Shown piece after piece: positions 1-64,000 of a stretch of 64,000 bases of DNA. Where the stretch lies: contig JAMPFD010000005.1 in NCBI GenBank assembly GCA_023664625.1, positions 148,988 to 212,987 on the forward strand, written 5' to 3'. Below the pieces are notes generated by a model. The model was given only the letters and a program-made list of their open reading frames with translations, had not been told where the DNA came from and searched no databases. The number at the start of each line of letters is the position of its first letter. Positions within the stretch are counted from its first letter, which is position 1. Both the position numbers and the translations under genes were made by a program. The stretch comes from Bacillota bacterium (lineage in GTDB: Bacteria > Bacteroidota > Bacteroidia > Bacteroidales > Bacteroidaceae).

Positions 1-23
1 GTATCCCCTCCATAACCCGAAAC

Positions 24-1718
24 ATGAAATTCCGCCCACAAATACATATCACGCCCCGGCTCCTCTTTGCCCTGCTCCTCACGGTGCTGGCAATACCTAA
101 TGTCGCACTGGCATTCACGGAGAACATGTCCGTCCCGGGCAAACTGGCAAACATCCTGGTGCCCGTCCCTGCCCTATGGCTTGCGATGACTCTCTGCCGG
201 CGACCCGGGAAGACAGTATGGACACTGTTCCCCCTGATATTCTTCGCAGCATTCCAGATAGTGCTCCTCTACCTCTTCGGACGTTCCGTGATAGCCGTGG
301 ACATGTTCCTTAATCTCGTCACCACCAATCCGGGGGAGGCTCTCGAGCTTCTCGACAATCTCGTGCCGGCGGTGGCAACGGTGATCATCCTCTATGTCCC
401 CGTGCTGATTCTCGGCATCTGCTCCATAAGGCGCAAGGAAAAGCTTGAGAGGACTTTCCTGCACAGACAACGTAAGATCGCCGCAGGCTTTCTCCTGACA
501 GGACTGCTGTCACTTTCCGCGGCGTATGTCAGCGACGAGGACTACAGGATAGAGAACGACATGTATCCCGTCAACGTCTGCTACAACCTCTTCCTCGCCG
601 TGGAGAGAGCGGATGCCACCGCAAAATACAGTGAGACGTCAGCAGGATTCACCTTCAAGGCTCGTCCTACACACGCAGCCGACAGTACGGAGATTTATGT
701 CCTTGTCATCGGGGAGACGGCACGCGCCATGAACTTCGGCATCTACGGCTATGACCGCAATACGACTCCGATGCTCGCAAAGACAAATGGACTCACGGTC
801 TTCACTGACGTGCTGACACAGTCCAACACAACTCATAAGAGCGTGCCGATGCTTCTCTCCGCCGCCTCCGCGGAAGATTATGACTGCATCTACCGCGAGA
901 AAGGTATCATTACGGCATTCCGTGAGGCAGGATTCCATACTGCTTTCTTCTCCAACCAGAGACCGAACCATTCTTTCATAGACATCTTCGGCATGGAGGC
1001 TGACGAATGGCGGTTCATAAAGGCCGGCGCGGAGGCCGACAGCAACACGTCCGACGACAAGCTCGCCGGATTCCTTGCGGAGGAGACGGCAAAGGGCCAC
1101 AGGAAACTATTCGTCGTGCTCCATGCCTACGGTTCACATTTCAACTACCGTGAGCGTTATCCGCGCAGTGCAGCGGTATTCCGTCCCGACGAGGCCACTG
1201 AGGCAAAGGCATCCAACCGCCCGGAGCTGATTAACGCTTATGACAACACCATACGGCAGACGGACCGGCTCCTCGCTGACATCATAGCAATGCTCGCCAA
1301 GAGCGGCGCAGCAGCGGCAATGCTCTACACTTCCGACCATGGGGAGAACATCTTTGACGACAGCCGCGGACTGTTCCTCCATGCCTCACCCATACCGTCA
1401 TACTATGACATGCACGTCCCGTTCCTCATATGGACCTCACCGGCATACCGCCGTTCATTCCCCGAGACGGAGGAGAATCTCCACGGCAACAGCAGAAAGA
1501 GTGTGGCAAGCAATGCCGCAGTGTTTCATACAATGCTCTCCATGGCGGGCATCGCAACACCATACCGCAACGACAGTCTGTCAGTGGCAAGCGGCAGGTA
1601 CACCGAGATGACGAGACATTATCTTAATGATCATAACAAACCTGTGGCTCTTGACAAAATCGGTCTTGACAAAGAGGACATCGACATGCTCCGCCATAGC
1701 GGAATGAGGTACCCGTGA
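24..1718 (+). CDS. Phosphoethanolamine transferase (EptA/sulfatase-fold membrane enzyme)
   Basis: Inner-membrane enzyme of the alkaline-phosphatase/sulfatase fold that, by family, moves phosphoethanolamine onto lipid A or another envelope glycan. The first ~175 residues contain about five hydrophobic segments (near 10-30, 45-57, 68-90, 117-135, 155-170), followed by a soluble catalytic domain. Visible motifs are VIGETARAMN (metal ligand Glu near 231), SNTTHKSVP (likely nucleophile Thr near 269-270) and YTSDHGEN (metal-binding Asp/His near 438). The length of 564 aa fits the family. The start is preceded by the CATAACCCGAAAC-type leader seen before many genes here. A substrate (lipid A or another glycan) cannot be decided from sequence. 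Any promoter lies outside the window. Confidence 0.9.
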   Translation: MKFRPQIHITPRLLFALLLTVLAIPNVALAFTENMSVPGKLANILVPVPALWLAMTLCRRPGKTVWTLFPLIFFAAFQIVLLYLFGRSVIAVDMFLNLVTTNPGEALELLDNLVPAVATVIILYVPVLILGICSIRRKEKLERTFLHRQRKIAAGFLLTGLLSLSAAYVSDEDYRIENDMYPVNVCYNLFLAVERADATAKYSETSAGFTFKARPTHAADSTEIYVLVIGETARAMNFGIYGYDRNTTPMLAKTNGLTVFTDVLTQSNTTHKSVPMLLSAASAEDYDCIYREKGIITAFREAGFHTAFFSNQRPNHSFIDIFGMEADEWRFIKAGAEADSNTSDDKLAGFLAEETAKGHRKLFVVLHAYGSHFNYRERYPRSAAVFRPDEATEAKASNRPELINAYDNTIRQTDRLLADIIAMLAKSGAAAAMLYTSDHGENIFDDSRGLFLHASPIPSYYDMHVPFLIWTSPAYRRSFPETEENLHGNSRKSVASNAAVFHTMLSMAGIATPYRNDSLSVASGRYTEMTRHYLNDHNKPVALDKIGLDKEDIDMLRHSGMRYP

Positions 1719-1922
1719 CCGCAGAGGCGACAGGACTTGCCCATATATTTCTCTCTGGCACGGGTACGGCGGATCATACCGGCCGCTATCCGCGGCATTG
1801 CATATATTATTTGCCATAAGAAAATAATTCCCGGACTTAGTGCAGAATGAAATACGTTGACACCGCCTCGTGCACTATAGATGACATCCTGACTGACTTG
1901 AACCTAAAAGAAAAAAAACTCT

Positions 1923-2240
1923 ATGAAAAGATTTGCATTCAAGATGTTCCTCAAACCCGGCTTTGAGGAAGAATATGCCAAAAGACATGCTGCGATATGG
2001 CCTGAACTGGAAAAACAGATAAAGGCATCCGGCATCCGGAACTATTCCATCTTCTTGGACAGAGAGACCAATATCCTCTTCGGCTATCAGGAGGTGGAGG
2101 GAACTTCCAACTCGCAGGATGCAGAAGCGGCGGACGAGATAACACACAGATGGTGGGATGCCATGGCGGACATAATGGAGGTGAACCCTGACAACTCTCC
2201 CGTCACCGTCCCTGTAACGGAAGTGTTCCATCTTGATTGA
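1923..2240 (+). CDS. rhaM: L-rhamnose mutarotase
   Basis: Small cytoplasmic sugar mutarotase that interconverts the alpha and beta anomers of L-rhamnose. The 105-residue length is normal for RhaM/RhaU. The N-terminal MKRFAFKMFLKPGFEEEY, the RHAAIWPEL segment with the conserved His, and the TNILFGY and WWDAMADIM motifs near the end are typical. It stands alone: no rhamnose isomerase, kinase or transporter is next to it, so it may serve rhamnose metabolism encoded elsewhere. The 200-bp spacer before it holds no recognisable gene. Confidence 0.88.
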   Translation: MKRFAFKMFLKPGFEEEYAKRHAAIWPELEKQIKASGIRNYSIFLDRETNILFGYQEVEGTSNSQDAEAADEITHRWWDAMADIMEVNPDNSPVTVPVTEVFHLD

Positions 2241-2326
2241 GAATTTCATGGACGGCTATACGGTTGTAAGGTGTGTGCAGTTATGAGATTCCCGGATTGT
2301 ACGGATTATGTCTTACGTCCAATAGC

Positions 2327-3094
2327 CTAAAACACCCACAACGGGCCGTTTCCTTTACCGACATGAAGGGAGCGGCCTTGTTCTATTCCCTTGTCTATCA
2401 CCGCCTTTGCACCCCTTACGGCATCAGGAAGCGACAGCCCCTCTCCCAACAGTGACGCCACGGCACTTGACAGTGTGCAGCCGGTGCCATGAAGATTCCC
2501 CGTGGCAATGCGCGGTGAGGAATATTCACGGACAGTGCCGTCGGCAGCATACAGACGGTCAGTCATCATCATGCCGTCACCATGTCCGCCTTTTATGAGA
2601 AAGGCCGTCCCATACCTCTCTGCAAGCATACGCCCGGCGGCAGCATTATCCGGCGGCAGTCCTGCCAGACGCTCCGCCTCCGGAATGTTCGGTGTCACAA
2701 GAGTACAGAGCGGGAACAGTCCGTCACGGACAATCTCCATACACTCGTCGCTCATCAGCGGCGTGCCGCTTGTAGAAACCATCACCGGGTCACAGACCAA
2801 AGGCACTCTCAGCTGCCGCATGACATCGATGATGACCCGCGCCGCCCCCGTGCCGGGAATCATTCCCGTCTTCACCGCCGCGACATTCATGTCCTCAAGC
2901 ACCGCCTCCAGCTGTGCCCGCAGCATCTCCTCAGGAACAGGCATGATCCTCTTCACCCCCATGGTGTTCTGTGCCGTCACGGCCGTAATGACCGTCACGG
3001 CATAATGCCCCAAAGAAGTGACGGTCTTCAAGTCCTGCTGTATTCCCGCACCGGCACACGTGTCACTGCCGGCAATGGTGAGTATCGTCTTCAT
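2327..3094 (-). CDS. thiD: Hydroxymethylpyrimidine/phosphomethylpyrimidine kinase
   Basis: ThiD phosphorylates HMP and HMP-P to HMP-PP, the pyrimidine half of thiamine. The ribokinase-like fold is shown by MKTILTIAGSDTCAGAGIQQDLKT at the start, CDPVMVSTSG in the middle, and HGTGCTLSSAVAS near the C-terminus (the anion hole and catalytic Asp region is replaced by the usual GTGC signature). The ATG at 3094 is chosen over an upstream in-frame ATG because it begins the conserved MKTILTIAGSD and has AGGAAGAG before it. The gene is separate from the main thi operon at 16-22 kb and no TPP riboswitch is seen before it. It has its own Bacteroidota promoter. Confidence 0.93.
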   Translation of the reverse strand: MKTILTIAGSDTCAGAGIQQDLKTVTSLGHYAVTVITAVTAQNTMGVKRIMPVPEEMLRAQLEAVLEDMNVAAVKTGMIPGTGAARVIIDVMRQLRVPLVCDPVMVSTSGTPLMSDECMEIVRDGLFPLCTLVTPNIPEAERLAGLPPDNAAAGRMLAERYGTAFLIKGGHGDGMMMTDRLYAADGTVREYSSPRIATGNLHGTGCTLSSAVASLLGEGLSLPDAVRGAKAVIDKGIEQGRSLHVGKGNGPLWVF

Positions 3095-3145
3095 TGCTCT
3101 TCCTTTTTTTGTTTTCAAGATAGTTCCTCCTCCGTCCCTCCGCTG

Positions 3146-3176
3146 CAAAGTTACTCATAATCAGCGAAACCGCAAA
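3146..3176 (-). promoter_or_regulatory. Bacteroidota sigma-ABfr promoter for thiD
   Basis: On the minus strand, TTTG (3173-3176), 19 bp, TAACTTTG (3146-3153). This matches the TTTG-N19-21-TAnnTTTG consensus and lies about 50 bp before the thiD start. Confidence 0.75.
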
Positions 3177-3370
3177 GTCATTGCAGGATTAAGTTTGCCT
3201 GATGAATCAGTTTGCACAAAGTTCCCGCATAACATTGGAATTATTCTGCTCCTATAGCACAGAGGCATATATATTTTTTTTCATACCCGGTATCCATGGT
3301 ACTGTCTGCACTGCTGTTTCAGACTTAGGAATAAACCGAGACCGGGAACAAGTAACGACTCCCGGGAATT

Positions 3371-3515
3371 AGTTCATACAAAAAGGAACGCAATTGCTTT
3401 TCAGTTGATTAGCGCATGTAACCGAAGGAATAATACAGACATTATGACCGAAGGACAACTTTGCCGTCAAACCATACAGGCACAGCAAAATTTGTTTCGG
3501 TTCCACCGTGGCCGT
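3371..3515 (+). repeat. Degenerate MITE-like element remnant
   Basis: Diverged relative of the element at 23219-23530: it keeps the TAGTTCATAC, CCGAAGGA, GACAACTTT, CCGTCAAACCATACAGGCA and TTTCGGTTCCACCGTGG blocks in the same order. It leads directly into the tandem repeat at 3516. No transposase gene is nearby. Confidence 0.55.
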
Positions 3516-3649
3516 AAAGAAACTGTTAAGCGAACGGAGACCAAGCTTGCTTGAAGTCTCCCGAGCGGGAGTTTTCTTATATAAAGAAACGGTTAAGCGA
3601 GCGGAGACCAGACTTGCTTGAAGTCTCCCGAGCGGGAGTTTTCTTATGG
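3516..3649 (+). repeat. Two tandem units of a ~66-bp repeat
   Basis: Two units, each running AAAGAAAC-GTTAAGCGA to GAGCGGGAGTTTTCTTAT. Each contains an internal hairpin, GGAGAC...GTCTCC. A second tandem pair of the same family lies at 24324-24454. The stretch from 3300 to 3900 shows no convincing gene. Confidence 0.75.
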
Positions 3650-3921
3650 CACAGCATAGGCCTTGACATGTCCCCTATGTTGTCACCTCCGTTCATGGGA
3701 ATCGACAGCAAAGTCGGGAGGCATCCCCGTCAGAGTAATCAGCGACGGACTCGGCCACGACAGTGAGCTTACGACGCTGATTTACCTCTCCACCACTGCC
3801 ACAGACAGGGCAAATGCAACAATAATGAGACTGTTACGGTAGCAGAATATCCGAAAAAATACGTACTCCCCTCCACAAAAAAAACATAGGCGGACAAGGA
3901 CATACACCTTGCCGCACATAC

Positions 3922-4044
3922 AGAAAAAAAACAGGTTCTCCCGTTCATTTCCTCTTGAAAGATGAATGAGAGAACCTGTTTCTCTTTATCAAGCCGGTGA
4001 AATCCTTTTTTCCAACGCAAAACTCTTCGGAAGAGTTACTTAGC
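3922..4044 (-). ncRNA. Candidate small RNA with intrinsic terminator
   Basis: On the minus strand, a promoter-like TATCTTTG box (4051-4058) is followed after ~7 nt by a ~120-nt stretch with no good reading frame. It begins with a near-perfect hairpin (AACTCTTCCGAAGAGTT, 4021-4037) and ends in a strong intrinsic terminator: AACAGGTTCTC pairs with GAGAACCTGTT and is followed by eight T. The 5' hairpin sequence recurs, in the other orientation, at 4190-4211 in the leader of the sigma-factor operon. An RNA gene is inferred from promoter plus terminator; transcription is not shown. Confidence 0.5.
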
Positions 4045-4050
4045 CGCCTG

Positions 4051-4082
4051 CAAAGATATAAATTATATTTGAAAAACAAGCA
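4051..4082 (-). promoter_or_regulatory. Promoter for the candidate small RNA
   Basis: Minus-strand TATCTTTG (4051-4058) fits the TAnnTTTG -7 consensus. A weaker CTTG (4077-4080) lies 18 bp upstream in the place of the -33 TTTG. Confidence 0.45.
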
Positions 4083-4189
4083 ATTATCTTCCTCTTTTTT
4101 ACCCCCCCCGAAAATATTTTGAACATTTGTCAGGCAAAACAGAGATATACGGCCTACAAACAACTGTATATGTGCCGTTTACACATATT

Positions 4190-4211
4190 CAGTAACTCTT
4201 CCGAAGAGATA
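4190..4211. promoter_or_regulatory. Palindromic site in the sigma-operon leader
   Basis: AGTAACTCTTCCGAAGAG, a palindrome about 30 bp before the sigma-factor gene. An 18-bp match in inverted orientation lies at 4021-4040 in the small-RNA candidate. It could be an operator shared by the two divergent units, or an RNA stem. Confidence 0.45.
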
Positions 4212-4239
4212 CATAATAAAAAACATCATAACACCGCAT

Positions 4240-4830
4240 ATGACAATGGAAACAGCCAACCTCTCAGACCGGCAAATCGTTCAGGCGATTTTGGACAGGG
4301 ACACCGTCGTCACGAAGGAGTTCCTATATAGGAAATGCTATCCCTTGTTCAAGTCCGTCTACAATAAGTATTACACCGACTGCGAAAACTGCTTCGAACT
4401 TATTGATGAAATATACGTCTATATTATGATTCCCCAGAAAAATACAGGCATCTCGAAGCTCGCGGCATTCGGATTCAGGTGTACGCTGACCATGTGGCTG
4501 AGGATTGTCGTGGAAAACTATTGTCGTCAGCTCTATGCCCGCCGCATGGAAACCGACAGTGATTCTGACGCAGGCAGTGATAGAAATATGCCTGATGACG
4601 AATCTTTAACGGGAAACACCCGGAACATTGACATGGAAGACGTGCATAAAATACTGAACATGATGCCCAATCAACGCTACCGCCGGTTGATTGAGTACCG
4701 CTATGTCAACGAAAAGACCAACAAGGAGACTGCCATGCTGCTCGGCATGACCATGGCAAACTACTACAACAAACACAAACTCGCCAAGGCGCAGTATTGT
4801 GAAGCACTAAGGAAGGAGGGGTTGATATGA
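4240..4830 (+). CDS. RNA polymerase sigma-70-like factor (divergent ECF type)
   Basis: 196-residue protein with the layout of a small sigma factor. An N-terminal helical half (DRQIVQAILDRDTVVTKEFLYRKCYPLF, then ELIDEIYVYIM) resembles region 2. A negatively charged linker (DSDSDAGSDRNMPDDES) follows. The C-terminal half, around 140-190, resembles region 4: MMPNQRYRRLIEYRYV...NKETAMLLGMTMANYYNKHKLAKAQ, a helix-turn-helix ending. It opens the cassette and overlaps the next gene by ATGA, implying translational coupling. Its role is probably to direct RNA polymerase to this or related loci. The region 2 match is weak, so it might be another DNA-binding protein with a sigma-4-type HTH. Confidence 0.65.
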   Translation: MTMETANLSDRQIVQAILDRDTVVTKEFLYRKCYPLFKSVYNKYYTDCENCFELIDEIYVYIMIPQKNTGISKLAAFGFRCTLTMWLRIVVENYCRQLYARRMETDSDSDAGSDRNMPDDESLTGNTRNIDMEDVHKILNMMPNQRYRRLIEYRYVNEKTNKETAMLLGMTMANYYNKHKLAKAQYCEALRKEGLI

Positions 4831-6194
4831 AAAGCATAGAAGAACTTTTTTCTCGTTTTGGTGACCTTCAAGAGCTTCCTGTATCTGAAGAAATGTTGGG
4901 AGCTTACGCTGAAGGCAATTTGAGCGAGGGTGAAGTCTCAGAGATTATACCGGTTTTAAATCAAGATGGCATATTGTCTATCATAATGACTTCTATCAAA
5001 GATGCTCAATACGCTGAAAATAAATTTGATTTTTTTTCAACATATCAGATAGATTTTCCGGATGATGACTTTTTTACTAATACATACGAAACAGAAGGAA
5101 CAGAAACTATGAGCAGAACATCTTACAACATCTACGGCGAAGCTGGAGAAAATATTAAAGATCCGGTATATATTCTGCAACCGGACGACCATTCTTGTGC
5201 TCTCAGAAGCCAACAGATAGTGTTACGCGATTTTGGCATTGACATACCATTTGACAAATTAGAAGAACTGGCGTTATCCAGTGGTGTGTACACTGACCAA
5301 GGTACATATACATATGATATTGGCAAAGTTCTCCAAATAGCTGGTGTTGATATGCATCAGGTACAAGGCACATCTTTTTTGGACCTGACAAACGAACTCG
5401 CACAAGGGCATCGCATTATCGTTAGTGTTGATGCGAATGAACTTTGGTATACAGATCCTGCCAGCAAGTTAAAGAACTGGTTTAATGACGCAATTGGCAA
5501 TCAAGGAGGTAATCATGCGCTTATCGTTGCAGGAGTTGAAGTCAACCCTCAGAATCACAACGATGTAAAAGTTGTTTTAACCGACCCCGGTGCCGGTCAT
5601 TTACGTGTTGAATACCCATTGGAACAGTTCATGGATGCATGGAAGGACTCTAATTGTTTCATGGCTGCGACGGATAATCCTGCACCATATCAATATGATG
5701 CAAATACTGGTATGGAAGTTCCATCTAACTTTATGGTTCAGCAATATGTCAACAACTTTGTTGCATCCAATGGCTACCAATTGAGCCCAGATATGATAAA
5801 TATTCCACAAGATTACCAGCCAGCCTTTACAGGACATTTGGATATGGTGGGTGATATGGATTATCAAAGCTTTGAAGACTCTTATAGCGAGATGTCAGAA
5901 AATCGTATTCCCTCATCATTATCTATTAAAGAGCAAATAGAGGAATTAGCAAAATCTTATCATAGTGAAGTCCGTGAGACCACAGGCTCTGTTGGAACTG
6001 ATAAAACAGAGAAAGAAGAAACGCAAGATGATGAAGTGGATGACGACAACGAAAAAACTACAGATGATGCTGACGAGGAGGAATCTGACGACAACGATGA
6101 CAACGATGACGAAGATTCAGATGATGACGAAGATTCTGGCGAGTCAGAGGAGAAGTCCCCAGGCCCAGAGGATGACAATGATATTGATGAATAA
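4827..6194 (+). CDS. C39-like papain-fold peptidase with acidic C-terminal tail
   Basis: 455 aa. Residues ~110-290 look like a papain-fold C39-like domain: ILQPDDHSCALRSQQ carries the likely catalytic Cys, GGNHALIVAGVE the His, and VLTDPGAG the Asp. In this superfamily such domains cut peptides, often after double glycine. The first ~100 residues contain SEEMLGAYAEGNLSEGE, which resembles the start of anti-sigma factors, fitting its place directly after a sigma-factor gene. The last ~60 residues are almost all Asp, Glu and Ser, a low-complexity tail. No signal peptide or membrane segment is seen, so it should act in the cytoplasm. Its target may be the sigma factor or a cassette partner; this is inference. 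Confidence 0.7.
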   Translation: MKSIEELFSRFGDLQELPVSEEMLGAYAEGNLSEGEVSEIIPVLNQDGILSIIMTSIKDAQYAENKFDFFSTYQIDFPDDDFFTNTYETEGTETMSRTSYNIYGEAGENIKDPVYILQPDDHSCALRSQQIVLRDFGIDIPFDKLEELALSSGVYTDQGTYTYDIGKVLQIAGVDMHQVQGTSFLDLTNELAQGHRIIVSVDANELWYTDPASKLKNWFNDAIGNQGGNHALIVAGVEVNPQNHNDVKVVLTDPGAGHLRVEYPLEQFMDAWKDSNCFMAATDNPAPYQYDANTGMEVPSNFMVQQYVNNFVASNGYQLSPDMINIPQDYQPAFTGHLDMVGDMDYQSFEDSYSEMSENRIPSSLSIKEQIEELAKSYHSEVRETTGSVGTDKTEKEETQDDEVDDDNEKTTDDADEEESDDNDDNDDEDSDDDEDSGESEEKSPGPEDDNDIDE

Positions 6195-6212
6195 AATACA
6201 AAAATATTGCGT

Positions 6213-7589
6213 ATGTCAACAGCAGGATTTTTCTTAGGCGGTATGCTCAGCAGAATTGCCGGACCTATCGCACAAGACTGGTTTAGATATAAAACCAAAC
6301 TTGGTAGGGATATTGCATCAAGAGAAGAGGAAGCAAAAAAAAGGATGAGTCAAAATGAACTTGAAAACAAGTTAAAGCTTAGTGCTCAGGATCATAAGGA
6401 AAAGTTGGCGGAATTAGACAAACAATACTTAGACAATAGGAAGCGAGCAGAAGAACAGATGTATATTGCTCGAGAGGAATGGCAGCAGAAATTATTCTGG
6501 GAAAAATGCTTTCCACTACGCAATCCTTATGAATTGCCATTGGGCTACGAGCCAGTATTTGACGAATCAAAGCATCGCGTTGAGGGGCGTTGTCGGTTGT
6601 CTACTGTCACCTTGCCAAACCAGCGACAAATAGTTCCATTACGTATTATAACTGCTCTTAAAGATAATACGCATTCATCAGCTATAAGCATCAATGGTGA
6701 TTTGTCGATGTTTCTTGTTAACAATTTTGCAGCGAATGGTATTCACGCTGTGGTATCAGATATTGGCTCATGGAGAGAGGATGCTCCAATTAATGATGCG
6801 TCTATCAATTATCTTTTTAAGGGAGCAAAAGGGCAACCTACTATGGTAATAATGCCGACCTTTACTAATAATGGCTCTACTGTACGCTTGAAAGTGTGGT
6901 CGTGGGGATTAGGTGAAGAACTAAGCTACCCAATTGGATTTGATTTTGGTTGGTATAATATAGATGCTGTCAAGCGGCATGTACTATATTCCGAGATTAA
7001 AAAATTCAAACGTATTCTTGAACGGACAGAGCTATCCCTACCTCCTGAATATAAGAAGTTAAACATCAATATTAAGAAGTTATCTATGTTGGAGAAATTC
7101 GAGTCTTCCATTTCAAAAGAGGACTTTGACAATCTCCTTTTACTAATGGATGTACCAGATGAGATTAGAAACAAAGTTGAACAAAAATCAAATGAGATAA
7201 TCTCCTCTATTTTTTCCTGCTTGGCAGGTATGCAGGCTGATAGTTACCATCTTTCACTGTATGGCACAATCCCGTTATTGCCATATAAATTGCATGAGAT
7301 GAAAGGTATAGAACTTATGCTGCCATTTATCAGAGATTTTTATCTGTCTTTGGTTAATGGAAAAACCATAGAGGGCGTTATTACGCATAGTCAAGCCGCC
7401 TCAATTGAGTTGCAATTAGCCAAAGAAATGAAGCTTCTTAACTGTAATCCAGAAATGTATGAGGACTTACTTTCTAATGTAAGACTCCTAAACGGTTCTG
7501 TTGAAGGAGCTGACCATCTAACAATTGTAGAAGAATTGAGAGCATTAAAGTTAAACAATAACAAATTATTAAGTCATGACAAACATTGA
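6213..7589 (+). CDS. Uncharacterised protein with N-terminal coiled coil, GTPase-cassette partner
   Basis: 458 aa from ATG 6213 (an earlier TTG is possible but less likely). A glycine-rich, mildly hydrophobic N-terminus (STAGFFLGGMLSRIAGPIAQ) is followed by a highly charged coiled coil at about 30-100 (REEEAKKRMSQNELENKLKL and on). A globular middle and C-terminal part has no motif I recognise. The hydrophobic start could be membrane-associating. It overlaps the following GTPase gene by 14 bp and so belongs to the same transcript. The composition is AT-rich like the rest of the cassette. The family is unknown to me; a scaffold or membrane adaptor for the two dynamin-like proteins is a guess from context. 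Confidence 0.6.
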   Translation: MSTAGFFLGGMLSRIAGPIAQDWFRYKTKLGRDIASREEEAKKRMSQNELENKLKLSAQDHKEKLAELDKQYLDNRKRAEEQMYIAREEWQQKLFWEKCFPLRNPYELPLGYEPVFDESKHRVEGRCRLSTVTLPNQRQIVPLRIITALKDNTHSSAISINGDLSMFLVNNFAANGIHAVVSDIGSWREDAPINDASINYLFKGAKGQPTMVIMPTFTNNGSTVRLKVWSWGLGEELSYPIGFDFGWYNIDAVKRHVLYSEIKKFKRILERTELSLPPEYKKLNINIKKLSMLEKFESSISKEDFDNLLLLMDVPDEIRNKVEQKSNEIISSIFSCLAGMQADSYHLSLYGTIPLLPYKLHEMKGIELMLPFIRDFYLSLVNGKTIEGVITHSQAASIELQLAKEMKLLNCNPEMYEDLLSNVRLLNGSVEGADHLTIVEELRALKLNNNKLLSHDKH

Positions 7590-8946
7590 AAAATTAAACT
7601 TTTACGAACAGCTTGCAGAGCTTCTTAAAGGGAATGTTAAACCTAAAAGTGAAGAAGTTATTAATGGCGAAGAGTTCTGTGACTTTTTGAGAAGAGCGAT
7701 TACTGCATATTTTGAAGAAACACATAAGCTTGATGTTTTTTCTGATGAATTCAATCTTAGGGAGTTCTTAGCAGAATATGTAGACTTCCCTATAGAGCGT
7801 ATGAAAGAACAAATGGAAAAAACATGGCTTTGTGACAAGTTAACAATAGGACTTATGGGGCATTTTTCCACAGGAAAGACAACCGCCCTCAATCTCCTTT
7901 TTGGTGAATCTTTCCAAACAAATAGCCATGAGAATACGGCTCTTGCCACCTATCTTACCAAGGGAACAAGAACAAATATTGTAACAATAGTGGATAGGGC
8001 TGGTCAATCTCAAGATTTAACCGTGCAACAATGTAAGCTTTTAGATTATGCGAATGGTGTAGAAGATTTCCCCTTTGCAAGAATCTTTAGCTACATGGTC
8101 AAAGAAAACAATAGCAAGGCACTTCAAGACCTTACTATTATTGATACTCCTGGATTATTTTCCACGTCATCAGGACACTCTGCTCCCACTCTTAATGCTG
8201 TTTCTAGTTGTGATGCTATTTTCTGGTTTATCAATATTACAGACAGCGCAAGCAAAGAAGACATTAAGAGTATCAAAGACTATGTTGGGGGATTACCATT
8301 ATATCTTGTATTCTCCTATGTAGATGCAAGAGGTACAACGCCACAAGAGGTAGAGTCATCAATATCAGAAATTCTCAGTAAAATCAAGAATAGCGAAATC
8401 AATTACAAAGGATGTCTGAAACTTGGTAAAAGAGAAGCAACTCAACAACAATTCAAATCAGAAGCTCATAAGCTCTTGAAAAAAATGTCTAATGAGTACC
8501 ATGCCTACGCTCCTGGAGCACATATAATTTACGCTATCAACTTCTTGGAAGGCTTCCTTACTGAATGCAAATCGCAATTTGCAGAGAGTTTAACAGAATT
8601 AGACAATGAAAAAGACAACCTCTTAGCAGATTATACATCTTCATGTCGGACATTTGTAACGGAACACGGCAATAGTATCTCGCGCTTTAATAACATGATT
8701 GACACATTCGACAATCGTTGTAATGGTGCGGCACTCTGCATGGGAGCACACAACGCGCTCCGCAATAACATTAATAGTATTTCAGAGTCGCTAAGCGAGA
8801 TGGGACGTGCATACAATAATATAAATGAATCTAAACTTGTAGATTTCGGAAGCAATGTAGCTAAAATGAATATGCTGCAATACAAGTTGGATCGATTATC
8901 GGAAATTCTTTCTAAACTTACAGAACTTAAAGAGTCACTCGCATAA
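7576..8946 (+). CDS. Dynamin-family GTPase, first of a pair
   Basis: 456 aa. The P-loop GHFSTGKTTALNLLFG (G1) lies near residues 95-110, switch motif NTALATYL follows (G2 region), and IDTPGLF (G3) is near 188. The G4 position reads FSYVD instead of NKxD, so base specificity may be altered. After the GTPase domain come long helical segments (about 300-456) as in dynamin-like proteins. Dynamin-family proteins in bacteria often occur as adjacent pairs that assemble on membranes (e.g. LeoA-type or paired Bdlps); the next gene is a second, quite different one. Gene overlap with both sides supports one operon. Confidence 0.8.
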   Translation: MTNIEKLNFYEQLAELLKGNVKPKSEEVINGEEFCDFLRRAITAYFEETHKLDVFSDEFNLREFLAEYVDFPIERMKEQMEKTWLCDKLTIGLMGHFSTGKTTALNLLFGESFQTNSHENTALATYLTKGTRTNIVTIVDRAGQSQDLTVQQCKLLDYANGVEDFPFARIFSYMVKENNSKALQDLTIIDTPGLFSTSSGHSAPTLNAVSSCDAIFWFINITDSASKEDIKSIKDYVGGLPLYLVFSYVDARGTTPQEVESSISEILSKIKNSEINYKGCLKLGKREATQQQFKSEAHKLLKKMSNEYHAYAPGAHIIYAINFLEGFLTECKSQFAESLTELDNEKDNLLADYTSSCRTFVTEHGNSISRFNNMIDTFDNRCNGAALCMGAHNALRNNINSISESLSEMGRAYNNINESKLVDFGSNVAKMNMLQYKLDRLSEILSKLTELKESLA

Positions 8947-8958
8947 TAATAAAAATAT

Positions 8959-10905
8959 ATGATCGAAAGAGCAAAAATACAGTCCATTCTGGACAATCTT
9001 AGAAACTGTAGTCGTATTGAAAGTACATTCTACGATGAATTAGACAAGAGTTTTGACGCACAGACTCTTAATATTGGTGTAGTTGGCAAAATGAATGCGG
9101 GAAAATCATCTTTAGTAAATGCTGCTATCTTTGGAGATGAGATTTTACCTTCTGGAACTGCCCCTGTAACTGTAACCCTAACGGAGGTTTCATATGGTTT
9201 GAAAGACGAAGCCATCGTTGAATATATGTCTGAGCAAGATGTTGAAGATTTGAAACTAAAAGCTCAATATCAAGGAGAAGACTTGATTCTCGCAGAGAAA
9301 GCTCGTGCTGCCAAAGATGTCCTATCTTCACTTTCGGCTGACTTCGAAAATTATCTCGGGAAAACAACAGAACCAATTAGTCTTTCAGACCTGAGAAAAT
9401 ATGTTGATGCTAAGGGTGAAATGAGTGGTCTTGCAAAGTCTGTTAAGATTACGCTCAACAATGAAAATCTAAAAGGGGTCACGATAATTGATACTCCAGG
9501 ATTCAACGACCCTATTACATCACGTGGCGAAACGACGAAGAAGGCTTTGCAAAAATGCCACGTTCTGCTATTCGTTCATAATAAAGACGGCTATGATTCT
9601 ACTGATGTTGCACTTCTTACGGAGCAAGTTGACTATGCTGGAATATCTGAAATAGTTGACATCTTAAATAAAGTAGACCTTCTGCAAGATGACATTTCAA
9701 AATGGCCAAAGGAGCTTGATTATTTTATTCAAAAACGCTCCAATATTAGAATCGAAAAAGAATCAATAAAACAACTGCTTGCAAACTCTCATGCTGTATA
9801 TACAAGTTCACTCATGGCTTTATGTGGCTTAATACCGTATAAAAAAATGACCGAAGACTTAAAATATCAGTATGGTGGGTTTGAAGAAGATTTTGAACTG
9901 CTTGGAAAAATCTCTGATCGTGAACAACAACAAAAGTCCTTTGTTGAATATAGCAACATTGAATCTGTTGTAAAGGAGATTAACCGCCTTGCTAAAGAAG
10001 GCTCCATATATTTGGTTAATGGTCCTTTGATGACTCTCCATGGTAAATTAACTTCCGTTGTTAAGTTTATCTTAAGTGAAATTAATTCAAAGCAGGCGAA
10101 AATAAATTCACTCAATGTTGGCATTGAAGCCAATAGAAAAAACCTTGAAAGTTTTGAGGAGTTTATGACATCTGTAATGAAAAAAGTGTCAAACTCTACT
10201 CTGGAGATGGACCTTACAGACTTAATAAACAAATCGATCAAACAACTTCAAAGTTTTAGAGCAAGTGAAGCCGCTCGTGAATTTACAGAGAAACGTTACC
10301 CAGAGCCTGGCACATTCACGACTGGAGTAACAAAAGCAAATATAGCTAATTATAACACGTTCTCATCTGGTTTTGAGAACTCAGTCAGAGATATACTGAA
10401 CAATCTTAAGGATGCATTTGTTAATTCATGTAAGAAAGAAATTAATGCCCTGTTACTTGGATTGGCAAACACATCTCTGATAGATAAGGAACATACAGAG
10501 AATCTTAAAGCATCTCTTATTAACTCGTTCATCAAAATAATAAATGAGATTAATGTTATAGTTCCATCTCATAGGATTTCGGAGCTTCCCTCTGGGAACC
10601 AAAAGCAATGGGATAAGCTCAGAGCTAAATTCCTTAATAGTTACGATGATGAGAAAATTTGCAATCTAAAAGAAGGACAGTTTGCACCATTTAAACAGAC
10701 GGTAGATTCCTTGGGATATGTGAACATCGCTATACAAGAACTTGATCGTCTTAGAAACGAAATTCTCGACTCTCTGAACAAATCTCCATTCGAAAAGCAA
10801 AAGAAGGTCAAAGAACTATCCGAGGCAATAGAAGCTCTAAATGATGAACTTTCTGTCATCAATGGGCATATTAAATCCATTGACGAACTTAAAGAAAATT
10901 TATAA
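8959..10905 (+). CDS. Dynamin-family GTPase, second of a pair
   Basis: 648 aa. G1 is VGKMNAGKSSLVNA (near 37-50), G2 probably the Thr of SGTAPVTVTLTE, G3 IIDTPGFNDP (near 175), and G4 NKVD (near 237) is intact, unlike in the upstream paralogue. From about residue 370 on the protein is helical, with coiled-coil stretches at the end (KKVKELSEAIEALNDELSVI). It is longer than its partner, and the pair is probably asymmetric: one competent GTPase and one with changed G4. Its stop overlaps the next start (TAATG). Membrane remodelling or sensing is inferred from the family. Confidence 0.82.
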   Translation: MIERAKIQSILDNLRNCSRIESTFYDELDKSFDAQTLNIGVVGKMNAGKSSLVNAAIFGDEILPSGTAPVTVTLTEVSYGLKDEAIVEYMSEQDVEDLKLKAQYQGEDLILAEKARAAKDVLSSLSADFENYLGKTTEPISLSDLRKYVDAKGEMSGLAKSVKITLNNENLKGVTIIDTPGFNDPITSRGETTKKALQKCHVLLFVHNKDGYDSTDVALLTEQVDYAGISEIVDILNKVDLLQDDISKWPKELDYFIQKRSNIRIEKESIKQLLANSHAVYTSSLMALCGLIPYKKMTEDLKYQYGGFEEDFELLGKISDREQQQKSFVEYSNIESVVKEINRLAKEGSIYLVNGPLMTLHGKLTSVVKFILSEINSKQAKINSLNVGIEANRKNLESFEEFMTSVMKKVSNSTLEMDLTDLINKSIKQLQSFRASEAAREFTEKRYPEPGTFTTGVTKANIANYNTFSSGFENSVRDILNNLKDAFVNSCKKEINALLLGLANTSLIDKEHTENLKASLINSFIKIINEINVIVPSHRISELPSGNQKQWDKLRAKFLNSYDDEKICNLKEGQFAPFKQTVDSLGYVNIAIQELDRLRNEILDSLNKSPFEKQKKVKELSEAIEALNDELSVINGHIKSIDELKENL

Positions 10906-11597
10906 TGAAAGTCAAATATATGTGGACACATTTAATAACACTGATTGTTGGTTTTGCAACGGGCTGTAAAATCAAAGACCTGCTTGGAGATACCGATGCT
11001 AGGGATTTCTTTGGCAAATCCCGTAATGGTCAGCCCCATAATTATAGTCATAATTCACCGCGAGTCAATCAAATCCCTATAGTAGAACAAACACCTCGTT
11101 CTTCAACTGCTAATACAGGGTTTAGCCTTCGTTCAATACAACATGTTTTCAACGAATATCATGTTGAACTACTGAATGATAATTCTTTCAATGTACTACT
11201 GCGCGAGATAAGAAATTCCTGTTACAAAAATATTCTTCGTACAATTGTTGAAAAAGCGACATCTGCCGACAAACTTGTCGAAATTTTGAAATTTGAATCT
11301 ACTCCAACATTTCCTATTTCAATAATTCCATCAAATTCTGTTCCATTTTTTGAAGAGGAGAAAATTGACGATTTAATTAGGCAAGAAAATATCAGTCCGC
11401 AACAGGTAGGCTCTATAGATGAAAAAGTAAAATTTCTCCTTACATTATCTCATTCTCGTGGTATAGAGGATTTTAAGAATACGCTTGGGGCATATTTTAA
11501 TGAAATTATGACCCAATCCGAAAACCATGAAGACATTACGGGATTATATGAACAAATTATGAAAACTATTAATCGCCGATATGAATTCATGAAATAA
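10905..11597 (+). CDS. Membrane-anchored protein ending the dynamin cassette
   Basis: 230 aa, starting inside the stop codon of the GTPase gene. Residues ~6-22 (MWTHLITLIVGFATGC) form one hydrophobic segment, either a membrane anchor or a lipoprotein signal with Cys near 22. A polar, Asn/Pro/Ser-rich linker follows (to about 70), then a helical C-terminal domain without recognisable motif. It may anchor the GTPases at the membrane. No homologous family is recognised. Confidence 0.55.
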   Translation: MKVKYMWTHLITLIVGFATGCKIKDLLGDTDARDFFGKSRNGQPHNYSHNSPRVNQIPIVEQTPRSSTANTGFSLRSIQHVFNEYHVELLNDNSFNVLLREIRNSCYKNILRTIVEKATSADKLVEILKFESTPTFPISIIPSNSVPFFEEEKIDDLIRQENISPQQVGSIDEKVKFLLTLSHSRGIEDFKNTLGAYFNEIMTQSENHEDITGLYEQIMKTINRRYEFMK

Positions 11598-11628
11598 AGT
11601 CATCGGTAGATTTATATGTTTCACTTCA

Positions 11629-11679
11629 TTTGCGGCTCTATACAAGAAAACAGCTTGTATATGAGCCGCAAAAAGTATT
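11629..11679 (+). terminator. Long hairpin after the dynamin cassette
   Basis: TTTGCGGCTCTATACAAG pairs with CTTGTATATGAGCCGCAAA (one bulge), loop AAAACAG. No long T run follows, but it is the likely 3' end of the cassette transcript. It also buries the ATG of the next, frameshifted gene. Confidence 0.6.
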
Positions 11680-12046
11680 ATGGCTATAAGAAGCCGGAGG
11701 AGCACTACTCCGAAAAAAATTGTATGATGATGCCGGAAAGAAAGTCGGCACGATGATGTTAGCCATTGGTTATGACAATGGCAAGTTCCGTATGGTGAAA
11801 GTGAACTGGGGCGCAGAAAAGGATTGGGAGCGTTCACGCGATGGCGAGGTGGAAATGAATTGGTACCTTGACGAGGAGAACACCAGGAAACTGATGTTAC
11901 GAACCGGCACACGCAACGGAAGGAGCCTGGTTGCAGAAATGGTTCGACGCTTCAGCAAGCATAAGGATTTTGCCTACTTCCACATAGAACGCTTCTGCAA
12001 AGAGAAGGAAATCAAATACGACTACCATGTGCATTACTCATCTTGA
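11661..12046 (+). pseudogene. Small conserved gene with a -1 frameshift at an A7 run
   Basis: Reading from ATG 11661 (MSRKKYYGYKKPEEHYSEK) and shifting by -1 at the seven A's (11713-11719) gives one continuous protein of about 128 aa that continues LYDDAGKKVGTMMLAIGYDN and ends EIKYDYHVHYSS. Without the shift the first part stops after 30 codons. The A AAA AAT context is a possible slippery site, so programmed frameshifting, a real mutation and a sequencing error are all open. The function is unknown. The start codon lies within the hairpin at 11629-11679. Confidence 0.5.
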
Positions 12047-12255
12047 AAAAAAAATGTTGAATGGGCGTGATAGAAAACGTAACCATGCATACTCTATAAT
12101 AGCAAAGGTTAAGGGAAAAACCTAAGGATTTCCCAAAAGTAGAACTTCAAACATTTACAACTATGATTTCATCTGCTGCATTGTGCAAGATTGGGCTCGC
12201 ACTATACAAGTGGTGGTGGCTCGCATGACATGTGAAGAACACATGAAGTAAGAAA

Positions 12256-12297
12256 CATCTTCAGCGTGGGTGTTCCTGCCATTGGGCACCCACGCTT
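12256..12297 (+). terminator. GC-rich hairpin
   Basis: AGCGTGGGTG pairs with CACCCACGCT, followed by TTTACTTC. It lies in a 280-bp spacer (12047-12326) that otherwise shows nothing I can name. Confidence 0.5.
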
Positions 12298-12326
12298 TAC
12301 TTCACACTAAAAGTACGTTTGATTAT

Positions 12327-12581
12327 ATGGAAACAAAATATGAGGTTTGGCAGACAGGGACAGCCTATCGTATGTATATTGATACATTCGATACATGGGA
12401 TGAAACCTTTGAGGCTGCACAAAAGAAGAACGACGAGGGAAACGATGAAGGAAACTACCGGGCTGAGATGGAAGGATAAAACGACTATTCCTTTATCGTG
12501 GAAGAAGGTCTGGCACCGCGCAAGCTGACACGCACTCTCATGGGGCGCGGCAATGTTGATTTAAATAAAAGTCAGAGATAA
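12327..12581 (+). pseudogene. Small gene with in-frame TAA
   Basis: ATG 12327 opens METKYEVWQTGTAYRMYIDT and runs to a TAA at 12477-12479. The same frame then continues without further stop for 33 codons (NDYSFIVEEGLAPRKLTRTL) to a TAA at 12579-12581. This is best read as one ~84-codon gene broken by a nonsense codon. Function unknown. Confidence 0.5.
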
Positions 12582-12584
12582 GAG

Positions 12585-12995
12585 ATGGAGAAAATGACTG
12601 CAAAAGAGGGTATGCGGCGGATGATTGACCGCTACAAGCAGAGAACGGAGGCGACACAGAAGAAAGAACTGGCTGGCCTTGGCATCAATGACTATCTGAC
12701 CGTGTTCCTTGGAAGCACGGATGTAATCCATCGGGAATACTTCATGCAGCCGGACGGAACACTGGAAAGTACAATGAAGGAACACCAAGAGGAAATACTG
12801 GAACATATACAAGGGGCAAAGAATGCCATGCTACAGATTGTCTGCGGCAATGACTTTGAACTGATGACGAGTGGCGTGAATAGTCTGGCTTCCTTCGCGG
12901 ATATGCCTGACAAGAATGTGAATTTCTACTGGGGCATGGACAGAGAACCATCGACAGACTTCAAACTGCGCATTGAGGTGTACATCATCAAATAG
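12585..12995 (+). CDS. Stand-alone FtsZ C-terminal-domain-like protein
   Basis: 136 aa. From about residue 60 to the end the pattern matches the C-terminal (activation) domain of FtsZ: EEILEHIQGAKNAMLQIVCG corresponds to the ...LLE-IDL-GARGVLVNI-G step, then a helix (GVNSLASFADMPDKNVNFYW) and WGMDREP...FKLRIEVYII corresponding to the strand pair before the FtsZ tail. The N-terminal nucleotide-binding half of FtsZ is missing altogether; instead there is a short charged helix. It could bind FtsZ or a tubulin-like protein as a truncated mimic. The match is by eye, without a search. Its neighbours are damaged small genes. Confidence 0.55.
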   Translation: MEKMTAKEGMRRMIDRYKQRTEATQKKELAGLGINDYLTVFLGSTDVIHREYFMQPDGTLESTMKEHQEEILEHIQGAKNAMLQIVCGNDFELMTSGVNSLASFADMPDKNVNFYWGMDREPSTDFKLRIEVYIIK

Positions 12996-13510
12996 AACGA
13001 TATGGAAGTACCTTGACTTATCGAATGGACGCAATGAAACGCATCGCCATATGGAACTGATGCACCGAGCCTTCGGCAAGCATGACGAATAAGGCTGCAG
13101 GCGCATGACAGAGGTACCGGAGTCAGGGCTGTCCAAGGCGGAGCCGACTGCCTGTCTCTGAACAGGAAACACGCATTAGTCCTGCAAACTGACCACATCA
13201 TATCCGGCATGAATGCCGTTCACGGTCAGACATCTTTGTCAGGATCTGCAAAAGGTAACCTTTCACGGTGCGGACCGTAAGCTTTTGCCATGCAAAGCGT
13301 CACCCTTCACCCGGAGCCGGCATACGTCTCGTTTTCCGGAAGCAAGAGAACGGAATCCATTCCTCTGTATATCAAAGAAATACATCATGCCGAAAGGGTC
13401 CTGTGCCACGGACTCACAGGACTCCCGCCGAATATGTATCAATCAATGAAATGACAAGAAACAATCATTGAACACATTACTTAATACTAACAAAAAAAAA
13501 CATTAAGACC
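12996..13510. other. 515-bp spacer without a supported gene
   Basis: Short reading frames only. A phrase near 13055 (MELMHRAFGKHDE then stop) looks like a gene remnant. No promoter of the TAnnTTTG type and no T-tailed terminator was recognised. Confidence 0.5.
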
Positions 13511-13942
13511 ATGAAAGAAAAATTATTGGAAGCTTTCAGCGAGCTTGGCTTCATTCCCGAGGAAATGGAGATTGGCTACAACTTCACCTATGAGGGAATA
13601 AACATGATGCTGATGTACAATGATGAGGACGAGGATTTTCTCTGCATCGCCGTGCCCGGCATCGTTGAGGTCGAGGAAAGCAACGCCGTGCAGATCTGTG
13701 CCCTCATGGAGCAGGTCAACTCCACACTGAAGTTCATCAAGGCATACGTCGCCGGCGACAGCGTGTGGCTGTTCTACGAGCGCGAGATAACCGGCAACGA
13801 CGACCTGCAGCAGCTGATTACCCGCATGGTGCTCCGTCTGGAGGGCGCGCTGACGTTCTCACGCAAGGCTTTGGCGGAACTCACCGCAGACGACGGTGCG
13901 GAGACGGAGGCGGAAGAAACAACGGACGGCAACGACGAATAA
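13511..13942 (+). CDS. YbjN-like protein, first copy
   Basis: 143 aa, cytoplasmic. It has the alpha-beta pattern of the YbjN/type III chaperone-like family: an N-terminal helix (KEKLLEAFSELGF), strands with NFTYEGINMMLMYNDEDEDFL, then helices and LKFIKAYVAGDSVWLFYERE. The C-terminal ~25 residues are acidic and likely disordered. The next gene is a diverged paralogue of similar length, only 18 bp away, which suggests a heterodimer or a tandem duplication. A precise role is not known to me; YbjN-like proteins are often found as chaperone-like partners. Confidence 0.6.
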   Translation: MKEKLLEAFSELGFIPEEMEIGYNFTYEGINMMLMYNDEDEDFLCIAVPGIVEVEESNAVQICALMEQVNSTLKFIKAYVAGDSVWLFYEREITGNDDLQQLITRMVLRLEGALTFSRKALAELTADDGAETEAEETTDGNDE

Positions 13943-13960
13943 GGAAAGGAGGACTCTGCC

Positions 13961-14356
13961 ATGACAAAGAAAGAGCTTATAACGAGCATCCTCGTGGAAC
14001 TGGGCTATAGGCCGCGGACAGACGAGGAGGGGGACGTAGCTGTGCGCTATCAGATGAAGACCGTCTATTTCCTTACAGGCGACGAGGATGAGAAATATAT
14101 GGTGGCGCTGCTGCCGCAGTTTGCCGGGATAGAGGAAGGAGAGGAGACGCTGACCCTTGTCACCTGCAACAAGCTTTCCCGGGAGATAAAGCTCGCCAAG
14201 GTCTATGTCGACCGGACTCTAAGGAATGTGTCCGCCTGCTGCGAGTTTTTCTATACAGACGTGGAGAGCCTGAAGGAGAATATCATCCATGCGCTCAACA
14301 TTCTTGGCGTGGTGCGCTCAGCCTATCACAATGCCGGACGGGAGCTGGCGGAATGA
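13961..14356 (+). CDS. YbjN-like protein, second copy
   Basis: 131 aa, with the same order of elements as the gene before it: KKELITSILVELGYRP, then a strand pair with VRYQMKTVYFLTGDEDEKYM, EEETLTLVTCNKLSREIKLAKVYVD and a final helix (ESLKENIIHALNILGVV). It is preceded by an unusually strong Shine-Dalgarno for this genome (AAGGAAAGGAGG, 13941-13952). The sequence is only distantly similar to the upstream paralogue. It probably works with it and with the WG-repeat protein downstream. Confidence 0.6.
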   Translation: MTKKELITSILVELGYRPRTDEEGDVAVRYQMKTVYFLTGDEDEKYMVALLPQFAGIEEGEETLTLVTCNKLSREIKLAKVYVDRTLRNVSACCEFFYTDVESLKENIIHALNILGVVRSAYHNAGRELAE

Positions 14357-14409
14357 AAAGTCCGTGACAATCATGCTTGTAATCCATCCTTCAGACAAGA
14401 CAACCGAGA

Positions 14410-14438
14410 TGCCGTCCGCCCTCTATGAGGGGACGGCA
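14410..14438 (+). terminator. Hairpin after the YbjN-like pair
   Basis: TGCCGTCC pairs perfectly with GGACGGCA. No T run follows, so attenuation or processing is as likely as termination. Confidence 0.4.
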
Positions 14439-14620
14439 GGGACGGTGCGTATCGGCCGGAGAGCCGCGAAGGCTTTACCATGAAAAAACTTCAAACCAGA
14501 CTGATAGGAAATTCCTGTCCCGCTCCTCTATAATAATATATGGCGGCAATGCTTGTCAACATCATGCCGCCGGATTTTTGTTGACAAACTTTATTCCGAA
14601 ACCAAAAAAAAGCATCAGTC

Positions 14621-15721
14621 ATGCAACGAACCATCTCATTCAAGACCTGGACAGCCGTCTTCTTCGGAGGAATATGGCAGTTTGTCCGCACAATCTTCTC
14701 TTGGAAGAACAAGCCCCCGTTCTGGCGCGCCGTCTGGGCAACCATAACGGTATGCATCGTCATTCTCACATCCATTGCCGGCTACGCCTTCTACGACGAG
14801 ACCTACGTCCGTAACCGCCGGTATGCCTGGCATGACGGGCGCAGAATTCTCAGCGGCAGCTACTGTTACGTAGACAGGAGCGGAGGCAAGGCCTATATCA
14901 TTGACATCAAGTCAGGCAGGAAAGTCCTTACGGAGCTCGACTGGATAGCCCGTCCCGCAGACGGCGACAGCCTCATAGTCTTTGCCAAGGACGGCAAGCG
15001 GGGCTTCTTCAACCGCCGCTCCGGAGAAGTGGCAATCCCTGCACGGTACGATGCCGCATGGTGCTTTAACGACGGAGTGGCGGGAGTCTGCGAGGGTGAC
15101 AGTGTCTATTTTATCAATCATAGCGGACATCCTGCCAACTCCCGGAAATTTGCACGGCAGCCCTGCCGCGACTATGCCTACCACGGCAACTGCTTTGCCT
15201 TTGACGAAAACGGGAAATACGGTCTTGTCAGCCGCAACGGTGATATTGCCGTACCTGCCGTATATGACGAGATCCTGCCTATGCCCGGGAATATGTGGAA
15301 GACAAAATCGGGTAACCTCCATGGCGTGATGGACAATGACGGGAAAACCATTCTGACATGCAGTTACAGAGAAATATGCGTTGAGGCTGAAAGCGGCATC
15401 GTGGCAACTTTTGCCGACCATTCAAAGAAACGGTTCGATTACGACGGCACGCTGACCGACGGCTTTGTCTGCGACAGCATCTGCACTCTCGACTATCCGT
15501 CAGACGAGATCGGCAAGGACGGCAACCGTGTCCTCAAAGCCGCAAATCTCCTCCTCTACTCCAGTGACAGCCACCATGGCCTCATCGACCGCAACGGCAA
15601 GCCGGTGACACCTCCTGTCTATACCTCCATCTGCGCCTATTCCGCAGACCTGTACGCATGTCAGGCGGGGATGGGTGGAAAGATTCTTCTTGACGGGAAG
15701 GGCAAGAAAGTAAACGACTGA
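14621..15721 (+). CDS. WG-repeat membrane protein
   Basis: 366 aa. A charged N-terminus with FKTWTAVFFGGIWQFVRTIF, then one clear membrane segment (AVWATITVCIVILTSIAGYAFY, about 38-60), then an extracytoplasmic domain built of WG-type repeats: GKRGFFNRRSGEVAIPARYD, NGKYGLVSRNGDIAVPAVYDE, HGLIDRNGKPVTPPVYTSI. WG-repeat (KWG) domains form beta-propeller-like surfaces for binding. With the two YbjN-like genes it seems to form an operon that ends at the terminator at 15769-15831. The ligand is unknown. Confidence 0.8.
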   Translation: MQRTISFKTWTAVFFGGIWQFVRTIFSWKNKPPFWRAVWATITVCIVILTSIAGYAFYDETYVRNRRYAWHDGRRILSGSYCYVDRSGGKAYIIDIKSGRKVLTELDWIARPADGDSLIVFAKDGKRGFFNRRSGEVAIPARYDAAWCFNDGVAGVCEGDSVYFINHSGHPANSRKFARQPCRDYAYHGNCFAFDENGKYGLVSRNGDIAVPAVYDEILPMPGNMWKTKSGNLHGVMDNDGKTILTCSYREICVEAESGIVATFADHSKKRFDYDGTLTDGFVCDSICTLDYPSDEIGKDGNRVLKAANLLLYSSDSHHGLIDRNGKPVTPPVYTSICAYSADLYACQAGMGGKILLDGKGKKVND

Positions 15722-15768
15722 GAACAACACAAAGAAGCGGAGAGATTTTTTTTATTACCGGCTTCACG

Positions 15769-15831
15769 GACCGGACGGCGACATAACGGGAGTATGGAAA
15801 GGAGGAAAGTCCGTCCGGTCTGATTTTTTTT
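15769..15831 (+). terminator. Intrinsic terminator after the WG-repeat gene
   Basis: GACCGGACGG pairs with CCGTCCGGTC, loop of ~30 nt, followed by TGA and a run of eight T. Confidence 0.75.
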
Positions 15832-15905
15832 AGTAACTGTCGATTTTTGTATAATTGAATATTTTCTTGCTGAAACTGATTCACGGCAGCAGCTTGATTC
15901 ATAAG
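15832..15905 (+). repeat. Fragment of the MITE-like element
   Basis: AGTAACTGTCGA, then TTGAATATTTTCTTGCTGAA and GCAGCAGCTTGA. The same pieces form the outer ends of the full copies and a doubled fragment at 53905-54022. Confidence 0.5.
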
Positions 15906-15937
15906 TCAGTCAGAAAAAAGACAAAGAAAACGAACAC

Positions 15938-16297
15938 ATGGCAACATTCAATCTCAACCATGCCGCTCTCCTGGAGAGCATCAGCAACTGGAGCCGCAAG
16001 GCAGGCCGCGCGGCAACACGTCCCGTACTTCTCCTATGGTATGTGATGAGGAGCAATGAGACTCCCCGTGCCGACAAATGGGCAATCTTCTGCTCACTGG
16101 CATATCTTGTCCTCCCTATCGACATTCTCGACTCCAAGCGTCTGCCCGTCATCGGATGGCTCGACGAGGTCACTTCCCTTGCCGTCCTCGTGCAGAAGAT
16201 GTCCGGGCATATCACTCCTGAAATGGAGGCCCTCGCTGACGAGCAGCTTGACAAGTGGTTCCCCGAATATGCAGGATACGAGATGATTGAGGAGTAG
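15938..16297 (+). CDS. DUF1232 (YkvA-like) membrane protein
   Basis: 119 aa. The central part ADKWAIFCSLAYLVLPIDILDSKRLPVIGWLDEVTSLAVLV is the DUF1232 signature, with the P-DhhP-like LPIDILD core. It forms one or two membrane-associated helices. The family has no established biochemical role. The gene stands alone between the WG operon and the end of the thi operon. Confidence 0.85.
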   Translation: MATFNLNHAALLESISNWSRKAGRAATRPVLLLWYVMRSNETPRADKWAIFCSLAYLVLPIDILDSKRLPVIGWLDEVTSLAVLVQKMSGHITPEMEALADEQLDKWFPEYAGYEMIEE

Positions 16298-16333
16298 GCC
16301 GGTTGTCCGGGTCCACCTGCCCGTCTCATGCAC

Positions 16334-16870
16334 TCATCTCCATGCGTCACCGAGAATCATTCCGCCTCCGAAGCCGAGTGCTTCAATCAATGGAAGGCGG
16401 GCGAAGGTTATGCCTCCAAGGGCATAGACCTTATCATCAATGATGCCATCGGCGACGGCTTGGCGGATGTCTTCCTGCGAGAAGGCGGAACGGTAGCCCT
16501 GCTTTGAGACAGAGTCGAAGACCGGCGAGAGGGAGAGATAGTCACAAGCGGCCTTGTAACGGGCGATTTCTGCAAGGGAATGGCAGCTGCGGCTGACGCT
16601 TCCCTGCCACCCTCGGAGGAGATGAGGGTGGCGGCTGTTGAGATGTATGCCGTAAAGGGAATATTCCGCGGCAAGCCGGAAATGGCCGTGAAGCACGAGG
16701 CGGCAGCGGCATGCAGCGGGAACGGAGCGTATGAGCCGCTCCATTTCCTCATGCCGTGCACCGGGCTTACGGACATGCACGAGGTCACATCTCTCCTTGA
16801 GGAGTGACGCTATTTCCATTGCCTCACCGTCATGGAACGTGGGACGGGTTATGACTATTGTCCTGAACAT
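16334..16870 (-). CDS. Thiamine phosphate synthase-like protein (ThiE/TenI-like, second copy)
   Basis: 178 aa, a short TIM-barrel of the ThiE/TenI family: LVHVRKPGA (phosphate/pyrimidine side), GIHLNSRHP, YLSLSPVFDSVSKQGY, YALGGIT and GFGGGMILGDAW. It lacks the full set of ThiE residues (the pattern GxDGVHLGQxD is reduced), so it resembles TenI and may act as a thiazole tautomerase rather than a synthase. It is the last gene of the minus-strand thi operon, where tenI homologues are common. The start ATG 16870 follows an AACC-type leader. Confidence 0.75.
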   Translation of the reverse strand: MFRTIVITRPTFHDGEAMEIASLLKERCDLVHVRKPGARHEEMERLIRSVPAACRCRLVLHGHFRLAAEYSLYGIHLNSRHPHLLRGWQGSVSRSCHSLAEIARYKAACDYLSLSPVFDSVSKQGYRSAFSQEDIRQAVADGIIDDKVYALGGITFARLPLIEALGFGGGMILGDAWR

Positions 16871-16946
16871 CGGCTTCGCGGTTACAGTGGTATAAAGGTT
16901 TACGGTTGTAAGGTTATCGGATCATAGCCTTAAAACCGTATATAGG

Positions 16947-18077
16947 CTATTTTCTGCCGAAGAGGTCAAACGAGGCATCCCAGTCCTTCCATACCGGTTC
17001 CCGTCCCAGCTCTTTCAGCCTCCGGCTTATTTCCGCAGCGGTGCGGTTGTCGGAGACCGCGAACTGCTCCAGAGCCTGCGGATAAGTGTGGTAGCCTCCG
17101 GGATTCACCTTTGACTCCGCCGACATGGTGGTCACTCCGAGCGTAGCCATATTGTCACGTACAGACTGCGGCTCACGTGTGGAGTAAGAGATGTCCACGT
17201 CATGGTCAAAGATACGCATGGCGAAGGTCAACTGTGCCAGTTCCCTGTCCGTCACGAAGCAGTTGGGCCGGAAGTCCTCGTTCTGTGCAGGACGCATGCG
17301 GGGGAAGTTCACGGAATACTTTGTCCTCCAGTAATGTTTCCGGAGGTAGCACAGATGATATGCCATCATGACCACGTCCGTACGCCACTCTTTCTCCAGT
17401 CCGAGGAGCGCACCCATTCCGATGGAGTGCACGCCGGCCTGTCCCATGCGGTCAAAGCCGTCAAGACGCCACTCAAACCTTGACTTCATTCCTGCGGGAT
17501 GATAGAGGCGGTAGTTCTCCCTGTGGTAAGTCTCCTGGAAGCATACCACACCGTTCAGTCCGTGGCGGATCAGCTCGCGGTAGTCCTCCGTGCCAAGCGG
17601 CATGACTTCTATCTTGATGTTGGAGAAATATTTCTTTGCCACGTCTATCGCTTCTGCAAGGTAAGCCACACCGGCCTTCGCGGGATTCTCTCCCGTCACG
17701 AGGAGTATGTTCCCGAACGGTGCGAGTTTCTTTATTGCCTTATACTCGTTCTCCGTCTGGCCGATGGCAAGTATGGTCCGCGGCATGGGATTGGAGCGGT
17801 GGAAGCCGCAATAGACACAGGAGTTGGAGCAGGAGTTGGTCAGATAAAGAGGTATGAACATCGACATTGTCCTGCCGAAACGTTCCTCGGTATATTTGCG
17901 TGACAGCCGTGCCATCTGTTCCAGACAGGGCGTGGCGGCAGGGGAGACGAGTGCCATGAAGTCACTGACATCGCAGTGCTCCGCAACAAGGGCGCGGCGC
18001 ACGTCGGCATCGGTCATGCGGGCAATGCGCTCCGTGGTCTCGTCCCAGCTTATCTTTTTTAATTCTTCTGAAAACAT
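16947..18077 (-). CDS. thiH: 2-iminoacetate synthase (tyrosine lyase)
   Basis: Radical SAM enzyme that cleaves tyrosine to dehydroglycine (2-iminoacetate) for the thiazole ring, used by anaerobes instead of ThiO. The CxxxCxxC cluster motif is CSNSCVYC, near residue 87-94. Further ThiH features are LLVTGENPAKAGVAYL, CFQETYHRENYRLYHPAGMKS and RMRPAQNEDF. The start at 18077 (MFSEELKKISWDE) is taken over an upstream in-frame start because it begins the conserved part and has the AACC-type leader before it. Length 376 aa, normal for the family. Confidence 0.95.
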   Translation of the reverse strand: MFSEELKKISWDETTERIARMTDADVRRALVAEHCDVSDFMALVSPAATPCLEQMARLSRKYTEERFGRTMSMFIPLYLTNSCSNSCVYCGFHRSNPMPRTILAIGQTENEYKAIKKLAPFGNILLVTGENPAKAGVAYLAEAIDVAKKYFSNIKIEVMPLGTEDYRELIRHGLNGVVCFQETYHRENYRLYHPAGMKSRFEWRLDGFDRMGQAGVHSIGMGALLGLEKEWRTDVVMMAYHLCYLRKHYWRTKYSVNFPRMRPAQNEDFRPNCFVTDRELAQLTFAMRIFDHDVDISYSTREPQSVRDNMATLGVTTMSAESKVNPGGYHTYPQALEQFAVSDNRTAAEISRRLKELGREPVWKDWDASFDLFGRK

Positions 18078-18243
18078 TGTGTAGTCTGTTGTACGGTTAT
18101 ATGGGGTTGCAGGTCGCACGGTCAGGGAGGGAAAAAGGTCATGGGGTTGTCTTGGGGGGCTATACAGCCATCATAGGCAAATGGGTTATGGCGTACTTCC
18201 GTAAGACCTCAAAAAGAACCTTATCAGTGAAGCCACAAAGCCC

Positions 18244-18939
18244 TTACAACTCTACGACCACACTAAACATTGTGCGCAGGTCTATTGCCCACAACCGGTC
18301 AATGAGCGGTGTGCCGTAGCCACAGATAAGCTGCAGAGCCTGGCTTGCCTGCACGCTTCCCACCACTGCCGGTGTCACTCCTGCTACAGCCTTTCCGTGA
18401 TGCGGCATGGAAAGCGTGGCAGCCTCATCGGGACATAGCGTGCGGTAAGTGGCATGTCCCTTGCAGAAGACGCTGACCTGACCGTCAAGACCCTCTATGG
18501 CTCCGTAGACCATGGGCTTGCCGAGCCTTACGCAGATGTCACTGAGAAGATAGCGCGACTTGAAATTGTCCGTGGCATCCATGACAACGTCATACTTTCC
18601 TATCAGTTCCTCCGCATTCCCGGCGGTGAGCCTCGTATTGTACGTGTTGACAGTGATACTGCCGTTGAACGCCTCCAGACGTTCCCGTGCGCAATCAACC
18701 TTGGCCCTTCCCTCCTGTCCCTCGGCATAGAGAGTCTGCCTGTGGAGGTTGCTGAGGCTCACTACATCATCGTCGGCAAGGCCAATCGTCCCCACGCCGG
18801 CACCGGCAAGGCAGGTGGCAATGTTTGAACCGAGCCCGCCGGCACCGACAATGAGCACCCTTGCCTGTGCCAGCCTGCGCTGCCCCTCCTCCCCTATCTC
18901 CTGAAGCATCAGCTGCCGGGAATATCTTGATTCCTCCAT
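18244..18939 (-). CDS. thiF: ThiF/MoeB/HesA-family adenylyltransferase
   Basis: Adenylates the C-terminal Gly-Gly of ThiS for sulfur transfer. The nucleotide site is VLIVGAGGLGSNIATCLAGAG; LADDDVVSLSNLHRQ and DATDNFKSRYLLSD are standard. Unusually, the zinc-binding CxxC pairs are not present: where most members read CYRCLFP the protein has TYRTLCPDE, and the second pair is also absent. The gene starts 2 bp after the end of thiC. At 231 aa it is of the short HesA-like type. Confidence 0.9.
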   Translation of the reverse strand: MEESRYSRQLMLQEIGEEGQRRLAQARVLIVGAGGLGSNIATCLAGAGVGTIGLADDDVVSLSNLHRQTLYAEGQEGRAKVDCARERLEAFNGSITVNTYNTRLTAGNAEELIGKYDVVMDATDNFKSRYLLSDICVRLGKPMVYGAIEGLDGQVSVFCKGHATYRTLCPDEAATLSMPHHGKAVAGVTPAVVGSVQASQALQLICGYGTPLIDRLWAIDLRTMFSVVVEL

Positions 18940-18941
18940 AC

Positions 18942-20660
<1,719 letters not shown>

Positions 20661-21434
20661 TTATAAATCAAGGAAGGCGGTGAGCGGTGAGCTTGCCTCA
20701 GCCGAATCGCTTACGGCACCCAGTCCCGCCTCATAGGCACGGCGGCCTGCCACTACGGCTTCTTTGAACGCCACAGCCATCTGCACCGGGTCTCCGGCAA
20801 CGGCTATGGCAGTGTTCACAAGGCAGCAGTCGGCACCCATCTCCATTGCCTCTGCGGCATGGCTCGGTGCGCCGATGCCGGCATCGACGACCACAGGAAC
20901 GGAAGCCTGTTCAATGATAATCTGCAAGAAGTCCTTCATCCGCAGTCCCTTGTTGGTGCCGATGGGAGCCGCGAGCGGCATCACCGTGGCAGCGCCTGCC
21001 TCTTCAAGATGCCTGCACAGTATGGGGTCAGCCTGGCAGTAAGGCAGGACGACGAATCCGAGTTTCACGAGTTGCTCCGTAGCCTTCAGTGTCTCCACGG
21101 AGTCAGGCAGCAGATGGCGCGGGTCAGGATGAATCTCAAGTTTCAGCCAGTTTGTGCCGAAAGCCTCACGTGCCATTTGTGCCGCGAAGACAGCCTCCTC
21201 GGCATTTCGCACGCCCGAGGTGTTCGGCAGCAGCCGGATGTCCTTGTACTGTGTGATATGGGTGAGCAGGTCATCATGCTTGTCATCCAGTTCCACACGT
21301 TTCATTGCCACGGTGACCATTTCCGTCCCGCTGGCTTTGACAGCTTCCGCCATTACAGTGTTGTTGTCGAATTTTCCTGTCCCGAGGAACAGGCGGGAGT
21401 TGAATTCCCTTCCGGCGATAATAAGTTTTTCCAT
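20661..21434 (-). CDS. thiG: Thiazole synthase
   Basis: Builds the thiazole phosphate from DXP, iminoacetate and ThiS-thiocarboxylate. [20 protein letters not shown] starts the protein. The Schiff-base Lys lies in the [11 protein letters not shown] region near residue 95-100. The phosphate site shows as [22 protein letters not shown] and [10 protein letters not shown]. An upstream TTG is in frame, but ATG 21434 begins the conserved sequence. 257 aa. Confidence 0.96.
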
Positions 21435-21465
21435 AAGGTTGTTGCTTGTTTTTGCCAATATCGGC

Positions 21466-22080
21466 CTATCTGGTAAGTCTGATCAGTTTCTTCATCTCCT
21501 CCACCGGGTCAGGAGCACGCAGAACCGTGCCGCTGACAGCCACGCCGCTGACTCCTGTACGCATAATCCCCGGAATGTCATTGGCCGTGATACCGCCTAT
21601 CGCCACCACTGGGAGCGTCAGGCCTTCCTTTTCCATAGCCTGCATGACGGAACGGCAGCCGCTGAGTCCAAGGACAGGTGCCAGGCCTTTCTTCGTCGTC
21701 GTGAAGCGGAAAGGCCCGCAGCCGATATAGTCTGCACCGGCGGCATGATGACGGCGCACGTCGTCAATGGTGTTTGCCGTTCCTCCGATGATGACATCCG
21801 GTCCGAGGATTCTCCGGGCTCCGGCTATGGGCATGTCCTTCATGCCGAGGTGCACGCCGTCGGCACGGAGTTCACGGACAAGCCTGACATGGTCGTCGAT
21901 AATGAACGTCGCACCGGCTTCCCTGCACATACGCTGCGCCTCTATGGCCACAGGGCGGATTTCGTCAATGGAAGCCGCCTTCATTCTCAGCTGTATCCAG
22001 CGGCAGCCTCCGGCGAGTGCAAGACGTATGGAGTCAAGATAAGAGATGTTCTCGGTATAATGTGAAATGAATTGCAGCAT
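21466..22080 (-). CDS. thiE: Thiamine phosphate synthase
   Basis: Joins HMP-PP and thiazole phosphate to thiamine phosphate. Motifs: [58 protein letters not shown] with TTTKKG, and [10 protein letters not shown] 22080 ([13 protein letters not shown]) is chosen because the 26 residues before it are not conserved-looking and are encoded by the AACC-type leader. 204 aa. Confidence 0.94.
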
Positions 22081-22255
22081 TTCGGGATCGGAGGGTTTCA
22101 GGGTTAACGGTTTCAGGTATAGGAGCAGGATTATGAGATTATACGGCAGGGATGCCATACATCCGCAAATGACAGTGGCATTCCATAATGATCATATCAC
22201 GGATTATCAGAGGACATTTCACGGCACGTTCCCAAAGCGGCCGGCACTCTTCCCT

Positions 22256-22453
22256 TCAGCCTCCGCAGACGGCTTTGATGATTGCCACACTGTCGCCTTC
22301 CGTAAGCGCAGTACTGCTCCATGCGTCACGCTGCACCATCCTTGTACCCAGTGCCATTGCCACGCCGCGTTCAGGAAGATGAAGTTCTTCTGCCAGTTCC
22401 TGAAGTGTAGATGCCTTGGAACAGGTCTCTTTACTGTTGATTCTGATGTTCAT
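22256..22453 (-). CDS. thiS: Sulfur carrier protein ThiS
   Basis: 65-residue ubiquitin-like sulfur carrier ending in Gly-Gly (AIIKAVCGG), the site of adenylation and thiocarboxylate formation. TLQELAEELHLPERGVAMAL and RDAWSSTALTEGDSV match the family. It is the first gene after the TPP riboswitch. The ATG at 22453 (MNIRINSKE) gives the normal length; an upstream in-frame extension has no support. Confidence 0.93.
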   Translation of the reverse strand: MNIRINSKETCSKASTLQELAEELHLPERGVAMALGTRMVQRDAWSSTALTEGDSVAIIKAVCGG

Positions 22454-22673
22454 TTTTTTATGGTTACATGTTGTGGGGTATGTGGGGGTATGGATTGCAG
22501 GGCTATGGGAGGGGGAGGTACGGTGTGGTTCACAGCCGTTCATGACCTAAGACCTTCAACCAAATGACCTAAGACCATATCAAAAAAGACTATACCATAA
22601 AAAAACAATCCGGATAATGACAGTCTTTGATAGTCATCACCCGGGTATATTAATCCATAAAATGATTAAGAAT

Positions 22674-22788
22674 CATTCTCATTTCCTACGGCAGCATTAT
22701 CTGCATCAGGTCAATGGGTATAATCTCAGCCTCCCCCTGCCGCTGACATGATATGTCAAGACATTGCATGGGGGAAGCACCCCGAGTT
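22674..22788 (-). promoter_or_regulatory. TPP riboswitch (THI element)
   Basis: Minus strand: CTCGGGGTGC at the 5' side, a variable P3 stem, then GGCTGAGATTATACCC, GACCTGATGCAGATAATG and CTGCCGTAGGAA. These are the conserved TPP-binding segments in the right order. It sits 220 nt before thiS, within a leader starting near 22815. Confidence 0.95.
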
Positions 22789-22821
22789 ATTTTTTTTCTT
22801 TCGTTGTAAACGAGAGCGTTG

Positions 22822-22853
22822 CAAAGGTAGTGCATTTTTTTCTACCCTCCAAA
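22822..22853 (-). promoter_or_regulatory. Promoter of the thi operon
   Basis: Minus strand TTTG (22850-22853), exactly 20 bp, TACCTTTG (22822-22829). It matches the Bacteroidota consensus perfectly and lies ~35 bp before the riboswitch. Confidence 0.88.
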
Positions 22854-22996
22854 TTTTTTCATGAAAAGTTGAAAAAAAGTATCGGTACACAGTATTATAA
22901 TAAGTCCGTCGACAAAATTAAGCGGCATGGTGTTGTCTGGGATTGCCTCTGCATTGTCTTTCGGATTAATTTTGCTGACCGGCCCCAAAAAGAAAA

Positions 22997-23024
22997 CCGG
23001 CCGGCAGAAAATCCTGTTGGCCGG
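22997..23024. terminator. GC-rich hairpin
   Basis: CCGGCC pairs with GGCCGG around AGAAAATCCTGTT; neighbouring bases add partial pairing. No T run. The function is unclear in this gene-free stretch between the thi promoter and the MITE. Confidence 0.35.
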
Positions 23025-23090
23025 CTCCACACATGTTTTCTTTACTTGCCGTCACAGCTTATTTGCAGGACGACAAATGATTTTTCCTTT

Positions 23091-23231
23091 ATGTCAATGC
23101 TGACATATGAGCCTGCCGCACTCACGGAAGAAGTCCGCGGAATGACGGCAGACGGATTCTGCAACGTGTTCCTGACATTGACATCATCGGCATTCAACAA
23201 ACTCACATCCAGCTTGACAAGTAACTGTTGA
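23091..23231 (+). CDS. Possible small protein ending inside the MITE terminal repeat
   Basis: ATG 23091 opens a 46-codon frame (MSMLTYEPAALTEEV...LTSSLTSNC). Its stop lies inside the terminal repeat of the element at 23219. There is no clear promoter. Another small frame beside the MITE copy at 52209 has a comparable position. Coding is uncertain. Confidence 0.25.
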   Translation: MSMLTYEPAALTEEVRGMTADGFCNVFLTLTSSAFNKLTSSLTSNC

Positions 23232-23530
23232 AAATTAGTTTATACTAAAAATGCAGTTGTTTTTCATGCGGTCAGTATGCGGAGCCGAAGGAGCAATGCG
23301 GGCATTGTGACTGAGTGACAACTTTCCCGACAAGCCATACGGGCAGAACGAAACTTATTTCAGCCATGCCGTGGCAAGAAAAGGTGGAATGAAATTCAAC
23401 GTTTTCGTTAAGCCAAATGAGCAGAACGAAACTCGTTTCAGCTATGCTGTGGCGAGAAAAGGTAGAATGAAATTCAACAAGTCTTAGTGAGAAAACATTA
23501 TATTATAAAATAATTATCAATAGTTACTTA
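23219..23530 (-). mobile_element. MITE-like element, copy A (with internal duplication)
   Basis: Ends in AAGTAACTGTTGA and AATAGTTACTTA as terminal inverted repeats. The inside is the reverse complement of copies B (52209-52447) and C (58697-58931). It is longer than they are (312 bp) because a ~72-bp segment (GCAGAACGAAACT to ATGAAATTCAAC) is present twice. No reading frame of a transposase; a non-autonomous element is inferred. Confidence 0.75.
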
Positions 23531-23617
23531 CAAGCCCTACAGAAATCCGCGCATTGCCGTCAGCCGGCGAAAGTGGCAGAAAACTTCCGGCATGCTCTCC
23601 GGCAGAGCACGCCGGCC

Positions 23618-23989
23618 TTAAAAACACAATTCTTTCCACAGCCTGTCAAGCGCCTCTCTGCCGTCAGGAGACGAAAGGGCAGCTTCAATACGGCGGACAA
23701 GGCTCGCCGAACGCATGCCCTTCCTGTTCTCCGCACGTGAGGCACGGGCACGGGGATTGCGTGGCGGAATGATTCCGAAGACACGGAAGGCATGTGCAAC
23801 AAGATAGGAGAACGTGGCATAACTGCCGTCATCCATGGTTATGCCACAATGGTAATAAACCTCATGCAGGAGTTCCAAAAGATCAGTCTTCGTACCTTTC
23901 CACTGCAGACCGTCACTCTCTGTGCTTGACAAAATAACTCTCACTTTCTCCGTCATCTCTCCGATGACAATACGCCGTAATTCTTTCAT
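23618..23989 (-). CDS. RteC C-terminal-domain-like protein
   Basis: 123 aa. The stretch LQWKGTKTDLLELLHEVYYHCGITMDDGSYATFSYLVAHAFRVFGI follows the pattern of the C-terminal region of RteC, the regulator of excision genes of CTnDOT-type elements (LxWxGsxxxLvELiyalh...G.in.g...). A basic loop follows (RNPRARASRAENRKG). It lacks the RteC N-terminal part. RteC-like short proteins are often found alone in Bacteroidales chromosomes. No conjugation genes are near, so it may be a remnant or have another regulatory task. The match is by eye. Confidence 0.55.
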   Translation of the reverse strand: MKELRRIVIGEMTEKVRVILSSTESDGLQWKGTKTDLLELLHEVYYHCGITMDDGSYATFSYLVAHAFRVFGIIPPRNPRARASRAENRKGMRSASLVRRIEAALSSPDGREALDRLWKELCF

Positions 23990-24229
23990 TGCTTTTCATG
24001 TATTAATCCCGTCACCATGACAGCGGGCATTGATATGTTTTTCCTCCTTCCTGAATATATGGGACGGAAGATTTCGGGTGCGAAATTACTACATAATAGT
24101 GAACAATAAGTTCACTTGTATATCTTTCTTTGTTAAAAATATTTATATATTCAATAATTTTTAGTTAAATTCGTATATAGAATCAATTTGGATTATCCCC
24201 ACAGTTATTCCTGCGGGAAAACATCAAGC

Positions 24230-24323
24230 ATAAGGTTGAGCATAGCGGACACTGTCACGGAATGATGTTTTCCGTCAAGCCACACAGGCAGAACAAAGCT
24301 TGTTTCAGCCATGCCGTGACGAC
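24230..24323 (+). repeat. MITE-like remnant
   Basis: CCGTCAAGCCACACAGGCAGAAC, then GCTTGTTTCAGCCATGCCGTG, corresponding to the middle of copy A. It leads straight into the tandem repeat, in the same arrangement as at 3371-3649. Confidence 0.6.
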
Positions 24324-24454
24324 AAAGAAATGGGTAAGCGAGAGGAGACCAAGCTTGCCTGGAGTCTCCTGAGCGGGAGGTTCTTATGCAAAGAAACGGG
24401 TAAGCGGGAGGAGACCAAGCTTGCTTGAAGTCTCCTGAGCGGGAGGTTCTTATA
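24324..24454 (+). repeat. Two tandem units of the ~66-bp repeat (second locus)
   Basis: AAAGAAA-GGGTAAGCG to GAGCGGGAGGTTCTTAT, twice. Same family as 3516-3649; each unit again contains the GGAGAC/GTCTCC stem. Confidence 0.75.
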
Positions 24455-24854
24455 AAAAAAGTGCATAACCTCAGCGAAACAAATGCACTAAATGACAAAA
24501 AGAACAAGTTTTAGGGGAAAAAATATTCCATCATAAAACAATCTTCAACAGAGACTTGAAGAATTACAAATACCATATCCGTTAATTGTGGAAGACCGGC
24601 TTCATCACCATCAGCCACAGCCTGCACCACAGCTACCCGGCCTGTAACAAATCTCCGGGTTAAGCAACAATGGCTCTTGAAGTTAACTTAAACAATGGAT
24701 TATCTGTGTACGCAATCCGCAACGTCCACTACATGTATGCAATGGCATATTACACATAGACATAAAATCACATAACTGTAATGACCATACGCCATATCAA
24801 ACGTATTTTTTTATTAATCGTATTTTTTTCTTAAAAACTTTTTTATAGATTTTC
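24455..24854. other. 400-bp spacer without a supported gene
   Basis: AT-rich, only short reading frames, no terminator or repeat recognised apart from the flanking elements. Confidence 0.5.
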
Positions 24855-24886
24855 TTTCCGTTTTCAAATATTTTTCATTATATTTG
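24855..24886 (+). promoter_or_regulatory. Promoter of the structured ncRNA candidate
   Basis: TTTC (24855-24858), 20 bp, TATATTTG (24879-24886): a good match to TTTG-N20-TAnnTTTG with one mismatch in the -33 box. Confidence 0.65.
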
Positions 24887-24892
24887 CAGATG

Positions 24893-25348
24893 ATTTTCTT
24901 CATCGCCTAAAATTGGAAGGACGTATCACCCCAGTGAGCCGCCCCGCAGTGAAGGTCGATGAAGCCTGCGCCGAGCTGAAGCACTCGATGGAAACATCAA
25001 GATGCGGAGGAGGGTCAAGGGTTGGGAAATCACCATATTAATGGAAAAGGCGTTTGCATACGCTTCTCTTTCTGCACTCCAAACTTCGAACACTTGGATA
25101 GATTCAGTGGAAAGAAAGGCAACGGCAGATGTCCAGGGATGTGATTCGTTCGCATCCCCTTATATACTCGTACAAATGGCTTTCATTCTGTCATGGAATG
25201 ACGGGATGATGCCATTCGGATTTCGGTATGTACAGGGGAAGCGCATCATATCGGCGTGGGCTTCGGCGTTGCTTATCTTACTGAATAGGCAAGTTCGAAG
25301 GCCCGGAGTGTGAGATAGGCAAATGTACGGTCTCACGCTTTTTTTGTT
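24893..25348 (+). ncRNA. Structured non-coding RNA candidate, ~450 nt
   Basis: The stretch starts ~7 nt after a Bacteroidota -7 box and ends in an intrinsic terminator: GTGAGA (25310-25315) pairs with TCTCAC (25331-25336), followed by eight T. No conserved long reading frame runs through it. Several strong local hairpins are visible, such as GGGATG...CATCCC (25136-25160) and AAGGCGT...ACGCTT (25046-25063). It lacks the RNase P, tmRNA and 6S signatures I know. A promoter-to-terminator layout like this is described for the Rfam Bacteroidales-1 RNA, but I cannot confirm membership. Confidence 0.5.
25310..25348 (+). terminator. Intrinsic terminator of the ncRNA candidate
   Basis: Stem GTGAGA/TCTCAC with additional outer pairs, then TTTTTTTTGTTTTT. 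Confidence 0.75.
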
Positions 25349-25521
25349 TTTATGCCTCCCCGTCTCCGGCATGATTTCGTGCCGTAACAGGAAAAACACA
25401 ACCGTGTGTGGGAAAATCCCCATAAAACTTGTTTACCTTTCATGCCTTCCGCGCATATATAAGTGTATACAATCCTGATTTTTCCGCTCCACAAAGCCTA
25501 TAACTATATAAATTCCAAATA

Positions 25522-26724
25522 ATGATGAACCTGAAACGCACTATATCCAAGACAGCACTTCTTACATGTGTATTAACTTTATATACAAGTTGTGGCAGCA
25601 GGCAGATAGAAATCAGTCCGTCCGAGACGCATACCATGACAGTAAGCAACCGGAAGCCCGTAATAAAAGTATATATAGAGAATTCCGGCAGCATGGACGG
25701 ATATATGGCAGACGGCTCACAGCTGAAGGATGCCGTCTTTGACTATGTCAGCGACCTGTCAGCATCGTCAGCGGGAGTAGAGCTCAACTATATAAACAAC
25801 CGGATCATCCCGTTCAAAGGCAATCTGTCAAATTTTATAAAAACCATGACCCCTTCAACGTTCAGGGCGGCCGGAGGAAACAGGGCAAGCTCCGACATCA
25901 GTCACATGCTGTCATCCATCCTTGGCAATATGAGGAAATCCACCGTCAGCATCTTTGTCTCCGACTGCATACTTGACTTTAAAGACGTTGACGCTAAGAA
26001 ATTTCTCAACAACTGTCAGATATCAATAAAGAACGCAGTCAATGAAGGAAGGCGGAAGAATCCCGGTCTTGGGATAGAGATAATAAAGATGTTGTCAGAC
26101 TTCAGCGGAACATATTACTATCCGAACGGAAAAGCGGAGAAACTCAGCAATGTAAAGCGTCCGTATTACATCTGGATTTTCGGCGACAGCGACATTCTGG
26201 CAAGACTGAATACCGATGTCCCTCTGTCACGTCTGGGAAAGTATGGGTTCTGCGGTATCGCGGCATATTCAGGGAAGACAGCCGCTCCGTATGAGATAAC
26301 CAACCGCAGCGGCGCGTCAGCCACCATAAATCCTGTAGGAGGCAAATACGAGGTCACCATAAAGGTTGACCTGCGCTCTACCCTGCAGCCGGAGACCGTC
26401 ATACAGAATCCGGCCAGCTACACTTTCAACAATCCGTCGCTGAGAGTTGAGGAAGTAAAGCCTGTAACAGCAGCCGGCAGTCAGTATACTCATCTGATAA
26501 ACATAACTATCCCTGAGTCAACAACTGTCATAGAAGAGCATCTGTTGTTCAAGGCTCCGGGAACAGCATCATGGGTCAGGGAGTCAAATGATGATTCAGG
26601 CAAGGATATAAGGAAAAACACAGGCAAGACCACCGGCATCCTCCATCTCGTGGAAGGCGTGGCCGATGCCTACAGGAAGGACAATATACTGACGACACTG
26701 AAATTCAAAGTAAAACGTAAATAA
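25522..26724 (+). CDS. vWA-like lipoprotein, first gene of the tubulin/actin/motor locus
   Basis: 400 aa. Lipoprotein signal with Cys24 (TLYTSC). Near residues 50-60 VYIENSGSMDGYM gives a MIDAS-type DxSxS-like motif in which the first Asp is Glu (ENSGSMDGY), followed by a von Willebrand A-type alternation of strands and helices up to about 240 (SIFVSDCILDF, PYYIWIFGDSDIL). The C-terminal ~150 residues look like beta-sandwich material. It should be exported and lipid-anchored, so it would be the envelope component that meets ligands. The vWA reading rests on the MIDAS-like motif; a different Rossmann-type domain is possible. 13 bp separate it from the next gene. Confidence 0.65.
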   Translation: MMNLKRTISKTALLTCVLTLYTSCGSRQIEISPSETHTMTVSNRKPVIKVYIENSGSMDGYMADGSQLKDAVFDYVSDLSASSAGVELNYINNRIIPFKGNLSNFIKTMTPSTFRAAGGNRASSDISHMLSSILGNMRKSTVSIFVSDCILDFKDVDAKKFLNNCQISIKNAVNEGRRKNPGLGIEIIKMLSDFSGTYYYPNGKAEKLSNVKRPYYIWIFGDSDILARLNTDVPLSRLGKYGFCGIAAYSGKTAAPYEITNRSGASATINPVGGKYEVTIKVDLRSTLQPETVIQNPASYTFNNPSLRVEEVKPVTAAGSQYTHLINITIPESTTVIEEHLLFKAPGTASWVRESNDDSGKDIRKNTGKTTGILHLVEGVADAYRKDNILTTLKFKVKRK

Positions 26725-26737
26725 AGACAGAACTATT

Positions 26738-27202
26738 ATGGGACAGTTTTTCGGAAGCATGTATTGCTGGTTTGAAAATTTCTTCGGCATAGAACTTGCC
26801 GACTATCTGTGGGGAAATATATCCCCTGAGCAGACAACCAATTCTTTCATCGGCATAGGATGGCTAATGTTCGCCATCAGTATTGTCGTGGTATTAACCT
26901 ATTATTATTTATTTGACAATCCGCGGCTGAACCACTGGTGGGGGTGGGGAATATTCCTCGTGGTGAATGCCGTTGCAAACTTCGTTGCCGGCTGGCAGTG
27001 GGTTCTGTCAGATTCTTATAACGGAAAGATGATAAAGATTGACCCTGCAAGCAATCTTGAAGTTGCTCTCAATATCGGGGATGGCGAGATGCTGTGTTTC
27101 GGAGTCTCAAACATGTTCCTTTCGATCATGGCATTCTTCCTGTTCAGCATGTGCCTGAAATGGTGGAGCACAAACTGCCGTAATGCACCATTCGTAAAAT
27201 AA
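26738..27202 (+). CDS. Small membrane protein of the tubulin/actin/motor locus
   Basis: 154 aa with three clear membrane segments: FIGIGWLMFAISIVVVLTYYYLF (about 45-68), WGWGIFLVVNAVANFVAGW (about 70-90) and NMFLSIMAFFLFSMCLKWW (about 126-146). An N-terminal amphipathic part precedes them. No family recognised. It lies 16 bp before the tubulin-like gene and may anchor it at the membrane. Confidence 0.65.
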   Translation: MGQFFGSMYCWFENFFGIELADYLWGNISPEQTTNSFIGIGWLMFAISIVVVLTYYYLFDNPRLNHWWGWGIFLVVNAVANFVAGWQWVLSDSYNGKMIKIDPASNLEVALNIGDGEMLCFGVSNMFLSIMAFFLFSMCLKWWSTNCRNAPFVK

Positions 27203-27218
27203 TATATACATAAGCCTT

Positions 27219-28613
27219 ATGTCAAAGATATTTGTATTCGGAATAGGCGGCACAGGTTCCAGAGTGCTCCGTTCGCTCACCATGCTGCTTGCCTCCGGTG
27301 TGAGATTCGGAGCAGACGAGATTGTACCGGTCATAATAGACCCTGACAATGCCAATGCCGACCTCACACGCACAGTGGCACTGCTGAACAACTATGCCTC
27401 GATAAGAAAGTCGCTGCATTTCGGCAGTGACACAGAGAACCGTTTCTTCAGGACGGATATAGAGAGTTTCCTGCCTAACTATACCCTGCACATAAATGAC
27501 ACAGACGATAAGTCATTCAGGGAGTTCATAAACTATGCCTCCATGTCAAAGCCCAACCAGGCTCTGACAAAGATGCTCTTCTCTGACAAGAATCTCGCAT
27601 CCTCAATGGAAGTAGGCTTCAAGGGCAACCCTAACATAGGCAGCGTGGTGCTGAACCAGATAGCACACTCCGATGACTTTCAGGAAATTGCCAATAAGTT
27701 CAGTGCCGGCGACCATATTTTTATCATCAGCTCCATATTCGGCGGTACGGGAGCCAGCGGATTTCCCCTACTGCTGAAAACCCTGCGTACGGGAAACAAC
27801 TTTCCAAACTATAATCTCATAAACCAGGCACAGATAGGAGCGGTCACAATACTTCCGTATTTCAAGCTCAGACCTGACGAGGAAAGCGAGATTGACTCAT
27901 CGACGTTTATCTCAAAGACAAAGTCGGCATTAGCTTACTATGAGAACAACATAATAAAGAACAACAGCATCAATGCACTGTACTATCTTGCCGATGACGT
28001 GGCAAACACATACGACAACCATGAGGGCGGCTCGTCACAGCAGAATGCGGCACATCTCATAGAGTTTCTCGGAGCCACCGCCATCATTGATTTCTCCAAC
28101 TCACAATTTGCAAATCCTGCCAACATGGAGCTCGGCATACGCGAAAGTGACGGTTCGGTATCGTTCGGTTCCTTCTACCGCAAGATGCATGACATGCTCT
28201 ACCGGCCCATGTCTCAGTTTGCCTTGATGTCAAACGCACTTACTCACAAGCTTGACACATACAGAGCGAGCAGCTTTGCCGCCAACAACGGCAATTTCGA
28301 AGACCTGTACTCAGGCGCGTTCTTTAATGAACTCTCTGACTTGCTAAGAAAATATCAGGAATGGCTGAAAGAAATGAAGGACAACAAGCGTCCGCTTGAC
28401 CTGTTCAACCTTAATTGCGGAGACAAGCCGTTCGACCTCGTGACAGGAGTCAAGCCCAAACGCATTCTCAGCAAGCATTCAGACTACAACCTTGTAACTG
28501 ACCGACTGAATTCTGCAGTAAGGAAATGCAAGAGCAAAGGAAAGGAGGACAAATTCCTCGAAATGTTCTTCCATGGAACAAGGCAGCTGGTGTCCGAAAA
28601 GCTCAGCAACTGA
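27219..28613 (+). CDS. Tubulin-like GTPase (Tubulin_2 type)
   Basis: 464 aa. The N-terminus FVFGIGGTGSRVLRSL is the first nucleotide loop of the FtsZ/tubulin superfamily, and IISSIFGGTGASGFPLLLKTLR near residue 170-190 contains the tubulin signature (GGTG[SA][SG]). VIIDPDNANADLTRT follows the position that binds base/ribose. The C-terminal half is unlike FtsZ. The Tubulin_2 family is known from conflict-type operons together with vWA proteins; no individual function is established. In this locus it sits next to an actin-fold ATPase, so two kinds of cytoskeletal nucleotide-binding protein share one operon. Confidence 0.8.
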   Translation: MSKIFVFGIGGTGSRVLRSLTMLLASGVRFGADEIVPVIIDPDNANADLTRTVALLNNYASIRKSLHFGSDTENRFFRTDIESFLPNYTLHINDTDDKSFREFINYASMSKPNQALTKMLFSDKNLASSMEVGFKGNPNIGSVVLNQIAHSDDFQEIANKFSAGDHIFIISSIFGGTGASGFPLLLKTLRTGNNFPNYNLINQAQIGAVTILPYFKLRPDEESEIDSSTFISKTKSALAYYENNIIKNNSINALYYLADDVANTYDNHEGGSSQQNAAHLIEFLGATAIIDFSNSQFANPANMELGIRESDGSVSFGSFYRKMHDMLYRPMSQFALMSNALTHKLDTYRASSFAANNGNFEDLYSGAFFNELSDLLRKYQEWLKEMKDNKRPLDLFNLNCGDKPFDLVTGVKPKRILSKHSDYNLVTDRLNSAVRKCKSKGKEDKFLEMFFHGTRQLVSEKLSN

Positions 28614-28690
28614 AAGTCATAGGGCTGTATACCATACGGATACCACTTGTTAAGGTACCGATAACCTTTTAACCAGAAACAATAACTATT

Positions 28691-31600
28691 ATGTCTAAGA
28701 TATTCCGACTATACAAAGAGGGAACAACAACGTACGAAGACTGGAACAACAGTCCGGCGTACCCCTATAACTCCACAAGCCGCGACACCATAGAAGACCC
28801 TGACGGAGCTTCTGCCCGTCACGAGATAACCTCCATACCTTCGCCATTCGCCCGCATAGACCTTATAAAGACAGCCTTCAAGGAAGTCTGCAAGCCTGTA
28901 GGGAAAACAGGCGTTCCAAATCTCAACGGCAAAACAATATTCCATAAAATGGTGTCAGACACGCTTGACGTGGCAGAGATTTTCTTCAATATAGAGAAGT
29001 TCAAAGATAAGGTGGAGATAATAAAATGGGATGCTTCCGCCATGCTCGCCGAACTTGACAGTTCGGACAGCTCCGGTCACAGATACCTTGCCGATGCGTT
29101 GAGGAAATATATGCAGTCAGATGCCAAGACTTACAATTTCGGCAGCATAAGGAGCATATACCTCCTCAACTACATCGAAGGTCCTGACGAACTGAACATC
29201 ATAGGAGCGACATCACCGGCGACACTGTTTTTCAGCAATGCCAACAGGCTTGAGTATGTCAATGACATATTCTTCGGCGAGGACAAGCCGTTCGATGAAG
29301 ACTACCAGCCTCTGTACAAAAGAGATTTCGAGTTCGTGAAATATTTCTTTGCACTCAGGAAAAGCATCCCTGACTTTGCCGGACTGTTTCCTGAACTTGA
29401 CGCTTATCTGTCATGTACATACCGTGAAATATCCGGCCAAGAGAAGAAGAACATTCTTAACAACTTGCCGGAAACATATCTTGACGGTCTTTCATCCATC
29501 TCTGTCAGCGACGGCAGTCAGTCTGACATCGTGGAAGTAATTGGATATACACTATACAGGAAAACTCCACAGCCTGTGACATCAGTGAGCGACTTTACCA
29601 TAAAGACAACAAAGACCACTTTACTCCGCCCGCTTGTCCTTCCTGTATCTTCAGGAAATAAATACAGTGACCTGCAATATACCACCGGCAAGTGGGGAAC
29701 GTCAAATGCCGCTCCGTATCTTGACAATGAGGGGAATCTCCCGGAAAGGAAACTGCCTTATGACGGAGCACAGCACCCTTATCTCACCATAAGCGATTTT
29801 CTCGAGAATACCATCCTCAGAGTACCTCATACGCTGAACACGGGGAATTACTTTGACGGAAACATCAGTCTCAGGGACAGCAGAATGGCATATCTGCTTC
29901 CGGTAAAGCCACTGCTGTTTGAATATTTCACAGCTGAGGAAATCCGCAGCAACATGCCTGACGGAAAACCTATGCTGGAAATGGAAGCTCTTGCCGGCAA
30001 GTCGGGCATCGCCGTGACGCTGCGTATTCCTGTCAAAGGAAACGGAAAGATAACGTATGTTGAATATACCCGTACATACTATAATAACTCCACTGCCGAC
30101 TTGGAAAACAATAAAGGTGGCCTGGTCGAAACAGATTTCACCGGTTTCGTGATGCCTCAGGTGAAGTTCCTGAATGACAGCGATGCCGTATACAACATCT
30201 CCTGCATACAGTTGCCAAAAGGCAGAACTGAATTCATCTTCTTTAAGGAAGACAAAAAGATACAGCCTAAAAGCATCACCTGCCGTGACAAGGATCTTGG
30301 TTTAAGAAAAGCAGACAATTATCTTCTGGATAAGACAAATTTTGACTTTATTCAGGTAAGGCATCAGTATGGACATTCAGGAGTGATGCTGCCGTTGTTA
30401 AGAGAACAGAAAAACATAGAACACTTTGAGTTTGCCATTGATCTTGGAACATCGAACACACACGTTGAATTCAGGAAAGACGGAGAGAAGCCTGAGGCAT
30501 TCTCTTTCTCTGCAAACGAACGTCCGCTTTGTGAGATGTTCATCCCTGAAAAGAATGAATACGGAGCATCGGTTGATTTAGTTAACGAGACTGATATTAT
30601 GGAGAAAGACTTCATTCCGGGAGAGATAGGACGGAATGATTTGCGTTTCCCTACACGCACGGTGCTGTCGTGTGCGAGGACCATCGACTGGAAAGATGCC
30701 ATTGACCCGTTCACGCTTGTCAACATTCCTTTCACCTACGACAAGCGTGCCGAGTATCCATACAACAACTACAGATGCAACATAAAATGGGGCAACGGTG
30801 ACGACCTGCGTGTCATGGAGTCTTACGTACGCTGCCTCATGCTCATCATCAGGAACAAGGTGCTTCTCAACAACGGTGACCTGCAGAAGACAAAGATAAT
30901 ATGGTTCTACCCTATCAGCATGGCTCCGAAACGACTGCGCAGGCTTAAGGAGACATGGGACGATGCCTATAGGGAATACTTCGGCGAGGGTACTACTGAA
31001 AGCATGACGGAATCGGCCGCGCCTATACAGTATTTCTTCAAAAGATACTCCACCGCCACTGACCTTGTCAATGTGGACATAGGCGGCGGCACAACCGACA
31101 TTGCCTTTGCCAAGGACAAAAACATCAGCTATGTCACATCTTTCCGCTTTGCATCGAACGTTCTTTTTGAGGATTCATTCTCTGAACTTGAAGACAGCAA
31201 TGGAATCATTGACAGATATAAGGGAGAAATCCGGAAAATCTTCGAGGAGAAGAAACTTTCCGAATTGGCAACCGTATTTGGCAGTAAGAACAACGGAAGA
31301 CCGGCGAATATGGCATCGTTCCTTTTCGGACTGAAGGACAACACTATTGCAAAGAGCAACGGAATAGATATAAAGACTCTTGACTTTAACAGGATGCTTC
31401 AGGAGGACGAGAATTACAGGATAGTGTTCATCATATTCTATACATCCATTATCTACCATATAGCACATATTGTCAGGAATCTCGGACTTGACGTGCCACG
31501 GCATATCTCGTTCAGCGGAAACGGCAGCAAGGTGATACGCATTGTCACAACCGACTCTAAACTGCTCGCAAGATATACAAAGCTGGTGTTTGAGAAAATC

Positions 31601-32083
31601 CTCGGCAGACCTTACGGCAAGGAACTGGAACTGCTGGGACTGGAACGTGACTCCAACCCAAAGGAATCAACCTGCAAGGGCGGAATCATAGGCTGTGAGG
31701 ATGAGGATAACCATGACAAGACCATTGTCTTCAAGAGTGACTGTTCCGGACTGGTGACAGATGCCGACACATACGCCGCCATCAACGATACATATAAACA
31801 GCATACCGTAGAAGCCGTGGATGATTTCTTCATGTTTGTACTTGAAGACATGAACAAGGCTTTCAACTTTGACAGGAATTTCGGAGTGACGGCACTGTCG
31901 GTACAGATTGCCAAAGAAACGGCAGGGAAAGACCTCATGACTTACCTGGAAAAGGGTATAATCCAGAGAATGGAAGAGACAGAAGGCACTGACAGAATAG
32001 AGGAAACTTTCTTCTACTATCCTATAAAAGGTGTGCTGCAGGCCATCTCCGCAGAGATTTACAACGAATTACAACAATCGTAA
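28691..32083 (+). CDS. SrfB-like giant actin-fold ATPase
   Basis: 1130 aa. The first ~575 residues have no motif I recognise. From about 578 an actin/Hsp70-type ATPase domain begins: phosphate-1 FAIDLGTSNTHVEFRK (near 582), phosphate-2 NVDIGGGTTDIAFAKD (near 795), and adenosine-side HISFSGNGSKVIRI (near 937). Architecture and length resemble the SrfB 'virulence factor' family. It is cytoplasmic. The function of SrfB is unknown; the old name comes from a Salmonella gene regulated by SsrB. Between tubulin-like and channel genes it probably supplies ATP-dependent assembly or signalling. Confidence 0.75.
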   Translation: MSKIFRLYKEGTTTYEDWNNSPAYPYNSTSRDTIEDPDGASARHEITSIPSPFARIDLIKTAFKEVCKPVGKTGVPNLNGKTIFHKMVSDTLDVAEIFFNIEKFKDKVEIIKWDASAMLAELDSSDSSGHRYLADALRKYMQSDAKTYNFGSIRSIYLLNYIEGPDELNIIGATSPATLFFSNANRLEYVNDIFFGEDKPFDEDYQPLYKRDFEFVKYFFALRKSIPDFAGLFPELDAYLSCTYREISGQEKKNILNNLPETYLDGLSSISVSDGSQSDIVEVIGYTLYRKTPQPVTSVSDFTIKTTKTTLLRPLVLPVSSGNKYSDLQYTTGKWGTSNAAPYLDNEGNLPERKLPYDGAQHPYLTISDFLENTILRVPHTLNTGNYFDGNISLRDSRMAYLLPVKPLLFEYFTAEEIRSNMPDGKPMLEMEALAGKSGIAVTLRIPVKGNGKITYVEYTRTYYNNSTADLENNKGGLVETDFTGFVMPQVKFLNDSDAVYNISCIQLPKGRTEFIFFKEDKKIQPKSITCRDKDLGLRKADNYLLDKTNFDFIQVRHQYGHSGVMLPLLREQKNIEHFEFAIDLGTSNTHVEFRKDGEKPEAFSFSANERPLCEMFIPEKNEYGASVDLVNETDIMEKDFIPGEIGRNDLRFPTRTVLSCARTIDWKDAIDPFTLVNIPFTYDKRAEYPYNNYRCNIKWGNGDDLRVMESYVRCLMLIIRNKVLLNNGDLQKTKIIWFYPISMAPKRLRRLKETWDDAYREYFGEGTTESMTESAAPIQYFFKRYSTATDLVNVDIGGGTTDIAFAKDKNISYVTSFRFASNVLFEDSFSELEDSNGIIDRYKGEIRKIFEEKKLSELATVFGSKNNGRPANMASFLFGLKDNTIAKSNGIDIKTLDFNRMLQEDENYRIVFIIFYTSIIYHIAHIVRNLGLDVPRHISFSGNGSKVIRIVTTDSKLLARYTKLVFEKILGRPYGKELELLGLERDSNPKESTCKGGIIGCEDEDNHDKTIVFKSDCSGLVTDADTYAAINDTYKQHTVEAVDDFFMFVLEDMNKAFNFDRNFGVTALSVQIAKETAGKDLMTYLEKGIIQRMEETEGTDRIEETFFYYPIKGVLQAISAEIYNELQQS

Positions 32084-32099
32084 TAAAAAAAAAACTATC

Positions 32100-33059
32100 A
32101 TGAAACTCAGAAAAATGCTGATGATATTGACAGTGGCATCACTAATAACCGGTGTTGGAATATATATTTACATTTATAATCTTAATACCCCTTCTGAAGA
32201 CACACTGGCAAATAATGAAAACACATGTGCTGGAGATTCTATTTCACAGGGATATGACAATAATACGAATGAGATGCAAGGACACGCTTGTGATTCTATT
32301 TTACAGGTAGTGAAAGATTATATGGAAGAATATTATCAAAAAAAGTTAATTGATAAAGATTCTATTCCACAGGCAGTGAAAGATTATATGGAAGAACATT
32401 ATCAAAAAAAGGCACAGACTGAAAAGGATGATTTATCCGGATACATTTCATGGATTCCTGGAATTATCGGACTTTTCATGGCTGTCATTGCCATGAGAGG
32501 AGCAGGTAAGTACAGGAAGGAACTCAAAAAGTACCAGGAAAGACTTGACAGACATAGAAAAGACATAGAAGGGCTGAAATCTAACCAAAGCAGCAATTTC
32601 CATGTCCCGTCTTCTCATGATAAGCCGTCATTCCAAGTCAGAGATTTGGAAACCAGAATCTCTAATTTGGAGAGACTCTCACGACAAAAGACGGTTCCGG
32701 TTGCCACTCCTTCTCCTAAACCAACTGAAATATCTATTCCTAAAAACAAAGTAAGGAAAGGATATTTCGACACTCCTGTAAAAGGAGGAGGAACCGGATA
32801 TTTCAACGAACTTGTCGAGAATGTGGAGTATGCCAATTTTGATGTGGAGGTGACAGACAACAAGGCTGAGTTCAAGCCGCGGCTGTCTGCAAAGCAGCTT
32901 TGCTACAGCGATGTCATGAAACCGGCCGTTGACATTGACTATAACGGTATACCGAAGGAAGAGGCCACACGTTTTTCAGTGATGGAGAAAGGCAAGGCCG
33001 TACTTCATGGTGACAGATGGATTATTGAGAAAAAGGTTGTCATTAAACTTGTAAAATAA
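32100..33059 (+). CDS. Membrane protein with coiled coil and internal repeats
   Basis: 319 aa from ATG 32100, 16 bp after the SrfB-like gene. One membrane segment at 8-27 (ILTVASLITGVGIYIYIYN) and a second near 118-137 (WIPGIIGLFMAVIAMRGAG). Between them two nearly identical units end in VKDYMEEYYQKK / VKDYMEEHYQKK. After the second segment comes a coiled coil (KYRKELKKYQERLDRHRKDI), a Pro/Ser/Thr linker and a beta-rich C-terminal domain. The loop with the repeats would be periplasmic. Family unknown; likely a structural part of the envelope complex. Confidence 0.6.
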   Translation: MKLRKMLMILTVASLITGVGIYIYIYNLNTPSEDTLANNENTCAGDSISQGYDNNTNEMQGHACDSILQVVKDYMEEYYQKKLIDKDSIPQAVKDYMEEHYQKKAQTEKDDLSGYISWIPGIIGLFMAVIAMRGAGKYRKELKKYQERLDRHRKDIEGLKSNQSSNFHVPSSHDKPSFQVRDLETRISNLERLSRQKTVPVATPSPKPTEISIPKNKVRKGYFDTPVKGGGTGYFNELVENVEYANFDVEVTDNKAEFKPRLSAKQLCYSDVMKPAVDIDYNGIPKEEATRFSVMEKGKAVLHGDRWIIEKKVVIKLVK

Positions 33060-33092
33060 CGTTTAACTCACTCATACACTAATCAAAGAATA

Positions 33093-34604
33093 ATGGGAAA
33101 TTTGGTACTTATAATAATAGCTGTCATAATATGTGTCCAGGTCTATTTCTTCTGGACTAATCTGCAGCGTATGAAGCAGTACAGCAATATTTTCAGTGAG
33201 AAAGACTCATGGGGATTCAGAAAAGATTCAATGTCAGGATTTATATCTGATATCTATGGTAAGGGTAATAATATTTTCAAGGATATAGTCTCATCAATAA
33301 ATAAATATCTTGGCAACAACTCCGGCTCCGTCATTGACTTCGGGCTTCTGAAAGATGCCGTTGACCGTCATTGTGAGTCCGTGGAGAACGACATTACCAC
33401 CCAGACCCCTATTCCGCTCTACTGCGGACTGGCCGGAACCATGGCAGGAGTAATAATAGGCCTTTTTGACCTGCTGCACTCTGATGCCATTCTCACACTT
33501 ATGGGCAGCGGCGCGGGGCAAATAGACCAGTCCGCAGCGGCAGCGGCAGGAGGCATTGATGCACTGCTGCAGGGTGTGGCATGGGCCATGGTAGCGTCAA
33601 TATGCGGTATAATCCTGACAACGGCTAACTCTGTACTCTTCAAGGAATACAAGCTGAAGGAAGAGGAAGGCAAGAACTCTTTTCTTTCATGGATGCAGGC
33701 GGAACTTCTTCCGGAACTGCCGTCGGACACTTCACAGGCTCTCAACCAGATGGTCAAGAACCTCAATAATTTCAACAATACATTCTCCCAGAACACATCA
33801 AATCTCGGCAGCGCGCTGAAGACTGTAAATGAGTCATACAAGATACAGGCTGATGTCATCAAGGCAGTTCACGACATGGACTTCATGAAGATGGCAAAGG
33901 CTAATGTCAAGGTGCTTGAAGAGCTGCAGAAATGTACGGACAAGCTTGCATGGTTTAACAACTATCTCTCAGAGATAGAGGGTTACACTGCGGCGATACA
34001 CAGGTTTGAGACTCTGTTTAACCAGCAGGCTGACAGAGTCCACGTTCTTGAAGAGATAAGAGATTTCTTCAACCGTCACAAAAGTGAGATAGCAGAGACC
34101 ACAGCTGATGCTGACCGTGAACTGAAAATGGCCCTCACTTATATCAGGGATTCCACATATTCAAACGTCAACTCACTTCACCAAAGCTTTGTTGAGCAGA
34201 GCGAGACCTTCAAGCAGATACTAAAAGAAGAGAAGGAGGAATTTGAGAAATTCACAGATGACCTGAAGGTTCAGTTCAGCGAGCAGATGAGACAGATGCC
34301 TCAGACAGCCAAGCAGCTTGACGAAATAGCAAAGATTCCTTCTCGCCTTAACACACTTATTGAAAAGATGGAAAAGTCAAATTCCAATCTTGCTGAAGAG
34401 GTGTCACGCGCGCTTGCGGCCTTGACAGCGACAAGAGGCAATGTGACAACGACAGACAGTGACGGTAAAACCGTGATAGTTCCATCACGTGGCGACATGC
34501 CACTCTGGATGCAGATAACGGGTTGGGCGGCATTGGTTATCATGGCCATTGTCCTGTTGCTGAATTTCCTGTATAATATTTATTATATATTCTATGTCGA
34601 ATAA
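33093..34604 (+). CDS. MotA/TolQ/ExbB-type (ZorA-like) proton-channel subunit
   Basis: 503 aa. Membrane segments lie near 3-22, near 107-130 (YCGLAGTMAGVIIGLFDLL) and near 165-195 (LLQGVAWAMVASICGIILTTA); the last two carry the small-residue pattern of the MotA/TolQ/ExbB channel core. A long helical, coiled-coil region follows (about 215-460, e.g. RELKMALTYIRD), as in the tail of ZorA. Unlike known ZorA it ends in another membrane segment (WMQITGWAALVIMAIVLLLNFLYN). It overlaps the MotB-like gene by 11 bp, the normal arrangement of a channel pair. Confidence 0.8.
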   Translation: MGNLVLIIIAVIICVQVYFFWTNLQRMKQYSNIFSEKDSWGFRKDSMSGFISDIYGKGNNIFKDIVSSINKYLGNNSGSVIDFGLLKDAVDRHCESVENDITTQTPIPLYCGLAGTMAGVIIGLFDLLHSDAILTLMGSGAGQIDQSAAAAAGGIDALLQGVAWAMVASICGIILTTANSVLFKEYKLKEEEGKNSFLSWMQAELLPELPSDTSQALNQMVKNLNNFNNTFSQNTSNLGSALKTVNESYKIQADVIKAVHDMDFMKMAKANVKVLEELQKCTDKLAWFNNYLSEIEGYTAAIHRFETLFNQQADRVHVLEEIRDFFNRHKSEIAETTADADRELKMALTYIRDSTYSNVNSLHQSFVEQSETFKQILKEEKEEFEKFTDDLKVQFSEQMRQMPQTAKQLDEIAKIPSRLNTLIEKMEKSNSNLAEEVSRALAALTATRGNVTTTDSDGKTVIVPSRGDMPLWMQITGWAALVIMAIVLLLNFLYNIYYIFYVE

Positions 34605-35229
34605 AAAAGAATCATTTTTCTGGACAAGCTATTCCGACCTCATGACAAGTCTGTTCTTTGTCATGCTTGTACTGTTTGTGCTTGTCATAGTGCTCCTGCA
34701 CAAGCGAATGGAGGCTACCGAAGCCCAGCTGGAAGAAATAAAGAAAGTCGAGCAGTCAACAAAAGACCTCAGCAAGAAAGATAATTTCATCTATCGCCCT
34801 GACTATAAGAAATATGTGCTTAATATTGAAGTGCAGTATCCTGACGGCTCGGCCGATATAGGAGAAATGATCGCTGATAATCCGAAGGAACAGTTCCGGA
34901 AGCTGATTGCCGCAGGGCGTGAGATTCAGAGTTTCCTTGAAGAACATAACAAGTATCAGTATATCCTTATCATTGAGGGGCAGGCTTCAAGAGACAATTA
35001 TATATACAATTATGAATTAAGCTACCAGCGTGCACTCGGACTTATGCGCTTCTGGATAAATGATGCCAAGATTGATTTTGCGGATAACTGCGAGATACTC
35101 ATTTCCGGAAGCGGTGACGGACAGCTTGACACTCATTCCATGCGCGAAAGCGGCAATGAGAGGAAGAACCAGCGCTTCCTGATACATATACTCCCTAAAA
35201 ATATCTTTGAACAGCATACGGAACGGTGA
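34594..35229 (+). CDS. MotB/OmpA-type (ZorB-like) stator subunit
   Basis: 211 aa. One N-terminal membrane helix, with SYSDLMTSLFFVMLVLFVLVIVLL; its Asp14 matches the proton-carrying Asp of MotB and ZorB. A short coiled-coil linker follows, then an OmpA-like peptidoglycan-binding domain (LIIEGQASRDNYIYNYELSYQRALGLM, ISGSGDG...NERKNQRFLIHI). Together with the upstream gene it forms an ion-driven stator anchored in peptidoglycan. The conserved Asp implies proton or sodium flow rather than a purely structural role. Confidence 0.85.
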   Translation: MSNKKESFFWTSYSDLMTSLFFVMLVLFVLVIVLLHKRMEATEAQLEEIKKVEQSTKDLSKKDNFIYRPDYKKYVLNIEVQYPDGSADIGEMIADNPKEQFRKLIAAGREIQSFLEEHNKYQYILIIEGQASRDNYIYNYELSYQRALGLMRFWINDAKIDFADNCEILISGSGDGQLDTHSMRESGNERKNQRFLIHILPKNIFEQHTER

Positions 35230-35303
35230 CTGATGGTATGAATACTCCGGAACGCATAGAACAATATGGTTTAACTGATAATATAAAAACATAGGCTGAT
35301 AAA

Positions 35304-36050
35304 ATGAAAGTACATAGTCTGCTCATAACAATCATTTCCATGGCTCTCCTGTGCTCCTGTGCCCATAAGTCAGGGCATAGAAAGCCTGACGGTCTTTCCG
35401 CTGTCAGGAAACAAGCACGGCATTCTTCCGGTTCTGGAAAAAGAAGCACTGATGTGCCTGTCGGCAATAATAATGATGACAGCGACAGACTTGACGGCTC
35501 GAAGATTTTTGCAAAATATAATACGGCGGTATTCATGGTGTACACTTCCGACGGCTACAACACTTATCAGGGGTCGGGCTTCTTCATCAACGGCGACGGA
35601 CTGGCTGTAAGCAACTATCATGTGTTCAAGGGTACGGGCATAGGGAATGAATGTATAAAACTCTCCGGAAGCAAGAATATATATAAGGTGGCTGAAATAA
35701 TACATAGAAGTGAGGACGAGGATTTTATCATTTTCCGTGTTGGCATAACCGGAACAAGCTTCATTCCTGTGGCACGGCAGAAACCTAAGGTTGGAGAGAA
35801 AGTCTATGCCATAGGAAGTCCGAAAGGTTTGGAAAACACCTTCTCCTCAGGAGAAGTGTCACAGTGGCGTGACACTAACCTCATGCAGATTTCCGCCCTG
35901 ATAGACCACGGCAGCAGCGGCGGTGCGCTGATAAACGAATATGGAGAGGTGGTGGGAATAACCTCCGGAACATTCTATGAAGGTTCACAGGCTAATCTTA
36001 ACTATGCTTGGAGCATAGATGTCATAAAACCGTATGTCAAATGTAAATGA
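35304..36050 (+). CDS. Trypsin-like serine protease lipoprotein (S1C type)
   Basis: 248 aa. Lipobox LLCSC with Cys19. The chymotrypsin-fold triad is visible: His in VSNYHVFKG (near 107), Asp in EDEDFIIFRV (near 138) and Ser in IDHGSSGGALIN (near 205). YAIGSPKGLENTFSSGEVSQW is the usual strand before the serine. It is DegP/HtrA-like without a PDZ domain and probably faces the periplasm. It lies 74 bp after the MotB-like gene in the same direction, so it may act on an envelope partner of this locus. Confidence 0.85.
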   Translation: MKVHSLLITIISMALLCSCAHKSGHRKPDGLSAVRKQARHSSGSGKRSTDVPVGNNNDDSDRLDGSKIFAKYNTAVFMVYTSDGYNTYQGSGFFINGDGLAVSNYHVFKGTGIGNECIKLSGSKNIYKVAEIIHRSEDEDFIIFRVGITGTSFIPVARQKPKVGEKVYAIGSPKGLENTFSSGEVSQWRDTNLMQISALIDHGSSGGALINEYGEVVGITSGTFYEGSQANLNYAWSIDVIKPYVKCK

Positions 36051-36134
36051 GTTTATTCATGAAGAAAATAAATATGACATAGTTTTGTAATGTGCTTTTA
36101 TGACCATGAACCATTGTTGTTTAGTAACCATACA

Positions 36135-36175
36135 TATAATTATGGCAACAACAATGGATTATTGCCATAATTATA
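36135..36175. promoter_or_regulatory. Perfect 14-bp inverted repeat at the lysozyme promoter
   Basis: TATAATTATGGCAA and its exact reverse complement, 13 bp apart (36135-36148, 36162-36175). The right arm ends right before the -7 box of the following gene. It may be an operator, or the terminator of the protease gene (no T run). Confidence 0.65.
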
Positions 36176-36176
36176 T

Positions 36177-36184
36177 TACCTTTG
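36177..36184 (+). promoter_or_regulatory. -7 box for the GH25 lysozyme gene
   Basis: TACCTTTG matches TAnnTTTG. No TTTG is found at the -33 position; the inverted repeat takes that place, as expected of an activator- or repressor-controlled promoter. Confidence 0.55.
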
Positions 36185-36211
36185 TGGCAGGAAAATATAT
36201 TACAACTTATA

Positions 36212-36964
36212 ATGAAGAATAATATCATAGTGTGGATTACCGTTCTGATATGCCTCGTGCTGCCGTTCTCTGCCATAACGCTGGTGGGACTGAGGCGGTG
36301 CGGGAGCCATAAGCAGGAGACGAGGCAGGGGAAGAAGCCTGACCCTTCACGCTGTGAGCATCCTGACGGCATAGACCTGAGCCACCATAATGAGGCATAC
36401 GACTGGAAGAAGGTTGACGCAAGATTTGTGTATGTCAGAGCTACTTCCGGTACGACACTGAAGGACCGGAGGTATGACATACACAGGAAGGCGGCAGTGA
36501 GGCATGATATCCCTGTCGGAGCTTATCATTTTCTGGTGGCTGATGCCGGAGCGGAAGAGCAGTTCAGGCATTTCTCTTCGGTGGTGAGGAAAGGGCACAT
36601 CACGCTGCGCCCTATGCTTGACATCGAGGAGTCCAGGTACTGGAATGCTCCGAAGGATTTTACTGCCGGGGATGTACGGAGACTTGTACGCCGGTGGTGT
36701 GACCTGTGCAAGGAGAGGTACGGCAAGGCTCCTGTGATATATATTACGGAGAATCTGCATCGGAAATTCGGGATGGACAAGGGGTTTGAGGACTGTCTAT
36801 GGTGGGTTGCCAATTATAATGATGTGCGGAATTTTGAAAACAAATGCCGCATTCCATATATCCTGCATCAATATTCTGACAAAAAGAATGTCGAAGGCTT
36901 TTACGGTCATATAGACTGCAACCGCTTTGCAACAGGAAAAGACGTTGATGACCTGAAATTATAA
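36212..36964 (+). CDS. GH25-family lysozyme, membrane-anchored or secreted
   Basis: 250 aa from ATG 36212 (MKNNIIVWITVLICLVLPFS), with an N-terminal hydrophobic segment that may be signal or anchor. GH25 muramidase domain: GIDLSHHNEAYDWKKV (first catalytic Asp), FVYVRATSGTTLKD, PVGAYHFL, MLDIEES (DxE catalytic pair near 136-138), PVIYITENLH, WWVANYN and ILHQYSD. It hydrolyses the glycan of peptidoglycan. It closes the locus and has a promoter of its own with a perfect inverted repeat. It could open the wall for the MotAB-like machine or act against other cells. Confidence 0.88.
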   Translation: MKNNIIVWITVLICLVLPFSAITLVGLRRCGSHKQETRQGKKPDPSRCEHPDGIDLSHHNEAYDWKKVDARFVYVRATSGTTLKDRRYDIHRKAAVRHDIPVGAYHFLVADAGAEEQFRHFSSVVRKGHITLRPMLDIEESRYWNAPKDFTAGDVRRLVRRWCDLCKERYGKAPVIYITENLHRKFGMDKGFEDCLWWVANYNDVRNFENKCRIPYILHQYSDKKNVEGFYGHIDCNRFATGKDVDDLKL

Positions 36965-37255
36965 GTCAGGATAACTTTATTGACAAACCTAATAAGCATA
37001 CACACATTCCGAACCATATCCCCATACACATTCTTTGTAAATATACGCGAGTCCGGGACAAGAAATTTCTTGCAAACATACGACTAAAAATAATTCGGGA
37101 AGATACAGGCAAAAGACAAAAAGAACACAGACAGAATATAAAAAAGCGATAAAAAAAATACAGGATGCGTTCTGATGACCGATTTGGGGTTGACGGTGAG
37201 TAAGACGGACCATGACTGCCGACTGAAAAGTCATCAACTGTCGCAGAGATTTATG

Positions 37256-37340
37256 AAAGGCTACCTTTGACGATGCAAAAGGCTACCTTTCACCATATAA
37301 GAGGCTACCTTTCGCAGTGCCAGACGTTACCTTTTACCAT
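37256..37340 (+). repeat. Short tandem repeats around GGCTACCTTT
   Basis: Four units spaced ~24 bp: AGGCTACCTTT, AGGCTACCTTT, AGGCTACCTTT, CGTTACCTTTT. A similar motif (AAAAGGTTACCTTTT) is repeated at 54800-54850. Confidence 0.6.
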
Positions 37341-37687
37341 ACATCGGTGTAATCCTTTTGACTTCCAAAGATTTGCAGTAACATCTATTCCTCCGTACAG
37401 GCAAAAGAAATATACAGACAGCATACAAAAAAAGCAATACAAAAAGACAGTATGCGTTCTAAAGACTGATTTGGGATTAACATGTTCACTTATCCCGAAT
37501 TCGCGTAAATATGGAAGCTGCAATCCGGTTCATGACTTAACTGACGGGTTCCGGTTCAGCCCGCAGAACTGCCCTATGGACTTGAAATGCCTGCAGCTCA
37601 ATGGATGGAACGGAATAGCATTGTCCACGGAACAAAAGGCTGCGGAATTTTCCATATCTTTCCGTCAACTTTTCATATTCTGCACCT

Positions 37688-37728
37688 CAGCCTGCCTGTC
37701 ATGCCACCGCCACATGACAGGCAGGCTG
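37688..37728. other. Perfect 16-bp inverted repeat
   Basis: CAGCCTGCCTGTCATG and its exact complement, loop of nine bases. No T run follows, so not a typical terminator; a protein site or an RNA stem is possible. Confidence 0.6.
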
Positions 37729-37948
37729 ATAACATTCAGATAACGGAACCATTCAGCGGACATAAAACAAATAAATTCCAAGAAAACAACTCGTTACGGA
37801 AGCAGGCGGCAGAAAGTCAACTCACAAATGAGCGCTTTTGCCTGAATCTGTAGCTGACTATGATTTGCACTGCACTGTAAATCCGTGATAATAATCCGCT
37901 GAATGGTTACAGGAACAGGAGAATATTTATAAAAAAGTGTAAAAATAC

Positions 37949-37979
37949 TTGGATGTTACACCAATAATTATTACTTTTG
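37949..37979 (+). promoter_or_regulatory. Promoter of the Lrp-type regulator
   Basis: TTGG (37949-37952), 19 bp, TACTTTTG (37972-37979), ~40 bp before the gene; agrees with TTTG-N19-TAnnTTTG apart from the -33 box. Confidence 0.7.
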
Positions 37980-38021
37980 CTATCACATTGTAATATTTAT
38001 AATCAAATAGCAACACAAAGT

Positions 38022-38501
38022 ATGCAGAAAACTGATAAAATTGACGATTTAGACAAGAAAATCCTTAGCATTCTGTCACAAAACGCCCGTATGCCTTTCA
38101 AGGATGTGGCGGTAGAATGCGGAGTCTCCCGCGCTGCCATTCACCAGCGTGTCCAGCGACTGATAGAGATTGGCGTGATTCTCGGCTCATCGTTCAATAT
38201 CAACCCCAAGTCCCTCGGTTACAACACGTGCACTTATGTCGGCATAAGGCTGGAGAAGGGCAACATGTACCGTGAGGTGGCAGAACGCTGTGCCCACATA
38301 CAGGAGATTGTGGAATGTCATTTCACAACCGGCCCTTATACGATGCTCGTCAAGCTCTATGCCCGCGACAATGAACAGCTGATGACTCTCCTCAACGATG
38401 ACCTGCAGAGCATCCCGGGAGTCGTGTCCACTGAGACACTCATCTCCCTCGAGCAGTCAATAAAGAGAGAGATTCCCGTAGCTTTCAGAACAGAGGAATA
38501 G
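38022..38501 (+). CDS. Lrp/AsnC-family transcriptional regulator
   Basis: 159 aa from ATG 38022 (MQKTDKIDDLDKKILSILSQ). The N-terminal winged helix-turn-helix (ARMPFKDVAVECGVSRAAIHQRVQRL) is followed by the RAM/ligand-binding domain (TCTYVGIRLEK, ECHFTTGPYTMLVKLYARD, IPGVVSTETLISLE). This is the amino-acid-responsive feast/famine type. The downstream peptidase fusion gene may be among its targets; the spacing of ~200 bp with an own leader speaks against a simple operon. Confidence 0.92.
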   Translation: MQKTDKIDDLDKKILSILSQNARMPFKDVAVECGVSRAAIHQRVQRLIEIGVILGSSFNINPKSLGYNTCTYVGIRLEKGNMYREVAERCAHIQEIVECHFTTGPYTMLVKLYARDNEQLMTLLNDDLQSIPGVVSTETLISLEQSIKREIPVAFRTEE

Positions 38502-38513
38502 GAGCTGGAGGTA

Positions 38514-38704
38514 ATAAGGCTTTACGGTTATGGCGGCATGCGGTTTACGGCATTGATGCCATGCGTACGCAAATGGCTGTCCGCAGACATTAACATACAG
38601 CATTCCGACAGAGGGTATGACATATTTCCGTAAACCCCGAAACCACATAACCGGAAACCTATAACCGACAACCGGAAAAACTCATAACCCTAAAAACCCG
38701 GAAA
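38514..38704 (+). repeat. AACC-type leader with palindromic intergenic repeat
   Basis: After the Lrp gene come GGTTATGGCGGCATGCGGTTTACGG and ATTGATGCCATGCGTACGC, then, before the next start, a run of CATAACCGG, TATAACCG, CAACCGG and CATAACCC. The same combination (GCAGGGATGCC-type centre plus AACC run) occurs in other intergenic gaps, e.g. 18085-18240, 49080-49120, 54895-54960, 55905-55985 and 57070-57160. Confidence 0.55.
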
Positions 38705-40423
38705 ATGCTTGACAGGTTACTGGACCCGATATACAACGGCTGTCGTGAGACTGCCTGCAGACCCATAATAGGAATAACCACCAACGCCGGCGGAGAGGAT
38801 TTTTCTCTCCGTCAACGCTATTGTGAACAGGTGGAACATGCCGGAGGCGTTCCCGTACTTCTTCCTCCGCCCGAAATGACTGAAGGAAATCAAGTCGGAA
38901 AAGACTCAGCAGAGACGCTCCTCACACAGCTGTCCTTCCTCGACGGCATAATCTTCAGCGGCGGAGCCGACCATAATCCTATGTGGATGAACGAGGAGCC
39001 GTGGACGGAAACGCTGTCGCTCAACGAGATACGTGACAGACATGAGCTGCCCCTGTGCCGCCTGGCATACAACCGCCACATACCGATGCTGGGAATCTGC
39101 CGCGGCATGCAGACAATCGCCGTGGCTCTCGGAGGACATGTCCTCCAGGACATCGCCCTTCCGGAACATAGCCAGAGTCTCCCGAAGACAGAGACATCCC
39201 ACAGCGTAAGGCTCGCCGAAGGCAGCACGCTCCACAGGCTCTATGCCGTGGAAGCCATCAATGTCAACTCTTTCCACCATCAGGCAGTGGACGACTGCGG
39301 AGAGAAGTTCCGCCCTGTGGCGACGGCTCCCGACGGAACAATAGAGGCCATGGAGTCCGCGGAGCACAGGCAGATTCTCGGAGTACAGTGGCATCCGGAG
39401 CAGCTCGCCGACGACGGACTGCCGATATTCCGCTGGCTGACGGAAGAGGCACGCCTGTTCCGAAAAGCCAAAAGCCTCCACCGCAGCATGATAACCCTTG
39501 ACAGCCACTGCGACACACCGATGTTCTTCCCGCAGAACGTGAACTTCCTCTCCAGGGATCCCCGCATCCTCTATGACCTCCACAAGATGGACGAGGGAAT
39601 GGTCGACGCAGTGCAGATGGTATGCTACCTGCCGCAGAATCCAGCCCCTGAGCATCCGAAGGCATACGCCGACGGTATCTTTGACAAGATAGAGGACATC
39701 TGCCGACGCTCGGAAGGTGCCGTCGCCGTTGCCGGAACGCCCGGCGAGATAATCCGCAACAAGCATCTCGGCATCCGTTCCATAGTCCCGGGAATAGAGA
39801 ACGGCATCGCCCTTGAGCATGACCTTGAAAACATAAGCCATTTCCGCCGGCGCGGAGTGACATACATCACACTGTGCCATAACGGCGACAACGACATCTG
39901 CGACTCCGCACGTACAACAGACACTCATGGGGGACTGTCACCGTTCGGCAGGGAGGTGGTGAGAGAGATGAACCGTCAGGGTATGATGGCCGACCTCTCC
40001 CATGCCCACGAGCGGTCGTTCTGGGACGCCCTCGAATGCTCCGCCAAACCTATAGTGTGCAGCCACTCCAACTGCCGCGCACTGTGCGACCACCCTCGCA
40101 ACCTCCATGACAGCCAGATGCGTGCACTTGCGGAAAAGGGAGGTGTGATGCAGCTGACGCTCTATCACGGCTTCCTCGGCGAGGGAAAGGTATCCATCGA
40201 CGATTTCTTCCGTCATCTCCTCCACGCCATAGACATCATGGGCATTGACCATGTCGGCATAGGAACGGACTTCGACGGAGACGGCGGTGTGCCGGGACTC
40301 TCCGACGCATCGGAACTGATACATATGACGGAACGGCTCCTGCGCCTCGGATTCTCCGACCGGGACATAGCAAAGATATGGGGCGGCAACTGGCTCCGCG
40401 TCATGCGGATCTGCATGGAGTGA
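38705..40423 (+). CDS. Fusion of gamma-glutamyl hydrolase (C26/PuuD-like) and membrane dipeptidase (M19)
   Basis: 572 aa with two complete enzyme domains. Residues ~15-245 are a class I amidotransferase-like C26 domain: GGADHNP, LGICRGMQ (nucleophile Cys near 130) and QWHPEQ (His and Glu of the triad). From ~265 a renal-dipeptidase M19 domain follows: LDSHCDTP (HxD), GIENG (bridging Glu), SHSNCRAL (His) and GIGTDFDG (Asp). The first should cleave gamma-glutamyl amides, the second dipeptides; together they could degrade gamma-glutamyl peptides, for instance glutathione-derived or wall-derived ones. No signal peptide is seen, so it is cytoplasmic. The domain junction is short and looks genuine. 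Confidence 0.9.
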   Translation: MLDRLLDPIYNGCRETACRPIIGITTNAGGEDFSLRQRYCEQVEHAGGVPVLLPPPEMTEGNQVGKDSAETLLTQLSFLDGIIFSGGADHNPMWMNEEPWTETLSLNEIRDRHELPLCRLAYNRHIPMLGICRGMQTIAVALGGHVLQDIALPEHSQSLPKTETSHSVRLAEGSTLHRLYAVEAINVNSFHHQAVDDCGEKFRPVATAPDGTIEAMESAEHRQILGVQWHPEQLADDGLPIFRWLTEEARLFRKAKSLHRSMITLDSHCDTPMFFPQNVNFLSRDPRILYDLHKMDEGMVDAVQMVCYLPQNPAPEHPKAYADGIFDKIEDICRRSEGAVAVAGTPGEIIRNKHLGIRSIVPGIENGIALEHDLENISHFRRRGVTYITLCHNGDNDICDSARTTDTHGGLSPFGREVVREMNRQGMMADLSHAHERSFWDALECSAKPIVCSHSNCRALCDHPRNLHDSQMRALAEKGGVMQLTLYHGFLGEGKVSIDDFFRHLLHAIDIMGIDHVGIGTDFDGDGGVPGLSDASELIHMTERLLRLGFSDRDIAKIWGGNWLRVMRICME

Positions 40424-40567
40424 GCATGAGCTTTACGGTCATGGGGTATACGGTTTTGCATGGTAGGTTTTACGCAAGCATGCCATAAAAAAACTACCCT
40501 ACACATACAAAAAAAACGTAAACCCAATAACCGTAAAACCTGAAAACCACATAAGCGAAACAAGTAA

Positions 40568-42460
40568 ATGATACAGGTACGTGACATCAAAGACATTGGT
40601 AATTACATAGACTCACTCCTGATAAGAAACGAGAGTGACGACTTGGAATACAAGAGTGCCGCCGGTGGATTTCCCGGCAGCTTCTGGGACACCTATTCCG
40701 CCTTTGCCAACACAGAAGGTGGGACTATCATACTTGGCGTATCAGAAAAGAGCAACGGAATCTATCTTGACAGTCTGACGGAAGAACAGATAGAAAAATA
40801 CCGCAAAGACTTCTGGAATAATGTCAACAACCGTTCCACCATCAGTTGTAATCTTATGAAAACCGAAGACCTGCAGGTCACGGAATATAAAGGTCACCGT
40901 CTGATGCTCTTCTTCATTCCGCGTGCACAAAGAGAACAACGGCCGGTGTTCCGCTCTACAACGCCATATGGCGGAACATTCAAAAGGAATCATGAAGGAG
41001 ACTATAAATGCACGGAACGGGAAGTTCAACGTATGTTCGCCGATGCCAACATATCACATCCTTCTGACTGCCGTATCCTGAGAAACTATTCAATGGACGA
41101 TATTGACATACCGTCACTCAGACAGTACCGGCAATTATTCAGTCTTGCAAAACCAACTCACCCATGGCTTGCATTGAACGACCAAGAATTACTAAAAAAG
41201 CTTGGCGGCTACCGTAAAGACCGCGAAAGCGGTGAAGAAGGACTTACCGTAGCAGGATTACTAATGTTCGGAAAGAGCGAAGCTATCACAGATTCAGAAT
41301 GCTGTCCGTTTTTTTTTCCTGACTATCAAGAGAAACTTGAACCTGAGCTGAGATGGACAAACCGTATATATCCTGACGGGACATGGGAAGCCAATCTCTT
41401 CCAATTCTACCGACATGTTCTGCCAAGATTGCAGTCCGTACTCCCAAAGCCTTTCATGCTCAAGGATAATATACGCCGGGAAGAGACTCCGGCACATATT
41501 GCTGTACGCGAAGCACTGATCAACTGCTGCATACATGCTGACTATACCGAGAATGCCTCCTTGCTGATTCAACTTCACAAGGACAAAATGGTCTTCTCCA
41601 ATCCGGGGACAATGCTTGTTTCCAAGAACCAATACTATCAAGGCGGTGAGAGCGTATGCCGAAATAAGTCCCTGCAGACCATGTTCATGTTGCTCGGCTC
41701 GGCAGAGAAAGCCGGAAGCGGAGTTGACAAAATTCTTAGCGGATGGAAAGAATCCAACTGGCGCATACCGATATTGGAAATAAAATGCCGTCCTGACAAG
41801 TGTGTACTTACAATGAAGATGGAGACCGTAATGGATGATGCCACAGAACAGCAGCTGACCGATTTATTCGGAAAACACATACTGGGTGTGGATCATAATA
41901 CGATGATAGTACTTAATACGGCTTGTGCCGACCGGTCGGTGACAAACGAAAGTTTGCGCCATGTACTTAACATGCATAAGGCTGAAATTAGCGACCTGCT
42001 GAGAAAAATGTGCAAGGAAAAATTGCTTGTCAGAAAAGGATACGGACGTGGCACAACTTATCACTTGCCGAAAAAGGTTGCAACCTCGGATACGAAAGAT
42101 TGCAACCTCAAGAACGAAAGGTTGCAACCTCAAGAACAAAAGGTTGCAACCTCGGATACGAAAGATTGCAACCTCAGATACGAAAGGTTGCAACCTCAAG
42201 AACAAAAGGTTGCAACCTCGGATAGCGATATATTGAAGAAAAGGCTTCCACGTGAAGAGCTACATAACGTGATATGCAATATCTGTAATGAATGGAAAAC
42301 CCTTGACGAAATTGCCGGCTCAATTCATAGAAGCCGCAATTATATCAGGAACCGCATCCTTTCCGAAATGCTCGAAGGCGAACTCATCGTCATGATGTAC
42401 CCAGGAATCCCTAATCATCCGAAACAGAAATATAAAGTCAAAAACAATACAGCCCGATAA
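40568..42460 (+). CDS. AlbA_2/Schlafen-type ATP-binding regulator with repeat-encoded segment
   Basis: 630 aa. Residues ~10-130 form the AlbA_2 (Schlafen-like AAA_4) domain: ESDDLEYKSAAGG and FANTEGGTIILGVSE. The middle contains an HATPase-like part (REALINCCIHADYTENA, SAEKAGSGVDKIL). Helix-turn-helix regions lie near 440-490 and in the last ~70 residues (LDEIAGSIHRSRNYIRN). Between them, about residues 500-552, a repetitive stretch of the type KVATSDTKDCNLKNERLQPQEQ is encoded by seven exact 22-bp DNA units. Such proteins are putative transcriptional regulators, often linked to mobile or defence loci. The repeat may vary in copy number between strains. Confidence 0.8.
   Translation: MIQVRDIKDIGNYIDSLLIRNESDDLEYKSAAGGFPGSFWDTYSAFANTEGGTIILGVSEKSNGIYLDSLTEEQIEKYRKDFWNNVNNRSTISCNLMKTEDLQVTEYKGHRLMLFFIPRAQREQRPVFRSTTPYGGTFKRNHEGDYKCTEREVQRMFADANISHPSDCRILRNYSMDDIDIPSLRQYRQLFSLAKPTHPWLALNDQELLKKLGGYRKDRESGEEGLTVAGLLMFGKSEAITDSECCPFFFPDYQEKLEPELRWTNRIYPDGTWEANLFQFYRHVLPRLQSVLPKPFMLKDNIRREETPAHIAVREALINCCIHADYTENASLLIQLHKDKMVFSNPGTMLVSKNQYYQGGESVCRNKSLQTMFMLLGSAEKAGSGVDKILSGWKESNWRIPILEIKCRPDKCVLTMKMETVMDDATEQQLTDLFGKHILGVDHNTMIVLNTACADRSVTNESLRHVLNMHKAEISDLLRKMCKEKLLVRKGYGRGTTYHLPKKVATSDTKDCNLKNERLQPQEQKVATSDTKDCNLRYERLQPQEQKVATSDSDILKKRLPREELHNVICNICNEWKTLDEIAGSIHRSRNYIRNRILSEMLEGELIVMMYPGIPNHPKQKYKVKNNTAR
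42076..42217 (+). repeat. Seven 22-bp units with GGTTGCAACC palindrome inside a gene
   Basis: Palindromic cores GGTTGCAACC or GATTGCAACC start at 42076, 42098, 42120, 42142, 42164, 42186 and 42208, an exact 22-bp period. Since 22 is not a multiple of three, successive units are read in successive frames, giving a 22-residue protein period (VATSD, CNLKN, LQPQE). Confidence 0.92.
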
Positions 42461-42497
42461 CCGTACAACCGTAAAAAAAACATAACCATAAAATCAA

Positions 42498-43502
42498 ATG
42501 AAAATCCCCTTTCTCTTCTCCATACTCATTGCTATGGCAAGCTGCAAGAGCAGCGGCACATCACAGACAGCGGACGCCCCTGCGGCAATGGGACCCGGAT
42601 TCAGTGCCGACTCAGCATACGTCTACTGCAAGAGCCAGTGCGACTTCGGCCCGAGAGTGATGAACACCGACGCCCACGACAAGTGCCGGGACTGGATAGC
42701 CTCCGAGTTCCGCCGCCACGGATGCACCGTGGAGCTTCAGCAGGCTGAGCTGAAAGGCTATGACGGAACAATGCTGCGCTCAACGAACATCATCGCACGC
42801 CACACCTCTGCCGACAGCACCACAACGGAACGCCCGAGAATACTCCTCTGCGCACACTATGACAGCCGGCCGTGGGCAGACAACGACCCGGACCCAAAGA
42901 ACCGTCATACTCCTGTCATTGCCGCCAACGACGGAGCATCAGGGGTGGCGGTGATGCTCGAAGTGGCACGGCTGCTCAATGCTGCCGACTCAGCCGCTGT
43001 GGACGTCGACTTCGTATGCTTCGATGCCGAGGACTACGGAACACCGCAATGGTACGAAGGTGAGTCACAGGTCGAAGACCCATGGGCTCTGGGCGCACAG
43101 TACTGGGCTAAGGAGTATGCCAAGAGCCAAGACAACAGCATCGCCTTCGGAATACTCCTCGACATGGTCGGAGGCGAGGGGGCAAAGTTCCATCAGGAAG
43201 GAATGTCACTGCAATATGCGCAGGCACTGGTACAGAAAGTATGGTCGGCAGCCTCCACGGCAGGCTTCGGGACATATTTTCCTTCATCGGCAGGAGGATA
43301 CGTAACAGACGACCATGTCCCTGTCAACGAAGTGGCGGCAATCCCATGCGTGGACATCATTCCTTATTATCCTGACTGCAAGGCATCATCATTCGGACCG
43401 ACATGGCACACCGTCAGTGACACCATGGACCATATCTCCAAGGAGACCCTCAAGGCTGTGGGACAGACCGTGATACAGGTGGTCTATGGATTTCAGGAGT
43501 AA
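42498..43502 (+). CDS. M28 zinc aminopeptidase / glutaminyl cyclase-like lipoprotein
   Basis: 334 aa. Lipoprotein signal with Cys16 (IAMASC). The M28 metal ligands are seen as AHYDSRP (His), AANDGASG (Asp), DAEDYG (Glu/Asp) and DDHVPV (His). The spacing and the motif DSRPWADNDPDPKNRHTPV resemble the glutaminyl-cyclase branch, which converts N-terminal Gln to pyroglutamate; in Bacteroidota most exported proteins carry pyro-Glu after signal cleavage. Aminopeptidase activity cannot be excluded. Faces the periplasm or surface. Confidence 0.87.
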   Translation: MKIPFLFSILIAMASCKSSGTSQTADAPAAMGPGFSADSAYVYCKSQCDFGPRVMNTDAHDKCRDWIASEFRRHGCTVELQQAELKGYDGTMLRSTNIIARHTSADSTTTERPRILLCAHYDSRPWADNDPDPKNRHTPVIAANDGASGVAVMLEVARLLNAADSAAVDVDFVCFDAEDYGTPQWYEGESQVEDPWALGAQYWAKEYAKSQDNSIAFGILLDMVGGEGAKFHQEGMSLQYAQALVQKVWSAASTAGFGTYFPSSAGGYVTDDHVPVNEVAAIPCVDIIPYYPDCKASSFGPTWHTVSDTMDHISKETLKAVGQTVIQVVYGFQE

Positions 43503-43713
43503 TCATGCGGTTTTACGATTGTGTGGTCATGCGGTTTTAAGGTCATAAGGCTTTTTTTATGGTTATGAGGTTATAATGGGATGCCATCAGCCGGCAATAA
43601 TGACATACGGACGCAACAAGTTGTGGAAGAATCTGAAAAAGCAAATTACAATTAAATACCTGCGCACGTTTGGCTTCGACATCAGCAATGAGGCGTTTGC
43701 CAATCATTCTTAG

Positions 43714-44001
43714 TATTTCCGTAACGCTTTGGTTCAAGCAAACTATAACAACTTGAGCAAAGGAATTTTCGCTACCACCGAATATATCGAAGCGTTCTTT
43801 AGAAACCTTATTCTTTCCGAACACAACGAGCTGAAGAACCGGGCAATGCTTGTGCAAGAATCTTCTGTGCAAGGTATTCAAAATGCAAACACGGCAAAAG
43901 AAACCTTACTAAAGTGCAATATTTGCACTTTGAATTGCACTTTAGAAGAAATTGCCGTGCTGAACTTCTTACGTGAAATTCTCATGTCTCCACAACCGTA
44001 A
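43714..44001 (+). pseudogene. C-terminal remnant of a Fic-family protein
   Basis: The frame YFRNALVQANYNNLSKGIFATTEYIEAFFRNLIL, then HNELKNRAML, matches the end of Fic/DOC-type proteins common in Bacteroidales. The catalytic HPFxxGNGR part is absent and the frame is preceded by TAG (43711-43713) after an unrelated-looking stretch. A final helix-turn-helix-like part (CTLEEIAVLNFLREI) remains. The remnant ends in an AACC-type leader for the next gene. Confidence 0.7.
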
Positions 44002-44038
44002 AGCTCCTATAATCAAAAACTAAACCGTAAAAGCCATA

Positions 44039-45208
44039 ATGAAAATACTTTACGTCATGGAACGGATGTCCTGCCGCGGAGGCATGGAACGCATAATCAC
44101 CGACAAGATAAACTATCTTGCCGCAAACACCGCCCATGACGTTACGCTCATGACCGTATGGCATGACAGCCGGCCGCCGGCATTTCCCTTCCATCAACGC
44201 GTAAGACACGTAAGGCTCAATGTCCCGCTGCCGCCGGTTCCCGGAGGATACATGCTGACACTGCCGTGGGCACTGAAAAGATTCAACACCCTGGTCAGAA
44301 GGATAAATCCTGACATAACCGTCATGTTCCGCGCCGTCGGCTCGTTCCTTACGGCAATGACATCATGGAAAGGAAAAATAATCTATGAGTCCCATCAGCC
44401 ACGCTCCACAATGAACCACCCCTGGATATACCGCTTCACGGAACGGCGCGCCGATGCCGTGGTATGCCTCACGGAGGGCGACGCACGGGAGTTCCAAGGG
44501 GCAAGACGCGTGGAGGTCATACATAACTTCACCAACATCAAGCCCTGTAGCCCTGCCCCATTGGAGGAGAAGCGGTGCATAGCCGTGGGAAGGCTATGCA
44601 GGGAAAAGGACTTCCTGCGCCTTCTCAATATCTGGAGACAGGTGACTGACAGGCATCCCGACTGGAAACTCGACATTCTCGGCGAGGGCGAGGAACGCCA
44701 TTCTCTCGAACGGCGCATAGAGGAGCTGCATCTCGGAAAGTCTGTCACACTGAAGGGAAACACGGAGAACATCACCGGGGAGTATCTCCACAGCTCCATG
44801 CTTGTCGTAACGTCGAGGACGGAGGGCTTCTCGATGGTCATCGCAGAGGCCATGGCATGCGGCGTGCCCGTCGTCTCCCTTGACTGTCCTTATGGCCCGC
44901 GGGAAGTGATGGGAAAAGAAAAAGACCGCGATGACAGATGCAGCGGACGCCTCGCACCTTACTCCCGTGCCGCGGGCTTCCTCATCCCCTGCCGTATTCC
45001 CTCCCGGGACCGTTCCGGCAGCGGCATACGGAAAGCCGACACTATCATGGCGGAAAGCATCTCCGCACTGATTGAAAACCCAGCCCTGCGCAAGGAGAAA
45101 GCCCATGCAGCGCTGAAACGCGCCGCACTCTTCATGCCGGCACCGGTGATGGGACAATGGCTGAGACTGTTCCAAAGCATAAAAGCCGCTGACGGACGGA
45201 CGGTATGA
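44039..45208 (+). CDS. GT4-family glycosyltransferase
   Basis: 389 aa, GT-B fold. Starts MKILYVMERMSCRGGMERII. The donor-side motif in the second half, VVTSRTEGFSMVIAEAMACGVPVVSLDCPYGPREVM (about 260-300), with the E(x7)E of retaining GT4 enzymes, is complete. Middle: CIAVGRLCREKDFLRLLNIW and LDILGEGEER. It heads a run of three glycosyltransferase genes with own AACC-type leaders, likely building a surface polysaccharide. Sugar specificity unknown. Confidence 0.92.
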   Translation: MKILYVMERMSCRGGMERIITDKINYLAANTAHDVTLMTVWHDSRPPAFPFHQRVRHVRLNVPLPPVPGGYMLTLPWALKRFNTLVRRINPDITVMFRAVGSFLTAMTSWKGKIIYESHQPRSTMNHPWIYRFTERRADAVVCLTEGDAREFQGARRVEVIHNFTNIKPCSPAPLEEKRCIAVGRLCREKDFLRLLNIWRQVTDRHPDWKLDILGEGEERHSLERRIEELHLGKSVTLKGNTENITGEYLHSSMLVVTSRTEGFSMVIAEAMACGVPVVSLDCPYGPREVMGKEKDRDDRCSGRLAPYSRAAGFLIPCRIPSRDRSGSGIRKADTIMAESISALIENPALRKEKAHAALKRAALFMPAPVMGQWLRLFQSIKAADGRTV

Positions 45209-45257
45209 GGCAGCGCAAAAGACACATCAACATATATATATCCACAGAAAAAAAAAC

Positions 45258-46130
45258 ATGACCCTTTCCATACTGATACCTACATACAACAGAGACTGCA
45301 CCGAACTGGTGGAGACACTGAGGGAACAGTTGCCGGAGGATGCAGAAATCATTGTGGGCAACGACAGGAGCACCTGCGAGGATACGGTGAAGGCTTGCCG
45401 GAGAATAGCCTCGATGAGCAAATGCCGTGTCTACGAACCGGAGAAGAATCTCGGACGCTCCCGCATCCGCAACAGACTGTTCAGCCTTTCCTCAGGAAAA
45501 TGGATACTGTTCATCGACAGCGATACACGCATCGACAGCCCTGACTTCATAAAACGATACCTTGACGCCACTGCCGAGACTCCCGCCGACATGTACTACG
45601 GAGGAATGAAGAACACACCCGATTGTCCTCCGGGATGCGAACTGCGGTGGACCTACGAGACAGTGGCATCCCGACGCCTTACACTCAGTTTCAGACGCGA
45701 CCATCCTTACGATTCCCTTACAACACAGAACTTCATGATAAGCCGCGATGCATTCATGCAGACCGGGTTCCTGGAGGAAATAACAAGCTACGGATACGAG
45801 GACACCGTGCTCTTCGCCACACTGAAGAACACGGGCAAGCGGGTCTGTCACATAGAGAACAGACTCATACATCTGGACATAGACACCAACGAACGCTTCC
45901 TCACCAGGACAAGAGAAGCACTGCGGACACTCCATTCACTTCCCGAAGACATACGCCCGGAAACCCGCCTTGTACAAACCTTCCGGAAACTGCGCCGCAT
46001 GCACATGCACCGCCCACTCGCTCTCCTGCACCATGCCATGCTGCCCGTCACACACCGCATCCTGTACTCACGCTTCGTCTCCCTGAAGCTGTTCCAGCTC
46101 TACAAGCTCGGTTACTTCTGCGGACTTTAG
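45258..46130 (+). CDS. GT2-family glycosyltransferase
   Basis: 290 aa, GT-A fold: MTLSILIPTYNRDCTELVE at the start, IIVGNDRS, and the metal-binding DxD as LFIDSDTRID (near 85). DYGYEDT-like (SYGYEDTVLF) is the acceptor-side motif ED. No membrane segments apart from a hydrophobic C-terminus. Probably adds one sugar in the same surface glycan as its neighbours. Confidence 0.92.
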   Translation: MTLSILIPTYNRDCTELVETLREQLPEDAEIIVGNDRSTCEDTVKACRRIASMSKCRVYEPEKNLGRSRIRNRLFSLSSGKWILFIDSDTRIDSPDFIKRYLDATAETPADMYYGGMKNTPDCPPGCELRWTYETVASRRLTLSFRRDHPYDSLTTQNFMISRDAFMQTGFLEEITSYGYEDTVLFATLKNTGKRVCHIENRLIHLDIDTNERFLTRTREALRTLHSLPEDIRPETRLVQTFRKLRRMHMHRPLALLHHAMLPVTHRILYSRFVSLKLFQLYKLGYFCGL

Positions 46131-46270
46131 GCATTGACAAACCACCAAAAGCCACACGGTTGCCAACTTGCCTGTTTTTAAAAATACTCTCCGCTAAGCA
46201 CTTGTCTCTCAAGCCTTTCAAAATACACTAAAAACAACATACCCTATAACCGTAAAACCACAGACCAGCC

Positions 46271-47410
46271 ATGCGCATCCTGCTTTTCGGAAATCCGAGC
46301 ACACTCCACAGCAATCTCGCCAAGGGCCTCAAAGAACTTGGCCATGAAGTCCGCTGCATCAGCAACAGGACGGGATGGCACCGGTTCCCCGCCGAAGACA
46401 TCTGCCTCGAACGCCGCACGGACATCAACGGCAAGGCAGCCCTCGCAGAATATCTCCTGCGCATGCTCCCCATCCTCAGAAAATGCAAGGGCTTCGACAT
46501 CGTACAGCTCCACCACCCCATGTTCCTCGAGCTGCGAGGAACCCACATGAGACCCTTCTACAACTACCTGAGGCGGCATAACCGGCGCATGGTCCTCGGA
46601 GCCTTCGGCGACGACTGCCATATCGTGGAGCAGATGCTCCATTCCGATGCCTTCCGCTACAGCGACCAAAAGATAGGCGACACGGTAAGGACCGACATGC
46701 CGGCACTCATGCAGCGCATGCAATGGCTCGGCGACTTATATCACGAAACAGACATCTGCCGGCATGTCTCCCGCGACTGCGACCATATCGTCGCATGCCT
46801 CTACGAATACTGGGCATGCTACAACAATGTCTATCCCGGAAAACTGTCCTTCATCCCACTTCCCATCGTCATGGAGGACACGCCGCAGGACTTCTCCGCA
46901 GGCGAAAAGGTAAGACTGTTCATCGGCATACAGAAAGAGCGCAGCGAAGTAAAGGGCACGGACATCATGCTCCGCGCAGCACAGGCAATAGTCAGCGACT
47001 TCCCACATCTTGCCGAACTCCGCATCGTCGAGAACGTCCCTTACGGGGAATACAAGCGGATAATGGAGGGCAGCGACGCCATCCTCGACCAGCTCTACAG
47101 CTACACCCCCTCCATGAACTCCCTCCTCGCCATGTCAAAAGGAATCATCAACATCGGCGGCGGAGAACCGGAAAGCTACGGCATCATTGACGAGAAAGAG
47201 CTGCGCCCCATCATCAATGTACAGCCGTCATACGACAGTGTCTATGCCGGACTGAAAGACCTTGTCCTCCACCGTGACCGCATCCCCGTACTGAAACGTC
47301 AGTCCGTCGAATACGTACGACGCCATCATGATTATCTCTCCGTCGCCCGCACATACGAGTCCCTCTACAGAAAACTCCTCGGGGAACGGTCTGAAAACGG
47401 GAAATCATGA
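46271..47410 (+). CDS. GT4-like glycosyltransferase
   Basis: 379 aa, GT-B type. N-terminal MRILLFGNPSTLHSNLAKGLKELGHEV; the C-terminal half has GIQKERSEVKGTDIMLRAAQ, RIVENVPYGEYKRIM, and INIGGGEPESYGIID corresponding to the donor site. The usual E(x7)E is weaker than in the first gene. Last gene of the glycosyltransferase run; what follows is decayed DNA. Confidence 0.82.
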   Translation: MRILLFGNPSTLHSNLAKGLKELGHEVRCISNRTGWHRFPAEDICLERRTDINGKAALAEYLLRMLPILRKCKGFDIVQLHHPMFLELRGTHMRPFYNYLRRHNRRMVLGAFGDDCHIVEQMLHSDAFRYSDQKIGDTVRTDMPALMQRMQWLGDLYHETDICRHVSRDCDHIVACLYEYWACYNNVYPGKLSFIPLPIVMEDTPQDFSAGEKVRLFIGIQKERSEVKGTDIMLRAAQAIVSDFPHLAELRIVENVPYGEYKRIMEGSDAILDQLYSYTPSMNSLLAMSKGIINIGGGEPESYGIIDEKELRPIINVQPSYDSVYAGLKDLVLHRDRIPVLKRQSVEYVRRHHDYLSVARTYESLYRKLLGERSENGKS

Positions 47411-47488
47411 ACACACACACACCGTGAATCATTGTCCGGAGACTGTCCCAGCCTCCATATGGAAATGACCGCATAAGATGTAGGGACA

Positions 47489-47690
47489 GATTATTATGCC
47501 GGCAAATGTTTCTCGAAAAAGAAAATTAAGGAACGCGACAAAGCTGCTGAGATATACCTGACCGAATCAGATCTTCAGGCGTTGTACGAAATGCCGTTAA
47601 CCGGGCTTCATGACCATGTGCACGACATATTCCTTATTGGCTGCTACACCTGTCAACGTTCAGCAACTACAATAATATATCGAAGATAGG
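47489..47690 (+). pseudogene. Remnant of a Bacteroidales tyrosine recombinase (integrase)
   Basis: The frame reads YLTESDLQALYEMPLTGLHD, then DIFLIGCYTCQR, the region before the catalytic Arg (TCQRFSDY) of phage/CTn integrases. A missing base right after CQR breaks it (a +T would give FSNYNNISK). Both ends of the gene are absent. Confidence 0.75.
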
Positions 47691-47752
47691 ATAGTTGCCA
47701 TCGCTGATCCCAACATAGTATATAAATTTCCAACTGTTAGTTATCATTTCTG

Positions 47753-47787
47753 CCGGCTACCGCGTTTTTATTTAACGCGGTAGCCGG
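47753..47787. other. Perfect 12-bp hairpin between two pseudogenes
   Basis: CCGGCTACCGCG and its complement around TTTTTATTTAA. Confidence 0.55.
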
Positions 47788-47799
47788 TTCCGTATCCTG

Positions 47800-48111
47800 A
47801 CAAACAAGGTCTTGAAGCAATGTCTTTTACAGGGATATGCTGTCAATGAGCGTATCGCTTCGCAGAAATATGATGAGCTGAGCCTGTTGGTGAAAGTGGT
47901 TGGCAGGACAATCCATAATCAGGAAAAAACTGACAGAGGACAGCCGCTCTCTGCTCGATGTGGTTATGGATTATGCTTACACCCTTGATACTCTTGACCG
48001 ATAAGGCTATCAGGAATTGAAGATTGAATAGACGAAAAAAGAATAATTCCATGCCAAATACGAGAACACGATGGTAAAGGTAACCGTCAATCTAATCAAC
48101 AAGAATAACTG
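47800..48111 (+). pseudogene. Remnant of a RhuM-family protein
   Basis: Pieces in order: VLKQCLLQGYAVNERIASQK, YDELSLLVKVVGRTIHNQE, a frame change, LTEDSRSLLDVVMDYAYTLD, TLDR-stop-GYQELKIE, and FHAKYENTMVKV. This is the C-terminal half of the RhuM (virulence/Fic-associated) family with at least one frameshift and several stops. Confidence 0.65.
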
Positions 48112-48148
48112 ATTATGTACACGCAAATGTCAGGATGTTATGTTCAGG

Positions 48149-48451
48149 GAACCGCGTCAGCGGTTAAATAATGTAGCCGTTGGTCGCAACCCACGGTAAT
48201 GTGAGACGAGCCTCCTTAACCGACCGGTTTATCGGTCGAATAGTTATAAAGACAGTTGTATCCAATGGGGGACACTTAGAGCTTTATTCGACCGACAAAT
48301 CGGTCGTGAGAGATATATGTGCCGGAAATTCTGTGGGTTGCGACCAACGGCTACCATATTAAACCGCCAATGCGGTTCATAAGACCGAACCATACGGCAG
48401 TTGCTCAACCGTTCGGCAAGGCTGAATCTTATTTAACCGCTGACGCAGTTC
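48149..48451. repeat. Nested inverted repeats / hairpin array
   Basis: Three nested pairs. Outer arms 48149-48171 and 48429-48451 (22 of 23 match); middle arms 48173-48194 and 48333-48354 (22 bp, perfect); inner arms near 48219-48241 and 48284-48306. Within it are small hairpins of the type ACCGC-n4-GCGGT and CGACCG-n6-CGGTCG. No gene fits here. Confidence 0.75.
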
Positions 48452-48574
48452 ATAAAATGCAATGCCACCATCCAGCGCACACACTGAAGATTAAACCCTT
48501 TTTGGAAAATATCATAAGAATATAATACACAAGGACTTTGATGCTTATCATTGTTTTTTTACCGGTGTCCGGTA

Positions 48575-48975
48575 AAAAAAATATAAGAGAACCGGCTCTA
48601 TATGTGGAAAAGTCACGGAAAACGGTGGAAAAGTGCATGTTTTATGTGGAAAAACCAATTGAAAACATGTTGAAAAACATACGTGTTATCCACAGGGGCA
48701 AGATAATCAAGATGACCGGCACCGTCAATGTGGATAACGGCAAGACTTTCCCACCGGATTTTCACATATTGTCAACGGTCATGAAAAGCGTGGAACAAGT
48801 GTGACGACGACACTATACCGGCACCGTGCAACCGTCTGACTCTTAACCCGGAGAAGAGGATTCCGAGGACGGGAAATGATTGAAGGAAGGAATGCCGTGG
48901 AACATGTTTTCAACGTTATCCACACAATATAATAATCATCATATATTGTTTTAAAAATATAAAATAAGAATATGA
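48575..48975 (+). other. DnaA-box cluster 1 with AT-rich flank (possible oriC half)
   Basis: Perfect TTATCCACA or complement at 48686-48694, 48729-48737 and 48916-48924; TTTTCCACA-type boxes at 48603-48611 and 48645-48653. Directly after the last box comes an AT-rich stretch of ~50 bp (48925-48975) with ATAATAATCATCATATATTG. A diverged inverted copy of the whole arrangement is at 54200-54600. Confidence 0.65.
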
Positions 48976-49394
48976 TTATTATGTTCCTGATTTTGCCGTA
49001 ACCGTGACTTCAGCTTTTCATGGCCGCAGTTCTGGCTTTCCGGCATGCTGCTTGTCCATGTCGCGTCACAGATGCATGAAGACGGTGCGGCTACGGTATT
49101 GATGCCATGTGTCACGTACACCGGTGACAGATGTCTGCAGGCAAGTTCCGTCAGCTGGCATAATGCTGTAGTCAGGTACTGAAACGTGTTGACAAACGCA
49201 CCGGCATGTTTCACCGTCAGCGGATACAATGTGTACGTGTGAATACTGACGCCCCATGGCCTACAGCCATATCCCCCCATAACCGTATAACCATGAAAGC
49301 CTTATGCCTCACAGACGTACAGCCTTATGCCCTGAAACAAAAAAAAGTTTTGCCAAGTACGGCAAAACTTTTCTGTCCATATCCTGATTTTCTA
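48976..49394. other. 420-bp spacer before the end of mutS
   Basis: No gene. Contains an intergenic repeat unit (GGTATTGATGCCATGTGTCACG, 49085) and an AACC-type run (49275-49300). GTTTTGCC-AAGTAC-GGCAAAAC (49346-49368) forms a hairpin likely to end mutS transcription, with T runs on the minus-strand side. Confidence 0.55.
49346..49368 (-). terminator. Hairpin after mutS
   Basis: AAGTTTTGCC pairs with GGCAAAACTT; on the minus strand it is followed by a short T run (TTTTTTTGTTTC). Confidence 0.7.
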
Positions 49395-52118
49395 TCAGCT
49401 TCCGAGTATACCCTTAATCTCGTTCAGCTTGTTGAGAGCCTGCAGCGGAGTGAGGTTGTCGACGTCGAGGGACAGGAGCGCGTCCCTTATCTGTTCAAGC
49501 ACAGGGTCGTCAAGACGGAAGAAAGAGAGTTCGGAATTCCTCTCCTCCTGTTTCGCGGAGGAAAAGAATCCGTCACCGGACATCAACGGTTCGGAGACCA
49601 CTCCTGTCTCTTTACTGGAAGAGGGAGTGCGACCGGCGGCCGTCCCTGACGGTCTTTCCGTCTGTGACAGGAACTTCTTGTCCTTGCCGCCCTTATTCTC
49701 CAGTTCACCGAGGATTATGTTTGCCCGGCGCACAATCTCACCCGGCATTCCCGCCATCTCGGCGACATGGATGCCGAAGGAGTGCTCCGAACCGCCCGGC
49801 ACGAGTTTGCGGAGGAACACCACCCTGCCCTCCTCCTCTGCCACGGAGATGCTGTAGTTGCGTATCCTCGGGAAGCGGCTCGCCATTTCGTTCAGCTCAT
49901 GGTAGTGGGTGGCGAAGAGCGTGCGCGGACGCGGTGAGGACTGCCGTTCCCTGCTTCCGTGGAGATATTCCACTATGGCCCAGGCGATGGAGATTCCGTC
50001 GTAGGTGCTTGTGCCTCGTCCCAGCTCGTCGAAGATCACGAGGGAGCGGTCGGTGATGTTGTTAAGTATGTTTGCAGCCTCGGTCATCTCGACCATGAAT
50101 GTCGATTCTCCCGCGGCGATGTTGTCCGAGGCTCCCACACGTGTGAACACCTTGTCGACTATGCCTATTTCCGCGCTCTCTGCCGGCACGAAGCATCCTG
50201 TCTGGGCAAGGAGCACGATGAGTGCTGTCTGACGCAGCAGAGCCGACTTTCCCGCCATGTTCGGACCGGTTATCATCATTATCTGCTGACTTCCGGTGTC
50301 AAGGAGGATGTCGTTAGGGATATATTTTTCCCCGTACTCCATTCTTGCCTCTATGACGGGGTGCCGTCCCGCCTTTATGCTAAGGCGCGGCGTGTCGTCC
50401 ATTACAGGGCGGCTGTACCTGTTGCGCAGTGATACGAGGGCAAAGGACAGGAGGCAGTCGAGGCGTGCCACAAGGGCGGCGTTGCGCTGTACGGTGACGA
50501 CAATTCCATGGCAGTCGCGCAGCAGGCGGTCGTAGATTCTCTGCTCAATCTCCATGATGCGTGTCTCGGCATTGAGAATCTTTTCCTCGTAAGCCTTAAG
50601 TTCCGGCGTGATATATCTCTCCGCCTGTGCGAGAGTCTGTTTTCTCACCCATGTCGCGGGGACGTTGTCCCGGTATGTGTTGCGCACCTCAAGATAGTAT
50701 CCGAAGACATTGTTGAAGCCCACTTTCAGGGAGCTGATGCCCGTGCGTTCCGCTTCCTGCTGCTGGAGTTGCAGGAGATAGTCCTTGCTGTCCCGGTGGA
50801 GAAGCCTGAGGTCGTCAAGTTCCGGGTCCACTCCCTCCCCTATCACGCCGCCTTTGGAGACGAGCAGCGGCGGCTCAGGGCTTATCTCGCGGCAGATTCT
50901 GTCCCTCATCTCGCGGCATGGGTCAAGCTCTGCGGCGATGTTCATGAGGTCGCCGTTGCCGCTGCCGGCACATTCCTTCTGAAGAATCTCCACGGCATGG
51001 AGAGCTTCGGCGAGGGAGCGCATCTCACGGGGATTGACCCTCAGGGTGGAGATTTTTGCCGTTATACGCTCAAGGTCGGCGATGCGCTGCAGCTGTTCCG
51101 AGACGGTTTCCCTCAGTGCAGGGCTGCAGAAGAAATGCTCCACGACGTTCTGGCGTGCCGCAATCTTCCCGACATCCTTCAGCGGGAAGAGGAGCCAGCG
51201 TCTCATGAGTCTGCCGCCCATTGCCGTGGCGGTATTGTCTATGACGCTGAGGAGCGACACTCCGCCGTCGGTCATGGGGTTCAGGAGTTCGAGGGAACGG
51301 ACGGTGAACGTGTCGAGGCGTACGAAGCTGTCGGTGTCGAGACGGCTGATGCCGGTGATATGTCCGAGCATCTTGTGCTCCGTGAACTCAAGGTAGCCCA
51401 TGACGGCACCTGCCGCGGCGATGCCGTTGTGCATGTGGTCTATGCCGAACCCCTTAAGACTCTTCACGGAGAAATGGGAGCACAGGCTTTTCTCCGCCGT
51501 ATCCTCGGAGAACGCCCAGTCGTCAAGCTCGTACGTGCAGAGCTTCGCCGGGAACCGTGAGAGGAACTCCTGCCTGCGCCGGCGTTCGTAGAGCACCTCC
51601 TTGGGCTGGAAATTGTCTATTGCCTTCACTGCGTAGTCGTAGGAGCCTTCTCCGCAGAGGAACTCTCCTGTGGAGATGTCGAGGAAGGCTATTCCCACCG
51701 CATTGCGTCCGAGATGTACGGCGCAGAGGAAATTGTTCTCCTTGTTCTCGAGCACGTTGTCCTGCATTGCCACGCCCGGCGTGACGAGTTCCGTGATGCC
51801 TCTCTTGACGAGTGTCTTTGTCTTCTTCGGGTCTTCGAGCTGGTCGCAGATGGCCACGCGCTGTCCGGCTCTTATGAGTTTTGGCAGGTGAGTGTCGAGG
51901 GCGTGGTAAGGGAAGCCTGCCATGGCCTCTCCCTGTGCCGCTCCCTTGTTTCTGTGGGTGAGGGTTATATGGAGTATCTTCGCCGCAACCTCCGCGTCGT
52001 CGCAGTAAGTCTCGTAGAAGTCTCCGCAGCGGAACAGCAGCAGCGCGTCAGGGTGCTTTGCCTTTAGCTCGCGGAACTGTCTCATCATCGGCGTCAGTTC
52101 GTCCACTTTCTTTGCCAT
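49395..52118 (-). CDS. mutS: DNA mismatch repair protein MutS
   Basis: 907 aa, full length. The N-terminal mismatch-binding domain has [10 protein letters not shown] (the Phe-x-Glu wedge). Walker [14 protein letters not shown] is near 617, with [16 protein letters not shown] (Walker B and signature) near 695 and FATHYHEL (His loop). A Ser/Thr-rich linker near 825-850 precedes the C-terminal dimerisation part ([22 protein letters not shown]). Recognises mispairs together with MutL, which is not in the window. The gene lies between the two DnaA-box clusters. Upstream is an AACC-type leader (CATCACCCCGAAACCTCACAACC). Confidence 0.98.
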
Positions 52119-52208
52119 TGTTCTATGTTGTTTTTATGGTTGTGAGGTTTCGGGGTGATGCGGTTATACGGTTTCGGGGTGACGGTCGGGATGTGTTGTT
52201 TACAGAGA

Positions 52209-52447
52209 TAAGTAACTGTTGATGATTATTTTATAATATAATGTTTTCTCACTAAGACTTGTTGAATTTCATTCTGCCTTTTCTCGCCACGGCATAACTG
52301 AAACGAGTTTCGTTCTGCCCGTATGGCTTGTCGGGAAAGTTGTCACTCAGTCACAATGTCCGCATTGCTCCTTCGGCTCCGCATACTGACCGCATGAAAA
52401 ATAACTGCGTTTTTTTTTAGTATAAACTAATTTCCGACAGTTACTTA
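52209..52447 (+). mobile_element. MITE-like element, copy B
   Basis: 239 bp, ends TAAGTAACTGTTGA and CGACAGTTACTTA. The internal sequence (TCTCACTAAGACTTGTTGAA, TTCTGCCTTTTCTCGCC, CTCCTTCGGCTCCG) is almost identical to copy C and, inverted, to copy A. No transposase. Confidence 0.85.
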
Positions 52448-52591
52448 AGAAACGGATACCGTAAGTTTATATTTCATGTCCTCTCCGTTGAGCACAATCA
52501 GTTGCGTCGACAGCGTACGGACGAAGCAATATGACTCATTAATGACTGTAGGAACATTTATGACCGGCGTACGGAAAAACCGTCTTGACAT
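52445..52591 (-). CDS. Possible small protein beside MITE copy B
   Basis: 48-codon frame on the minus strand (MSRRFFRTPVINVPTV...YKLTVSVS), starting ~25 bp after a TACCTTTG box (52617-52624). Its stop lies in the terminal repeat of the element. Short, no recognised family; coding uncertain. Confidence 0.35.
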   Translation of the reverse strand: MSRRFFRTPVINVPTVINESYCFVRTLSTQLIVLNGEDMKYKLTVSVS

Positions 52592-52624
52592 TCTGCCATG
52601 TTGACGTTCCTGCATACAAAGGTA

Positions 52625-52918
52625 ATGAATTTTTCTTTATGAGATGAGGATTTTAACAAAGTTTTATTTCCCTGCGGAAGATAGACGGCGGTTTTGAAAG
52701 CACTGTGAATATTACGTATAGAGCCTTTTGCAAATGGGCATGAACCGTTGTCCTTGTCCTGCTCGTTTCTTGTTCTGCAATTCCTCCGGCCATATTGAGG
52801 TTGAACAGGAGGAATATTATTCATGTGATTTCCGTCATGACGGTAAAAGGACGTTGCCTGGCAAATATTCTTTCATAAGGACAGAATCCTTGAGACAGCC
52901 ATTCCCTCCGCTTCCGGC
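52625..52918. other. ~300-bp spacer upstream of the small frame
   Basis: No convincing gene on either strand; AT-rich around 52630-52670. Confidence 0.45.
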
Positions 52919-53563
52919 TTACTTTCCCAGTTCATATATCTCAAATGCTCTGCCGGGAGTGACGAAAAGCATGATGAGCTTTCCGTCTTCCGTCTTATAG
53001 ACCATTCCGGCCTCGGAATTGTTGCTGCCATAGACGGTCTGCGGCTCGTCATTGACGCTCCATCCGCCGAGGAAGAGCTTTGCCGCGGGTTTGTTGTCAT
53101 AGACGAAGCCGGACTTGCGCTGGCTGCCCCTGAGCTTCTCGAAGAAGATTCTGCCGTCCTTGTCCCTGAACCTGCACGGGAAGTAGGGATAGGAGAAGAT
53201 GCCCATATTGTTTACCTGCACCGACCTTACCCTGCGGTATTCCTTAAGCTCCTCCGGGGACAGGGGCAGTTCCTTCCCTGTAAGCAGGCGGCCCACCCTG
53301 CCGTACTCTTCCCTGCCGTAAGCACCGTTGTCCAGGGCACGGAGAATTGCGAGTGCCTTTTCCTTGCCCGCCACCAGCCTGTCATAGTCGTCATGGCACA
53401 GGAGGCTCCTCAGGGAGGCGTCGACGAAGGTGTCCTCAACTGCCGTACGCCGGTCTTCCGCGGCTCCTGTCTCCGTGGTGCCGGCAACGTTTTGTGCCGG
53501 GGAATGGAGACAGGCTGACAGGTATGCAATGATGAGAAATGATTTTATTGTCATGCTTTTCAT
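52919..53563 (-). CDS. Secreted protein of unknown function
   Basis: 214 aa from ATG 53563, giving a normal signal peptide (MKSMTIKSFLIIAYLSACLHSPAQ). The mature part is helical first (DASLRSLLCHDDYDRLVAGKEKALAIL, EEYGRVGRLLTGKELPLSPEELKEY), then a beta-rich half with FFEKLRGSQRKSGFVYDN, GWSVNDEPQTVYG and FVTPGRAFEIYELG. I do not recognise the family; it resembles small secreted Bacteroidales proteins with a DUF4919-like helical part. An in-frame ATG at 53719 would put 52 residues before the signal peptide, which is unlikely. Confidence 0.65.
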   Translation of the reverse strand: MKSMTIKSFLIIAYLSACLHSPAQNVAGTTETGAAEDRRTAVEDTFVDASLRSLLCHDDYDRLVAGKEKALAILRALDNGAYGREEYGRVGRLLTGKELPLSPEELKEYRRVRSVQVNNMGIFSYPYFPCRFRDKDGRIFFEKLRGSQRKSGFVYDNKPAAKLFLGGWSVNDEPQTVYGSNNSEAGMVYKTEDGKLIMLFVTPGRAFEIYELGK

Positions 53564-53810
53564 TTTCTTCTTGTGTTTAAGTCGTCCGGCCAGACCAACA
53601 GGCATGATTCTGCCGTGAGTCACGGCAGAATTGCCTTTCTCCTTCCCTGTAAGGATCTTTCCCGTGAGACCTTTGGCGACATCGTTACTGAAATGCGCGC
53701 ACTCCGTCTTCCGCATCATTTTTTTTCAGGGAAAATGACTGTACCGGGAATGCGGATTGGTTGTGCTGACAGGTTTGTATTATGATAAGTCACTTATGCG
53801 GTATGGATTA

Positions 53811-53842
53811 CAAAAGTACTGCTTTTCTGTCTTAATTCCAAA
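53811..53842 (-). promoter_or_regulatory. Promoter upstream of the secreted protein
   Basis: Minus strand TTTG (53839-53842), 20 bp, TACTTTTG (53811-53818), matching the consensus exactly. It implies a leader of ~240 nt before ATG 53563, which might be regulatory. Confidence 0.8.
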
Positions 53843-53904
53843 CATACGGCAGAAAAAGTGTGGGCGGGCGGCTCTCTTTTTCCAAGCAACCGTGGAAAAT
53901 CATT

Positions 53905-54022
53905 TTATGATTGAATATTTTCTCACTGAAACTAATTTTCAACAGTTGCTTAATTGAATATTTTCTCACTGAAGCTTGTTCTTCTTTTTGGCATAAACAA
54001 ATTTCCGGCAGTTGCTTGACAG
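53905..54022 (+). repeat. Two partial MITE ends in tandem
   Basis: TTGAATATTTTCTCACTGAA followed by AACAGTTGCTTA, then again TTGAATATTTTCTCACTGAA and GGCAGTTGCTTG. Related to the element ends and to 15832-15905. Confidence 0.6.
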
Positions 54023-54199
54023 AGCTTTCGGTACAGCCATATGTCTTCTGCTCTTACTCACGGAAATGGTGCACGGCGGCATCCGGATGCAACGTTCCGC
54101 GTCCCGGTTTCCGCAGTCCGCAACAGTACTGACGGGGAAGCGGGACATGGCTTCCATACATCCGCATGACCTCAAAGCGGTACATCAATATCCCCGGAA

Positions 54200-54600
54200 G
54201 CAATAATAAATATATTCTTTATTTCATATTTATTTAAAAATACCATGATGATGATGATATACCGTGGATAACGTGGAAAACCTGTTTCACGTCGTATGCT
54301 CCCGCCTCGGGTCGCGGCGGACAGCGAGGAGCACTTCCGGCTAACGGTCAGAGTGTTACGTCTCATGCCGGCGGTTATGCCTTACGGTATGTTCCACACT
54401 TACGGCAGCTGTTGACAGTGTGTGAAAATCCCGTGGGAAAGTGCGGCGGTTATCCCCACAGCCGGTTCTCTGCGGCTCTTCTTCCGGCGGGCTGTGGATA
54501 AACGCCTTATTTATTCATTGTGTTTTCCACATTATTCCCGTGCTTTTCCACTGTTTTTCGTGACTTATCCACACACGGAGCCGGTTCTCTTATATTGTTT
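54200..54600 (-). other. DnaA-box cluster 2 with AT-rich flank (possible oriC half)
   Basis: Perfect boxes at 54493-54501 and 54565-54573; one-mismatch boxes at 54263-54271 (CGTGGATAA), 54450-54458 (TTATCCCCA) and 54523-54531 (TTTTCCACA). An AT-rich block (54200-54245) and ATGATGATGATGAT lie next to the leftmost box. In reverse complement, the order AGAGAACCGGCTC, boxes, GTTATCCAC, ATCATCAT, AT-rich block is the same as in cluster 1. Confidence 0.65.
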
Positions 54601-54975
54601 CAAGGATTGACGGACGTTCCTTTTGCGGGAATGAAAGCAATGTGAATACGGTGTATTCCGTGCAAGCCGCTTCTCTCTTCGGCATTGTTAATCACTTTGC
54701 CGGACATGGGGACAGCCGGCATGGTCAGCTTCATGGAACAAGAATGTGGTGTGGCTTATTTAGGAAAAGGTTATGGCTTATGTGGCAAAAGATTATGGCT
54801 TATATAGGAAAAGGTTACCTTTTACACATAAAAAGGTTACCTTTTGTTTTTGCGGTTATGCGGTTGTCTGTCGCGGTTTACGGGGCGTTGGGGTAGTTTT
54901 TTTTTTGCGGTCATGGGCAGGGATGCCGTAATTCTGCACATAAGTCATGGCATGCAGCCGTATGACTGCAAATTC
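54601..54975. other. 375-bp spacer with AAAAGGTTACCTTTT repeats
   Basis: No gene. AAAGGTTATGGCTTAT, AAAGATTATGGCTTAT and two AAAGGTTACCTTTT units stand in tandem at about 54765-54850, followed by a GGTTATGCGGTT-type run and the palindromic centre GGGCAGGGATGCC (54914). Confidence 0.55.
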
Positions 54976-55887
54976 CTAAGACCGTATTCTCCTCATGACC
55001 CTGCAAGTTATCCTCAGGCCGAGGCAGCGCAGCAGCAGGGATTTCACGAGTGACGTGAAACCGAAATAGTTCCTTACGTCCACACGGCATTCAGGCAGGA
55101 TAATGTTCCCGTTAAGCTTGCAGACGTCAATCTGTACGTTAAGCATGCGCATGTACAGCCTGTGCCATTTCTTTTCACGGAAGTCCACGGCAAGCTGTTC
55201 CGCGATGGCTTTCTGTGCTTCGAGGAGCTGTAGCAGAGTGAGGTCATAGGCTTTCGACAGTCCGTTTTCGTTATATCTGTACAGGTAGAGTCCCTGCGGG
55301 GTGGTATGTATGACAGGATTGGCTGCGGCGAGCTTTCCCATGAGCAGCACGTCTTCATAGCAGCGTCCGGCGGCGAAGGGATTGCCGTCAAGCAGTCCTG
55401 CTCTGAGAATTTTGTTGCAGGCCCAGCAGTGCTCGTAGCCGCAGGAGCATGCCCAGTAGTCTTTGAAATTGCCGTATGTGCGTTCTTCCGGCCGGTAGAG
55501 GCTGTCCCTGCCGCGGGGATGGCCGAAGTCCTGGTGGACGGAGTATTCGAGGATGTCATATTCGGGATGGTCTCTGAGGATGGTCATCAGCGGCGCCAGG
55601 GTTTCCGGCGCAAGTTCGTCGTCGCTGTCAATGAACGTTACGTGGTCGCCCGCGGCAAGTTCCATGCCGAGGTTGCGTGCCGAGGAGAGTCCTCCGTTGG
55701 TCTTGTGCACCGCTCTTATCCTGCCGTCCCTCTCCGCCCATCTGTCGCACATTGCCGGACAGGAGTCCGGGGAGCCGTCGTCGACGAGAATAATCTCCCA
55801 GTCGCGGAAGGATTGTGCCACGACGGATTCCAGACAGCGGTCGAGATATTTCTCGACATTATATACGGGGATTATTATGGAAAGCAT
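54976..55887 (-). CDS. GT2-family glycosyltransferase
   Basis: 303 aa. MLSIIIPVYNVEKYLDRCLESV, ILVDDGSPDS, and the DxD in VTFIDSDDELAPETL (near 90); LSSARNLGMELAAGD is standard. The central part with CSCGYEHCWACNK is cysteine-rich. The last ~30 residues are hydrophobic and basic. Last gene of the minus-strand polysaccharide operon. Confidence 0.93.
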   Translation of the reverse strand: MLSIIIPVYNVEKYLDRCLESVVAQSFRDWEIILVDDGSPDSCPAMCDRWAERDGRIRAVHKTNGGLSSARNLGMELAAGDHVTFIDSDDELAPETLAPLMTILRDHPEYDILEYSVHQDFGHPRGRDSLYRPEERTYGNFKDYWACSCGYEHCWACNKILRAGLLDGNPFAAGRCYEDVLLMGKLAAANPVIHTTPQGLYLYRYNENGLSKAYDLTLLQLLEAQKAIAEQLAVDFREKKWHRLYMRMLNVQIDVCKLNGNIILPECRVDVRNYFGFTSLVKSLLLRCLGLRITCRVMRRIRS

Positions 55888-55980
55888 TTTTTTTTACGGT
55901 TTTGTGGTTGTACGGTCATAGGCATGGACGGCATGAGCCCGCAGACTGGTTATGGCATGTTTCCTCAACCCCCTGAATCC

Positions 55981-57069
55981 CTATGGTAAGCATAATTCAG
56001 GGAAAGCCTCCTCAATCTTGCAGAAGTCTGCGCCGAGATGCGGTTCCCTTGTCCACCGGCGCACGCTCTTTACGGAGATGTCAGGGTTAAGGCACTGCCG
56101 TTTCCGTGTATGCAGTTCCGGTGACAGGTCAAGGTACTTCTCTATGCGCTCCACCTCACGGTCATAGTCGAGGATAAGGTTCTCGAAGCGTAATGAAAGA
56201 TATTTGTCAGAATGTAGGGAAAAGTCTCCATACATTATTCTTGTCCATGTTATGAAATCCTCCACACGTCCGTGGGGCATCCATTGGAGGTCAAGACGGC
56301 GTGCTATGCAGTAGACGTCACGCGGGTCACGGCAGACGATGATCTGCTTAAGGTTCGGGACGAACTTGCGGAACACTTCCGTATCGGCGTTGCAGTCGGC
56401 GAAGAGCTGGTCGAGCATGAGGAACGTCCCCGTGCCGTTATGGAAATGGTTGAAGACGGTGTTGAGCATCCTGCGGCACAGGCTCCGGTAGGAATCAAGG
56501 GAGAGGTCCTTGAGGAAATAGATGTCCGCCGTGTCGTAGAACCGTCCCATCACGGGATTTATCGGGCAGTCCCTGGCATCCTTTATCCTCAGGGCAAGTA
56601 TCTCGTCGAGGAACTTGAAGAAGCACGGGCGCAGGGCGGCATGCTTGAGGAAGAGTGTCGAGTAGTTGACGAGTCCTATGAACTGCTTCACTGCTGCGTC
56701 GTTCCAGTAGTAGCTCCTCGGACGCGTGTTGTCGAAAGCCTGTGAGAGCTGGAGGAGTCCTCCGGTAAGTCTTATGAAGTCTATCTCTCCGGCATCGTCG
56801 TCAGGGTCGGCAAGACTTCCTTCCGGGTCCACCGTCCCGAGGACGCTCTGTCCGTCGTACTCCCTTATGAGGTCGACGACGGCACTTGCTCCCGTGGCTC
56901 CGAAGCCTTCGACGGAGACTATGCGGCTGAAGAGGCATTCCTCGTCCCACCGCAGGTCTTTGCCGGAGCCTTTCCATTCGTCGTACATCTCCATGAAGCT
57001 TATGCGCTTCCTGTCTGCCACAATCTTGTATGGCGTGATGTCTCTTATGTATTTTCTTATGTTTTTCAT
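55981..57069 (-). CDS. Sulfotransferase-like protein
   Basis: 362 aa. RIVSVEGFGATGASAVVDLI (near 48-67) has the position of the 5'-phosphosulfate loop, although Gly-rich rather than the usual PKSGTT. IIVCRDPRDVYCIARR (near 248-263) is the 3'-phosphate motif with the conserved Arg and the RDPRD string typical of PAPS-dependent sulfotransferases. SLRFENLILDYDREVERIEKYL matches the following RYEDL-like block. It may sulfate the glycan made by this operon. Confidence 0.7.
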   Translation of the reverse strand: MKNIRKYIRDITPYKIVADRKRISFMEMYDEWKGSGKDLRWDEECLFSRIVSVEGFGATGASAVVDLIREYDGQSVLGTVDPEGSLADPDDDAGEIDFIRLTGGLLQLSQAFDNTRPRSYYWNDAAVKQFIGLVNYSTLFLKHAALRPCFFKFLDEILALRIKDARDCPINPVMGRFYDTADIYFLKDLSLDSYRSLCRRMLNTVFNHFHNGTGTFLMLDQLFADCNADTEVFRKFVPNLKQIIVCRDPRDVYCIARRLDLQWMPHGRVEDFITWTRIMYGDFSLHSDKYLSLRFENLILDYDREVERIEKYLDLSPELHTRKRQCLNPDISVKSVRRWTREPHLGADFCKIEEAFPELCLP

Positions 57070-57159
57070 TGTATGCTGTTTTTACGGCTTTAGGGTTACA
57101 GGCAGGGATGCCGTGAGTACCCGTACAGGTAATGGCATACTTCCGTAGAACCTTATAGC

Positions 57160-58611
57160 CTAACTCCTGAGTTTCTTTCTCACCGCCAGTCCGCTTATTG
57201 CTGCGCTGATTACGGAGAGTCCTGTCCCTGCAATGACATATGCCGTGCCGTGGAGATACTGTGCCATGGCATAGCATACCGTCGTATATACGGTGAAAGC
57301 CGCAAGCATCATTGCCAGCCGGCGGTCTATGGAGACCTTGTATCTCCATCCGGCGCACGTCAGGTTGACGATGATGTCCATTGTATGATTGACAAGCAGT
57401 CCCACGCCCGTTCCTGTCACTCCTCCCAGTTCATATCCTATTATCAGGGCGGGGATGAAGGATATGTACGAAAGTGCCTGAAGGAGGAGGTACATCTTTG
57501 ACTCTCCTGCCGCCAGCGGAATGAGTGCGGCAGGGATGTAGAGTGCGCGGAAGATAAGTCCTGCGGATGCAATCTGCGCCATGGGAACCACGGCACTGAA
57601 CTCACTGCTGAACAGTATGGGGACTATCAGCGGCATGGCAAACATGGCACATACCACTGTGGGGAAGATCAGCAGCAGCCCCATCTCCATCTGCCGGCAC
57701 ACTGTCACGCGCCTCTGCTCCATATTGTTGAATACGCTTGCCAGGCGCGGGAAGAAGTCTGTGTCAAGGGATGCGAAGACCACGACGGCATAAGTCAGTG
57801 TGAGGGTCACTCCTGAATTGTAGAGCCCCACCGTCTCCAGTGAGCCGTGGCTGTTGATGTACGACTGCACCGCCAGCTTCGAGCCTGACGCGACAAAGCC
57901 GGAGAGGACGAACGACAGGCCGATGATGAGCATCGTGCGCCCCTTGGCGAGATGCTTCCGCCGGAAGCAGAACCGCGGCTTCTCCATGCGGTAGGAGAAT
58001 GCCATGGTCATCACGGCCATTGAAAAGGTCATCAGCACCAGTGCCGTCACCACACCCTCTATGCCGAGGAAGTAATAGACGGGTATCGTTGTCAGCAGTC
58101 CTGCCGCGACGTGCATGACGGAGACCGTCGCCAGTGCCTTGAGCTTCTGTATGCCGCGGAGGACAACCATCTCGCCGCAGGTCAGCGTGGAGAAGCCCAC
58201 GGCAAGGGAGAGCAGGCGGTAGCCGCCGGCATGTGCGGAATCGGAGAATGTCATCCATGACAGGGGCTCTGAAAGAATGAATGTCAGCAGAAAGCCGGCA
58301 AAGGCGAAGAGCAGTGACCAGGAGCGCGTGAGCATGACAGCCTCCCGCAGACGTTCTTCCCCACCCTCCTTGTCCTTCTCGCCGAAAGCCCGGGCAATCT
58401 CTCTCACGCCGCTGGTGTCCATACCAACGTTGGTGGAGGTATGGATAAGCTCGCGCGCTTCGTTGTATATGGCGTTGAGTCCTATGCCGGCAGGACCGAG
58501 TATTATTGCCGCCAGCTTCGCCCTGCCGATGTTAAGCAGGATGTTCAGTCCCTGCACGCCGCTGAAGAGACTGATGGCTTTCAATATGCTTTTATAACTG
58601 TTTGATGACAT
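57160..58611 (-). CDS. Polysaccharide flippase (Wzx / MOP superfamily)
   Basis: 483 aa with about 14 membrane segments throughout. N-terminal FSGVQGLNILLNIGRAKLAAIILGPAGIGL is typical of O-antigen/capsule exporters (RfbX/PST family). Moves lipid-linked repeat units across the inner membrane. Preceded by MITE copy C, followed by the sulfotransferase-like gene. The similarity to Wzx of enterobacterial common-antigen type (GPAGIGLNAIYNE) is good. Confidence 0.9.
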   Translation of the reverse strand: MSSNSYKSILKAISLFSGVQGLNILLNIGRAKLAAIILGPAGIGLNAIYNEARELIHTSTNVGMDTSGVREIARAFGEKDKEGGEERLREAVMLTRSWSLLFAFAGFLLTFILSEPLSWMTFSDSAHAGGYRLLSLAVGFSTLTCGEMVVLRGIQKLKALATVSVMHVAAGLLTTIPVYYFLGIEGVVTALVLMTFSMAVMTMAFSYRMEKPRFCFRRKHLAKGRTMLIIGLSFVLSGFVASGSKLAVQSYINSHGSLETVGLYNSGVTLTLTYAVVVFASLDTDFFPRLASVFNNMEQRRVTVCRQMEMGLLLIFPTVVCAMFAMPLIVPILFSSEFSAVVPMAQIASAGLIFRALYIPAALIPLAAGESKMYLLLQALSYISFIPALIIGYELGGVTGTGVGLLVNHTMDIIVNLTCAGWRYKVSIDRRLAMMLAAFTVYTTVCYAMAQYLHGTAYVIAGTGLSVISAAISGLAVRKKLRS

Positions 58612-58696
58612 CTTTTAAGTAGCCTGTTGGAAGTTTGTTCCCTGATGTATGCATTGCGGAACATCTGTCACGCATGATCTTACAATCTAATGACCT

Positions 58697-58931
58697 TAAG
58701 TAACTATTGATAATTATTTTATAATATAATGTTTTCTCACTAAGACTTGTTGAATTTCATTCTGCCTTTTCTCGCCACGGCATAACTGAAACGAGTTTCG
58801 TTCTGCCCGTATGGCTTGTCGGGAAAGTTGTCACTCAGTCACAATGCCCGCATTGCTCCTTCGGCTCCGTACACTGACCGCCTGAAAAATAACTGCGCTT
58901 TTAGTATAAACTAATTTCCAGCAGTTACTTA
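58697..58931 (+). mobile_element. MITE-like element, copy C
   Basis: 235 bp, ends TAAGTAACTATTGA and CAGCAGTTACTTA. Nearly identical to copy B. It separates the flippase gene from the GNAT gene in what looks otherwise like one operon. Confidence 0.85.
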
Positions 58932-58970
58932 TGACTTTATCATCTCATAGTCCTATGGCCTTTCAAAAGA

Positions 58971-59936
58971 CTATAGCCGCAGGACAAGTCTCCTGCATGC
59001 CACACAGCTGCCGCCGAAGCCTTCCTTCTGCAATACGAGTCCGTCATTGAGAGCGGCATTATCCTCCGCCATGCTCGTGCCGAACTCAAAGTATCTGTAC
59101 TGCGGCATTCCTGAGAATTCTTCCATAAGGGTCAGCATGAGGAAGTCAAGTGCATTCACCCGCTTGCCTTCCGGGGAAGCGGAGATGTACTGAGTCCTTA
59201 CTGTCTGCCGCGTGATGAACAGCACTGTGCCTCCTGCCGTACTGCCGTCAGGAGCCTTTACGGTGCAGCAGACGATGTTCCCGGGGAACCGTCCCTGAAG
59301 GAGAGTCATCTCCTCCAGGCTGTGCACAGGTTCCGCACCGAACCGCTCGCGCAGATTCTCCGTAAGAATTTGCCAGAAGTCTGTCAGCGAGGCACCTTTC
59401 TCCACGGTATATCCCTCGCGGAGCAACTTGTTCCTGTACGTCCTCTTCCTCGGAGAGACATTCTTCATGCAGCTGCGGAGGTCAACGGCAGTCATCACGC
59501 TGCAATTCTCTGTCTCTGCTCCCATGCGCCACAGCCAGTAGCTGTCCTCATCGGCAGGGAGAAGATTGTATACGGAGGGTATCTGCTTATAGTGCCAGAG
59601 ACGGAAACCGACTTTGCGGAGATAGTCCGTGACGGCAAGGAAAATCTCACCGGCATCTGCCGTATGGCATCTCCTTCCGAGAACAAGGCCGCCGTAGGTC
59701 AGCCCCTGATGGGAATGGAGCACCGGTGTGCCGTCCGCCTGCCTCACTTCGTTGGCGGGAAGCAGGGCGGCAAGCGTGCCTTTCTTGTCATAGACCATAA
59801 GCGAATGGTCTGCAAACCTGTCACTGTGGTAGTCCATGTACCCGCGGAGGAAAAGGAACGTCCCGTTCTTCGACGTTTCCACGAAGCTGTCCCATTCCCC
59901 CATTCTCTCAGGAGCGTAACGCACAACGTCCATCAT
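58971..59936 (-). CDS. GNAT/FemAB-like acyltransferase
   Basis: 321 aa from ATG 59936, which overlaps the stop of the upstream gene as ATGA (a start at 59948 is also possible). The protein has the double-GNAT layout of FemAB/BioF2-like transferases: GTFLFLRGYMDYHSDRFADHS at the start, ALLPAN, LTYGGLVLG, RKRTYRNKLLREGYTVEKG in the middle and YRYFEFGTSMAEDNAALNDGL at the end. In polysaccharide loci such proteins transfer acyl or aminoacyl groups to sugars. Substrate unknown. Confidence 0.8.
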   Translation of the reverse strand: MMDVVRYAPERMGEWDSFVETSKNGTFLFLRGYMDYHSDRFADHSLMVYDKKGTLAALLPANEVRQADGTPVLHSHQGLTYGGLVLGRRCHTADAGEIFLAVTDYLRKVGFRLWHYKQIPSVYNLLPADEDSYWLWRMGAETENCSVMTAVDLRSCMKNVSPRKRTYRNKLLREGYTVEKGASLTDFWQILTENLRERFGAEPVHSLEEMTLLQGRFPGNIVCCTVKAPDGSTAGGTVLFITRQTVRTQYISASPEGKRVNALDFLMLTLMEEFSGMPQYRYFEFGTSMAEDNAALNDGLVLQKEGFGGSCVACRRLVLRL

Positions 59937-60340
59937 AGTCCCCTCCATTTAAGGAACTCGTCATAACGGCGTATGTAGTCCTCGGCGTCATAGTCGTGAC
60001 TGGCAAGCACGAGACACAGCGCGCCTGTCGTGAACTCTCTCTCATGGGCCCATATTCCGGGCGGCACGAGAAGTCCCTGATAGGGTCTGTTGAGCGTCAC
60101 TGTCTTCTCCTCCACCCCGTCGGACAGGAACACTTCCAGCGCGCCGGAAGCGGCAATGATAAACTGCCAGCATTCCTTGTGGGCATGGGCTCCGCGGTCC
60201 TTGCCGGCGGGAACGTCATAGATATAGAACACCCGCTTTATGGGAAACGGCACCTGTACATTCTCGTAGATGTACGTCAGACTTCCCCTCGGGTCTTCCT
60301 CCTTTGGCAGGGAGAGTATCTTGCAGTCGGAGATATTCAT
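59933..60340 (-). CDS. FdtA/WxcM-like dTDP-sugar 3,4-ketoisomerase (cupin)
   Basis: 135 aa, single cupin domain. DPRGSLTYIYEN, PFPIKRVFYIYDVP, RGAHAHKECWQF (metal/substrate His pair), VPPGIWAHEREF and LASHDYDAEDYIRRYDEF are the signatures of FdtA/QdtA enzymes that isomerise dTDP-4-keto-6-deoxyglucose for amino-sugar synthesis. The aminotransferase that normally follows is not in the window. First gene of the operon. Confidence 0.9.
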   Translation of the reverse strand: MNISDCKILSLPKEEDPRGSLTYIYENVQVPFPIKRVFYIYDVPAGKDRGAHAHKECWQFIIAASGALEVFLSDGVEEKTVTLNRPYQGLLVPPGIWAHEREFTTGALCLVLASHDYDAEDYIRRYDEFLKWRGL

Positions 60341-60477
60341 TGGTTTTTATGGGTTTTACGGTTGTGTGGTTTTACTGTCGCAGGTTATGGATGTACGGTT
60401 ATGGTGTTAAGCTGCATATGACAGGGGCAATGTTCTCTTCACATCATAAGCTGTGGAGCGTCACCCTGTTTTCTCTG

Positions 60478-60485
60478 CAAAATTA
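60478..60485 (-). promoter_or_regulatory. -7 box for the polysaccharide operon
   Basis: Minus strand TAATTTTG fits TAnnTTTG; no clear -33 TTTG at 19-21 bp. It lies ~140 bp before the FdtA-like gene, whose leader carries an AACC-type run. Confidence 0.45.
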
Positions 60486-60619
60486 TAAAAAAACTTTTGT
60501 ATAAACGAATAAAAAGGAAATTTTCATCATGCCGGATTCATCACTGTCATGACCATAGAGTCAACTGGCAAGTGCAAAATTGCATGAAAAGTTTTTAAGA
60601 AAATATTTTCCTGAATATT

Positions 60620-60651
60620 GTTGTAAGTTCTGTAAAAATAAGATACCTTTG
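60620..60651 (+). promoter_or_regulatory. Promoter of the S8 protease gene
   Basis: GTTG (60620-60623), 20 bp, TACCTTTG (60644-60651); the transcript would start near 60658 and carry an AACC-type leader of ~75 nt. Confidence 0.7.
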
Positions 60652-60734
60652 CAATAAGGTGATGACATGAGGCCATATGCCGTAACGTCACAACCCCAAA
60701 CCTTATAGCCGTGAAACCTTATAACCATACCATC

Positions 60735-62876
60735 ATGTACCGCATACTCTTTATACTCATGCTCCTTCTTCCCTCCGTCTCCTTCGGACAGAAAGAGAAG
60801 ATGTCCGCCCTTGTAAGGAAAGCATGGCTTGAACATACCGCCGCCATGCGCTCAAAAGGCGGCAAGGGAACAGAGAGCAGGAAAATAATCACTGCTTTCC
60901 TGAAAACCTCCTCGGGAGAGGCACCTGACGGCTGTGAGGTACTCGCCGGGTTCCCCGGCGGCCTGTATGTCGTCGCCGTGCCGGCGGGGATGCTCGGACA
61001 GCTCGCCGCACGACGGGAAGTAATCCGCATAGAAGCAGGACTGCCGCGCTCGGCAACTAACGATACGGCGGCAGTGATGACACGTCAGGAACTTGTATGG
61101 GACATGCCGCGTCAGGAACCTCCTGTGCCAAGGGGCTACACCGGCAGAGGAGTGGTGGTGGGAGTGATGGACATAGGCTTTGACCTTACCCACCCCACAT
61201 TCCTTAGCAGTGACGGCACCTCGCTGCGTATAAAGGCTCTCTGGGACCAGCTCGACAGGACGGAAGACGGAGAGCCTCACACCTTGGCGGTCGGAAGGCA
61301 GTACTCCGGCCGGGAGGCTCTTATGAGGAAAGCCCGCAGCACGGATGCCGACATCCTCTGCCACGGCACGCACACCTCCGGTTCCGCGGCAGGCTCGGGA
61401 TGGGACGGAACAAGGGTGACACCATTCATGGGCATGGCTCCCGACGCGGACATCTGCCTCGTGGCAAACTATACAACGGACAACATGTCCATCGTGCCCG
61501 AGGAGGAGAGGTACAGATACACCTCCGCCACGGACGTGCTCGGATTCAAATATATCTTTGACCATGCCGCTTCTGCCGGCAAGCCTTGCGTGGCATCGTT
61601 CAGCGAAGGCGGCAGGATGGGCTTCGGCGATGACGACATTCTGCTGCAGGAAGCACTGGCGGCGCTGCAGGGGGAAGGAAGGATAATCGTTGCCTCTGCG
61701 GGAAACGAGGCTCTGTTCGGCACATACATCCACAAGCCCGCCGGCATGCCCGCGGCAGGAGCGTTCATTCTGCCCGCCGCACAGCCTTGCTACACGTTCC
61801 GCTCGTCAGGACCCATGGCATTGCGGCTGACGTTCTATCCCGCTGACGGCGGAGAGCCTCTTGTAAAGGATGTCCTTTCGGCGGAGATATGTGCCTGTGA
61901 GGACAGCTGCCTCACGGACACCGTATGCCTTGGCGGAATAGCTTTCCAGATACTCGCGGCGGCATATCCATCGGCATACAACGGCGGCGAGACTGCCGTC
62001 GAGCTTGTTCTCTCGCGTACGGACGGAGGACAGGTGGGACGGGATGTGCCGGTGTCAATGACGCTGACGGGTGAGGACAATGACATAGAGGCATATTCCT
62101 TGGGAGGATATTTCACGGCAAACGACCTCGACCGCTCACTTTCCAGTGCGGAGAAGACTCATAACATCCTTTCACCGGGAGGACTGGAGGGAATAATCTG
62201 CGTCGGTGCGACAAATGCCCGTGACGGTTATCTGAACCATGCAGGAACATGGCAGGACTACCGCTACGGAAAGGCAGGAGAGCGTGCCGCATACAGCAGC
62301 ACGGGACCTGCCCTGCCGGGACTCGTGAAGCCGGACATCTGTGCTCCGGGAACATACGTAAAGTCAGCACTCAGCAGTGTGTTCATCGCCGCAGGAGGAG
62401 ACCTGCGCACATGCACGGAGACCTTTTCCCTTGACGGAAGGACCTACGGATGGGCGGCATTCACAGGCACCTCCATGGCCACCCCGATCGTCAGCGGAAT
62501 AATAGCGACATGGCTTGAGGCGTGTCCCTCACTGACGGCAGAACGCGTCATGGACATCCTTTCCCATACTGCGGCGCAGGTTCCGGCTGACGGCACGGCA
62601 TCTGCTGCGGACGCCTCCCCTGAGGGATACCTCCCATACGGTGAGCCGCGCATCAAGAACGTCCTCTGCGGCTATGGCACAATAGATGCGTATGCCGGAC
62701 TGCAATATATTCTTGAAGGAAACGTTACGGGAATCTCGGAAATTCCCGGCGGCACTCGTCAGAACGGTTCCCGCAAGACTGGAAGGAAAGGCGTGTTTGA
62801 CCTTCACGGCCGCCGCATCATCTCTCCTGTGCCGGGACGGATGTATGTCATTGACGGAAAACTGACAGTCCTGTAG
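60735..62876 (+). CDS. Secreted subtilisin-family (S8) serine protease
   Basis: 713 aa from ATG 60735 (MYRILFILMLLLPSVSFGQ, a signal peptide); the AACC-type leader ends just before. The triad is complete: Asp in VVGVMDIGFDLTHP (near 145), His in CHGTHTSGSAAGS (near 212) and Ser in FTGTSMATPIVSG (near 579). A beta-rich insertion of ~150 residues lies between the His and Ser parts. The C-terminus (GVFDLHGRRI...MYVIDGKLTVL) resembles short Bacteroidota C-terminal domains ending in a YxxxGK strand. Probably surface or periplasmic. Confidence 0.93.
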   Translation: MYRILFILMLLLPSVSFGQKEKMSALVRKAWLEHTAAMRSKGGKGTESRKIITAFLKTSSGEAPDGCEVLAGFPGGLYVVAVPAGMLGQLAARREVIRIEAGLPRSATNDTAAVMTRQELVWDMPRQEPPVPRGYTGRGVVVGVMDIGFDLTHPTFLSSDGTSLRIKALWDQLDRTEDGEPHTLAVGRQYSGREALMRKARSTDADILCHGTHTSGSAAGSGWDGTRVTPFMGMAPDADICLVANYTTDNMSIVPEEERYRYTSATDVLGFKYIFDHAASAGKPCVASFSEGGRMGFGDDDILLQEALAALQGEGRIIVASAGNEALFGTYIHKPAGMPAAGAFILPAAQPCYTFRSSGPMALRLTFYPADGGEPLVKDVLSAEICACEDSCLTDTVCLGGIAFQILAAAYPSAYNGGETAVELVLSRTDGGQVGRDVPVSMTLTGEDNDIEAYSLGGYFTANDLDRSLSSAEKTHNILSPGGLEGIICVGATNARDGYLNHAGTWQDYRYGKAGERAAYSSTGPALPGLVKPDICAPGTYVKSALSSVFIAAGGDLRTCTETFSLDGRTYGWAAFTGTSMATPIVSGIIATWLEACPSLTAERVMDILSHTAAQVPADGTASAADASPEGYLPYGEPRIKNVLCGYGTIDAYAGLQYILEGNVTGISEIPGGTRQNGSRKTGRKGVFDLHGRRIISPVPGRMYVIDGKLTVL

Positions 62877-62983
62877 GACTATCATGGTTCAGCAGAAATT
62901 TCACTCTTGCTTCCCAATGTTTTTACCGGAGCCGCAAGAGATATTAATATATACATCAATTAATCAGACAATATATAAATAGT

Positions 62984-63196
62984 ATGACACGAAAAGACTT
63001 AAAATTGAGTCTAAAATCAATAAACAGCGTAACAGGTAGAAGAGGATAAGAGTACTCTATCAAGGTAGAGGATACTAAAGTTGTATTCAAGCGTCCGGGC
63101 AAATCCGAAGAAGAATATCTGCCTGTTGAAGAATTATCAGGACTTATTAATGCTGTAAAGGACAATACTGAAATTCTAAAAAACAACGTTTGCTAA
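62984..63196 (+). pseudogene. Small gene with in-frame TAA
   Basis: ATG 62984, MTRKDLKLSLKSINSVTGRR, stops at codon 23 (TAA), then the same frame continues EYSIKVEDTKVVFKRPGK and on to LKNNVC-stop. A single nonsense change (e.g. AAA to TAA) explains it. Family unknown. Confidence 0.5.
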
Positions 63197-63688
63197 AGAA
63201 TATATATCATAAAGAAAACAATCTCCTGCTGTTGCTGTTGCAGATGCAGTTTTAGAGACAAGAAAATAAGTAATCAACATAGAAGACAAAGTGAGTTGTA
63301 TGAACACGAGAACATCTCGGACACGACTGGCACAGCAACTTTTATCTTATCAGAATGGCTCTAATAGAAACAGAGGTCTCGCCTTTATTTGGTTAGTTCC
63401 TTATTTTTAACCGTTTAGCCATATTGCGAGAGGATTAGTTTGATAAAAGCACATTTTTCATCAGGTTGCATAAAAAAAACTAATTTGATATGAAATACAT
63501 TTTTTTATTAACTTTGCACTGTAACTTCAGAGACAGTGCACTACCTAAATAATGAAGTGATGGAAAGCATATAATACCTATTGTTTTTTTTCATAGAATA
63601 TATTATGAGTGCTTTTCGAACCGGTATTATTGTTGTTATATTAAAACGATATGTGTAATTGATTCATTTTATTAATATACTCAAATCT
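63197..63688. other. ~490-bp AT-rich spacer
   Basis: No gene. Contains the promoter at 63484-63516 and a hairpin at its start site; otherwise AT-rich. Confidence 0.5.
63484..63516 (+). promoter_or_regulatory. Promoter for the small lipoprotein
   Basis: TTTG (63484-63487), 21 bp, TAACTTTG (63509-63516). Right after it GCACTGT and ACAGTGC (63517-63540) form a hairpin at the expected transcript start. Confidence 0.78.
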
Positions 63689-63847
63689 ATGAAAAAATTA
63701 TTTTATCTACTTGGCGTATCCGTTGTATTTTGTTCTTGCAATACAACTGTTTATGATTCTGATATTTCAGAAACAGATAAAGATGCTTTGATAAAAGGTG
63801 TTACCGTTGGTTATGCAAGTTCAAAACTGTGGAAATGCGGAGAGTAA
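63689..63847 (+). CDS. Small lipoprotein
   Basis: 52 aa from ATG 63689 (MKKLFYLLGVSVVFCSCNTT). Clear lipobox (FCSC, Cys17). The mature part of ~35 residues (DSDISETDKDALIKGVTVGY) has no recognised motif. ~170 nt after a consensus promoter. It precedes the secreted protein at the window end by 28 bp and may be its leader gene. Confidence 0.6.
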   Translation: MKKLFYLLGVSVVFCSCNTTVYDSDISETDKDALIKGVTVGYASSKLWKCGE

Positions 63848-63875
63848 ATTTCCTGTAATAAGACATAAACTATCA

Positions 63876-64000
63876 ATGAGACAAAGCATTCTTTTATTTT
63901 TCACATTACTCTGCCTTCCGCTTTGTGCACAGACGGAGCGTAAGCTTCCTCTTGCTGAACTTCTTTCGGCGGGAGATGCCGGCAGGTATGCAGGAACTAC
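63876..64000 (+). CDS. Secreted protein, partial (runs off the window)
   Basis: MRQSILLFFTLLCLPLCAQ is a signal peptide with a typical Bacteroidota cleavage site before Gln; then TERKLPLAELLSAGDAGRYAGT. The rest lies outside. Family cannot be told. Confidence 0.7.
   Translation, partial: MRQSILLFFTLLCLPLCAQTERKLPLAELLSAGDAGRYAGT

What the first reader, a model, noticed from the sequence alone, without database searches (positions are those of the whole stretch)
25522..36964. Operon joining a tubulin-like GTPase, a giant SrfB-like actin-fold ATPase and a MotAB/ZorAB-like ion-driven stator with envelope hydrolases
Seen: nine consecutive plus-strand genes, most with gaps under 80 bp or overlapping (the lysozyme has its own -7 box), encode a vWA-like lipoprotein, a 3-TM protein, a Tubulin_2-type protein (GGTGAS), an 1130-aa protein with actin-type phosphate loops, a TM/coiled-coil protein, a MotA/ZorA-like and MotB/ZorB-like pair (conserved Asp14), a trypsin-like lipoprotein and a GH25 lysozyme. 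Known: ZorAB stators drive Zorya anti-phage defence; SrfB and Tubulin_2 proteins are of unknown function; vWA and tubulin-like proteins occur in conflict-type operons. Inferred: an envelope-spanning machine in which ion flow is coupled to two cytoskeletal NTPases, possibly defence, antagonism or envelope stress. I know of no description of this exact combination.
Basis: partly seen in the sequence, partly recalled or inferred. Interest (0 to 1): 0.9.

Follow-up and report, generated by a model that had tools for sequence, protein, structure and literature searches.

The report
Modular tubulin–actin–motor envelope system
A patchily distributed bacterial gene cassette pairs a tubulin-like and an actin-like protein with a probable ion-driven membrane motor and swappable protein- or DNA-cutting enzymes; it looks like a little-described defence or competition machine of the cell envelope, but its function has not been tested.

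Summary
In detail: nine co-directional genes, 25522-36964. Two parts of the reading change. (1) The conserved unit is four genes: vWA-fold lipoprotein, 3-TM protein, tubulin-fold protein, 1130-aa actin-fold protein. In 112 collected loci the actin gene follows the tubulin in 111 of 111 with enough sequence, and a vWA gene precedes it in 95 of 101. (2) Behind the core lies an exchangeable module: a ZorAB-like stator pair (60 of 89 loci), usually followed by proteins, mostly lipoproteins, with one of several unrelated catalytic domains (trypsin, retropepsin-like aspartyl protease, NucA-type or EEP nuclease: 46 of 60 stator loci, 3 of 23 without MotA/MotB). Trypsin and aspartyl protease never co-occur in the 60 (25, 13, both 0), share near-identical leaders behind the lipid Cys, and the protease state needs at least 21 changes on the tubulin tree. 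The GH25 lysozyme is not part of the unit; 'SrfB-like' is not supported beyond the actin fold. Best reading: a PMF-coupled, cytoskeleton-scaffolded envelope conflict (probably anti-invader) system, related to but distinct from Zorya, FtsZl1/vWA operons and GAP1-N2 systems. Anatomy is strong; function is inferred. Novelty: new variant of a known (predicted) kind.

The parts
25522..26724 (+). vWA-fold lipoprotein (400 aa; lipid Cys24; MIDAS-like ENSGSM with Glu in place of the first Asp)
26738..27202 (+). 3-TM protein (154 aa), core gene
   Evidence: hydropathy; family in 93 of 101 loci
27219..28613 (+). tubulin/FtsZ-fold GTPase-like protein (464 aa), FtsZl1/Tubulin_2-related
   Evidence: PF00091 5.1e-7, PF13809 3.5e-5, both sub-threshold; FGGTGA invariant in 19 aligned members
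28691..32083 (+). 1130-aa protein: about 570-aa N-terminal region plus actin/MreB/HSP70-fold ATPase (DLGTSNT 584-590, DIGGGTTD 796-803, SGNGS 942-946)
32100..33059 (+). membrane/coiled-coil protein (319 aa), poorly conserved linker gene (scanned without its first Met, from 32103)
33093..34604 (+). MotA/ZorA-like stator subunit with long coiled-coil tail and C-terminal TM (503 aa)
34594..35229 (+). MotB/ZorB-like stator subunit (211 aa), ion-binding-type Asp15, OmpA-like domain
35304..36050 (+). trypsin-like lipoprotein effector (248 aa), lipid Cys19, triad His106/Asp140/Ser205, basic leader CAHKSGHRK

Best explanation
The locus is one example of a modular envelope conflict system. Core (shown by synteny): a vWA-fold lipoprotein, a 3-TM protein, a tubulin-fold protein and a large actin-fold protein, kept together. 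Module (shown): a ZorAB-like stator pair, present or absent as a unit in most loci, followed by mostly lipid-anchored proteases and/or nucleases whose catalytic domain is swapped behind a common basic leader. Mechanism (inferred): the tubulin- and actin-fold proteins form a nucleotide-dependent assembly on the cytoplasmic face of the inner membrane, tied through the 3-TM and linker proteins to the stator; the stator uses ion flow and its OmpA-like, probably peptidoglycan-binding domain to sense or transmit mechanical change; the vWA lipoprotein is the periplasmic sensor or adaptor; activation positions or licenses the protease/nuclease, which would cut invading DNA or envelope-crossing proteins (phage, conjugation or competitor toxins). 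Which target, and whether information runs inward or outward, is not known.
For: Core linkage: actin in 111 of 111, vWA in 95 of 101, TM in 93 of 101 loci; vWA, tubulin and actin genes also in line on the one cyanobacterial plasmid opened. The same 5 of 198 phylum genomes carry a close tubulin and a long actin match. Patchy spread, own genome counted: 18 of 60 genomes of the genus, 25 of 201 of the family, 6 of 198 of the phylum. Stator: ZorB E=8.1e-15; best solved relative 8vvn_B, E=3e-14, which PMC11890865 (passages seen) gives as Shewanella type I ZorAB; Asp15 in 25 of 25. Effector slot: 46 of 60 loci with MotB vs 3 of 23 without MotA/MotB (Fisher p=1.5e-7); Tryp 25, AspP 13, both 0. Catalytic residues kept: trypsin H, D and S 31 of 31; AspP DTG 16 of 16. 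Shared leader: AHKSG[HR] and CSRSG-type leaders on both trypsins and AspPs; net charge higher than in 110 other predicted lipoproteins of the same loci (p=1.5e-12). On the tubulin tree of 89 loci the protease state needs at least 21 changes, the stator state 7.
Against: No functional data. No ZorC-G match and no other clear defence system component in the nine genes (the trypsin matches the protease part of an RT-Protease model, E=2.5e-19). Flanks are not a clear defence island: 7 PADLOC models at E<=1e-20 among 78 flanking ORFs, one member each, no control run. 14 of 60 stator loci have none of the four effector families. NucA: DRGH-type motif in only 6 of 18, though the following Gly-His is in 17 of 18, and 6 of the NucA copies carry no lipobox by my rule (L047, L048, L076, L113, L136, L137). 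EEP leaders (n=2) are not basic. Loci are phylogenetically non-independent and many are MAG contigs, so the p-values are optimistic. Four loci came from IMG/VR contigs.
Confidence: 0.45

Rival explanations
1. An envelope-maintenance or membrane-remodelling machine, as Makarova and Koonin proposed for FtsZl1 operons: the cytoskeletal NTPases and stator act on the inner membrane and peptidoglycan, and the lipoprotein hydrolases process the cell's own envelope.
For: FtsZl1 + vWA + OmpA operons interpreted that way (PMC2875224, parts 1-4 of 5 read). Some stator-less loci carry LysM, SH3 and L,D-transpeptidase (L096) or Hedgehog-N-like (L105; peptidase fold recalled) genes; MotB has an OmpA-like domain.
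Against: Patchy presence even within a genus (18 of 60), frequent protease swaps, and nucleases in the slot, hard to fit with envelope upkeep.
Confidence: 0.25
2. A scavenging or uptake machine: a PMF-driven stator energises import while proteases and nucleases digest captured protein or DNA for nutrition.
For: Exported hydrolases next to a Ton/Tol/Mot-related motor.
Against: No outer-membrane receptor family recurs among the accessory proteins scanned (only the first 25 of 42 families were listed); tubulin and actin folds unexplained.
Confidence: 0.1
3. Contact-dependent antagonism or surface motility: the machine exports or moves lipoprotein effectors to attack neighbours.
For: Effector variability and shared leader.
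Against: I recognised no immunity gene or secretion apparatus in the families listed (not searched for as such); the basic leader is unlike the acidic surface-export signal known for Bacteroidota (recalled, not tested).
Confidence: 0.1

Closest known systems
Zorya (ZorAB-based anti-phage systems)
   Same: Stator pair is ZorAB-like (ZorB E=8.1e-15; nearest solved structure is type I ZorB 8vvn_B, E=3e-14); long coiled-coil tail on the A subunit; nucleases among associated genes in some loci.
   Different: No ZorC, D, E, F or G match in the nine genes; has a tubulin, actin and vWA core; effectors are mostly lipid-anchored (the cytoplasmic place of Zorya effectors is recalled).
FtsZl1/Tubulin_2 membrane-remodelling operons (Makarova and Koonin 2010, PMC2875224)
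   Same: Tubulin-fold protein beside vWA and OmpA-like genes; Bacteroides caccae is among the species of their alignment (Figure 1 legend).
   Different: Named partners are P-loop GTPases and protein kinases; an actin-fold protein, a stator and an effector slot are not described in parts 1-4 of 5 that I read; supplements with the gene lists not seen.
GAP1-N2 GTPase-centric conflict systems (Kaur et al. 2020, PMC7159879)
   Same: Tubulin and vWA proteins, membrane/peptidoglycan placement, a trypsin in some, variable effectors (section 29).
   Different: Centred on TRAFAC GTPase and GAP1/FNIII, with HSP70 in a separate theme; tubulin theme restricted to firmicutes and actinobacteria; the words stator and Zorya do not occur.
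SrfB of SrfABC
   Same: Large protein with actin-type phosphate motifs; profile comparison E=3.1e-5, probability 73%.
   Different: Only 99 columns around phosphate 2 align; no SrfA or SrfC found among the nine proteins.

Membership tests
Zorya | ZorA and ZorB stator pair | tested here: met
   ZorB1 E=8.1e-15; ZorA weaker at 7.6e-5, over the tail; NCBIfam ZorB1 34.8 bits, far below its cut-off of 400
Zorya | ZorC/ZorD, ZorE or ZorF/ZorG partner | tested here: not met
   PADLOC scan of all nine proteins at E<=1 found none
FtsZl1/Tubulin_2 (PF13809) | score above the curated cut-off | tested here: not met
   window protein 23.7 bits vs 27; 16 of 19 aligned members match at E<=0.01, best 2.8e-6 (their bit scores were not listed)
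FtsZl1 operon | vWA partner and OmpA-domain partner | tested here: met
   vWA fold; OmpA E=2.1e-4, sub-threshold
FtsZl1 operon | P-loop GTPase or protein kinase partner | tested here: not met
   none among the nine proteins; one accessory protein of 78 in other loci is a kinase
GAP1-N2 system | TRAFAC GTPase plus GAP1/FNIII genes | tested here: inconclusive
   no such Pfam match among the nine proteins, but no dedicated GAP1 model was searched
SrfB (PF07520) | match to the SrfB profile over its length | tested here: not met
   no hit for the window protein; 1 of 31 aligned members, E=0.0083; hhalign to one SrfB homologue aligns 99 columns only
Actin/HSP70/MreB fold | fold with phosphate 1, phosphate 2 and adenosine motifs | tested here: met
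   filament formation not testable
MotAB-type stator | conserved TM Asp in the B subunit | tested here: met
   Asp15 in 25 of 25
MotAB-type stator | A5B2 assembly and ion flow | not testable with these tools
   -
vWA domain | vWA fold | tested here: met
   partial matches (TM-score to target mostly 0.1-0.4), and the second structural look was unavailable
vWA domain | canonical MIDAS DxSxS | tested here: not met
   first Asp is Glu (ExSxS-type) in the window and in most of 32 aligned members; L128 keeps Asp

The most novel reading that the evidence does not exclude
A bacterial immune or antagonism machine in which tubulin-fold and actin-fold assemblies are mechanically coupled to an ion-driven rotary stator to arm interchangeable lipid-anchored proteases and nucleases in the periplasm: a class of its own, in which two cytoskeletal folds and a rotary motor serve one conflict system.
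Probability: 0.3. Interest if true: 0.93.

Novelty: new variant of a known kind. Interest (0 to 1): 0.78.

Why it matters
FtsZl1/Tubulin_2 proteins were given only a predicted role in 2010 (PMC2875224), and I saw no later test of it. Here the tubulin is tied to an actin-fold partner, a ZorAB-like motor and a frequently swapped effector slot, which turns a general 'membrane remodelling' proposal into directly testable predictions: phage or plasmid protection, dependence on stator Asp15, and active periplasmic protease or nuclease. If confirmed it would widen the use of rotary stators in immunity beyond Zorya and show two cytoskeletal folds working in one conflict system.

Tried and rejected
Rejected: GH25 as a component. 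Its profile finds no second copy in the other 111 loci as held (1 hit, the window's), its best genus relative is 38% identical and lies in a genome without a tubulin match, and it has its own promoter-like box behind an inverted repeat (the full -33/-7 pattern does not match there). Rejected: SrfB membership. Rejected: membership of Zorya.

Led nowhere or inconclusive: PDB sequence search with the tubulin profile gave nothing at E<=0.01; with the MotA profile mostly coiled-coil matches; a defence-island test on 78 flanking ORFs without a control; the phage collection had no tubulin match; a Tubulin_2 family search of the own genome found nothing at E<=0.001. One search compared an alignment with one of its own rows and carries no information; it is not used. 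The distance correlations are confounded by shared species history and are only mentioned. Iterated profiles of the coiled-coil gene g5, and to a lesser degree MotA, can drift; g5 counts are not used.
Full report
What is there. Pfam, PADLOC and NCBIfam scans give clear matches for the trypsin (8.8e-24), GH25 (5.3e-28) and ZorB-like protein (8.1e-15), sub-threshold ones for the tubulin (PF00091 5.1e-7; PF13809 3.5e-5) and none that bears on the vWA protein. An AlphaFold model of the vWA protein from 32 sequences (pLDDT 89.9) matches, among its top 50, many vWA or integrin I-domain structures, but weakly: 4 matches at E<=0.001, best 6.2e-5, low TM-scores. A model of the 1130-aa protein from 31 sequences (pLDDT 86.8, pTM 0.75) matches MreB/Mbl, DnaK and actin-related proteins (E from 2.5e-9; 698 matches at E<=0.001); phosphate 1 (D584), phosphate 2 (D796) and S942-G943 are invariant in the 31 rows. 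The N-terminal 570 residues were not assigned.

What is conserved. Three pairs have identical tubulins and matching contig lengths (L028/L066, L030/L075, L034/L119), so there are at most 109 distinct loci. With enough flanking sequence, vWA is found in 95 of 101, the TM gene in 93 of 101 and the actin gene in 111 of 111. Loci lacking vWA by this test are L042, L051, L052, L125, L133 and L138; L051, L052 and L138 are distant or differently built. In 198 phylum genomes, 6 have the tubulin (5 at E<1e-100; one at 3.8e-20); the same 5 have a long actin-protein match (301 to 1422 bits, one cut by a contig end), while the other actin-profile hits are at most 29.5 bits and lie around the phosphate-2 motif, as expected of FtsA/MreB-type proteins (at most 3 candidates per genome were scored). 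Tree distances of core and stator proteins correlate (Spearman 0.65-0.91, 66 loci; permuted maximum under 0.3), but shared species history could cause this too.

The exchangeable module. Among 89 loci with at least 9.5 kb downstream, 60 have both MotA- and MotB-like genes, 6 MotA only and 23 neither. On a tubulin tree of the 89 loci (quick search, 22 of 83 inner branches weak) the stator state needs 7 changes, at least 5 forced by starred branches, against 20.2 in shuffles: clustered, but changed several times. Neighbours were scanned in bulk: of 147 non-redundant accessory proteins I passed 78, namely 77 of the 82 not labelled g5 plus one so labelled; five directly behind the actin gene were left out by me (L089, L103, L119, L122, L126). 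Families: Endonuclease_NS 7, DUF6804 5, trypsin 5, gag-asp/aspartyl protease 4, SNase 2, Exo_endo_phos 2 of 78 (first 25 of 42 families shown). In 78 of 150 control ORFs from the same loci more than 1.5 kb away (taken in list order, not at random) none of these families shows among the first 25 of 91 families listed; families with one member beyond that list cannot be seen. Ten accessory proteins were checked individually: five Endonuclease_NS, two aspartyl proteases, two EEP, one DUF429. With local profiles seeded from those, 46 of 60 stator loci and 3 of 23 loci without MotA/MotB carry at least one of trypsin, AspP, NucA or EEP on the same strand within 14.5 kb (Fisher p=1.5e-7); trypsin 25, AspP 13, both 0 (p=3e-4). 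Loci are related, so these p-values are optimistic. The protease state (trypsin, AspP, none) needs at least 21 changes on the tree (no shuffle run for it); for example L062 (trypsin) is sister to L061 and L093 (AspP plus NucA).

A shared leader on unrelated enzymes. Trypsins and AspPs keep the lipid Cys (31 of 31; 16 of 16) and catalytic residues (H, D and S 31 of 31; DTG 16 of 16). Behind the Cys, AHKSGH occurs on trypsins (window, L055, L059 and others) and AHKSGR/H on AspPs (L061, L071, L093); CSRSG-type leaders occur on trypsins (L106, with CSHSGR in L116) and AspPs (L098, L104, L117); a basic SHTSGKNRR heads a NucA (L061). Net charge of the 15 residues after Cys averages +2.3, +2.9 and +1.8 for trypsin (24), AspP (15) and NucA (12) against -0.15 for 110 other predicted lipoproteins of the same loci and -0.18 for 71 vWA lipoproteins (p=1.5e-12 and 2.7e-11; EEP, n=2, averages 0). 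My lipobox rule is a simple heuristic: it misses visible leaders (e.g. L029, L076 trypsins) and finds none on six NucA copies. I read this as catalytic domains exchanged behind a common address tag. That the tag keeps them facing the periplasm is inference; the acidic surface-export signal of Bacteroidota is recalled, not tested.

Stator. The B subunit's Asp15 is invariant in 25 of 25. Its profile's best solved relative is 8vvn_B (E=3e-14), then 8qyd_F (1.6e-7), then a MotB (1.6e-4). PMC11890865 (passages seen) gives 8VVN as Shewanella sp. ANA-3 type I ZorAB. The A subunit is less certain: PF01618 in 7 of 25 aligned members, PADLOC ZorA 7.6e-5, and a PDB match to 8vvn_C at E=0.0023 over the channel part among many coiled-coil matches. 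It has a long tail and a C-terminal hydrophobic segment.

GH25. Its profile finds no second copy at the other loci. All 60 genus genomes have some GH25-type match, but the best relative of this one is 38% identical, in a genome without a tubulin match. A perfect 14-bp inverted repeat and a TACCTTTG box separate it from the trypsin gene; folding of the gap gives z=-2.36. I treat it as a neighbour; a recently recruited effector is not excluded. Downstream, the genes at 37977 and 38705 (regulator- and dipeptidase-like by my reading, not scanned) are conserved together in all five genus genomes looked at; three of these, G413, G150 and G404, lack a tubulin match, and G431 and G441 have one elsewhere. 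So the cassette and GH25 sit beside a conserved block.

Spread. Tubulin relatives occur, own genome counted, in 18 of 60 genus genomes, 25 of 201 family genomes and 6 of 198 phylum genomes; among named contigs in Flavobacterium, Spirosoma, Hymenobacter, Sphingobacterium and a Leptospiraceae MAG; and in five cyanobacterial plasmid records. In the one of these that I opened (L054), vWA, a 169-aa ORF not matched by the TM profile, tubulin and actin stand in line, without a stator. No phage record matched. Contigs titled Oscillibacter, Acetatifactor and Sulfuricurvum are MAGs and may be misbinned.

Known relatives. Makarova and Koonin 2010 (PMC2875224; parts 1-4 of 5 read; supplements not seen) described FtsZl1 with vWA, GTPase, kinase and OmpA partners and proposed membrane remodelling. 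Kaur et al. 2020 (PMC7159879; section 29 and passages) described GTPase-centric conflict systems with tubulin and vWA, and HSP70 in a separate theme. PMC9871819 (passages) treats Tubulin_2 proteins as divergent and sets them aside. My ten searches of the open library, judged from their listings, showed no paper joining tubulin, an actin-fold protein, a ZorAB-like stator and swappable lipoprotein effectors; most subscription papers are outside that library.

Judgement. Anatomy and modularity are well supported. The conflict-system reading rests on patchy presence, swapped nucleases and proteases, and the ZorAB kinship; it is the best of several (0.45). Membrane remodelling (0.25) remains open. 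The locus fails tested defining features of Zorya and SrfB, falls below the curated Tubulin_2 score, and shows no GAP1-N2 GTPase, so I file it as a new variant of a known, so far only predicted, kind.

Noticed in passing
window 42072-42224: About seven copies of a 22-bp unit (66-bp higher-order unit, 2.3 copies) inside the 630-aa ORF at 40568-42460, giving in-frame repeats.
   Followed up: no
window 24323-24453 and 23332-23478: Two tandem repeats (66 bp x 2.0; 78 bp x 1.9) in the gap upstream of the cassette.
   Followed up: no
L105:16571-17551: Hedgehog N-terminal signalling domain (PF01085, E=2.5e-13) in a gene close behind the actin and linker genes of a locus with no stator in the stretch held.
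   Followed up: no
L053:15657-19676: Stator-less cassette followed by a weak zinc-ribbon protein, MatE, RmuC and low-molecular-weight phosphatase genes, possibly only neighbours.
   Followed up: partly
L135-L138: Four IMG/VR contigs carry the tubulin with the actin gene; whether they are phage, plasmid or misassigned was not settled.
   Followed up: no
L051, L052, L138: Distant tubulin loci with a 1128-1504-aa partner weakly matched by the actin profile and other large genes in line; possibly a sister system.
   Followed up: no
window 36135-36175: Perfect 14-bp inverted repeat between the trypsin and GH25 genes, terminator- or operator-like.
   Followed up: partly
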